Shown piece after piece: positions 1 to 42,253 of a stretch of 42,253 nucleotides of DNA. A model generated the notes under the pieces. The model was not told the origin of the DNA. It saw only the letters and a program-made list of their open reading frames with translations, and did no database searches. The DNA comes from Oleispira sp. (GTDB lineage: Bacteria > Pseudomonadota > Gammaproteobacteria > Pseudomonadales > Oceanobacteraceae). Made by a program: the position numbers and the translations under genes. Where the stretch lies: NCBI GenBank assembly GCA_002708475.1, contig PAOL01000074.1, forward strand, positions 1 to 42,253, given 5' to 3'. The first letter of the stretch is position 1. Each line of letters starts with the position of its first letter.

Positions 1-73
1 CTCAGAAGTGAAACGCAGTAGCGCCGATGGTAGTGTGGGGCTTCCCCATGTGAGAGTAGGTCATCGTCAAGCT
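1..73 (+). rRNA. rrf: 5S ribosomal RNA, 3' part (truncated by window edge)
   Basis: The first ~73 bases match the 3' two-thirds of a gammaproteobacterial 5S rRNA: the conserved CTCAGAAGTGAAACG loop, the GCCGATGGTAGTGTGGGG helix and the closing GTCATCGTCAAGC strand, which resembles the Pseudomonas 5S end. The 5' part lies outside the window. A terminator follows directly, so this is the end of an rRNA operon. The exact 3' end is good to a few bases. Confidence 0.95.
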
Positions 74-82
74 CTTATTCTG

Positions 83-119
83 AAAATCCCCGGTCACTTC
101 GTGATTGGGGATTTTTTTT
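83..119 (+). terminator. rRNA operon intrinsic terminator
   Basis: An inverted repeat (AAAATCCCCG...TGGGGATTTT) closes a stem extended by GTCAC/GTGAT around a TTC loop and runs into eight Ts at 112-119. It lies ten bases after the 5S rRNA end and is a classic Rho-independent terminator. Confidence 0.93.
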
Positions 120-242
120 GCCTGTAAGAAAGTGGTTGTGGAGCGAGCGCTTTTAAACGACCTATGTCATAATTAAAGAATAATTATTCCCAGCTCTGAG
201 CGGATATCTCAGGGTGTGCAGCTTGAAATAGTGGAGCCTTAA

Positions 243-1790
243 ATGAGCCAAGATAACTTAATCATATTTGATACGACGATGCGCGATGGCGAGCAAAGCC
301 CTGGTGCGTCCATGACGAAAGATGAAAAAATTCGTATCGGTAAGGCCCTCGAAAAAATGAAGGTTGATGTTATTGAAGCGGGTTTCGCTGCAGCCAGTCC
401 TGGTGACTTTGAATCCATTCAAGCGGTCGCTGAAAATGTTAAATACAGCACTATCTGTAGTTTAGCTCGTGCGGTTGATCGTGATATCGAGCATGCAGCA
501 GAAGCACTTAAAAAAGCTGAACGTGCACGAATCCATACGTTTATTGCAACATCCCCTATTCATATGCAGCATAAATTGCGTATGGAACCGGATCAGGTTA
601 TCGAACGTGCTGTTTATGCGGTTAAAAAAGCCCGCAGTTTTGTCGAAGATGTAGAATTTTCGTGTGAAGATGCAGGTCGTTCTGAGGTTGATTTCTTATG
701 CCGCATTATTGAAGCAGCGATCAATGCAGGTGCTCGCACAATTAATATTCCTGATACTGTTGGTTATGCGATACCTGATGAATTCGGTGCGACGATTAAA
801 ACCTTAATCGAGCGTATTCCAAATGCTGATAAAGCGATTTTCTCTGTTCACTGTCACAATGATTTAGGTTTAGCTGTTGCTAACTCATTAGCGGCTGTTG
901 CTAATGGTGCGCGTCAGGTTGAGTGTACGATTAATGGCTTGGGTGAACGCGCCGGTAATGCTTCTTTGGAAGAGTTGGTCATGGCAACTCGTACTCGCCA
1001 TGATTTATTTAATATCTCTACGGGTATCGATACGACTCAAATTGTACCAACATCTCGCTTAGTTTCTTCAATTACAGGCTTCCCTGTGCAGCCGAATAAA
1101 GCCATTGTTGGTGCAAATGCTTTTGCTCATGAATCGGGAATTCACCAAGATGGTGTTTTGAAGCATCGTGAAACCTACGAGATTATGAAAGCTGAAGATG
1201 TAGGTTGGGGTGCGAATAAAATGATTATGGGTAAGCACTCAGGTCGAGCTGCTTTCCGTAGTCGTTTAGAAGAGTTAGGTGTAACTTTTGATACTGATGA
1301 ATCTTTGAATAATGCCTTTGCGCGTTTTAAAGAATTAGCAGATAAGAAACATGAAATCTTTGATGAAGATCTACAAGCTTTGGTATCTGAAAGTAATGCC
1401 AAAACGGCAACTGAGCGTTTTAAGCTGGTTTCTTTAAGCGCAAATAGCCAGACGGGTGAAACTCCAACATCTGAAGTTGTTTTGAATATGGATGGTGCTG
1501 AGAAGAAAGCTAAAGCTGAAGGCAGTGGCCCAGTTGATGCTGCTTTTAAAGCGATTGAAGATATTATTGATTCAAAAGCAAGTTTGCAGTTGTATACAGT
1601 TAATGCGATTACTGAAGGCACGGATTCACAAGGTGAAGTGACTGTTCGTTTAGAAAAGGGCGGTCGTATTGTGAATGGTAGTGGTGCAGATACTGATATC
1701 GTTATTGCATCTGCTAAGGCTTATATTTGTGCATTAAACATGTTGATGGATGATCAAGCCCGTCAGCATCCACAAGCTGAAGGTGTTTAA
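243..1790 (+). CDS. leuA: 2-isopropylmalate synthase
   Basis: Condenses acetyl-CoA with 2-oxoisovalerate, the first committed step of leucine synthesis in the cytosol. The protein has 515 residues, close to the E. coli LeuA length (523), so it is the bacterial long type rather than the 550+ residue form. The catalytic HMGL-like TIM barrel fills about residues 1-280, with the MRDGEQSPG metal/substrate motif near the start, HCHNDLG near residue 203 and NGLGERAGN near 233. The regulatory LeuA dimer domain, expected to bind leucine, fills about 375-510. GGAG at 233-236 sits six bases before the ATG. No leucine-codon attenuator peptide is visible in the 120 bases upstream. It stands alone here; leuB, leuC and leuD are not in the window. 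Confidence 0.96.
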
Positions 1791-1831
1791 GCTTAGGCTT
1801 AAATACCAAGTTTTTAAGTGCAGAGCTTATT

Positions 1832-2581
1832 ATGTTAGAACAGCAGCGTATTGAATATTTACAGGCAATGGGCATTCAGCTATGGATGCCTCGTAAAGCA
1901 TTGGATCATGCTGCTGAACCTAGCTGGTTAGCCGAAAATTCTGATACTCAGTCTGCTTCTGAAATAGCCGCTGGAGCCAACTTTCAGGCTGGCCACGCGG
2001 CAGACTTATTGGCTGATATAGGGTCTTCTAATGCTTCGGCAGAAGTTACTTCTCCTCGATCTTCTCAAAATTCTGAGCAGGTCATATCAAATGGACCTGT
2101 TGACTCTAATAACCAGGCTGCAGTATCAGAGCCCGATGTAATAGAAGCATTGGTGGTTGATTTAACAGTTCCAACTTTTGAACTGTATTTTGCTTTGTGG
2201 CCTTGTGGGATTCTATGGGTTTCAAGTAAGCCTTTTGAGCAAGCAGATCATACTTTTCAAACTGCGGTTAGTTATTTCCTATTAGAAAATGGTGTGCCTC
2301 AAGCTAGTTATTCACAGTTCAAGTGGCCTTATATCGAAGGCAGTAGTGAAGATCAAAGTATGGCCGTTGCATTACGTGCATTAACTGCTCAGTGGGAATT
2401 TATGAGTGGGCAGGGAGCTCGTGGTTGGGTGTCGATGGATGATTCAAGTTTAGAATGGTTAACTAAAGTAACCGCTAAACCGTTATTCTCGGTTTCTAGT
2501 TCAGGTGATCTTTATTGCTCTGCTGGAAAAAAACAACTTTGGAAAACCCTGCAAAACCTTTCTTTAATTTCAGTTTCTTAA
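1832..2581 (+). CDS. holD: Probable divergent DNA polymerase III psi subunit (HolD-like)
   Basis: I assign this by short motifs and context, not by overall similarity. The N-terminus (residues 1-22, with YLQAMGIQLWMPR) resembles the E. coli psi N-terminal peptide (QLQQLGITQWSLRR), which is known to bind the clamp-loader collar. The last ~20 residues (GDLYCSAGKKQLWKTLQNL) resemble the C-terminal helix of E. coli psi (DLRANPTARAALWQQI). Between them, residues 30-110 are a Ser/Ala/Gln/Asn-rich, probably disordered linker, and 110-225 form a compact region. At 249 residues it is nearly twice the E. coli length (137). The next gene, seven bases on, is rimI, as in the E. coli holD-rimI pair. Psi would join chi to the clamp loader and so to SSB. 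The alternative is an unrelated hypothetical protein. Confidence 0.68.
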   Translation: MLEQQRIEYLQAMGIQLWMPRKALDHAAEPSWLAENSDTQSASEIAAGANFQAGHAADLLADIGSSNASAEVTSPRSSQNSEQVISNGPVDSNNQAAVSEPDVIEALVVDLTVPTFELYFALWPCGILWVSSKPFEQADHTFQTAVSYFLLENGVPQASYSQFKWPYIEGSSEDQSMAVALRALTAQWEFMSGQGARGWVSMDDSSLEWLTKVTAKPLFSVSSSGDLYCSAGKKQLWKTLQNLSLISVS

Positions 2582-2587
2582 TCCCAT

Positions 2588-3040
2588 ATGCCAATACGAA
2601 TAATGCAAGAAAGTGATCTTTCAGCTGTTATGATCAATGAAAATAATGCTTATGAATTTCCTTGTTCATTATCTAATATGTCGAATAACCAAAAGCGTTA
2701 TTACTGTGTTGTTTTTGAGGCTGGCGTAGAATCAAATAGCCCAGGTGAAATTTTAGGCCATGCTATTTTAAGTACGGTCGCTGATGAAGCGAGTGTTATT
2801 AATATTGCAGTTTCACCGAAAGCACAACGCCAACGTATTGGTTATCAGTTAATGGAAAATATTTTGCAGCATGCTCAAGATAAAGGGTGCGTTGAAGTAT
2901 TTTTAGAGGTCAGGGAATCTAATAGGCCTGCCTTTACGATGTATCACCAATTTGGTTTTAACGAAGTGGGTGTGCGCCATAATTATTACCCTAGTAAGCA
3001 AGGGCGTGAAGATGCAATTTTACTGGCTAGCTACCTTTAA
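2588..3040 (+). CDS. rimI: Ribosomal protein S18-alanine N-acetyltransferase
   Basis: A GNAT-fold acetyltransferase of 150 residues, a normal RimI length. It is expected to acetylate the N-terminal alanine of ribosomal protein S18. The acetyl-CoA pyrophosphate loop is visible as QRQRIG at residues 80-85, preceded by the NIAVSP beta strand. The FLEVRESNRPAF motif near 105-116 and Y119 match the RimI active-site region (catalytic Glu and Tyr). It starts seven bases after the psi-like gene, which implies co-transcription. Its end is only 16 bases from the convergent response regulator gene. Confidence 0.92.
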   Translation: MPIRIMQESDLSAVMINENNAYEFPCSLSNMSNNQKRYYCVVFEAGVESNSPGEILGHAILSTVADEASVINIAVSPKAQRQRIGYQLMENILQHAQDKGCVEVFLEVRESNRPAFTMYHQFGFNEVGVRHNYYPSKQGREDAILLASYL

Positions 3041-3056
3041 TAGTTAACAGGCTTAT

Positions 3057-3608
3057 TTAGTTTCTAGTAGGGTGCTTCTGTAATTTTCTTTGAAGTGTTC
3101 TTCGGTGCATTCCTAATGCACGAGCAGTGGAGGATACATTACCTTCGTTCTCATGAAGAATACGCTGTATGTGTTCCCACTCTAGTCTCTCCACAGACAT
3201 TGGACTGGCTTCAATGGTTACTTCTTCTTCTGTGTTATCTTCAAATGCTCTTAAAAGTTCTTTCACTGTAGCGGGTTTATGCAAATAGTTGAACGCTCCC
3301 TGCTTTATTGCTTCTACTGCGGTAGGAATGCTGGCAAAGCCAGTGAGTATGACAATTCGAGCATTAGGGCTGAATGACAGTAATTGGGATATCAGATCTA
3401 AACCAGAATCTTTTCCGAGTCGTAAATCTAAACTTATCCAATCAAAAACATCTTGCTTAGCCGCTTCAATTGCTTGTTCAGAAGTCATTGCCACTGTAGT
3501 CATATAGCCAAGACGAGTTAAACTTCGGCTAAGCACTTGAACGAAATGTTCTTCATCATCAACGATCAAAATTCGTTTGCTGTGAGTGGGGGTTGGCATT
3601 ATTCGCAT
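3057..3608 (-). CDS. regA: Redox response regulator, RegA/PrrA/ActR (RoxR) family
   Basis: A 183-residue response regulator with an N-terminal receiver domain (about 11-125: acidic pair D17/D18, phospho-acceptor D61 in the SLDLRLG motif, conserved ILTG and HKPA segments) and a short Fis-type helix-turn-helix (about 145-180, with GNVSSTARALGMHRRTLQRK). This compact layout and the HRRTLQRK recognition helix are typical of RegA/PrrA/RoxR, which control respiratory and redox genes. The reading frame overlaps the kinase gene by ten bases. A second ATG at 3599, overlapping the kinase stop as TAATG, is an equally plausible start giving 180 residues. The targets are not shown by the sequence; the bc1 operon about 4 kb away is a natural candidate. 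Confidence 0.9.
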   Translation of the reverse strand: MRIMPTPTHSKRILIVDDEEHFVQVLSRSLTRLGYMTTVAMTSEQAIEAAKQDVFDWISLDLRLGKDSGLDLISQLLSFSPNARIVILTGFASIPTAVEAIKQGAFNYLHKPATVKELLRAFEDNTEEEVTIEASPMSVERLEWEHIQRILHENEGNVSSTARALGMHRRTLQRKLQKHPTRN

Positions 3609-4858
3609 TCGTCCTTATAGGGAAGTCTCACAGTACAGGTTGTTGAGCCATCTTTGTTTGCCGCCAAATGAACTTGGCCATCAAACTGTTCAATGCTGGC
3701 GTTACTTAAGTAGAGCCCCAATCCCATTCCATGTGCTTTGTCGCTGGTAAATATATGATTTTGTTTTAAGTGTAATGAGGCATTGGTATCGGGTTGGGTG
3801 ATGGTGAATTGCCAAAAACCATTATTAATTTTCGATGATAATAGTATCGCATCAGCGCCCGCCTGAGCAGCATTATCCAATAGATTCAACACGGCTTGGT
3901 CAAGTAATGGAGATTTTCGGATGTAGGCCAGTTCTTCAAAGTGGCTATTAGCCCAGAGCGCATTCGGTTGGCTTAAGCGCCAGCGATGAAGTAAGGCGGT
4001 TAACCATTCGTTTGCGTTAATATATTCGTTGCAATTATGTATTCCTCGCCCTGCAAGAGATAGGCGTTGCAGTGATTGGCGACAAAGCATAACTTGCTGA
4101 TGTAATAATTTAGTGTCTTCAATTTGTAAGTCGAAATTATGCTCAAGGCTATCGTTTAGTAGCATTTCCATTGTCATTAATGGTGTTCCCATTTCGTGTG
4201 CGGTGCCAGCTGCTAATGTCGCAATGCCAATGAGTTGTTCATTCTTTAATTGCTTCTCTCTTAATTCAATTAACTGTAAACGTTTCTTTATTCCTGCTTC
4301 CATGAGAGCAGGAATTAAAAGACTTAATGCAATCGTACTAATAACAAACGTTAACCACATGCCGGCTAGATGCCAATAAATAAAATAGCCCTGTGAATCC
4401 CCGGCTAGGTGGTGTCCTGGCATTGAGCTTTCAATAGGAATATAAAATTGAGTGAGTAGCGAATAATCGGTAATGCAGACAATGGCAATAAACCATACCC
4501 AAGTCTTACTCAAGTTATAAGCGGCAATAACGACAAGTACTAAGAAATAAGAAATGAGCGGGTTACCTGCTCCGCCAGTGAAATAAAGAAACAGGGTAAT
4601 GATTTGAGTTTCAACTAATAAGTGTACAGCCAAGTGGCTGGCAGTCAGTCCGTTTCTGCTTTGATAGAAGCCAACTAATAAAAGGGGGATGTAGCTTGCA
4701 AGAATAAACCAAGTCGCATCTTCCGGCTCAAAGTGATTAATTTCTAAGTAGCCAACAAAGGCAATAAGCAAAACTGCAATGACTAAACGCAAGGTGGATA
4801 GGCGAGCTAAAACAAAATTTAGATTGCTATTTAGATTGGATAACGCCGGATTACGCAT
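3599..4858 (-). CDS. regB: Redox sensor histidine kinase, RegB/PrrB (RoxS) family
   Basis: A 419-residue membrane kinase. About six transmembrane helices occupy residues 20-185, with a GGAGNPL segment at 95-101 that matches the GGxxNPF quinone-binding motif known in RegB. The dimerisation/phosphotransfer domain has H221 in AHEMGTPL, the RegB-type H-box. C259 (in MLCRQSL), 38 residues later, sits about where the redox-active cysteine of RegB lies. The ATP-binding domain follows, with an N-box (NLLDNAAQA) and a G-box (GMGLGLYLS). It lies upstream of and overlaps the regulator gene, so the two are coupled. The quinone and thiol sensing roles are known for the family and inferred here. Confidence 0.9.
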   Translation of the reverse strand: MRNPALSNLNSNLNFVLARLSTLRLVIAVLLIAFVGYLEINHFEPEDATWFILASYIPLLLVGFYQSRNGLTASHLAVHLLVETQIITLFLYFTGGAGNPLISYFLVLVVIAAYNLSKTWVWFIAIVCITDYSLLTQFYIPIESSMPGHHLAGDSQGYFIYWHLAGMWLTFVISTIALSLLIPALMEAGIKKRLQLIELREKQLKNEQLIGIATLAAGTAHEMGTPLMTMEMLLNDSLEHNFDLQIEDTKLLHQQVMLCRQSLQRLSLAGRGIHNCNEYINANEWLTALLHRWRLSQPNALWANSHFEELAYIRKSPLLDQAVLNLLDNAAQAGADAILLSSKINNGFWQFTITQPDTNASLHLKQNHIFTSDKAHGMGLGLYLSNASIEQFDGQVHLAANKDGSTTCTVRLPYKDECE

Positions 4859-4892
4859 AAATTACATAAGTCTCGTAGATTGCTCACTCATT

Positions 4893-4924
4893 ATTATACG
4901 GTGTTGGCGAGTATTCTGTATAAT
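4893..4924. promoter_or_regulatory. Divergent promoter region between regB and prfC
   Basis: A perfect TATAAT lies on the plus strand at 4919-4924, 35 bases before the prfC start, and another on the minus strand at 4898-4893, about 35 bases before the regB start. Neither has a convincing -35 hexamer at 16-18 bases, so these are candidate -10 elements only. The two would lie on opposite faces of one 100-base intergenic region. Confidence 0.45.
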
Positions 4925-4959
4925 GCCAATTTTGATCCATATCATAGGCAATACGCAAA

Positions 4960-6543
4960 ATGAGTCAGTTTGCAGAAGAAGTTGGAAAACGTCGTACATT
5001 TGGCATTATTTCCCACCCTGATGCGGGTAAAACCACCATCACCGAAAAACTTTTACTACTAGGTAATGCTATTCAATTAGCAGGTACGGTGAAGGGTAAA
5101 AAAACTGGCCGTATGGCAACATCGGATTGGATGAAAATGGAGCAGGATCGCGGTATTTCGATTACGACCTCTGTGATGCAATTCCCGTATAACGATCGCA
5201 TGGTCAACCTGCTAGATACACCCGGGCACGAAGATTTCTCTGAAGATACCTACCGTACATTAACTGCTGTCGATTCTGTATTAATGGTGATTGATGGCGC
5301 TAAGGGCGTAGAAGATCGAACTATTAAACTGATGGATGTATGCCGCTTACGTGATACGCCTATTTTCACCTTCATTAATAAAATGGACCGCGAAGTACGC
5401 GACCAGATTGATGTATTGGATGAAGTTGAATCCGTACTGAATATTAAATGCGCCCCTATTACTTGGCCTATCGGTATGGGTAAGGCATTTCGCGGTGTGT
5501 ACAATCTTTATACAGATACTGTGCATTTATTTCAGCCGGGACAAGCGAGTGTTGTTCCTGACGATGTGCAGATTCAAGGATTGGATACTGATGAAGCGCG
5601 AGCAGAGCTTGGCGCTGATTTGGTAGATGAATTGATTGATGAAGTTGAATTAGTTCGTGGCGGTAGCTATGAATTCAACTTAGAAGAATATTTAGCTGGT
5701 GAGATGACACCAGTTTTCTTCGGTACGGCATTAGCGAATTTTGGTATTCGTGAAATGCTGAATTATTTTGTCGAGTGGGCTCCTGCTCCAATAGCTCGTC
5801 AAGCGGGTGATCGCACTGTACAACCGACCGAAGAGAAGTTCAGTGGTTTTATTTTTAAAATACAAGCCAATATGGATCCTAAGCACCGAGATCGTATTGC
5901 GTTTATGCGAATCTGCTCGGGTACATACAGTCGCGGCATGAAAATGAAGCACTCACGTCTAGGCAAAGACATTAAAGTAGCCGATGCGGTAACCTTTCTT
6001 GCTGGTGATCGAACTAATGTCGAAGAGGCTATTTCTGGTGAAATTATTGGTTTGCATAACCATGGCACGATTCAAATAGGTGATACTTTTACTCAGGGTG
6101 AAGAAATGCGCTTCACAGGTATTCCGCATTTTGCTCCAGAGTTGTTTAAACGTGTTCGTTTAAAAGACCCTCTTAAAATGAAGCAGTTGCAAAAAGGTTT
6201 GCAGCAGTTATCAGAAGAAGGGGCGACTCAATTGTTTATGCCATTGAATAATAACGACCTAATTTTAGGTGCGGTTGGTGTACTTCAGTTTGACGTTGTT
6301 CAGCAGCGTTTACGCGATGAGTATAAGGTTGAGTGCATCTATGAACCGATCAGTGTTAGTACGGCGCGCTGGGTTTATTGTGATGATGAAAAAGTATTTA
6401 CCGAATTTAAGCGTAAATCAGCAGAGAACTTGGCTTTAGATGGTGGTGGTCACCTTACCTATATTGCGCCGACTCGAGTTAACCTTAGCCTGACTCAGGA
6501 TCGTTTCCCTGAAGTGGAATTCAGTTCTACTCGCGAACACTAA
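4960..6543 (+). CDS. prfC: Peptide chain release factor 3
   Basis: A 527-residue translational GTPase that recycles RF1/RF2 from the ribosome after peptide release. The length matches E. coli RF3 (529). The G domain (about 10-280) shows the P-loop HPDAGKTT at 19-26, the switch-I region with [19 protein letters not shown] and NKMDRE. The beta-barrel domain and the RF3-specific C-terminal domain follow. It is transcribed divergently from regB and appears to have its own promoter. No partner release-factor gene is nearby. Confidence 0.97.
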
Positions 6544-6598
6544 TAGCTCGTCTAAGTCTTTGAAACTAGCGAAACTGTCATTCTGAACTAACCTTGTG

Positions 6599-6631
6599 AC
6601 AGGAGCTGAGCTGATAAAGCTATGCTCCTGT
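6599..6631 (+). other. Hairpin after prfC
   Basis: ACAGGAGC (6599-6606) pairs with GCTCCTGT (6624-6631), an 8-bp perfect stem around a 17-base loop that itself contains AGCT repeats. There is no T tract, so it is not a standard intrinsic terminator. It could protect the prfC mRNA 3' end or lie in the leader of the next gene. Confidence 0.5.
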
Positions 6632-6662
6632 GATTGGCTAAATGATTAAGGATGAATGATTA

Positions 6663-6974
6663 ATGATCGGTTATTTTATAATTTCAATTTCCATGACGGC
6701 GTTAATCTGTTATGGTACGTACCGAATTTTCCAGCAGCGGGTTAACGCCGGTTTGCTGACACTCGATGATGCGAAAGGCTATTACCTAATAGCAGCCATA
6801 TTAGTTGGCTTCTTAGGCAGTGCTCTTAGCTTCTATGTAGGCCAAGTATTGGGCTACGGAAATCAGGAAGAAAGCTCTAGTGCTATGGCGTTGGCCATCT
6901 TGTTAGACATTATGGCAGCCCTCCTGACTTTAATTTGGGGTTTGGTGAGATTTCATCAACCTGAAAAATATTAA
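6663..6974 (+). CDS. Small membrane protein of unknown function
   Basis: A 103-residue protein that I do not recognise. It has three hydrophobic segments, at about residues 1-20, 42-65 and 77-96, consistent with three transmembrane helices. A short polar stretch (FQQRVNAGLLTLDDAKGYY) lies between the first and second, and a short basic tail (RFHQPEKY) at the end. AAGGA lies about ten bases before the ATG. It stands alone between prfC and the rplM promoter, and nothing around it indicates a role. Codon use is like its neighbours, so it is probably a real, lineage-specific gene. Confidence 0.7.
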   Translation: MIGYFIISISMTALICYGTYRIFQQRVNAGLLTLDDAKGYYLIAAILVGFLGSALSFYVGQVLGYGNQEESSSAMALAILLDIMAALLTLIWGLVRFHQPEKY

Positions 6975-7053
6975 TACAATGCTTTAATTTAGCTCGCCCC
7001 GTCCCCCTGAGCTTCATAAAGGCATTGTGAATTTGTAACTTCGTAAATTGGGC

Positions 7054-7082
7054 TTGCGTGGTGGCTTCTACTTGTGTAGAAT
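7054..7082 (+). promoter_or_regulatory. Sigma-70 promoter of rplM-rpsI
   Basis: TTGCGT at 7054-7059 and TAGAAT at 7077-7082 are separated by 17 bases, with an additional TGTG just before the -10. Transcription would start near 7089, giving a leader of about 40 bases that carries the GGCGAG ribosome-binding site at 7118-7123. In E. coli this leader is where L13 represses its own operon; no such fold can be proved here. Confidence 0.75.
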
Positions 7083-7129
7083 TTCGCCTCTTTTTTAAGA
7101 TTGCAGAGCCCTAGAAAGGCGAGAAATTA

Positions 7130-7564
7130 ATGAAAACTTACAGTGCAAAACCAGAAAGCGTACAACGCGAGTGGTTTATAGTTGATGCAGCCGAACAGAC
7201 TCTGGGGCGTTTGGCAACTGAGATTGCTCTTCGTCTAAAAGGCAAGCATAAGCCAGAATATACTCCTCACGTAGATACTGGCGATTATATCGTTGTTATC
7301 AATGCGGATAAAATTCGCGTAACAGGCAAAAAGACAAGTGATAAAATGTATTACCGTCATACTGGTTACCCAGGTGGCTTACGTTCTATCTCTTTTGATA
7401 AATTGCTTGATCACAAACCAGAGATGATTATTGAGCAAGCTGTTAAAGGCATGCTTCCAAAGAATCCTCTAGGTCGTGACATGTATCGCAAGCTTAAAGT
7501 GTATGCTGGTTCTGAGCATCCACATGCAGCTCAACAGCCACAAACTTTAGAGATAAACGGATAA
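7130..7564 (+). CDS. rplM: 50S ribosomal protein L13
   Basis: A 144-residue protein, close to the E. coli L13 length (142). It opens with the [10 protein letters not shown] and [16 protein letters not shown] signature and contains the YRHTGYPGG and [10 protein letters not shown] segments typical of L13, an early-assembling large-subunit protein that binds 23S rRNA. It is the first gene of the conserved rplM-rpsI pair, followed after three bases by rpsI. Confidence 0.98.
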
Positions 7565-7567
7565 GAT

Positions 7568-7960
7568 ATGGCAGCTACTCAATATTACGGTACTGGCCGT
7601 CGTAAGACCTCAACTGCACGCGTATTTTTGCGTCCAGGCACAGGCACTATCCAGATCAACAAAAAAGCTATTGATGTTTATTTTGGTCGTGAAACTGCCC
7701 GTATGGTAGTTCGTCAACCACTAGAATTGACTGAAAGCCTAGAAAAATTTGACGTTATCATTAACGTTAAAGGCGGCGGCGGCAGCGGTCAAGCTGGCGC
7801 GATTCGTCACGGTATTACACGTGCATTGATGCAGTATGACGAAACACTTCGTCCTGCTCTTCGTGCAGCGGGTTATGTTACTCGTGATGCTCGTGAAGTT
7901 GAACGTAAGAAGGTTGGCCTACGTAAAGCACGTAAGAAGCCACAGTTCAGCAAGCGTTAA
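7568..7960 (+). CDS. rpsI: 30S ribosomal protein S9
   Basis: A 130-residue protein identical in length to E. coli S9. It has the [18 protein letters not shown] start, the [19 protein letters not shown] core and the invariant basic tail ending KPQFSKR, whose last residues reach the tRNA anticodon stem in the P site. It lies three bases after rplM and is followed by a strong terminator, so the two form a complete operon. Confidence 0.98.
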
Positions 7961-7984
7961 GATCAAACTTGCGCTACATCAAGA

Positions 7985-8019
7985 AACGCTCAATGTTTAT
8001 GCATTGGGCGTTTTTTTTT
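7985..8019 (+). terminator. Intrinsic terminator of rplM-rpsI
   Basis: AACGCTCAATG (7985-7995) pairs with CATTGGGCGTT (8002-8012) with one G-T pair, a six-base loop and a run of nine Ts at 8011-8019. It lies 25 bases after the rpsI stop. Confidence 0.93.
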
Positions 8020-8114
8020 ATCTAAAGCCTACGTATTGCAGGGCTTTTTAGTTGTCAGCGGAGCGCAATTTCATTACTATGTGCGCCGCTTGGTATATCT
8101 AGCTGATGCTAACG

Positions 8115-8143
8115 TTCGCTTGTATGTAAATACGAGCTATACT
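8115..8143 (+). promoter_or_regulatory. Candidate promoter of petABC
   Basis: TATACT at 8138-8143 is a good -10 element, 38 bases before the petA start. The hexamer 17 bases upstream (TTCGCT, 8115-8120) matches the -35 consensus at only three positions, so an activator may be needed. This is the only clear candidate between the rpsI terminator and petA. Confidence 0.42.
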
Positions 8144-8181
8144 GCGTTAAGCCAAAAATTATAATGATGGGAGAATAGGTG

Positions 8182-8775
8182 ATGAGTCAAGACGGCGTAA
8201 ATAATAGTCGACGTCTGCTACTCCTGGGTTCGACCGCTGCTGTTGGTGCTGTAGGCGCCGGCTTTGTTGCTGTTCCATTCCTTGCTTCATGGAACCCTAG
8301 TGAGAAAGCAAAAGCTGCTGGTGCACCTGCTAAAGTAGACATTAGTAAATTAGAGCCTGGTGCTATGCTGACCGCCGAATGGCGCGGTAAACCAGTATTC
8401 ATCGTACGCCGTACTCAAGAAGTATTGGGTATGCTTGAAGGCTTAACCGATCGCTTAAAAGATCCGGCAAACGGCAATAAGGCGCAACAGCCTGCTTATG
8501 CGGATAACTTACAGCGCTCTCGCGAACCTGAGCTATTAGTTCTTCTTGGTGTTTGTACTCACCTTGGTTGTGCTCCTAAGTTTTATGCTGAAGTTAAACC
8601 TGAGCCATTCGATGCTGACTGGAAGGGCGGTTTCTTTTGTCCTTGTCACGGTTCTCGTTTTGATATGTCTGGCCGTGTATTTAATGGCTCTCCAGCAGGT
8701 GATAACTTACTAGTACCTCCTTACACGCTTGATGGTAATACCTTAGTGATCGGTATTGATGAGGAGACTGCGTAA
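8182..8775 (+). CDS. petA: Ubiquinol-cytochrome c reductase, Rieske iron-sulfur subunit
   Basis: The Rieske [2Fe-2S] subunit of the cytochrome bc1 complex, which takes one electron from ubiquinol at the Qo site and passes it to cytochrome c1. Near the N-terminus lies a twin-arginine signal-anchor (NSRRLLLLG, then a hydrophobic stretch to about residue 34) that is not expected to be cleaved. The cluster ligands are in CTHLGC (about 125-130) and CPCHGS (about 153-158), each box holding one Cys and one His ligand plus one disulfide cysteine. A GTG three bases upstream (8179) is also in frame. I prefer the ATG because GGGAG at 8169-8173 is eight bases before it. Its stop overlaps the petB start. 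Confidence 0.97.
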   Translation: MSQDGVNNSRRLLLLGSTAAVGAVGAGFVAVPFLASWNPSEKAKAAGAPAKVDISKLEPGAMLTAEWRGKPVFIVRRTQEVLGMLEGLTDRLKDPANGNKAQQPAYADNLQRSREPELLVLLGVCTHLGCAPKFYAEVKPEPFDADWKGGFFCPCHGSRFDMSGRVFNGSPAGDNLLVPPYTLDGNTLVIGIDEETA

Positions 8776-10022
8776 TGAGTAAGCAGAAGAATCCAATCAT
8801 GGGCTGGATTGACGATCGTCTACCAGTAACCGTGACGTACGAAAAGCATATGTCTAAGTACTATGCACCGAAAAACTTTAACTTCTGGTATTTCTTCGGC
8901 GTATTGTCGATGATTATGCTTGTTAACCAAATCCTAACGGGTATTTGGTTGACTATGAACTTCACTCCAAGTGCAGATGCTGCTTTCGCATCGGTTGAAT
9001 ACATCATGCGTGATGTAGAATGGGGTTGGTTGTTGCGTTATATGCATTCTACGGGCGCTACCTTCTTCTTTATTGCTATTTACCTACACATGATGCGTGC
9101 GTTGCTGTACGGATCGTACCAGAAGCCACGTGAGCTTATCTGGTTGTTTGGTATGGGTATTTATCTAGCGCTTATGGCAGAAGCTTTCATGGGATATGTA
9201 CTTCCATGGGGTCAGATGTCTTACTGGGGTGCTCAGGTAATTATCTCTTTGTTTGGTGCTATCCCAGTTATTGGTGATGACTTAACAACTTGGATTCGTG
9301 GTGACTTCCTAATTTCAGGCGCTACTTTAAATCGCTTCTTTGCATTACACGTTATTGCTGTTCCATTGGTGATTGTTGCATTGGTTGTATTGCACTTATT
9401 AGCTCTGCACGAAGTGGGTTCGAATAACCCTGATGGCGTTGATATTAAAAAGCACAAAGATGAAAATGGCGTACCGCTAGACGGCGTTCCTTTCCATCCT
9501 TTCTACACAGTTCACGACATGGTTGGTATTGTAGTGTTCTTGATCGTTTTCTGTTCAGTTATGTTCTTCTTCCCAATGGGTGGTGGTTTCATGCTTGAAT
9601 ATGCAAACTTCGAACCTGCCAACGGATTGAAAACACCGGCGCACATTGCTCCTGTATGGTACTTCGGTGCGTTCTACACAATCTTGCGTGCAATTCCTGA
9701 TAAGTTATTAGGTGTTATCGCAATGGGTGCAGCAATCGCTATCTTGTTTGTATTACCATGGTTAGATAAGAGCCCTGTTAAGAGTATTCGCTACAAAGGC
9801 ATCATCAGTAAAACATTGATTCCTGTATTTGGTATAGCGTTCGCAATCTTAACTTGGTTAGGTACTCAACCATCTGATGGTGATTTCCTAGGCATGATTA
9901 ATAATACGACTCTGGCTCGTTGGTTAACTGCTTTCTACTTCGGTTATTTCCTATTGATGCCTTTCTATACTCGTATGGAAAAAACTAAACCTGTTCCTGA
10001 ACGTGTAACTGGAGGCCACTAG
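8775..10022 (+). CDS. petB: Cytochrome b of the bc1 complex
   Basis: A 415-residue membrane protein with about eight transmembrane helices and the four heme b ligands H91, H105, H192 and H207 (spacing 13 and 14, typical of cytochrome b). It forms the Qo and Qi sites where ubiquinol is oxidised and ubiquinone reduced. The Qo motif is PVWY (293-296) instead of the mitochondrial PEWY. As I recall, such substitutions are known in beta/gammaproteobacterial cytochromes b. N- and C-terminal halves are fused in one chain, unlike the split b6/subunit IV form. It overlaps petA by one base and is followed by petC after one base. Confidence 0.98.
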   Translation: MSKQKNPIMGWIDDRLPVTVTYEKHMSKYYAPKNFNFWYFFGVLSMIMLVNQILTGIWLTMNFTPSADAAFASVEYIMRDVEWGWLLRYMHSTGATFFFIAIYLHMMRALLYGSYQKPRELIWLFGMGIYLALMAEAFMGYVLPWGQMSYWGAQVIISLFGAIPVIGDDLTTWIRGDFLISGATLNRFFALHVIAVPLVIVALVVLHLLALHEVGSNNPDGVDIKKHKDENGVPLDGVPFHPFYTVHDMVGIVVFLIVFCSVMFFFPMGGGFMLEYANFEPANGLKTPAHIAPVWYFGAFYTILRAIPDKLLGVIAMGAAIAILFVLPWLDKSPVKSIRYKGIISKTLIPVFGIAFAILTWLGTQPSDGDFLGMINNTTLARWLTAFYFGYFLLMPFYTRMEKTKPVPERVTGGH

Positions 10023-10023
10023 A

Positions 10024-10803
10024 ATGAAAAAAGTAATAGCTCTATTTGCTTTGATGGCTTCTTCGCTTTCATTTGCAGCAGGCGGTGGTGTTCACCTAGA
10101 CGAACATAAAACAGATTTGGGCGATACTGCATCTTTGCAGCGTGGCGCTCAAACTTTCATGAACTACTGCATGGGTTGTCACTCATTAGAGCACGGTCGT
10201 TATAACCGTGTTGCTAAAGACTTAGATATTCCTGAAGAGTTGATGCAAGAAAACTTAAACTTCGCGGGTAAGCGTTTTGGTGATCTTATGTCGATCGCTA
10301 TGCGTACTGAAGATTCTAAGAAATGGTTTGGTGCTACACCTCCTGATCTTACTTTGGTTACTCGTGTTCGTGGTGGTGACGGGGATTGGTTATACACTTA
10401 TCTACGTTCTTTCTACGAAGACAAGTCACGTCCTTATGGCGTAAACAATGCAGCATTTAAAGATGTTGGTATGCCTCATGTTCTTGCAGATCTTCAAGGT
10501 CTACAAAAACTAGGTTGTGCTCCAGTATCAACTGGTCATGATTCTTTAACGGGTAAAGAAATCATGGTCGATAGCTGTGGACTAGCAGAACCGAAAGAAG
10601 TGTTGTATTTGGCAGAAGAAGGTCAATTAACTCCAAAAGAATACGACACTTTAGTGTATGATTTGGTGAACTTCTTAGTATACATGTCGGAGCCGATTGC
10701 ATTAGAGCGTCAGCGTCTTGGCTTGTGGGTATTGTTGTTCTTGTTTATCTTCCTAATTCCTGTTTATTTGTTAAACAAAGAATATTGGAAAGACATTCAC
10801 TAA
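10024..10803 (+). CDS. petC: Cytochrome c1
   Basis: A 259-residue cytochrome c1 with a cleavable signal peptide (residues 1-19, ending SFAAG), the heme-attachment motif CMGCH at 49-53, a MPHVLADLQG segment carrying the likely axial methionine, and a single C-terminal membrane anchor at about 232-251. It accepts electrons from the Rieske protein in the periplasm and passes them to soluble or membrane cytochrome c. It closes the petABC operon, one base after petB. Its stop codon lies inside a 22-bp perfect palindrome. Confidence 0.97.
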   Translation: MKKVIALFALMASSLSFAAGGGVHLDEHKTDLGDTASLQRGAQTFMNYCMGCHSLEHGRYNRVAKDLDIPEELMQENLNFAGKRFGDLMSIAMRTEDSKKWFGATPPDLTLVTRVRGGDGDWLYTYLRSFYEDKSRPYGVNNAAFKDVGMPHVLADLQGLQKLGCAPVSTGHDSLTGKEIMVDSCGLAEPKEVLYLAEEGQLTPKEYDTLVYDLVNFLVYMSEPIALERQRLGLWVLLFLFIFLIPVYLLNKEYWKDIH

Positions 10804-10820
10804 TTCGAATTCGAATTAGT
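10799..10820. repeat. 22-bp perfect palindrome spanning the petC stop codon
   Basis: The sequence ACTAATTCGAA and its exact reverse complement abut with no spacer (10799-10820), so the element contains two overlapping TTCGAA sites. As DNA it looks like a dimeric-protein operator; as RNA it could fold only with a strained tip. No T tract follows. Confidence 0.8.
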
Positions 10821-10840
10821 TGAGTTACCTGTACTGCTCG

Positions 10841-10875
10841 GCGCGGAAACGTGTCCGGGCTGTATTTGTTTTTGA
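10841..10875 (+). terminator. Weak terminator or attenuator between petC and sspA
   Basis: GCGCGGA (10841-10847) can pair with TCCGGGC (10854-10860) with one G-G mismatch around a six-base loop, followed by the T-rich TGTATTTGTTTTTG. The stem is imperfect and the T run is broken, so it is probably leaky and may let petABC transcripts reach sspA. Confidence 0.4.
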
Positions 10876-10908
10876 ATAGTTAAAAAAATTATTTAGCTGG
10901 GGAATTAT

Positions 10909-11541
10909 ATGGGTGTTGTTGCTAAACGTTCTTCAATGACGTTTTATTCGGATGGTACTGATCATTATAGCCATCGTGTGCGCATTGTTTTGGCTGAAAA
11001 AGGTGTGACAGTAGAAATTCACGATGTAGACGCTGATAATAAGCCAGAAGATTTGGCTACGTTGAATCCGTATAATTCATTGCCAACACTAGTTGATCGT
11101 GAATTGGTTTTATATCAACCAAATGTGATGATGGAATATTTGGATGAGCGTTTCCCGCATCCGCCATTATTACCTGTATATCCGGTTGCTCGTGCTGAAA
11201 GCCGTTTGTTGATTCACCGCATCGAGAAAGATTGGTGTGTACTTGTAGATACAATCTGCTCTGCAACTGCAAAAGATAAAGACAAAGAAAAAGCACGTAA
11301 AGAATTGCGTGAAAGCATGATAACTATTGCGCCTATTTTTAAAGATAAGCCATATTTCATGAGTGAAGAATTCTCAATTGTTGATTGCTGCATGGCTCCA
11401 ATTTTATGGCGTTTACCAGCAATGGGCATTGAACTTAGTGGTAAGGCGGTTGAGCCATTGTTCCATTATATGGAGCGCTTGTTTGATCGTGAGTCTTTCC
11501 AAGCAAGCTTGTCTGAAGCTGAGCAAGAAATGCGCGGTTAA
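10909..11541 (+). CDS. sspA: Stringent starvation protein A
   Basis: A 210-residue glutathione-S-transferase-fold protein without expected GST activity; it binds RNA polymerase and helps stress survival in gammaproteobacteria. The thioredoxin-like N-domain begins at about residue 8 ([23 protein letters not shown]), with the [12 protein letters not shown] cis-proline segment near 50-62. The helical C-domain fills about 90-205. GGGG lies just before the ATG. As in many relatives, it follows the petABC genes and precedes sspB by five bases. Confidence 0.95.
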
Positions 11542-11546
11542 TTAAG

Positions 11547-11963
11547 ATGCAGACAATGACACCTAGTCGCCCGTATTTAATGCGTGCGTTAAACGAATGG
11601 ATACTTGAAAACGACTGTACGCCTTATGTCTTAGTTGACGCAGGTTTACCCGGTGTTCAAGTGCCAGAAGATTATGTGAATAACGGTCAGATTGTATTGA
11701 ATATCAGTACTTCGGCGGTTAAATCGTTACTTATTGATGATGACGGTTTGTCATTTAATGCACGTTTTGGTGGGGTTCCTATCGATCTATACGTGCCTAT
11801 GGTCGCTATCTTGGCAATCTATGCCAAAGAGAATGGTCAGGGCATGGTGTTTGGTAATGAAGCAGGGGCACCTGATCCAGATCAGCCGCCTCAGCCTAAG
11901 AAACCAGACGCAAAGACAGAAAAGCCTGTTAAAGCTAGACCTGTTTTTAAAGTCGTTAAGTAG
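11547..11963 (+). CDS. sspB: ClpXP protease specificity-enhancing factor SspB
   Basis: A 138-residue adaptor that binds ssrA-tagged peptides and hands them to ClpXP. The folded ssrA-binding domain fills about residues 1-108 (RPYLMRALNEWILEND start; GVQVPE and FNARFGG strands). A charged Pro/Lys-rich flexible linker follows, then the C-terminal ClpX-binding tail RPVFKVVK, which closely matches the E. coli tail RPALRVVK. It is co-transcribed with sspA and ends before a bidirectional terminator. Confidence 0.96.
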   Translation: MQTMTPSRPYLMRALNEWILENDCTPYVLVDAGLPGVQVPEDYVNNGQIVLNISTSAVKSLLIDDDGLSFNARFGGVPIDLYVPMVAILAIYAKENGQGMVFGNEAGAPDPDQPPQPKKPDAKTEKPVKARPVFKVVK

Positions 11964-11977
11964 TGCTTTAAAGATAC

Positions 11978-12016
11978 AAAAAAACCCATAATGCGATAAG
12001 CCTTATGGGTTTTTTT
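11978..12016. terminator. Bidirectional terminator between sspB and the DUF547 gene
   Basis: Seven As and CCCATAA (11978-11991) pair with TTATGGG and seven Ts (12003-12016) around an 11-base loop. The A and T runs let it work on both strands, ending sspB on the plus strand and the DUF547 gene on the minus strand. Confidence 0.92.
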
Positions 12017-12050
12017 ATGTCATGAATAATTACTTAAAAATTGTAATCTA

Positions 12051-12782
12051 TCAGATTTCGTTAAGCTGCCAATTGTAATCAAGGGTTTTGTAATTTGAGA
12101 AGCGTCCTGCTTCGATTTGATATTTAGCAATAAATTGTAATACGCCTGCTGCGTTATTGTCTTTACTAAAATCTTCGCTAAACCAGTCGAATATTTTTGA
12201 TATGTAAATTTTTTCGTTTTTGATGCGAATTCCCTTCTCTTTATCTGCTAAAAATACGCGGGCTTGTTCATCTAACTGGCTTTCTAGTTTTTTACTGTCG
12301 TAGGCTTCATTTCGCAAGTCTGGGCAGCTCATTGAAGCACACACAATTGCGAAGTGGATTCGTGGCTCTTTCATCTTGCGCAGAATCTTATGCTCAAGTG
12401 TATCTAGGCTAATCGGCTTGCCATTTAATACCCCAGCAGGTTTTTGCCATACAGGGCTAAACCAACTACCAATATCTCGAATACTTTTACGAGGTTTGTA
12501 ATCTATTACCAGTTTAATTGCGAAAATATTGTAAGTGTTGATATAAAAAGCGAGTTTATCTTCATTTTTCAGGGTGGAAGTGTCAAAACTTGCTAATGTC
12601 TCGATAAGTGTTTGGAATCTAGGGTCATTAGAAATGGAGTTGTAATCTACTAGGTTGCTGGTGATTCCTTGTTTTTCTGCACGGGTAATATTGTCGGCTA
12701 ATAGGGAAGAATAGTTTGACCAATCAAAATCTGCTGAGCTGGATTGGCTAATCAATAGCATTAGAAATATGAAGGCGCGCAT
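12051..12782 (-). CDS. Exported DUF547-family protein
   Basis: A 243-residue protein with a cleavable signal peptide (about residues 1-17, MRAFIFLMLLISQSSSA), so it is probably periplasmic. The body matches what I know of the DUF547 family: NEDKLAFYINTYNIFAIKLVID near residue 75, HKILRKMKEPRIHFAIVCAS near 130, and conserved MSCPDLR with a cysteine. The function of DUF547 is not established; the conserved Asn, His and Cys residues hint at an enzyme fold, but I can name no reaction. It is a single gene with its own promoter and a shared terminator. Confidence 0.85.
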   Translation of the reverse strand: MRAFIFLMLLISQSSSADFDWSNYSSLLADNITRAEKQGITSNLVDYNSISNDPRFQTLIETLASFDTSTLKNEDKLAFYINTYNIFAIKLVIDYKPRKSIRDIGSWFSPVWQKPAGVLNGKPISLDTLEHKILRKMKEPRIHFAIVCASMSCPDLRNEAYDSKKLESQLDEQARVFLADKEKGIRIKNEKIYISKIFDWFSEDFSKDNNAAGVLQFIAKYQIEAGRFSNYKTLDYNWQLNEI

Positions 12783-12814
12783 AGGATGGAATCCTTAGTA
12801 TCAAGACGTAAAAA

Positions 12815-12843
12815 AGTATAAATGCCAATGATGATGATGTCAT
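12815..12843 (-). promoter_or_regulatory. Sigma-70 promoter of the DUF547 gene
   Basis: Read on the minus strand, ATGACA (12843-12838) matches five of six -35 positions and TATACT (12820-12815) five of six -10 positions, with a 17-base spacer. The -10 lies about 33 bases before the gene start. Confidence 0.72.
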
Positions 12844-12953
12844 TGAAGCTGATCACAAGTTAAGTAAATGACTTCAATGGAGTATTAAATAGGTCCTCAG
12901 CACAGTGTATAAGACACTATTAAAACGAATTAGTTGCCTTATCTCGTGCCCAT

Positions 12954-13003
12954 AAAAAAACCGCAACTATCAGTTCGAATATTGACTGATAGCTGCGGTT
13001 TTA
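12954..13003 (-). terminator. Intrinsic terminator of gatCAB
   Basis: On the minus strand AAAACCGCAGCTATCAGT pairs with ACTGATAGTTGCGGTTTT with one mismatch, followed by a T tract (12960-12954). It lies about 20 bases after the gatB stop. Confidence 0.92.
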
Positions 13004-13025
13004 TACAAAGCGTCGACGATGGGCT

Positions 13026-14489
13026 TTAACCCAGTTCGCTAAGTTTTTGCTTCAAAACTTCCATTACAACCTGAGGGTTAACACCCTTAGCGGCTTTACG
13101 TGTGGCACCAATGAAAGGACCTATCGCTTTTGCGCGCTTATCTTCAGGAGTATTCAAGTAACCTTCAACCAGTTTAGGGTTGTCAGCTAGTACTTGTGCA
13201 ACAACTTCTTCAATAGCAGATGTATCTGATACTTGTTTAAGGCCTAATTGATCGATGAGTTGATCAACCGGATTTTCCAAACCAGCCCCTTTGCCTTGCC
13301 AAATTGCACTAAAGACTTCCTTTGCACCATCGTTAGAGATGTCGCTGCCTTTGACGTTTTTCAAAATAGCACCAAGTTGTTCTGCGCTAACAGGAATCTC
13401 ACTGATGCTGATTTCGTTTTTATTCAATGCAGCAGAAAGATCACCCATAACCCAGTTGGCTGCCATTTTATAGTCGCCAGCAATCTCAGCAGCAACTTCA
13501 AAATAATCAGCCATCTCTCGGTTAGCCGCAAGAACGCTTGCGTTATAAGCAGACAGGCCATGCTCAGCTTCAAAACGGGCTTTTTTCTGTTCAGGTAATT
13601 CAGGTAATGTTGAACGAACCGCTTCAACATATTCTTCATCAATGATCACAGGCAATAAGTCTGGATCAGGGAAGTAGCGGTAATCGTTTTCAACTTCTTT
13701 CGAACGCATGCTACGTGTTTCGTTTTTATCGGCGTCGAATAGGCGAGTTTCTTGTTTGATGCTGCCACCGTCTTCAAGAATGTCCATCTGGCGTTCGATT
13801 TCAACTTCAATCGCACGTTCAACGTTTTTAAACGAGTTAACGTTTTTGATCTCAGTACGAGTACCAAATTCTTCTTGGCCTTTTGGGCGCAAGGAAACGT
13901 TACAGTCACAGCGCATCGAGCCTTGTGATAAATCGCCGTCACAAATGCCTAAGTAAGTCACAATGCTTTGCATCTTACGGAAATAAGCAGAAGCTTCTTT
14001 GGAACTGCGTAATTCAGGTTCGGAAACGATTTCAATTAATGGCGTACCACAGCGGTTTAAATCGATACCTGACTGGCCATCAAAGCCTTCGTGTACTGAT
14101 TTACCAGCATCTTCTTCAAGGTGTGCACGCGTAACGTTAATGCGACGCGACTTACCTTCACCTAAATCGATATCAATATGACCCATGCCGACGATAGGTT
14201 CGTGCAACTGAGTAATCTGATAGCCTTTTGGTGAATCAGGGTAGAAATAGTTCTTACGATCGAAGACCGACTTCATACCAATTTCTGCATCAATTGCTAG
14301 GCCGAACTTAACCGCCATGCGTAATGCTTCTTCGTTAAATACCGGTAAAACACCCGGTAAACCCAAGTCATAAATATTGGCTTGAGTATTTGCATCTGCG
14401 CCGTATTCAGTACTTGAACCGGAGAAGATTTTTGATTTTGTAGCCAACTGAGCGTGAATCTCAAGGCCAATTACCACTTCCCATTCCAT
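13026..14489 (-). CDS. gatB: Asp-tRNA(Asn)/Glu-tRNA(Gln) amidotransferase subunit B
   Basis: A 487-residue subunit that binds and phosphorylates the misacylated tRNA within GatCAB. The cradle domain opens with [14 protein letters not shown] and contains the [18 protein letters not shown] motif (about 80-100), the CDCNVSLRP cysteine segment (about 198-206; fewer zinc ligands than in some homologues) and the NVNSFKNV loop. The helical and YqeY tail domains, which grip the tRNA elbow, fill about 300-487. It is the last gene of gatC-gatA-gatB, 12 bases after gatA, with a clear terminator behind it. Confidence 0.97.
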
Positions 14490-14501
14490 GATAGAGTCCT
14501 C

Positions 14502-15956
14502 TTATTTTAAGCCAGTTGGAGTTTTAGTGTGCCAGTCAGTGGCGTTCTGGAATTGATGTGCGCAGTTTAATAAACGGCTTTCATCAAAATAGTTACCAAT
14601 TAGTTGAAGACCTACAGGAAGATCGTTGATCATACCTGCTGGAATCGACATACCTGGAAGGCCTGCTAAGTTAGTCGATAATGTATAAATATCTTCTAGG
14701 TACATGCTCACAGGGTCTTTGCTCTTCTCGCCAAACTTAAACGCTGGGCTAGGAGCAACAGGGCTCATGATTACATCAACATCATTAAAAGCTGCAACGA
14801 AATCGTTTTTAATTAAGCGACGAACTTGTTGTGCTTTTTTATAATAAGCATCATAGAAACCTGCGGATAATGCGTAAGAACCCAGCATAATACGGCGCTG
14901 AACTTCATCGCCAAAACCTTCGCTACGAGAACGTTTGAAAAGGTCTTCAATATCTTTCGGATCTTCACAGCGGTGACCAAAACGAACGCCATCCATACGA
15001 GATAAGTTGGCAGAACATTCTGATGGTGCAATCACGTAGTATGCAGGCACACAAAGATTGGTGTTCGGTAAGCTAATTTCTTTTAGCGTCGCGCCCATCT
15101 TTTCGTATTCTTTGATCGCATCTTGAATAGTTTGTGCCATAACAGGATCAAGATCGCTGCTGAAATATTCTTTTGGCAAGCCAATCGTCATGCCTTTCAC
15201 TGATTTATTTAAATCAGCTCGGTAATCAGGCACGTCACGTTCGATACTAGTGGAATCTTTTTTATCAAAGCCTGCCATCACGTTAAGCATCATTGCTGCA
15301 TCTTCAGCAGTACGAGCAATTGGGCCACCTTGATCCAAACTTGAAGCGTAAGAGATCATCCCGAAGCGAGATACGCGACCGTAAGTTGGCTTAATACCCG
15401 TTACACCACAAAAAGATGCTGGCTGGCGAATAGAGCCACCAGTGTCTGTGGCGGTAATGCCTGGAGCTAAGCGAGCAGCAACGGCTGCGGCTGAACCACC
15501 GGATGAACCACCAGGAACATGCTCTTCGCTCCACGGGTTTTTAACAGCGCCGTAAAAAGAGCTTTCGCTAGAGGAACCCATAGCGAATTCATCCATGTTG
15601 GTTTTACCCAAAGATACTGCACCAACCTTGTTGAAATTATCGGCAACGGTAGAGTCATACGGAGCAATAAATTTATCTAGCATCTTCGAGGCGCAACTAG
15701 TGCGAACACCGTCTGTGCAAAAGATATCTTTGTGCGCCATCGGCACACCAGTCCATTCGTTAGCATTCCCCGCTGCGCGTAATTCGTCAGCCGCTTTTGC
15801 TTGGGTTAGTGCCAGCTCGTCAGTCACAGTAATAAAACTATTGTACTGGCCGTCTAAATTTTTGATGCGATCTAAAAAGTGTTTCGTGACTTCAACACTG
15901 GAATATTCGCCGGCTTGTAAATCTTGAGAGATTTGAGCCAAGGTTTTGTTATGCAT
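14502..15956 (-). CDS. gatA: Asp-tRNA(Asn)/Glu-tRNA(Gln) amidotransferase subunit A
   Basis: A 484-residue amidase-signature enzyme that releases ammonia from glutamine for transamidation of Asp-tRNA(Asn) or Glu-tRNA(Gln). The Ser-cisSer-Lys triad is visible: K76 in MAHKD, S151 in PGGSSGG and S175 in [11 protein letters not shown], with the same spacing as the S. aureus enzyme. It lies 25 bases after gatC. Which amide (Asn, Gln or both) it makes depends on the aminoacyl-tRNA synthetases of this genome, which are not in the window. Confidence 0.97.
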
Positions 15957-15981
15957 AATATGTCCTCAATTCTTAGCTCTG

Positions 15982-16269
15982 TTATTCAACAACTTTTGGC
16001 ACTAGGTAATGGCCATTATCTGTACTTGGAGCAATCTTTTGAAATTTTTCACGCTGATTAACTTCAGTAACAACATCGGCGCGTAAGCGTTGTACGGCAT
16101 CCATTGGGTGAGCCATTGGCTCTATACCAGTGGTATCAACAGCTTGTAGTTGATCAACTAAATCCAGAACATTGGATAAATTAGTTTGAAATTCTGTGAT
16201 GCTTTTTTCGTCTATCTGCAAGCGCGAAAGGTCGGCGATTGCGAGAACCTGATTTGTGTCCAAAGACAT
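15982..16269 (-). CDS. gatC: Asp-tRNA(Asn)/Glu-tRNA(Gln) amidotransferase subunit C
   Basis: A 95-residue protein of normal GatC length that wraps around GatA and GatB and stabilises the complex. It shows the family pattern: VLAIADLSRLQIDE near the N-terminus, NVLDLVDQLQAVDTTGIEPMAHP in the middle and the RADVVTE segment near 64-70. It is the first gene of the gatCAB operon and is transcribed away from mreB. Confidence 0.95.
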   Translation of the reverse strand: MSLDTNQVLAIADLSRLQIDEKSITEFQTNLSNVLDLVDQLQAVDTTGIEPMAHPMDAVQRLRADVVTEVNQREKFQKIAPSTDNGHYLVPKVVE

Positions 16270-16390
16270 GGGTTTACTCCACTGTTGTACAGGCTAGGTT
16301 ATGCAGGCTTAGGTGTCGGACTTTTTTGTCTGAATAAGTGTCGACATTAAAGAGCAAAATTAAAGGCAATAATTTACCACATTTAGAGGC

Positions 16391-16420
16391 AGTATATTAG
16401 CGCTTATTGGCTGAAACCAA
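16391..16420 (-). promoter_or_regulatory. Candidate promoter of gatCAB
   Basis: On the minus strand TTGGTT (16420-16415) and TATACT (16396-16391) are separated by 18 bases. The -10 is good (five of six) and the -35 weak (three of six). It would give a leader of about 115 bases. Confidence 0.5.
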
Positions 16421-16471
16421 TGTCTTAGGAAGACAAGTTGAAGATTAATGCACAAGTTATGATATAGGAGC

Positions 16472-16500
16472 TTGCCGAAAGGCTGCACCGTTGCTAGAGT
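16472..16500 (+). promoter_or_regulatory. Candidate promoter of mreB
   Basis: TTGCCG (16472-16477) and TAGAGT (16495-16500) each match the sigma-70 consensus at four of six positions, with a 17-base spacer. The leader would be about 64 bases. Confidence 0.5.
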
Positions 16501-16567
16501 TAGAAGCAATTTTTGTAGTCAGGTTCCTTTTTTATTGTTAGGGAACTCTTATCCAATTGGGAAATAG

Positions 16568-17611
<1,044 letters not shown>

Positions 17612-17619
17612 CGCTATCC

Positions 17620-17647
17620 TTATCGCTTGCATATTTGTAAGCGATAA
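17620..17647 (+). other. Hairpin 1 in the mreB-mreC gap
   Basis: TTATCGCTT (17620-17628) pairs perfectly with AAGCGATAA (17639-17647). Two further pairs (one G-T) shrink the loop to six bases. The stem begins eight bases after the mreB stop. No T tract follows, so a processing or stabilising element is more likely than a terminator. Confidence 0.75.
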
Positions 17648-17653
17648 TTAGTC

Positions 17654-17681
17654 CTAAAAGCATGATTTTTCGTGCTTTTAG
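17654..17681 (+). other. Hairpin 2 in the mreB-mreC gap
   Basis: CTAAAAGCA (17654-17662) pairs perfectly with TGCTTTTAG (17673-17681) around a ten-base loop. It lies seven bases after hairpin 1. It contains the ATG of a 31-codon ORF and the in-frame GTG (17672) that would extend mreC, which would hinder initiation at that GTG. Confidence 0.75.
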
Positions 17682-17757
17682 TCGATTATTCCTTATTCTA
17701 TCTTCACTTTCCTTGTATAGTAGCAGTACGAAGATTCAAGAAGGATCAGGCTATTAA
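17662..17757 (+). CDS. Possible 31-codon leader peptide upstream of mreC
   Basis: A short ORF runs from ATG 17662 to TAA 17755-17757. It encodes a basic start (MIFRAFSR) followed by a hydrophobic, Leu/Ser-rich stretch. Its stop shares one base with the proposed AUU start of mreC (ATTAA), the geometry expected for translational coupling. Its own ribosome-binding site is weak (AAAAG) and its ATG is in hairpin 2. It may be a chance ORF; the overlap with the mreC start is the only reason to report it. Confidence 0.25.
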   Translation: MIFRAFSRLFLILSSLSLYSSSTKIQEGSGY

Positions 17758-18613
17758 ATCCCCCGTTGAAATATCCCCATTACGAGCATCTCGGCTAGTA
17801 GGCATACTGATTTTATCCTTATCACTTATGTGGTTGGACAGTCACAGCCAAATCTTTAAACCTGTCCGTTCTGCATTGGGTTATGTGCTTTATCCATTGC
17901 ATCAAATCTCTTCTGCTCCTTCTGTTCTAATTGATTGGTTTGGAGACTCCGCAAAGAGTCGTCAGCAGCTGATAGCTGAGAATGCAGAACTATCTGCCCG
18001 CAATTTAATCCTTGGGCAAAAAATCCAGCGTTTAATCTCTCTAGAGACAGAAAATAGCGAGTTGCGTGAATTACTCGGTGCATCAGATCGTATTGGTGAG
18101 CGCGTTATCGTTGTAGAGTTGGTTGCCGTAGATCCTGATCCGTTCAGTCAGCAAATAGTAATTAATAAGGGCCTAGAAGATGGTGTTTTCATGGGCCAGC
18201 CCGTTTTAGACAGCCATGGCTTAATGGGACAAGTTATTGATGTATTGCCTCATAGCAGTCGTGTTTTATTAATTGCTGACTCAAACCACGCGATTCCCGT
18301 GCAAATTAACCGCAATGGAGTAAGGGCCATTGCTGTTGGTTCAGGGAAGTTAAATGAACTTAACCTTGTGTACGTGCCTGATACAGCAGACATTAAAGAA
18401 GGTGACTTATTAGTGAGTTCTGGCCTAGGTGGTCGCTACCCTCGTGGTTACCCCGTTGCATCGGTGGCAACCGTAGAGCACTTTCCTGGAAAAGCTTTTG
18501 CCGTAGTAAAAGCGATACCTAGCGCTCACTTAGATCGTAGTCGACATATGCTATTAGTTTTTAGTGACAAGGTAAGTAATGTGCCACCTCAATCATTATG
18601 GCAGGTGAAATAA
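17753..18613 (+). CDS. mreC: Rod shape-determining protein MreC, probable AUU start
   Basis: A 286-residue inner-membrane protein that links MreB to the periplasmic wall-synthesis enzymes. It has a short cytoplasmic segment, one transmembrane helix (about 14-28), a coiled coil (about 70-110, with QLIAENAELSARNLIL) and the beta-rich domain with GLGGRYPRGYPVA near 225-240. The frame is open back to a GTG at 17672, but that codon lies in a hairpin without a good ribosome-binding site. The ATT at 17753 has AAGGA seven bases upstream (17741-17745) and gives an N-terminus that aligns residue for residue in length with E. coli MreC up to the end of the membrane helix. No ATG or TTG alternative exists between them. 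Gene identity is certain; the start is inferred. Confidence 0.93.
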   Translation: MKSPVEISPLRASRLVGILILSLSLMWLDSHSQIFKPVRSALGYVLYPLHQISSAPSVLIDWFGDSAKSRQQLIAENAELSARNLILGQKIQRLISLETENSELRELLGASDRIGERVIVVELVAVDPDPFSQQIVINKGLEDGVFMGQPVLDSHGLMGQVIDVLPHSSRVLLIADSNHAIPVQINRNGVRAIAVGSGKLNELNLVYVPDTADIKEGDLLVSSGLGGRYPRGYPVASVATVEHFPGKAFAVVKAIPSAHLDRSRHMLLVFSDKVSNVPPQSLWQVK

Positions 18614-19086
18614 TGTCGCTACGTGAAACGATCTTTATCTTATTTAGTCTCTGTTTAGGCTTCATTTTACAGTACCTACCACTGGCTGATTTTATGAGCT
18701 GGTTTGTCCCTCAATGGGTTCTAATGATTTTCATTTTCTGGCAAATACAAAAGCCTAAACTCATTAATTTCTGGTGGGTATGGCCCATTGGTTTACTGCT
18801 GGATGTTCAGCAATCTGATTTCTTAGGGACTTCGGTCGTGGCATTGGCGTGTGTGCTTTTCGTTTTACAAATGATGTATCAGCGCTTACGAGTTTTTAAC
18901 GTTGCCCAGCAAACTTTGGTCATTTTCTTATTGATCTGCAGCTTTGAATTGGTTTCATATTGGGCGCTTATTTTAGTTGATGACGTGAATAAACCTCTTT
19001 CTTTGTGGTTGCCTGCGCTTATTAGTGCTTTAGTTTGGCCTTGGTTGTATTTGTTATTATCTAGCATGTCACACAGGTTGAGATAA
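18613..19086 (+). CDS. mreD: Rod shape-determining protein MreD
   Basis: A 157-residue integral membrane protein with about five transmembrane helices, typical of MreD, a partner of MreC in the elongasome. The ATG at 18613 overlaps the mreC stop (TAATG) with AGGTGA just before it. An upstream in-frame ATG at 18598 would add five residues but lies inside mreC and is less likely. Sequence conservation in this family is low; position after mreC and the hydrophobic profile decide the call. Confidence 0.93.
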   Translation: MSLRETIFILFSLCLGFILQYLPLADFMSWFVPQWVLMIFIFWQIQKPKLINFWWVWPIGLLLDVQQSDFLGTSVVALACVLFVLQMMYQRLRVFNVAQQTLVIFLLICSFELVSYWALILVDDVNKPLSLWLPALISALVWPWLYLLLSSMSHRLR

Positions 19087-19090
19087 ACTG

Positions 19091-19714
19091 ATGAATAGGC
19101 AACTCGTATTAGCTTCTACCTCTCCTCGAAGAAAAGAATTACTACAGCAAATTGGTATCCAATTTACTCAGCTATCAATTGATATCAATGAAGACGTTAA
19201 AGCGGATGAATGTCCGACTGATTACGTACTTCGTTTGGCTAAAGAAAAATCCATCGCTGGTTTTAATTCTTTGCCGCAATCGCAACAGGCTAACAGCCTA
19301 GTATTAGCAGCAGATACAACCGTTGTATGTGATGACACGATTCTAGCTAAGCCTGAATCGTTGGCAGACTGCCAAAGGATTTTAGGCCTATTATCCGGTA
19401 GAGAGCACTTTGTAAAAACAGCAATTGGCCTTTGTGGTACGGATATAAGTATCCAGCACGTTGTCACAACAAGAGTATTATTTCGCGAATTAACCGAGAG
19501 CGAGATAGAAGCTTATTGGAAAACCGGTGAACCAAAAGATAAAGCCGGTAGTTATGGCATTCAAGGCTTCGCAGCAGTATTTGTAGAAAGTATCACTGGC
19601 AGCTACAGCAATGTTGTTGGTTTACCTCTCTCTGAAATTGCGAAGTTACTTAACCAATTTAATATTCCGCTCTGGCAAGATATTTCAAATGCCAGTGCTG
19701 GGGCGACACTATGA
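19091..19714 (+). CDS. maf: Maf-family nucleotide pyrophosphatase (YhdE type)
   Basis: A 207-residue Maf protein. It opens with LASTSPRRKELLQQIG, the substrate-binding signature, and has LAADTTVVCDD near residue 75 with the catalytic aspartate, and the GSYGIQGFAAVFVESI segment near 155. YhdE-type Maf proteins hydrolyse dTTP, UTP and modified pyrimidine nucleotides, acting as house-cleaning enzymes. Position between mreD and rng is conserved in gammaproteobacteria. It overlaps rng by four bases (ATGA). Confidence 0.94.
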   Translation: MNRQLVLASTSPRRKELLQQIGIQFTQLSIDINEDVKADECPTDYVLRLAKEKSIAGFNSLPQSQQANSLVLAADTTVVCDDTILAKPESLADCQRILGLLSGREHFVKTAIGLCGTDISIQHVVTTRVLFRELTESEIEAYWKTGEPKDKAGSYGIQGFAAVFVESITGSYSNVVGLPLSEIAKLLNQFNIPLWQDISNASAGATL

Positions 19715-21162
19715 AAGCAGAAATTTTAATCAATGTAACCCCGACAGAAACTCGAGTCACCGTGGTAGAAAACGGTGTACTACAAGAAGTTTTTATTGAA
19801 CGAGAGCATTTACGTGGACTCGTAGGCAATATTTACAAAGGTAAAGTTGTCAGAGTATTACCAGGAATGCAGGCAGCATTCGTTGATATTGGACTTGAGC
19901 GTGCTGGATTTATTCACGCTTCAGATATCAAGGGCGGGGATTCTAAAACGCCCATTAATAGCTTGTTGCACGAAGGTCAAACATTGGTTGTGCAGGTAAC
20001 TAAAGACCCTATTTCTAGTAAGGGGGCACGCTTAACAAGTCAATTGGCGATTCCTTCGCGTTACCTTGTGTATATGCCAGATACTGACCACGTCGGTGTT
20101 TCTCAACGCATTGACGATGAAGAGGAACGGGAGCGTTTACGTGCGCTTGTGGTTGAAAGTATTAAAGCAGAAGAACTTACCGATAAGGGTGGGTTTATCT
20201 TACGAACCGCAGCAGAAGGTGCAGGTGAAGAAGAAATTAACGCTGATACGCGTTATTTAAAACGATTATGGGTAACCCTTGGTGACCGACTAAAGAAAGC
20301 CAAGGTGCCTAGCTTAGTTTATGACGAGTTACCGTTATTTTTACGCACGATGCGTGATTATGCGCGTCCAGAGATTAGCCGGGTTCTAATTGACTCCAAA
20401 GAAACGTACCACCGTGTTGAAAAATTCGTTGAGCAATTTGTGCCTGAAATATTGTCATTGCTAGAATATTACCCTGGGCCAAGACCTATCTTAGACTTAT
20501 ACGGTGTCGAAGATGAAATGCAGCGGGCTCTTGAGCGACAGGTGCCGTTAAAATCGGGTGGTTATCTGGTAATTGATCAAACCGAAGCCATGACAACAAT
20601 TGACGTAAATACGGGGGCTTTTGTTGGCCGCCGTAATTTAGAAGAAACAATTTTTAAAACCAACTTAGAAGCGGCAACGGCGATTGGGCGTCAGTTAAGA
20701 TTACGAAACTTGGGGGGTATTATTATCCTCGACTTTATCGACATGGCAGATGTTGAACATCAGCGCCAAGTACATCGCATGTTAGAAAAAGTGCTAGAAA
20801 AAGATCATGCGAAAACAAAAATTAGTGGTGTGTCAGATTTAGGTCTAGTCGAAATGACACGCAAACGCACACGAGAAAGCTTAGGTCAGATGCTTACAGA
20901 GCCTTGTGCTTGTTGTGAAGGTCGAGGCACAGTAAAAACTGCGGAAACTATTTGTTATGATATTTTTCGTGAAATACTACGCGAAGAACGAGCCTACGAT
21001 GCGAGCAGCTATTTAGTACTGGCATCAGCAGGTGTTATTGATCGCCTGTTAGATGAAGACTCAAGCAGCCTCGCCGACCTTGCCGCTTTTATGGGAAAAA
21101 CCATTAAACTGCAAGTAGAAGCAAATTATGCTCAGGATCAATATGATATCGTTTTACCTTAA
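19711..21162 (+). CDS. rng: Ribonuclease G
   Basis: A 483-residue endoribonuclease (E. coli RNase G 489) that matures the 16S rRNA 5' end and degrades some mRNAs. The S1 RNA-binding domain fills about 35-125 (GNIYKGKVVRVLPGMQAAFVDIG). The 5'-sensor and DNase I-like catalytic region hold TIDVNTGAFVG near 293 and LDFIDM near 340, whose aspartates bind the metal. The zinc-link cysteines are in CACC near 410. It lacks the long C-terminal degradosome scaffold of RNase E, which is why I call it rng. It overlaps maf by four bases. Confidence 0.96.
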   Translation: MKAEILINVTPTETRVTVVENGVLQEVFIEREHLRGLVGNIYKGKVVRVLPGMQAAFVDIGLERAGFIHASDIKGGDSKTPINSLLHEGQTLVVQVTKDPISSKGARLTSQLAIPSRYLVYMPDTDHVGVSQRIDDEEERERLRALVVESIKAEELTDKGGFILRTAAEGAGEEEINADTRYLKRLWVTLGDRLKKAKVPSLVYDELPLFLRTMRDYARPEISRVLIDSKETYHRVEKFVEQFVPEILSLLEYYPGPRPILDLYGVEDEMQRALERQVPLKSGGYLVIDQTEAMTTIDVNTGAFVGRRNLEETIFKTNLEAATAIGRQLRLRNLGGIIILDFIDMADVEHQRQVHRMLEKVLEKDHAKTKISGVSDLGLVEMTRKRTRESLGQMLTEPCACCEGRGTVKTAETICYDIFREILREERAYDASSYLVLASAGVIDRLLDEDSSSLADLAAFMGKTIKLQVEANYAQDQYDIVLP

Positions 21163-21177
21163 GCGTCGATTTTTCCC

Positions 21178-24100
21178 ATGAGACGCTTACTGCATTTTAT
21201 CTGGACTCAAATATGGCTAACGGGTGTAGTTGGTCTAGTGCTGCTCGCCTTGTACACGAGTGTCGGTCGCCAGTTAATTCCTTTGATCGAAACTCAAACC
21301 GAAAATATCGAAGAAATATTATCCACACAATTAGGTCTTCCCGTAAATATTGAATCAATCGAAGGGGATTGGGCTTGGTTCTCTCCTATTGTTAATGCCA
21401 ATAATATTTCTTGGGGTGAAGCAGAAAATAAAATTTTTGCTAAATATTTAGAGGCAGAGCTCGATATCAGTGCAAGCCTGTTTTATCGCTCACTGGTTTT
21501 TAAACGGATTACCGTAGAGGGTGTGACCGTATCGATCCAGCAACATGAAAATCTCTCTTGGCAAATCGGCCAATTTAATTTTAATAACTCAGAAAACCCT
21601 AATCAAAATAAAACGCAAGAAAATACTAATAAACCATTGTGGCTTGAATTATTAACTCAGCAAGGTGAGTTGCACTTATTGAATTGGCAGGTTGATATTC
21701 AAGGTTTTGATGAAGCTAATAAAGAACTCGAACTGATTGATTTACGTCTACGCAATAAGGGCCTACAACATTGGCTTGATGGTGAAGTGCGCTTGGGAGG
21801 CTTGCAAGGCGCGATACTCAAAACTCAATTGGAAGTGGAAGGCGACTTGTGGGACTTCGCAGAAAGTAATGGCCGTGGTTATGTCGAGTTAGAGCCTAGA
21901 GAGTGGGAATCTTGGCTACCGGTTAAAGATAATAACTTTCACTTAGAGCATTTAACGGCTGGTGGAAAAATATGGATAGAAATCGAGAAAGGGTTATTAC
22001 ATAGTCTAGATGGTTACTTAGAAATCCCTAAATATTTAATGACTAAAAAAGGGACGGAACAGCAGCAAGAGTTGTCACTTGAAAACGGTCGCATAACACT
22101 TGCGGGACGCCGAGATAATTTGAACTGGCATCTTTGGTTTAATACCGAAGGCAACTGGCTTTCAGAATTAACTTCGCCTTTACCTAAGGGACGATTAAGT
22201 TATTTAGCAGATTTTTCTGGCAGTTGGCAGTTAGAGCTGCAAGATTTAGAACTTGAGGGCACAGCAATATTAGTCGAAAAACTTGAGCTTTTACCGGAAA
22301 TCCATACAGATTTTATTGTTAATTTAAAGCCGCAAGGTACTGCAAAAAATGTTCATATCAATATTATTCCTGAGCAAGATTTTCTATGGGGTGCAAAAAT
22401 CGAACTGGCAGATACCCGCGTTGTAGGCTGGAAAGGAATTCCAACACTTCAAAAGGTGAATGCTCTGGTTGAATTGAATGCAGCTAGAGGAAAAACAACC
22501 TTCACGAATAATGACACTTTTTTATATTTTCCTGAATTATATCCAGAAGGTTGGTCGTTAAACGATTTATCTAGCCAAATATTTTGGCAAATCGAAAAAG
22601 ACTATGTGCGCTTAGTTGCACCAAAAATTAAAGCAGATTACCCGCAAGCTCATAAAGAAAAAGCTGGAGAAATTGCGGGTGGATTTTCACTCTATATACC
22701 CCTTAAAAATAGTAATGTAGAGCCACGTTTAGATTTAGCTTTAGGCTTTAAACACTTAGACATTCAGGCCCAGAAAAAATTTATGCCACCAACGGCCTTA
22801 CCTGAATTATCTAACTGGTTAAGCAATAATATTTATAGTGGTGATATAAATGAGGGCAGTTTTATTTACTCCGGAAACTCTTCTTCCAATGCTCCTGAAG
22901 AAGCTTTAACGCTGCAATTGTATTTGGATATTGAAGATGGACGATTGACTTACTTAGAAGACTGGCCTCAGATTACCGATGTTAAAGCTAAGATTATGGT
23001 TGACTCTCCAACTACAAATATTTGGCTTCATAGTGCCAACACCCTTGGGGGTGAGTTCATTACTAATAGTGGACATATTCGTATACGAAAGGATGAAGAT
23101 AATATTCCTTGGATGACAGTAAAAGGAGAAGTTCAAGGTTCCGCTCAAGAGGGATTGGAGTATTTACAAACAACACCACTAAGAGAAAGTGTAGGCAGTG
23201 TTTTTGATCAATGGAGTGCTAAAGGAAAACAGCTAACAAAACTTTATGCTCGAATTCCACTTGCTCAGCCTGAAGCGGGTACACTTCTAAAGCCTAAAAT
23301 TCGTTTAACCAGTGAGCTTGATGAAGTCGATCTCAATATTGGGGATTTAAATCTACAGGTTAATAACATTGTTGGTGAAGTGGAATTTGATAGTGATGAA
23401 GGTATCAGCGCAGATGAATTAGTCGCCAATACTTTTGGCGGTCGAATTGTTAGCAGTATCCGTTCGGAAAATATTGCTGGTGCATTCGATATCAGTATAA
23501 CTGCCAAAGGCAAAGGCACCGCAGAAGAATTGAAGCAATGGCAACCATTGTTTTTGCTAGAGCCTATGTCAGGTGAATTAAACTATGAATTAGATGCGGA
23601 CCTTAAACCGCTTAGTCGAGGCGGAAGTACTTTAACCTTAAATAGTGATCTTGTAGGTGTGATCGTTGATACACCAATACCGTTTGGTAAAACGGCAGAA
23701 AGTCCAATGCCTTTCCAATTTTCTATAAAAAATACACATGATATGAGGTTTACCTTTAACTACGGTAAATGGGCTAATGGTGTTGTAGCGCTTGAAAACG
23801 GAAGCATAAAAAGGGGACAAATTTATTTAGGGGAAACAACCGCTTATTTACCGAGCGATGAAGGTTTAAGAATTAATGGAAATATTCCGGTAGAGGTCGA
23901 TGCTAAAGCTTGGTGGGAATTATGGCAAAAAATCAAACCGGCAACGTCTGTTGATTCTGCTGAGGATAATACAAGAACGGCTAGTGAAAGCACATCTACT
24001 TTAACTCATGTTGATATTTCAATAGTACAAGTGAATGCTTGGCAACAGATTATGGGGCCCTCACATGTTACGGGTGATTATAAGTGGGGTCAGTGGGAAC

Positions 24101-25164
24101 TCGATCTAACGAGTAACTTGGTTAAAGGCAAGATTCAAATGCCTGATGGGCCTAAGCCAATGACGCTGATATTGGATTATATCCATATGCCAGTGAGTGA
24201 TGAACTTCCAGATGAAAATATTAAGTTTGGTTCACCCTTAATGAAAGATAGCTTAATCGATGTGGATCCTAGTTTAATTCCTGAAATGAATTTAAAAGTG
24301 GAAGAAGTATTCTTAGGAACGAGCAACTTTGGTCGTTGGGATATGACCATCACACAAAAAAAGACTCATACAAAAATACATGTGAATGACTCCCTCACCA
24401 AAGCATTAAAAGTTCAGGGTGATATTAATTGGAGTAAAGGTGAAAATGGACATAAAACCCATCTAGAGCTAATGCGTATTAGTAGTAAGGATTTAGGCGA
24501 TACGCAGAGAGCATTCCGAAAAGCGGCAGCTGTAGAATCTAAAAATTCGCGGTTTGATATTGATATGAAATGGGATGGATCTCCAGCGAAATTTAACTAT
24601 GCAACTTTAAATGGCTTAGCAAAAATTTCGATTAAAGAAGGTGTGTTAGTTAGTGACAACACTGGCGGATTAAAAGCATTTGGTGTTCTAAACTTTAATA
24701 GCATTAGCCGACGTTTACAGTTAGATTTCTCTGACTTATATGAATCGGGTGTCGTGTTCGATAGCTTAAAAGCTCGAATGGAGATTAAAAATGGTGTTGC
24801 AACTTTTACAGATCCTTTAGTTGTCGATGGACCATCGGCAAAATTTCAATCTTCGGGCCTTATCGATTTAAATACTGAAGCCGTCGATCAAAAAATGATT
24901 GTAACTTTCCCGATCACTAGTAGCTTACCCATGGTTGCTGTTATTGCTGGATTAGCGCCGGCGATAGCAGGCGCTATTTATGTGACAGAAAAATTGATTG
25001 GTGAAGAGTTAGAAAAATTCACCAGTGCCAGTTATACAATTACAGGTACTTTAGAAAACCCCAAGATGAAAATTGATCAAGCTTTTGATAATGAATTAGA
25101 AGGCAAAGAAAGTCGTAGCTTTATCAATAGATTCTTGGATATATTTGGCTTGGGGGATGATTAA
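21178..25164 (+). CDS. yhdP: YhdP-family AsmA-like lipid transport protein
   Basis: A 1328-residue protein (E. coli YhdP about 1266) with a short cytoplasmic start, one N-terminal transmembrane helix (about 12-30) and a very long periplasmic region of repeating beta strands; the AsmA-like C-terminal part covers about 900-1260. YhdP, TamB and YdbH are known to bridge inner and outer membranes and carry phospholipids outward. Near residues 1235-1260 is a hydrophobic stretch (MVAVIAGLAPAIAGAIYVTE), conserved in position in the family. It lies 16 bases after rng. The ribosome-binding site is poor. It may act opposite in direction to the Mla system encoded 11 kb downstream. Confidence 0.94.
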   Translation: MRRLLHFIWTQIWLTGVVGLVLLALYTSVGRQLIPLIETQTENIEEILSTQLGLPVNIESIEGDWAWFSPIVNANNISWGEAENKIFAKYLEAELDISASLFYRSLVFKRITVEGVTVSIQQHENLSWQIGQFNFNNSENPNQNKTQENTNKPLWLELLTQQGELHLLNWQVDIQGFDEANKELELIDLRLRNKGLQHWLDGEVRLGGLQGAILKTQLEVEGDLWDFAESNGRGYVELEPREWESWLPVKDNNFHLEHLTAGGKIWIEIEKGLLHSLDGYLEIPKYLMTKKGTEQQQELSLENGRITLAGRRDNLNWHLWFNTEGNWLSELTSPLPKGRLSYLADFSGSWQLELQDLELEGTAILVEKLELLPEIHTDFIVNLKPQGTAKNVHINIIPEQDFLWGAKIELADTRVVGWKGIPTLQKVNALVELNAARGKTTFTNNDTFLYFPELYPEGWSLNDLSSQIFWQIEKDYVRLVAPKIKADYPQAHKEKAGEIAGGFSLYIPLKNSNVEPRLDLALGFKHLDIQAQKKFMPPTALPELSNWLSNNIYSGDINEGSFIYSGNSSSNAPEEALTLQLYLDIEDGRLTYLEDWPQITDVKAKIMVDSPTTNIWLHSANTLGGEFITNSGHIRIRKDEDNIPWMTVKGEVQGSAQEGLEYLQTTPLRESVGSVFDQWSAKGKQLTKLYARIPLAQPEAGTLLKPKIRLTSELDEVDLNIGDLNLQVNNIVGEVEFDSDEGISADELVANTFGGRIVSSIRSENIAGAFDISITAKGKGTAEELKQWQPLFLLEPMSGELNYELDADLKPLSRGGSTLTLNSDLVGVIVDTPIPFGKTAESPMPFQFSIKNTHDMRFTFNYGKWANGVVALENGSIKRGQIYLGETTAYLPSDEGLRINGNIPVEVDAKAWWELWQKIKPATSVDSAEDNTRTASESTSTLTHVDISIVQVNAWQQIMGPSHVTGDYKWGQWELDLTSNLVKGKIQMPDGPKPMTLILDYIHMPVSDELPDENIKFGSPLMKDSLIDVDPSLIPEMNLKVEEVFLGTSNFGRWDMTITQKKTHTKIHVNDSLTKALKVQGDINWSKGENGHKTHLELMRISSKDLGDTQRAFRKAAAVESKNSRFDIDMKWDGSPAKFNYATLNGLAKISIKEGVLVSDNTGGLKAFGVLNFNSISRRLQLDFSDLYESGVVFDSLKARMEIKNGVATFTDPLVVDGPSAKFQSSGLIDLNTEAVDQKMIVTFPITSSLPMVAVIAGLAPAIAGAIYVTEKLIGEELEKFTSASYTITGTLENPKMKIDQAFDNELEGKESRSFINRFLDIFGLGDD

Positions 25165-25165
25165 T

Positions 25166-25978
25166 ATGACTAAAATTGCGGCAGTACAAATTACAACTGG
25201 CCCTGATGTAGAAAAGAACCTTCAGGCCGTTGAAGAGCAAGTTATTCATGCGGCTCAGCAAGGCGCAAAGATTGTTGCTTTACCTGAAGTATTTGCTTGT
25301 TACGATAGCCAAAAATATTTAGCGCTAGGGCAGAAAGAAATGAATGCTCTGGGGAATCTACGTAGCTGTATGTCTCGCTGGGCAAAAGATAATGACGTGT
25401 ATCTTATCGGTGGCACCATTCCTGTTTTAGATCCTGCATCGAGTAAGGTATATCCGCGTTGTTATTTTTATAATAGCCAAGGTGAAGAGCAAGGCTACTA
25501 CGACAAGATTCATTTATTTGATGTTGATATTGCTGATGCACAAGGGCGATACCGTGAGTCAGATATGTTTTTGTCGGGGGATGAAATAAAGGTTTTTCCA
25601 ACTCCTTATGGCAATGTCGGATTAACGATTTGCTATGATCTACGCTTCCCTTATGTGTTTGATCGTTTACGAAAAGCAGGTGCTGATATTATATCTGTCG
25701 TTGCTGCTTTCACTGAAGCGACTGGAAGAGCCCACTGGCAGCCTTTGTTACAAGCTAGGGCTATTGAACAACAATGCTATATCTTAGCGTCTAATCAATG
25801 GGGACAGCACGATAGCAAGCGTCGTACGTATGGACACTCTATGGTTATTTCTCCGTGGGGAGAAGTATTGAATCTATTACCAGAGGGTTCAGGCATTGCG
25901 TGTGCAGACATTGATTTAGAGGAAGTAAAGCGCATTCGACGTGAAATGCCGATTGCTAATCATCAGCGCGAGCTATAA
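25166..25978 (+). CDS. Nitrilase-superfamily amidohydrolase (Nit1/Nit2-like)
   Basis: A 270-residue carbon-nitrogen hydrolase with the catalytic Glu-Lys-Cys triad E41 (ALPEVF), K114 (YDKIHLFD) and C156 (TICYDLRFP). The DKIHLFDV and GLTICYDLRFP segments are typical of the Nit branch, whose known members act as omega-amidase or deaminated-glutathione amidase. I infer a metabolite-repair role. The ATG at 25166 follows the yhdP stop by one base with a GGGGGA ribosome-binding site; an in-frame ATG at 25145 inside yhdP is less likely. It ends the mreB-to-nit cluster and faces darP. Confidence 0.92.
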   Translation: MTKIAAVQITTGPDVEKNLQAVEEQVIHAAQQGAKIVALPEVFACYDSQKYLALGQKEMNALGNLRSCMSRWAKDNDVYLIGGTIPVLDPASSKVYPRCYFYNSQGEEQGYYDKIHLFDVDIADAQGRYRESDMFLSGDEIKVFPTPYGNVGLTICYDLRFPYVFDRLRKAGADIISVVAAFTEATGRAHWQPLLQARAIEQQCYILASNQWGQHDSKRRTYGHSMVISPWGEVLNLLPEGSGIACADIDLEEVKRIRREMPIANHQREL

Positions 25979-26045
25979 ATCGTATTTATAAAAGCGCTCG
26001 TCTGGTGATTAACAATTGGGGATCAGAGCTGACCAAAAATAACCA

Positions 26046-26579
26046 TTAATCGTCTTTTTGATTGTATTGCTCTTTGATTGCCTTGAATAGATTTTTATAG
26101 TTGTTGCCAGGCTTTGGCGGCTCACTACTCATTTCTTTCGAGGCATTACGAATGAGTGTGCGTAAGTTCTGACGATCAACTTGAGGGAACATCTCAATAA
26201 AATCGTTCAGTGCAGCAGGGTCGGTAATTAAACGTGTACGCCATTGTTCTTGCTGGCCTGTTACTCGTCCATAGGCTTCCGTCGATGGATCTAACAAATC
26301 TAATGCATCTTGAATTGCTTCAATGTCTTCGCTGCGAATTAGCTTACCGATATATTGCATGTGGCGACGCATCGCTTCATTTTTACCAACGCGGTCTGCT
26401 TCACGAACAGCGGCCTTCATGACCTCTGATAGCGGTAATTCCATCGCTTTTTTTCGCGGCAGTGCAACAATTCGCTCACCAATTTCTTGAAGCTTAATCA
26501 TGTCGCGCTTCATTTCTGATTTGCTAACAATCTCGTATTCAATTTCTTCCGCGAACGGATCTTTCTTTTTCTTGGCCAT
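26046..26579 (-). CDS. darP: Ribosome-associated protein DarP (YjgA)
   Basis: A 177-residue, highly charged helical protein of the YjgA/DUF615 family, close to the E. coli length (183). It begins with KKKKDPFAEEIEYEIVSKSEMKRD and carries the QEIGERIVALP and MRRHMQYIGKLIR segments that mark the family. DarP is known to bind late 50S precursors and aid maturation of the peptidyl-transferase centre. It lies 14 bases after mgtE on the same strand and converges with the nitrilase gene. Confidence 0.94.
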   Translation of the reverse strand: MAKKKKDPFAEEIEYEIVSKSEMKRDMIKLQEIGERIVALPRKKAMELPLSEVMKAAVREADRVGKNEAMRRHMQYIGKLIRSEDIEAIQDALDLLDPSTEAYGRVTGQQEQWRTRLITDPAALNDFIEMFPQVDRQNLRTLIRNASKEMSSEPPKPGNNYKNLFKAIKEQYNQKDD

Positions 26580-26593
26580 GATAAAGCTGCCTT

Positions 26594-27949
26594 TTATAAA
26601 TAAAATATACTGGCTAAACCTAAAAAGGCAAAGAAGCCAACGACATCAGTAATTGTCGTTAACAAGACACCGCCAGCAAGGGCAGGATCAATGTTTTGGC
26701 GTTTCAGTATTATTGGAAGTGCGGCCCCACTAAGGGCAGCGACTATAAAGTTAATAATAATAGCGGCGCCGATAATCCACGCCAGCTGTAGGTCGTCAAA
26801 CCAGAAAAATGTAATGCCTGCGATCACAAATGCCCACAGTAAACCGTTAAAAAACCCAACGGCTAATTCACGATTCATAAGCCATGAAACATTTCGATTG
26901 CTTATGTGCCCTAACGCTTGGCCACGAATAACCAGTGTTAATACTTGGCTGCCTGCAATGCCGCCCATACTAGCAACAATAGGCATTAATACCGCAAGGG
27001 CAACTAAACGCTCAATGGTTTGATCGAATAAGCCAATAACGGCTGATGCGATAAAGGCGGTAATTAAATTAATACCTAACCACACTGCTCTTCGGCGTCC
27101 TGTTTTAAAAGCAGGCGCAAATGTATCTTCTTCTTCATCTAAACCAGCCATACTCATCATTGAGTGATCAGCTGTGTCTCGAATAACGTCGACCACATCA
27201 TCAATGGTAATTCGACCAATGAGCTTTCCTGCGCTATCGATAACAGGTGCAGATACTAGATCGTGACGTTCGAATATTTTTGCAACATCTTCTTCATCCG
27301 TGTTGGCATGAATCACCTGAGTATCGGTGGTCATAACTTCACGAACGGTCTGGTTTAAATCGCTAACGAGTAATTTATTGATGGCTAATATGCCAATAAA
27401 CTCGTGATTGCGGTTAACGACCAGTAAGTTATCAGTCATCGCTGGTAAGGAGCGATGGCGACGTAAATAGCGTAAAACAACATCTAATTTGATATCGGCA
27501 CGAACCGTGACGGTATCGGTATTCATCAGTCCGCCGGCGCTATCTTCCGGATAAAACATCACGGCTTCTAAACGACTACGATCTTCGCTGTCCATTTCCT
27601 GTAAAACATCATTACTGAGTTGTTTAGGAAGTTGTTGCAATAAATCGACGACGTCATCGGTATCAAGTTCCGATGTTAGATCAACTAGCTGCGATGCACT
27701 CATGGCGTTTAAGAAAGACGCACTGATTTCATCACTTAAATGCTGGAGTACTTCACCTTCGTTTTCTGTCTCGATCAGTTCCCATAACATTTTACGTATT
27801 TTGGGGGGTGACGATTCAATTAGGTGAGCGACTTCGGCGGCTGCTAAGCCGGAATTGATAGTACGCTTAACTTCTAGCAAACCACCACTTTCAAGCGCGG
27901 CATTAATGCTATGCAGTTTTGCTTTTGCGCGTTGACTTTGTTGGCCCAT
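26594..27949 (-). CDS. mgtE: Magnesium transporter MgtE
   Basis: A 451-residue magnesium channel. The cytoplasmic N-domain (about 25-130) has the MgtE superhelix (SELDTDDVVDLLQQLP), followed by two CBS domains (about 130-260) that sense Mg2+ and gate the pore. Five transmembrane helices fill about 280-450, with GIAGSQVLTLVIRG in the pore region and a conserved aspartate in the last helix (TTITDVVGFF). A TTG ten codons upstream (27979) is in frame. I prefer the ATG at 27949, which gives the usual family length. It follows ptsO by about 157 bases, without a clear terminator between them. Confidence 0.95.
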   Translation of the reverse strand: MGQQSQRAKAKLHSINAALESGGLLEVKRTINSGLAAAEVAHLIESSPPKIRKMLWELIETENEGEVLQHLSDEISASFLNAMSASQLVDLTSELDTDDVVDLLQQLPKQLSNDVLQEMDSEDRSRLEAVMFYPEDSAGGLMNTDTVTVRADIKLDVVLRYLRRHRSLPAMTDNLLVVNRNHEFIGILAINKLLVSDLNQTVREVMTTDTQVIHANTDEEDVAKIFERHDLVSAPVIDSAGKLIGRITIDDVVDVIRDTADHSMMSMAGLDEEEDTFAPAFKTGRRRAVWLGINLITAFIASAVIGLFDQTIERLVALAVLMPIVASMGGIAGSQVLTLVIRGQALGHISNRNVSWLMNRELAVGFFNGLLWAFVIAGITFFWFDDLQLAWIIGAAIIINFIVAALSGAALPIILKRQNIDPALAGGVLLTTITDVVGFFAFLGLASIFYL

Positions 27950-28106
27950 AACGCCGCTCTTATTGAATGAGGATAACAATTGGGTGAGTTGTTTATTCTA
28001 GCTGGAATAACGAAGTTTTGCTATCGAGAGCGGGGGATACAAGAGGATAAAATTTGTCTAAGCAGCTGTTTTTAAAGTGTTATTCAATTTTTTAGAAATA
28101 AAGGGG

Positions 28107-28376
28107 TTACTCGTCTTCATCAAAGCGCTGATTTATCAAGTCGACAACGGCTTTGCAGGCATCCTCTTGATCGTCTCCTTCAAATTCCAAGTTAAGCTCA
28201 GTGCCTTTACAGGCGGCCAGCATCATTACGGCCATAATGCTTTTAGCATCGGCCATTTGTGATTCACGTCCAATGCGTATTTGGCTAGCGAAGGCTGATG
28301 CAGTTGTCACTAATTTGGACGCTGCACGAGCATGGAGTCCGAGTTTATTGATGATCAATACATTGGTTCTAATCAT
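28107..28376 (-). CDS. ptsO: Nitrogen-PTS phosphocarrier NPr
   Basis: An 89-residue HPr-like protein. Phospho-accepting H15 lies in [10 protein letters not shown], and S46 in [11 protein letters not shown] occupies the position of the regulatory serine of HPr. NPr passes phosphate from PtsP (EI-Ntr) to PtsN. It overlaps rapZ by four bases (ATGA) and closes the rpoN-hpf-ptsN-rapZ-ptsO cluster. The gene is called npr or ptsO in different species. Confidence 0.96.
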
Positions 28377-29275
28377 AAATCAGGTAACTCTCTATGTCGG
28401 ACTTGTACGTTAGGAAACTGTACGGCAAATAATTGGGTTAATGCTTCAGAAATAAATACGGATCGATGATGTCCGCCAGTACAACCAATCGCAACAGTCA
28501 TATAGCTGCGGTTTGCTTGCTCAAAACTGGGTAGCCATTTAGTGAGGTATTGCTGAATGTCATTAAGCATTTCTTGCACAAGGGGCTCTTCTTTTAGAAA
28601 TTGAATAATTTCAATATCTCGACCTGTATATTGTCGTAAGCTTGGATCCCAATATGGATTTGGAAGATTACGCACATCAAATACTAAATCAGCATCAACT
28701 GGCACGCCATGTTTAAAGCCGAAAGATTGAAATAGCAGTGCCATATCAGCTGACTGCTTATTGAATACACGCAGTTTAATTACACTGCGCAATTCGTGAA
28801 CAGATAGTCGAGTTGTATCTAAATTTAGATCAGCAAAATCACTGATTGGGTGTAATAGCTGCTCTTCTATTTCAATAGCTTCGGCCAGTGAAGTGTCGTT
28901 GGTTGTGAGCGGATGTTTGCGGCGCGTTGAGCTAAAACGCTGCATCAGCGTATCTTTATGTGCGTCTAAGTACAAAACCTCAGTTGTAAAAGGCGTGTGT
29001 GAAATGCTGTTAAGAATGCCCGGAAATTGGCTCATATCTTGATCGACATTGCGCGCATCAATGCTAACTGCGAGGTTTTGTAATGAGTTTTCTTGAGTCT
29101 TTGGTACTGCGCCCGCAGAAGTAGAGAGCAGTTTTTGCTGTTGGGCCTGTTCGGTAAGGGCAGGTAATAAGCCTAAAGGCAGGTTATCAATGCAATAAAA
29201 GCCTAAATCCTCGAGTACGTTGAGAGCGGCAGATTTACCCGACCCAGAGCGGCCACTAATTATGATTAAACGCAT
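28373..29275 (-). CDS. rapZ: RNase adapter / nucleotide-binding protein RapZ
   Basis: A 300-residue P-loop protein. Walker A is GRSGSGKS (about 8-15), with GFYCIDNLP after it. The C-terminal domain shows the conserved [22 protein letters not shown] and [12 protein letters not shown] motifs. In E. coli RapZ delivers the sRNA GlmZ to RNase E and senses glucosamine-6-phosphate. Two differences are visible: an extra segment of about 16 residues near 45-65, and a C-terminus ending HRELPDL without the basic KRK tail used by E. coli RapZ to bind RNA. The start at ATG 29275 is preferred over the in-frame GTG at 29287. Confidence 0.95.
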
Positions 29276-29327
29276 TTCATTTTCCACAATATCGTACCCT
29301 GGCGTTTCTAAGTCAGAATGAAAAAGC

Positions 29328-29780
29328 TTAAGATGTTGCCTTTAAATAAAGATCTTGGCTGTCATTAGAGCCGCGTAAAGCGTCACGATAATCGGCTAAA
29401 CTTAACTTCTGCGCTAACATGCTCAGTGTTTTTAAATGCTCGTCAGTCGCTTCTTCAGGAACTAATAAAGCAAATACGAGATCAACAGGCTGACTGTCAA
29501 TCGCATCAAAATCAATCGGCTCGTCTAACTGTAATAATACCCCAAAAGTTTTATTACACTGTTTCAAGCGGCAGTGAGGAATTCCAATTCCTTCCCCTAT
29601 ACCAGTACTTCCCATGCGCTCTCGACTCCACAAACGTTCATAGATGTCGTCAGCAGAACTCTCGGGAATATGTTCAGCTATAAAGCTTCCTAGATACTCA
29701 AGAACTTTTTTCTTGCTCGAAACAGGCACACCTTTTACGGTGCGCTCTGCAGTCAATATTGAATCTATCGCCGGGTTCAT
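29328..29780 (-). CDS. ptsN: Nitrogen-regulatory PTS protein EIIA-Ntr
   Basis: A 150-residue PTS EIIA type-2 domain. The phosphorylated histidine is H69 in [11 protein letters not shown], within four residues of its E. coli position. PtsN takes phosphate from NPr and regulates potassium transport and stress responses rather than importing sugar. It lies between hpf and rapZ in the conserved rpoN cluster, and its partner ptsO is two genes downstream. ptsP is not in the window. Confidence 0.96.
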
Positions 29781-29801
29781 TTAATTCTTAGCCTTCAATT
29801 T

Positions 29802-30110
29802 TTAGCCGTGACCTTTGTTGCGAGCAACGAGTTTTTCTTTATGTTTTAGTAATTGGCGATCAAGCTTATCTGCAAGTGAATCAATGGCCGCATACATATT
29901 CTGGTTTTCATCTTCAGCAGAAGCATGTAAATCACCGCCGTTCACGTGAATATTACACTCTGCTTTGTGCCTGGTTTTTTCTACCGTTAAAGTAACGTCA
30001 GCGCGAGTTATCTGATCAAAATGATGCTCTAAACGCTGTACTTTACTTTCAACATGCTCTTTTAATGCTGAGCTGACTTCTATGTGGTGACCGCTGATGT
30101 TTATTTGCAT
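29802..30110 (-). CDS. hpf: Ribosome hibernation promoting factor (short form)
   Basis: A 102-residue protein with the beta-alpha-beta-beta-beta-alpha layout of the HPF/YfiA family (MQINISGHHIEVSSALKEHVESKV at the start, DLHASAEDENQNMYAAIDSLADKLDRQL near 65-92). It lacks the dimerising C-terminal domain of long HPF, so it would act with RMF to form 100S ribosomes as in enterics. It follows rpoN by about 60 bases and precedes ptsN by 21. Confidence 0.95.
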   Translation of the reverse strand: MQINISGHHIEVSSALKEHVESKVQRLEHHFDQITRADVTLTVEKTRHKAECNIHVNGGDLHASAEDENQNMYAAIDSLADKLDRQLLKHKEKLVARNKGHG

Positions 30111-30170
30111 AAGTTACTCCTAGTTATCCTTCGGACTTTCTTTGTACAACAACTTCTTTTACAAGAATTT

Positions 30171-31706
30171 TTACAGCAACCGCTTTCGTTCATTAGAAGG
30201 CGGAATCATCATAGCCTCACGATATTTTGCTACCGTACGGCGGGCAACTTGAATGCCTTTATCTCCAAGGATAGTCGCAATCTTGTTGTCACTTAAAGGT
30301 TTTTTTAATGACTCTTCAGCAATTAATTTCTTAATCATTGCTCGAATAGCGGTAGATGAACACTCGCCACCACTGTCAGTACTTACGTGGCTTGAAAAGA
30401 AATACTTCAATTCAAAAATCCCACGTGGGGTATGCATAAATTTTTGGGTCGTTACACGAGAGATAGTGGATTCATGCATTTCTACTGCTTCTGCAATATC
30501 GTGCAATACCAAAGGCTTCATGCCTTCTTCACCAATCTCAAAGAAATCTTCTTGATACTCAACAATCTTATTAGCTACTTTTAATAACGTATCATTGCGG
30601 CTAAGCAGACTCTTAATAAACCAGCGTGCTTCTTGCAGATTGTCTTTCAGGTACGAATTATCAGGGCTGTTATCTGCGCGTTTAACCAAAGAAGCATAAT
30701 CCGCGTTAACTCGCAGTTTTGGAGCAATATCAGGGTTTAGGTCAACGCGCCATTCGCCTTTAACCTTGCGAACAAGAACGTCAGGAATAACATATTCTGA
30801 TTGTTCAGAGATAATAAGTTCGCCTGGACGAGGCGTTAGCTCTTGAATTAATCGTAAAACATCTTTTAGATTATCTTCACTAAGCTTCGTTTTACGCATG
30901 ACTTGCGCATAATCTTTACTGCCTAGCAGAGCGATGTGTTGCCCGATTACAACTTTAGCTTCTTCAAGCCAAGGGGTTGTATCTGGAAGCTGTCTAAGCT
31001 GAAGTAAAAGACAGTCTTGTAAATCTTGGGCAAAAACTCCAGCAGGCTCGAACTGTTGTAAGCGATGAAGTACAGCAAGTACTTCATCCTCTTCAACTTC
31101 TAATTCTGTATCTAGGCTTTCTAAAATATCTTCTAAGCTAACTGATAAATATCCGTCATCACTTAAACCATCAATTAAAGCCATTGCGATCTCAGTATCA
31201 GTAGGGCTCATTGGTATAAGGTTTAGCTGCCATAGGATATGGTCTTGAAGGTTGTCAGTTGTACTGTTGCGGCCATCGTGATCGAAATCGTCATCCATTG
31301 AGCCTGAGCTAGAACTAACCCCTGCGCTGGTTTGATAAGATTCTTCCCATGGGCTATCAGCGGGTAGTTCGTCTGTGCCCGTATTAGGAATGGTATCGGC
31401 GCTTAAATGTTCTTCTAATGATGCTTCGGTATTGTTGTCACTGCTGTTATTAGCAAAATCGTCGCTACTTGGGTTGCCATCTAAGTCGGCACTAGCAATA
31501 GAGTCGTGTTGATCGGTATGTTCACTTGGGCTCGTAGTGGGCTGATTATCTGCCTCTTCTACTTCCAGCATTGGGTTCGATTCCAGCGCTTCTTGAATTT
31601 CGGCTTGTAAATCCAGAGTCGAAAGCTGTAACAAACGTATCGCTTGCTGCAGCTGAGGAGTCATAGTCAGTTGCTGGCCGATCTTTAATTGTAATGACGC
31701 TTTCAT
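30171..31706 (-). CDS. rpoN: RNA polymerase sigma-54 factor
   Basis: A 511-residue sigma-54. Region I (about 1-50) is Gln/Leu-rich ([21 protein letters not shown]) and contacts the AAA+ activators. Region II (about 50-130) is acidic and longer than usual, Ser/Asp/Asn-rich. The core-binding domain fills about 135-330, the helix-turn-helix lies near 395-420, and the RpoN box [10 protein letters not shown] (about 492-501) recognises the -24 element. It directs nitrogen, motility and other genes that need enhancer-binding proteins. It follows lptB by about 120 bases, in which I see no clear promoter. Confidence 0.97.
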
Positions 31707-31825
31707 ACAGTAATACGATCACTTTTTAAAAAAATCATAATAAAACTTCTAACTTAGAACATGGATATTTATCTCATGCTCTAATGCCTTCATTGATAAT
31801 ACAGGGTACTAAGTTTAAGTATATG

Positions 31826-32551
31826 CTAAAGCTTGAAATCGTGGCCTAAATAAACGTCTTTTACCTGCTGATTAGCTAAAATTTCTTCCGCTGTACCTTC
31901 AGCAATAATGTGCCCACCACCAACGATATAGGCTTTCTCACAGATAGCCAAGGTTTCACGCACATTGTGGTCGGTAATCAATACGCCAATCCCACGTTCT
32001 TTCAACTGGCGAATAATCGCCATAATATCGGCAACAGAGATAGGGTCTACACCGGCAAATGGCTCATCTAATAGAATAAATGCAGGCTCAGCGGCTAAAG
32101 CTCGGGCAATTTCAACTCGGCGGCGTTCACCACCAGACAGTGCCATACCCATGCTGGCGCGGATATGCTGAATGTGGAATTCATCCAGCAAAATCTCGAG
32201 TTGTTCTTTACGCTGGGTTTTATTTAAATCTTTTCGAGTCTCTAAGATCGCCATAATGTTATCAGCGACTGACAGCTTGCGGAAAATAGAGGCTTCTTGA
32301 GGCAAATAACCAATGCCTTCTTGGGCGCGACCATGCATCGGTAGGTGGCTTATGTCGTGGTCATCAATGCACACAGTACCGTTGTCTGCTTGTACTAGAT
32401 TTACGATCATATAAAAACAGGTCGTTTTACCCGCACCGTTAGGTCCTAAAAGGCCGACAATTTGCCCGCTTTTTACTTCCATAGACACGTCTTTTACAAT
32501 CTGGCGGCCATCATAGCTTTTTGCCAAATTGGCGGCTTTAAGCGTCTTCAC
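31826..32551 (-). CDS. lptB: LPS export ABC transporter ATPase LptB
   Basis: A 241-residue ABC ATPase, exactly the E. coli length. Walker A is GPNGAGKTT (about 35-43), the signature is LSGGERRR (about 137-144) and Walker [14 protein letters not shown] follows, with the H-loop histidine in ITDHNVRE. LptB powers LPS extraction from the inner membrane with LptF/LptG, which are not in the window. It overlaps lptA by 14 bases. Confidence 0.97.
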
Positions 32552-33146
32552 TAGGCAATACCTTCTCTGTGCTTGGCTGCTCTGTCTTTTCAGGCTCGGT
32601 CTGTTCCGGCTCAGTGCTGGCTGGCTGAATAATCATCTTAACTCGGCTTGGCTTGATCTCACTGTCGCTTTTAGGCGCTAGCTCGGTTTGAGTACCACCT
32701 TTAGCGGATACGGTTTCATCCAGCATGTTGTAAATAATGGTTTCACCGGTGAAAACATTATCTTCCTGCTCAAGCGTCGCATTGTCTAATAGCGTGATAT
32801 TTTTATCTAAGGTGAGGTACGTAATGTTACCCCCTTGCGCCTTAGTTAACCCTTTGTCATCTTCCATTTGTTGCTGAAAATGCGCAGGCTGGCCAAGAGC
32901 AATAGCTTGAGTCAATTTCTTTTCTTCGTTGCTGTGCAAGGTGATTTGATCAGCGGTAATTTTTAGCGTGCCCTGTTCTAAAACAACTTGGCCAGTATAA
33001 ATAGCGGTGCCTGTTTTACGATCAAATTGGGCGCTATCAGAGTGAATGGTTATTTCTTGAGTTGCATCGCTGTCTAAAGCCATTGTGCAGGGTACTGACA
33101 ATGCATTTAAAAATAACGAAAAAATCAGTAAGTTTTTACGGAGCAT
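32538..33146 (-). CDS. lptA: LPS periplasmic bridge protein LptA
   Basis: A 202-residue periplasmic protein with a signal peptide (about 1-23) and an OstA/LptA beta-jellyroll domain (about 30-160, with [24 protein letters not shown]). It forms the bridge that carries LPS from LptC to LptD. The C-terminal 40 residues are a Pro/Glu/Thr-rich, probably disordered tail not present in E. coli LptA (185 residues). It overlaps lptC by 11 bases and lptB by 14. Confidence 0.94.
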
Positions 33147-33705
33147 AGCGAGCTTTCACCTGAGATAAAAATTCAATTTTTTGCTGATCAAGTCTAATAA
33201 TCATACCGACCGCATTAATCTGACCATTAATACTAAGTACCTCAACAGGCTTATCTGTCTTGGCGAGTTGTTCCTCAGTATAAAAGGTAAGTTCAGTTGT
33301 TCGAATACTGTTTTGTAATGGGGTACCACTATTGAGTTCTACTAACGGGGTTACTAAAACATCTTGCTGTAAAACCAAGGTTTTACGCTCTTCATAATGA
33401 AAGCCTAAAATGGATGTTAGCACCCAAGTTTCGCCATCGTTATCGATAGAGTGAACTTTAGGGTCATCAAGTTCAGTGAGTTTTTGCGCAGGATAATGAA
33501 TAGAATGGCTCGCCATAACCTCGCGTTCTAACTTACCTTCCTCGGTATAGCTACGGTTACGTAATCCCTCTCCATAATAGTCAGGAAGTAACGAAGCGCT
33601 CTCGATATTTTCTTGTGTTTGCGCCGTGGTGTAATCTTCGATCCATAACAGACCTATGCCAACGGCAGCCGCAATAAATAATAATAGAAAACGCTTACGC
33701 AGCAT
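33136..33705 (-). CDS. lptC: LPS export protein LptC
   Basis: A 189-residue bitopic inner-membrane protein, close to E. coli LptC (191). One transmembrane helix (about 5-23) is followed by a periplasmic OstA-like beta-jellyroll (about 50-185) that receives LPS from LptBFG and passes it to LptA. The start ATG abuts the kdsD stop (TAAATG) with no gap. In E. coli and Pseudomonas kdsC normally sits here. Confidence 0.93.
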   Translation of the reverse strand: MLRKRFLLLFIAAAVGIGLLWIEDYTTAQTQENIESASLLPDYYGEGLRNRSYTEEGKLEREVMASHSIHYPAQKLTELDDPKVHSIDNDGETWVLTSILGFHYEERKTLVLQQDVLVTPLVELNSGTPLQNSIRTTELTFYTEEQLAKTDKPVEVLSINGQINAVGMIIRLDQQKIEFLSQVKARYAP

Positions 33706-34677
33706 TTAGATAACACCTGCTTTCAGCATGTCGTGCATTGTAATAACGCCTACTGGAGCGCCATCTTTTATCGCGACTAAAGCGTTAATTTGGTTATCTT
33801 CCATGACGGTTAATGCTTCAGCAGCCAATACATCAGGATTAGTTGTCTTACCGCCGACAGTCATTAGGCTCGCAATTTCACTGTGGTGAATATCGGTGCC
33901 GTTATCAATTGCACGACGCAAATCTCCATCGGTGAATACGCCTTGTAACTGGCCGTCTTCGTCAATAACGGCCGTCATACCTAAGCCTTTAGAGGTTACA
34001 ACCATTAAGGCTTCAGCAAGTGGAGTTGATGGAAGAACTCGAGGCATGTCGTCACCAGAATGCATCAAGGTCTCAACCTTCAATAACAAACGACGGCCTA
34101 AGCTTCCACCTGGGTGAGAGAAAGCAAATTCTTCAGCAGTGAAGCCACGAGCTTCCAATAAAGCAATGGCTAAAGCATCACCCATAACTAAGGTAGCAGT
34201 TGTACTGGATGTTGGTGCAAGATCAAGCGGACAAGCTTCTTCAGAAACACTGATATCTAAATGGCAGTGACTGCCCAGCGCAAGTGTTGAACCTGGTTTG
34301 CCAGACATACTGATAACAGGAATTTGTAAACGTTTTAATAATGGCAATAGGCTAGTTACTTCAGCCGTTTCACCAGAATTCGATAAAGCAATGACCACGT
34401 CGTTTTTAGTGATCATACCCATGTCGCCGTGACTGGCTTCACCTGGGTGTACAAAGAAAGACGGTGTGCCTGTACTGGCAAGCGTTGCCGCAATCTTCTT
34501 GCCGATGTGACCTGATTTCCCCATTCCAGTAATTACAACGCGGCCTTCGCAAGCCAGCATATATTTACAAGCATTAATGAAATCTTCATTGATGCGATTT
34601 TTTAGGTTAGCAATGGCTTCTTGTTCAATTTTAATGGTACGGATGCCAGAAGCGCTGAAATCAAAATCTTGGTTCAT
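33706..34677 (-). CDS. kdsD: Arabinose-5-phosphate isomerase
   Basis: A 323-residue enzyme that converts ribulose-5-phosphate to arabinose-5-phosphate, the first step to KDO in LPS. The SIS sugar-isomerase domain (about 35-175) shows GRVVITGMGKSGHIGKKIAATL, a PGEASHGD segment with the catalytic histidine, and SNSGET. Two CBS domains fill about 205-320. It heads the kdsD-lptC-lptA-lptB-rpoN run. kdsC, the KDO-8-phosphate phosphatase gene normally next, is absent. Confidence 0.96.
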   Translation of the reverse strand: MNQDFDFSASGIRTIKIEQEAIANLKNRINEDFINACKYMLACEGRVVITGMGKSGHIGKKIAATLASTGTPSFFVHPGEASHGDMGMITKNDVVIALSNSGETAEVTSLLPLLKRLQIPVISMSGKPGSTLALGSHCHLDISVSEEACPLDLAPTSSTTATLVMGDALAIALLEARGFTAEEFAFSHPGGSLGRRLLLKVETLMHSGDDMPRVLPSTPLAEALMVVTSKGLGMTAVIDEDGQLQGVFTDGDLRRAIDNGTDIHHSEIASLMTVGGKTTNPDVLAAEALTVMEDNQINALVAIKDGAPVGVITMHDMLKAGVI

Positions 34678-34709
34678 AATATTGTTTGTTCTTAGTATTA
34701 AATGTTTTC

Positions 34710-34740
34710 AATAGGAGCACTTTATCTGATTGCTCCTATT
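34710..34740. other. Hairpin between yrbG and kdsD
   Basis: AATAGGAGCA (34710-34719) pairs perfectly with TGCTCCTATT (34731-34740), ten base pairs around an 11-base loop. It lies after the antiporter gene and before kdsD. Neither strand has a clean T tract, so it is at best a partial terminator or a processing site. Confidence 0.6.
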
Positions 34741-34756
34741 TAGTTAAGCGCTTCGT

Positions 34757-35731
34757 TTAAATGCTCTGGGTATATAACAGTGCCATATATGCAACATAAG
34801 CACCGAGTAAAATAACGCCCGTAAAACGAGGGATCACACCGCGGCGGAAGCTTAAAGCAATAATAGCCACCAAGCCAATCGTTAGGCCTAGCATAGTCAT
34901 GTAGTCACGCTCGATTACTGCGCTATCAATGACCAATGGAGCGATTAATCCAGGAATAGGCAATACCGCTAATAGATTGAAAATGTTCGAGCCAATAATA
35001 TTACCAATCGCAATATCGTGATGGCCTTTTAATGCACTGGCAACAGAGGCCGCCAACTCTGGAAGACTGGTGCCAATAGCCACAATCGTTAAACCAATAA
35101 CCAGATCGCTAATTCCGAAGGCTTGAGCGACAGAGGTTGCGCCCCAAACCAACATTTTAGAACTGATCATTAATGCGGCTAAGCCAACGATTAACCAAAA
35201 AACGGCATTTTTAGCAGGCATAGCATCAATTTCAGCTTGCTCGTCTTCATCGATAATCGCTTCGCCAGATTCACTGGTCTGTTGAAACAGTAAATAGATA
35301 GCAACGACTAGAGCAATAACTAAGATGACGGCATCAAACAGATCGAGTTTCAGATCCATTAGTACAAGGCCGGCAATAATAGTTACTAATAATAAAAGAG
35401 GAATTTCCTTCTTCATTAGCTTCTTTTGAATCGGAATTGCCGCAACCAAAGCCGTTACCCCTAATACCAGAGCGATGTTGGCGATATTTGAACCAATAGC
35501 GTTTCCTACTGCCAAAGCACCAGCGCCGTCCAAAGCCGCCATGGTAGACACGAACATTTCTGGGGCCGAAGTTCCGATCGAAACAATCGTCAAACCAATA
35601 ACTAATGGCGATATGCCCATAAAGCGGGCCGTTGCTGCAGCGCCAAGTACGAAGCGATCAGCACTCCAAACAAGAATGACTAAGCCAGCTAATAATGCGG
35701 CTATGGCTGGGGCGAGTGCGGAAAGGGTCAT
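34757..35731 (-). CDS. yrbG: Calcium/sodium:cation antiporter (CaCA family, YrbG type)
   Basis: A 324-residue membrane protein with about ten transmembrane helices in two inverted halves. The alpha repeats are visible as GTSAPEMFVS with GNAIGSNIANIALVLG in the first half (about 50-95) and GTSLPELAAS with GNIIGSNIFNLLAVLP in the second (about 215-265); their Glu and Asn residues bind the ions. An acidic loop (about 150-170, EAIIDEDEQAEID) joins the halves. The E. coli homologue, yrbG, sits at the same place between the mla and kdsD genes. The physiological ion is not settled. Confidence 0.93.
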   Translation of the reverse strand: MTLSALAPAIAALLAGLVILVWSADRFVLGAAATARFMGISPLVIGLTIVSIGTSAPEMFVSTMAALDGAGALAVGNAIGSNIANIALVLGVTALVAAIPIQKKLMKKEIPLLLLVTIIAGLVLMDLKLDLFDAVILVIALVVAIYLLFQQTSESGEAIIDEDEQAEIDAMPAKNAVFWLIVGLAALMISSKMLVWGATSVAQAFGISDLVIGLTIVAIGTSLPELAASVASALKGHHDIAIGNIIGSNIFNLLAVLPIPGLIAPLVIDSAVIERDYMTMLGLTIGLVAIIALSFRRGVIPRFTGVILLGAYVAYMALLYTQSI

Positions 35732-35901
35732 GTTAAGGCCTCAAGAAAAAAGTGCGCTATTGTACCTGTAAATACTCATTGTCGGAATGGCTTGTTCCAC
35801 CAGAGTGATTGGTTCTTGTTTTACATTCCGCTATGCTATGTGAATAAATAATGTGTTAATACAACATACTCATATTACGCGCTAAAAATAAGGGACTTTG
35901 A

Positions 35902-36714
35902 ATGTCCAGCGAAGAAGCTTTTGTATCAATACGCGGGATGTCGTTTAGCCGTGGTAATCGCCTGATCTTTAATAATATAGATCTGGATATTCCTCGCGGA
36001 AAAGTCACGGCCATCATGGGGCCAAGTGGCACAGGGAAGACAACATTATTACGCTTAATTGGCGGTCAAATATTACCTGATGTAGGTACTATTGAAGTTG
36101 ATGGTCACAATGTACCTACCTTAAAACGAACGCAGTTATTTGAACTACGTAAGAAAAGCATGGGAATGCTGTTTCAGTCGGGAGCTTTATTTACCGACTT
36201 ATCAGTTTTCGACAATGTCGCTTTTCCGATTCGCTTGCACTCCGACTTACCAGAATCCATGGTTCGAGATCTCGTTTTAATGAAGCTAGAAGCCGTTGGC
36301 TTGCGTGGCGCGCGTGATTTAATGCCTGCAGAATTATCGGGCGGTATGGCACGTCGAGTTGCTTTAGCTAGAAGCGTTGCTCTTGATCCCGAAATGATAC
36401 TTTACGACGAGCCCTTTACCGGTCTTGATCCAATCTCATTGGGCATTACCGTTAAGCTGATTAAAAGCTTAAATGACGCACTTAGCTTAACCAGTGTTTT
36501 GGTGACTCACGACGTAGAAGAAGCTTGCACCATAGCGGATTATGTCTGTTTATTATCAGAAGGTGGTGTTATTGGTTTTGATACCCCCGAAAATCTTATT
36601 GAAAACGGCTCTGAACAGGTTCGCCAGTTTATGCAAGGCAAGCCCGACGGCCCTGTGCCTTTCCACTTTCCGGCAAATGACTTTAGTGAAGATTTGCTAA
36701 AGGGGGTGAAATAA
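35902..36714 (+). CDS. mlaF: Phospholipid transport ATP-binding protein MlaF
   Basis: A 270-residue ABC ATPase (E. coli 269). Walker A is GPSGTGKTT (about 40-48), the signature is LSGGMARR (about 148-155) and Walker B MILYDEPFTGLDP follows, with the H-loop in LVTHDVEE. The C-terminal extension holds the segment used to bind MlaB. With MlaE, MlaD and MlaB it forms the inner-membrane complex that keeps the outer membrane lipid-asymmetric. It is transcribed divergently from yrbG and followed by mlaE after one base. Confidence 0.96.
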   Translation: MSSEEAFVSIRGMSFSRGNRLIFNNIDLDIPRGKVTAIMGPSGTGKTTLLRLIGGQILPDVGTIEVDGHNVPTLKRTQLFELRKKSMGMLFQSGALFTDLSVFDNVAFPIRLHSDLPESMVRDLVLMKLEAVGLRGARDLMPAELSGGMARRVALARSVALDPEMILYDEPFTGLDPISLGITVKLIKSLNDALSLTSVLVTHDVEEACTIADYVCLLSEGGVIGFDTPENLIENGSEQVRQFMQGKPDGPVPFHFPANDFSEDLLKGVK

Positions 36715-36715
36715 C

Positions 36716-37519
36716 ATGTTGAAGCTAATCGACAAAATATTGGACTCTATTCAGGCGCTGGGAAATGCAAGCCTAGGGCGTTTACAGGCTCTTGGTCGAG
36801 CAGGAGTGTTTTTATTATCATCTCTAATGTGGGGTGGACCGGGTAGTGCAGGCTTTGGCGATCTCGTTAAGCAAATTTATTCTATTGGTGTTCGCTCATT
36901 ATCTATTATCATCGTTGCGGGTTTTTTCGTTGGCATGGTTTTGGGTTTGCAGGGCTACACCATCTTATCTGATTTCGGTTCAGAAGCAGCCTTAGGAACC
37001 ATGGTATCGCTGACATTATTACGTGAACTTGGCCCTGTAGTTACCGCGTTATTATTTGCCGGCCGAGCAGGCTCAGCATTAACTGCTGAAATTGGCTTAA
37101 TGAAAGCGACCGAGCAAATTTCAGCGATGGAAATGATGGGTGTTGATCCCTTAAAGCGCATCATCACACCACGCTTATGGGCGGGCTTTATCTCTATGCC
37201 GATCTTGGCATTGTTATTTAGCCTAGTAGGTATCTGGGGTGGTGCTTATGTAGGCATCAACATGCTGGGCGTTGATGAAGGTGCCTACTGGGGCAACATG
37301 CAAGCATCAGTAGAGTTTTATGATGACATCATAAAAGGTTTAATTAAGTCGTTGGTATTTGGCTTAGTGGTTACCTGGATCGCGGTTTATCAAGGGTTTG
37401 ATTCCATACCTACATCAGAAGGAATCAGTAAAGCGACAACACAAACCGTGGTTGTCGCATCGTTAGCGGTATTAGGTTTAGACTTTGTTTTAACGGCCAT
37501 CATGTTAGGGAGTATATAG
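36716..37519 (+). CDS. mlaE: Phospholipid transport permease MlaE
   Basis: A 267-residue permease (E. coli 260) with an N-terminal amphipathic helix and five to six transmembrane helices. Family hallmarks include GFFVGMVLGLQGY, ELGPVVTALLFAGRAGSALTAEIG and MKATEQISAMEMMGVDPLK, the coupling helix that meets MlaF. It sits between mlaF (one base) and mlaD (two bases) in a tight operon. Confidence 0.96.
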   Translation: MLKLIDKILDSIQALGNASLGRLQALGRAGVFLLSSLMWGGPGSAGFGDLVKQIYSIGVRSLSIIIVAGFFVGMVLGLQGYTILSDFGSEAALGTMVSLTLLRELGPVVTALLFAGRAGSALTAEIGLMKATEQISAMEMMGVDPLKRIITPRLWAGFISMPILALLFSLVGIWGGAYVGINMLGVDEGAYWGNMQASVEFYDDIIKGLIKSLVFGLVVTWIAVYQGFDSIPTSEGISKATTQTVVVASLAVLGLDFVLTAIMLGSI

Positions 37520-37521
37520 AA

Positions 37522-37980
37522 ATGCGTACACGTTTAATGGAATTAGCAGTCGGTGCTTTTATTGTTATGGGCATCATTGGCCTTATTGTAATGGCTTTAC
37601 GAGTTAGTGGTCTTTCAGCCACGGATGCTGGAGATAAATACACAATTAAAGCGTATTTCGAAAACCTAGGTGGCTTAACTGAGCGCGCTAAAGTATCTAT
37701 GTCGGGTGTAACGATTGGTCGAGTGAGCAAGGTATATCTTGATACTGAAGATTACGTTGCCGTGGTAGAAATGGAAATTAACAAAAGCATGTCGACTCTT
37801 ACGTTAGATACGTCGGCCGCTATTTTGACCGCAGGTTTATTGGGTGAAAAATACATCGGATTAACAGTGGGCGCAGAAGATGAATATTTAGCCGATGGCG
37901 ACGTGATTGAAGATACTCAATCAGCACTTGTTTTAGAAGAATTGATTGGTCAGTTCTTATTCAGTAAAGCCGAAGAATAG
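37522..37980 (+). CDS. mlaD: MCE-domain lipid-binding protein MlaD
   Basis: A 152-residue protein anchored by one transmembrane helix (about 7-26) with a single periplasmic MCE domain (about 38-117, with YFENLGGLTERAKVSMSGVTIGRV). MlaD hexamers form a pore on MlaE and exchange phospholipid with the shuttle MlaC. The C-terminal helix (LVLEELIGQFLF) lines the pore. It is shorter than E. coli MlaD (183). The next gene, nine bases on, is mlaB, so mlaC is missing from its usual place. Confidence 0.95.
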   Translation: MRTRLMELAVGAFIVMGIIGLIVMALRVSGLSATDAGDKYTIKAYFENLGGLTERAKVSMSGVTIGRVSKVYLDTEDYVAVVEMEINKSMSTLTLDTSAAILTAGLLGEKYIGLTVGAEDEYLADGDVIEDTQSALVLEELIGQFLFSKAEE

Positions 37981-37989
37981 GATATCAAC

Positions 37990-38310
37990 GTGAGCGCCAA
38001 TCCGACAGAAACAACCGCAACCTTAGTTGCCATTAATGCTCAGCAAGCTCGATTATCCGGTCGTTTAGATCGTTTAACGGGCAAAGCCCTAATACAACAA
38101 GGCCGCAGCCTGATTGCCAAAGCCGGAACTCAATGGCAGGTTGATCTTGCGGACGTGAGCCATTCCAGTAGCGTTGGTATCGCCTTGCTGGTGGACTGGC
38201 AGCGTTATAGCCAAAACAAAAACATCACATTAGAACTTTTAAATGTTCCATCAAAAATGAAAGATGTGATTGAATTTAGTGGTCTAACGGCTTTTTTGAA
38301 GCTGAACTAG
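37990..38310 (+). CDS. mlaB: STAS-domain protein MlaB
   Basis: A 106-residue STAS-domain protein. The central segment QVDLADVSHSSSVGIALLVDWQRY has the strand-turn-helix of STAS proteins, with the conserved Ser/Thr-like position in HSSSVG. MlaB binds MlaF and is needed for ATPase assembly. The start is a GTG at 37990 with AGGA seven bases upstream (37979-37982) overlapping the mlaD stop. It ends the mla operon proper; 157 bases then separate it from ibaG. Confidence 0.9.
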   Translation: MSANPTETTATLVAINAQQARLSGRLDRLTGKALIQQGRSLIAKAGTQWQVDLADVSHSSSVGIALLVDWQRYSQNKNITLELLNVPSKMKDVIEFSGLTAFLKLN

Positions 38311-38398
38311 TTCATATAAGCTAGCATTCCTGCCATCAGAGCGAAGAACGTACTTCGTCTTAACCCATAAATCCGCTATCATTACGCCTTTTGTATGA

Positions 38399-38426
38399 TT
38401 GACCGCCTATCTATCAGATTTATCGG
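38399..38426 (+). promoter_or_regulatory. Candidate promoter of ibaG-murA
   Basis: TTGACC at 38399-38404 matches five of six -35 positions; TATCGG at 38421-38426, 16 bases on, matches three of six. It lies 42 bases before ibaG. A TATCAT further upstream is an alternative -10 without a good -35. Confidence 0.4.
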
Positions 38427-38467
38427 CACTCATCTTTAACCAAATTTTAAATAAACATGGGTGATCT

Positions 38468-38695
38468 ATGTCTTCAGCTGATATCCAAAAATTGTTAGAA
38501 AAAGAATTTCCAGGAAGTGAAATCACCATCGAAGAAGGCTACCACAACGAGATTCAAGTTGTGAGTGACGCATTTGAAGGTCTGTCAGCAGTGAAGCGAC
38601 AGCAAATGGTATACAAGCCATTGACCGACTTAATTACTGGTGGAACTGTACATGCTGTAAAAATCAGTGCATTAACCCCAGCCGAAAAAAAATAG
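38468..38695 (+). CDS. ibaG: BolA-family iron-sulfur protein IbaG
   Basis: A 75-residue BolA-fold protein with the family's VVSDAFEGLSAVKRQQMVYKPL helix-turn-helix-like segment and a C-terminal helix. IbaG works with monothiol glutaredoxin in Fe-S cluster handling and acid resistance; the expected conserved histidine near the C-terminus is visible in GTVHAVKISALTP. GGGTGA precedes the ATG. It sits between mlaB and murA as in many gammaproteobacteria. Confidence 0.94.
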   Translation: MSSADIQKLLEKEFPGSEITIEEGYHNEIQVVSDAFEGLSAVKRQQMVYKPLTDLITGGTVHAVKISALTPAEKK

Positions 38696-39982
<1,287 letters not shown>

Positions 39983-40105
39983 ACCAACACTTATCTTGGT
40001 ATAGGTATTAGTTTCTTATAAACCCTGTTTGCTTTTTCACAGTGGCGGCCTCATATAGTAATGACTGCCACTTATTTAGAACATTTAGAGAAGATTGAAA
40101 ACGTT

Positions 40106-40774
40106 ATGACACAGCCTCTCACGATTGCCTTATCAAAAGGACGTATTTTGGATGACACCTTGCCTTTATTAGCCGAGGCAAACATCCATCCAGCAGAGGA
40201 CATTAGTAAAAGTCGTAAACTGATTTTCGATACCAATCATGATCATATTAAGCTGCTTGTAATACGAGCAGCCGATGTACCTACCTATGTTGAATACGGC
40301 GCAGCCGATTTAGGTATTTCTGGTAAAGACGTATTGATGGAGTTCAATAGCGAAAACCTATACGAACCTCTTGATCTAAAAATTGCGACTTGCCGTTTAA
40401 TGACCGCTGCACTTAAAGGCGCAGTACTTCCAGAAGGTCGCTTAAAAGTTGCGACTAAATTTGTGGATGTGACTAAGCGTTATTTCGCCGAACAAGGTCG
40501 CCAGATCGACATCATCAAATTGTACGGTGGTATGGAATTGGCCCCAATCGTTGGCCTAGCCGACTTAATTGTAGATATTGTAGATACTGGAAAAACCTTG
40601 GTAGCGAACGGCTTAGAGCCTCGTGACCATATGGCGTATATCAGCTCTCGCTTAGTTGTAGGTAAAGCTGCAATGAAAGTTAAGCACGCACAAATCCAGC
40701 CGATTATTGACCAAATGTCAGCGGCTGTTGATCGTCAAGAAGAGAAACGCCAGCAAGAAGAAGCTGAGCAATAA
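40106..40774 (+). CDS. hisG: ATP phosphoribosyltransferase, short form (catalytic subunit)
   Basis: A 222-residue HisG that joins ATP and PRPP in the first step of histidine synthesis. It is the short form: it has the TIALSKGRI start, the [19 protein letters not shown] segment and the [19 protein letters not shown] loop, but no C-terminal regulatory domain. Short HisG proteins need HisZ, which must lie elsewhere. The frame is open to an ATG at 40061; the 15 extra residues are not part of the family, so I choose 40106, although neither start has a good ribosome-binding site. It precedes hisD by 32 bases. Confidence 0.95.
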
Positions 40775-40806
40775 TACGCTCCACCTGAACATTAGGGATT
40801 TAAAAA

Positions 40807-42114
40807 ATGACTATCGAAATTCGTCGTTTAGATACCAACGCAAATGATTTCTCTTCCGAGCTAGAAACGCTTCTAGCTTGGGAATCTGTTTCAGACACAA
40901 AAGTTCAAACCATCGTTACCGATATTCTTAGCGATGTTAAGACTCGTGGCGATGCAGCTGTTATTGAATACAGCAACCGTTTTGACCACCTACAAGTTGA
41001 AAACATGGATCAGCTAGAACTGAACCAAGAGCAACTTGAAGAAGCCTTAAACACGCTCCCTGCAGATCAACGTCAGGCGCTATTAGCGGCGGCTGATCGT
41101 GTACGTAAATATCACGATAAACAAAAACAAGATTCTTGGCAGTACACAGAAGAAGACGGCACGCTACTTGGCCAAAAAGTAACGCCGCTAGATCGCGTTG
41201 GTATTTATGTACCGGGCGGAAAAGCCGCTTACCCATCTTCTGTACTAATGAACGCCATTCCAGCACACGTTGCCGGCGTACAAGAAATCATTATGGTAGT
41301 ACCAACGCCGGGTGGTGAATTAAACCAGCTAGTATTGGCCGCTGCTGCTGTAGCAGGCGTAACTAAAGTATTCACCATTGGTGGCGCACAAGCTGTTGCT
41401 GCATTAGCGTACGGCACACAAACCGTACCGAAAGTGGATAAAATTGTAGGCCCAGGCAACATCTTTGTTGCGACCGCTAAACGCCAAGTATTTGGTGCGG
41501 TTGGTATCGACATGATTGCAGGCCCATCTGAAATCTTAGTTGTTTGCGATGGCAAAACAGATCCTGATTGGATTGCGATGGATTTATTCTCGCAAGCCGA
41601 ACACGACGAAGATGCACAGGCAATTTTAATCAGCCCAGATCAAGACTTCCTAGATCAAGTACAAGCATCTATCGAAAAACTTTTACCGACCATGGCCCGT
41701 AAAGATATTATTCGCGCCTCGTTAACAGCACGTGCTGCTTTGGTAAAAGTAAAAGATATGAATGAAGCGTGCGAAGTGAGTAATACCATTGCTCCTGAAC
41801 ACTTGGAATTATCGGTAGAAGATCCGCAGGCATTACTGCCGAAGATTCGTCACGCCGGAGCGATCTTTATGGGTCGTCACACATCTGAAGCACTAGGTGA
41901 TTACTGCGCAGGGCCAAACCACGTTTTACCAACGTCGGGCACTGCACGCTTCTCATCACCTTTAGGTGTGTATGATTTCCAGAAACGTTCGTCTTTGATT
42001 ATGTGTTCCCCAGAAGGCGCATCAGAACTTGGTAAAATTGCCTCCGTTCTAGCCCGTGGCGAGCAACTAGAAGGGCACGCACGATCTGCTGAGTATCGCA
42101 TTAAAAAACAGTAG
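40807..42114 (+). CDS. hisD: Histidinol dehydrogenase
   Basis: A 435-residue enzyme (E. coli 434) that oxidises L-histidinol to L-histidine in two NAD-dependent steps. It shows [23 protein letters not shown] (about 138-160), the [17 protein letters not shown] and GPSEILV segments near 217-247, and IAPEHLEL near 336 with the catalytic Glu-His pair. It binds zinc through conserved Gln, His and Asp residues. It is followed by a strong terminator, so a downstream hisC is not co-transcribed here. Confidence 0.98.
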
Positions 42115-42149
42115 GTTAAAAAACCTATATGCATTGTCATGTGATGTTC

Positions 42150-42204
42150 AAAAGGCTTCGAGTGTAAACCTAAAAAACTAGGTGATTCATTCGAGGCCTT
42201 TTTT
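42150..42204 (+). terminator. Intrinsic terminator after hisD
   Basis: AAAAGGCTTCGAGTG (42150-42164) pairs with CATTCGAGGCCTTTT (42188-42202) with two G-T pairs. An inner ACCTA/TAGGT pairing extends the fold, and six Ts end at 42204. It lies 35 bases after the hisD stop. Confidence 0.9.
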
Positions 42205-42253
42205 GTATTACATAGATTATTTAACGAATGCTTAAATAATAGAAACTGCTTTA

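Follow-up and report, generated by a model that had tools for sequence, protein, structure and literature searches.

mreC of Oleispira sp. very likely starts at an AUU codon, a start class found over much of the sampled Gammaproteobacteria

The mreB-mreC-mreD locus

The window analyzed here is the whole 42,253-nucleotide stretch of Oleispira sp. DNA, one of the 75 contigs of a fragmented assembly, which is 81.6% complete and probably a metagenome-assembled genome. Its forward strand carries the gene order mreB-mreC-mreD. The upstream gene, mreB (16571..17611, +), starts with ATG and matches PF06723 with 484.4 bits. The mreC coding sequence (17753..18613, +) has 286 amino acids when counted from an ATT codon, and its membership is supported by two MreC profiles that are both matched above their cut-offs (PF04085 with 142.5 bits, cut-off 28; TIGR00219 mreC with 197.2 bits, cut-off 92.75). 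Downstream, mreD (18598..19086, +) matches PF04093 with 48.7 bits; it has two candidate starts, an ATG at 18598 within mreC and an ATG at 18613 that overlaps the mreC stop codon. The closest named relatives of this MreC are found in uncultured Oleispira metagenome-assembled genomes, at 85 and 81% identity. Reading the translation and the alignment by eye, without a topology or helix predictor, we tentatively recognize a short cytoplasmic tail, a single N-terminal membrane helix (17792..17836, +; approximately residues 14–28 from the ATT) and a periplasmic domain.

RNA folding places two hairpins between mreB and mreC. The hairpin at 17654..17681 (+) is terminator- or attenuator-like, with an A-tract and a T-tract, and has a similar counterpart in L003 and L004. 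A scan for consensus terminators did not flag it, and it is no more than a possibility that it ends or thins transcription between the two genes. The second hairpin (17618..17647, +) appears in the fold of 17612–17800 and is partly refolded in a shorter fold. We found no sigma-70 promoter immediately 5′ of mreC in a scan of 17500–17900. Translational coupling of mreC to mreB was rejected, because the two genes are separated by 141 nt in the window; among the AUU-, AUC- or AUA-started mreC loci of the survey described below, the gap has a median of 77 nt and a minimum of 19 nt (95 of 102 loci, those with the mreB end found).

The start codon of mreC in the window

Upstream, the mreC reading frame extends without interruption to a TGA at codon −30, counted relative to the ATT at 17753..17755 (+). 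Between this TGA and codon +16, the only ATG, GTG or TTG is a GTG at 17672..17674 (+), which is codon −27. The ATT is preceded by a Shine–Dalgarno (SD) sequence, AAGGA at 17741..17745 (+), with a spacing of 7 nt, and its duplex energy with the anti-SD sequence is −5.5 kcal/mol, compared to −0.1 kcal/mol at the GTG. The GTG is also paired with 17661–17663 as part of the 3′ arm of a strong hairpin, and the surrounding 70 nt fold to −21.7. When MreC is started from the ATT, it aligns without gaps to the two AUG-started rows of a 14-row alignment, from the start to an invariant aspartate, Asp29; MreC of Escherichia coli likewise has an aspartate at residue 29.

We rejected a start at the GTG, which lacks an SD sequence, is paired within a hairpin and is separated from the ATT by in-frame stop codons in relatives. 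A sequencing error was also excluded, as the ATT is found at the same place in all four genus relatives with mreC and as ATT or ATC in all 30 family loci read. We conclude that mreC of Oleispira sp. very likely starts at the AUU at 17753, an inference from sequence alone, without protein or ribosome-footprint data.

The initial annotation had claimed that mreC probably starts at this AUU, that AAGGA lies seven bases before it, and that the GTG lacks a good ribosome-binding site and sits in a hairpin. All three claims held; the first is strongly supported and applies more widely than was supposed, its breadth across the order and class, including Pseudomonas aeruginosa, being absent from that annotation. 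The annotation had also named relatives with sequence conserved back to the GTG as evidence that would refute it. No such evidence was found, as four genus relatives have in-frame stops either 2 or 11 codons before the ATT.

Conservation in the genus and family

We searched five other genomes of the genus, of which four contained mreC and the fifth gave no mreC match. The four relatives all have ATT at the homologous place, behind AAGGA. In one of them, G002, the in-frame codons before and at the start are AAG GAT TAG GCC ATT. Because its TAG lies two codons upstream with no ATG, GTG or TTG in between, only the ATT can serve as the start, barring an odder codon. In the other three, the in-frame stop lies 11 codons upstream of the ATT. 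These three genomes (L055–L057) also have a TTG six codons before the ATT, where it could possibly act as a further start. As the start of the genus, this TTG was rejected for lack of conservation, the corresponding codon being TTC in the window and TTT in G002.

At the family level, mreC was present in 43 of 44 genomes and 30 loci were read. The homologous codon is ATT (18 loci) or ATC (11 loci) in all 29 in-register loci, while the remaining locus, L075, has an ATT one codon off the profile's register. No ATG, GTG or TTG occurs from the upstream stop to the codon in 21 of the 29. At codon +6, 17 of the 29 have an ATG or GTG, and the window has no canonical codon there. A start at codon +6 was rejected, as it has no SD sequence (a median anti-SD energy of 0.8, compared to −6.6 at codon 0, across these 17 loci).

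Survey of the order and class

To survey more distant relatives, we used evenly drawn genomes in which mreC was matched in 193 of 194 cases for the order and 252 of 276 for the class. From the better-scoring matches only, 140 loci were taken, one or more per family, a sample that leans towards the closer MreC proteins. The codon was read just before the conserved K-x-[LI]-F tail; a script aligned 130 of the 140 loci by their tail motif, and the remaining 10 were called by eye, with one unresolved. We refer to AUU, AUC and AUA collectively as AUH.

In the order set (69 loci), the start is AUH in 59 loci, ATG in 7, GTG in 2 and TTG in 1, and 35 of 38 families have an AUH start. The class set (71 loci) has AUH in 50, ATG in 11, GTG in 2 and TTG in 2, with 6 unresolved. 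Across both sets, 85 of 109 families have an AUH mreC start. The strict-register AUH loci number 102 (48 ATC, 43 ATT and 11 ATA; 55 from the order set and 47 from the class set), and the other 7 AUH loci are one codon off or were called by eye. The ATC loci are more GC-rich (median 0.605) than the ATT loci (0.499). At the same codon, ATG (14), GTG (3) or TTG (1) is present in others of the strict-register loci. In 4 of the 102 strict AUH loci, as in P. aeruginosa, a second AUH codon lies just before codon 0, and either may be the first codon.

The lean of this sample was offset by adding a divergent tail of 60 lower-scoring genomes. Three had no N-terminus in the match and one (L347) was out of register, leaving 56 readable loci, which by eye have AUH in 12, ATG in 28 and GTG in 7, with 9 ambiguous. 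We also read a set of 48 loci, reduced to 46 by dropping one without an N-terminus (L025) and one far relative (L053). Of these, 27 have AUH (Oleispira, Thalassolituus, Bermanella, Oleiphilaceae, Oceanospirillum, Cellvibrionales, Thioalkalivibrio and others) and 19 have ATG, mostly Alteromonadaceae. Among the records read, those of E. coli, Proteus, Aeromonas, Avibacterium and Alteromonadaceae show an ATG mreC start, while that of Acinetobacter baumannii is a GTG behind a good SD sequence. The data shows that an AUH start of mreC, although not universal, is common in the order and extends across much of the sampled class.

Two observations concern the records themselves. In Legionella adelaidensis (L244, 1135–2040), the annotated GTG start of mreC lies inside the end of mreB and the homologous codon is CAT, leaving the true start uncertain. 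In addition, several 4–5 Mb ‘plasmid’ records with mreC (H4, H6, H7, H13 and others) look like chromosomes filed as plasmids.

Sequence signatures of initiation at the AUH codon

Genes of the infC type meet two criteria that can be read from sequence: no canonical codon after the upstream stop, and a conserved SD sequence at proper spacing. The first holds in G002 and in 91 of the 102 strict AUH loci, where no ATG, GTG or TTG intervenes between the in-frame stop upstream and the codon; in 20 of these 91, the stop lies within four codons (2–4) before it. The window itself retains one GTG. The second holds as well, with 4–9 nt separating the end of the SD core from the codon in 97 of 102 loci (6–8 nt in 80 of 102) and with a dip in positional entropy at codons −4/−3.

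We calculated positional entropy from one AUH locus per family (80 families), where codon 0 begins with AT in all loci by selection. Upstream of codon 0, the entropy is approximately 1.9–2.0 bits, except for the GGAG peak at codons −4/−3 and a preference for C at −1. From codon 0 onward, a codon periodicity is present, with first and second positions conserved and third positions freer in most codons.

The SD energies point to the same codon. Their median is −7.3 at the AUH codon, compared to −2.4 further upstream and −1.8 downstream, and shuffles of the same 15 bases have a mean of −4.6. The first downstream ATG, GTG or TTG has a median SD energy of only −1.5 (n = 91). As a control, we read the start of mreB in 60 of these genomes and found ATG in 58, with 2 unclear. 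By eye, the ATG sits where expected in 43 of the 58 and one or two codons earlier in the other 15.

The start of mreC in Pseudomonas aeruginosa

The P. aeruginosa record CP123788.1 reads, in frame, TAG GAG CGG ATC ATC AAA CCG. The homologue of the window's ATT is the second ATC, which lies six bases after GGAG and has an SD energy of −6.9. The first ATC lies three bases after GGAG and cannot be excluded as the start. In the annotation, the coding sequence begins at a GTG 16 codons further on, which lies within the membrane helix and has an energy of −2.5. Based on sequence alone, we infer that P. aeruginosa MreC is 16 residues longer than annotated. The published interface residues (Pro114, Phe115, Arg175, Glu188 and Arg190; PMC8137920) all fit the GTG numbering (5 of 5) and none fits the AUC numbering (0 of 5); the same study assigns amino acids 1–14 to the cytoplasmic residues and the membrane region. 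On the MreC tree, the P. aeruginosa record lies beside G158, a genome of the window's order. CP123788.1 (L242, 1–1131) is itself an unusual record, a 1131-base ‘plasmid’ with only the end of a rod shape-determining gene and mreC, and is probably a mis-filed chromosomal contig.

Start class and Shine–Dalgarno strength on the MreC tree

The start class of mreC is clustered on the MreC tree (0 of 500 shuffles were as low), while the tree calls for no fewer than 21 switches between AUH and canonical starts, 7 of them forced by well-supported branches. The tree was built quickly, without a mixture model, and 64 of its 128 inner branches remain open; its sample was deliberately enriched for canonical starts, and 11 of 132 rows were too ambiguous to label.

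In raw counts, an SD energy of −5 or below is found in 50 of 54 AUH rows versus 19 of 67 canonical rows. After correcting for kinship, this trade-off is not significant (7 well-supported pairs, with approximately 3.5 for, 0 against and 3.4 showing no difference; median P-value 0.25). The labels of the divergent tail were assigned by eye, some of them with the SD sequence in view. Canonical-start lineages may more often lack a strong SD sequence, which would fit selection for modest output in both designs, a possibility that we hold tentatively as the trend is not significant on independent pairs.

Alternative explanations

Two alternatives place the start of MreC elsewhere. The AUH codon could be an internal isoleucine codon that is translated from an upstream start, such as the GTG at 17672 or the TTG at −6 in the three genus relatives. 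In its favor, no stop separates the in-frame GTG of the window from the ATT, and the TTG is present in L055–L057. Against it, the GTG is without an SD sequence and paired in a hairpin; stops are found 2–4 codons before the codon, with no ATG, GTG or TTG in between, in 20 of the 102 strict AUH loci and in G002; and the 80 families have neither conservation nor periodicity upstream, save for the SD site and the preference for C at −1. We consider this explanation very unlikely. It is also very unlikely that MreC starts downstream, either at the first ATG, GTG or TTG in or near the helix or at the ATG or GTG at +6. The P. aeruginosa coding sequence is annotated from such a GTG, the numbering in PMC8137920 agrees with it, and 17 of 29 family loci have a candidate codon at +6. 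However, the anti-SD energies do not support these sites, with a median of −1.5 at the first canonical codon (n = 91), −2.5 at the P. aeruginosa GTG versus −6.9 at its AUC, and a median of 0.8 at +6 versus −6.6 at codon 0 in the 17 family loci; the window, moreover, lacks a canonical codon at +6. If translation began in the helix, approximately 12 hydrophobic residues would remain, and the K-x-[LI]-F tail that these proteins have in common with the AUG-started MreC of E. coli would be lost.

The third alternative accepts the AUH start and asserts that it is merely a tolerated weak start, without meaning for dosage or IF3. The third base does drift (T in 43, C in 48 and A in 11 of 102 loci), with ATC in the more GC-rich loci; many other lineages do well with AUG; and there is no functional data. 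Yet AUG is only one base away, and AUH is nevertheless found in 59 of 69 order loci and 35 of 38 families, while the adjoining mreB starts with ATG in 58 of 60 genomes. On balance, we judge neutrality to be clearly the less likely account, though it remains a serious one.

Proposed mechanism and implications

Where translation of mreC starts, its codon class, its conservation and its SD pattern are shown by our sequence data; the consequences for MreC output are inferred. In the proposed mechanism, the good SD sequence would place the 30S subunit on the AUU at 17753, pairing the initiator tRNA at two of three positions. IF3 would discriminate against AUH codons, so that each mRNA would yield MreC at a low rate that depends on IF3 activity. 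The AUH start would then be retained in most of the order's sampled families, and in many of the class, since MreC must be produced in modest amounts next to MreB, which is AUG-started and encoded in the same operon. In lineages with a canonical mreC start, a weaker SD sequence could yield a similarly modest output. Rejection of AUU-type codons by IF3 is established for infC (Butler et al. 1987, cited in PMC5559785).

An AUU start combined with selection for modest MreC output is our favored reading, with a probability of about 0.6, where the low output, its benefit and the control by IF3 are all inferred. Physiological control of MreC through IF3 is possible, without reporter or genetic data to support it. 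The initial annotation had suggested a possible link between MreC dosage and the fidelity of initiation factors; this stays an inference, and nothing shows that IF3 regulates MreC. A bolder reading, in which a conserved IF3-gated mreC start extends over much of Gammaproteobacteria, can be entertained only as a possibility.

Prior measurements bear on the dosage of MreC. In E. coli, cells become shorter and wider when MreC is overexpressed, an effect of which at least the shortening is suppressed by MreD (PMC7793260). The same study cites ribosome profiling according to which, in E. coli with its AUG start, MreC synthesis is about twice that of MreD. Therefore, MreC is not scarce in every sense. 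If the bolder reading above is correct, MreC synthesis, elongasome activity and cell width would be coupled to the IF3:ribosome ratio, and hence to growth rate or cold shock. If the AUH start itself is correct, the cytoplasmic tail of MreC, which lies on the MreB side, has been omitted from database entries, that of P. aeruginosa among them, and gene callers limited to ATG, GTG and TTG will misplace the start of mreC. The mreC start would also offer a case where one-codon edits can probe why evolution keeps a weak start.

Comparison with known systems

Very few bacterial genes, mainly infC and pcnB, are known to have a conserved start of the AUU type. We found no report of an AUU or other non-canonical start of mreC in the literature that was searched, where many subscription papers were out of reach, and the sections of PMC4416010 and PMC2170320 that we examined do not bear on the mreC start; the remaining candidate papers were assessed from their titles.

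Like mreC, the gene for IF3, infC, has an AUH start behind an SD sequence, and peptides from Xanthomonas show that ATT is the only possible infC start there (PMC5559785). In the window's own genome, infC (L235) has an AUC start, with no ATG, GTG or TTG between the AUC and a stop three codons upstream. Two of five genus relatives show the same arrangement, and the other three have an additional TTG, two codons ahead of the AUC. AUH initiation is therefore probably in use in this genome. The two genes differ in their regulation, as infC feeds back on its own start via IF3. MreC is a membrane scaffold that is not known to have a role in initiation, and thus any control by IF3 would be open-loop, unlike that of infC.

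In E. coli, pcnB, the gene for poly(A) polymerase I, starts with AUU and its protein is held at a low level; it is a different gene in a different operon. The mreC gene of E. coli shares with the window the homologous start position, the tail (K-P-I-F-S-R-G-P-S) and the mreB-mreC-mreD order, and differs in its AUG start with a weak SD sequence (−3.0). By inference from its sequence, mreC of Oleispira sp. and its AUH-started relatives would join the small class of genes with conserved AUH starts, for which infC is the model.
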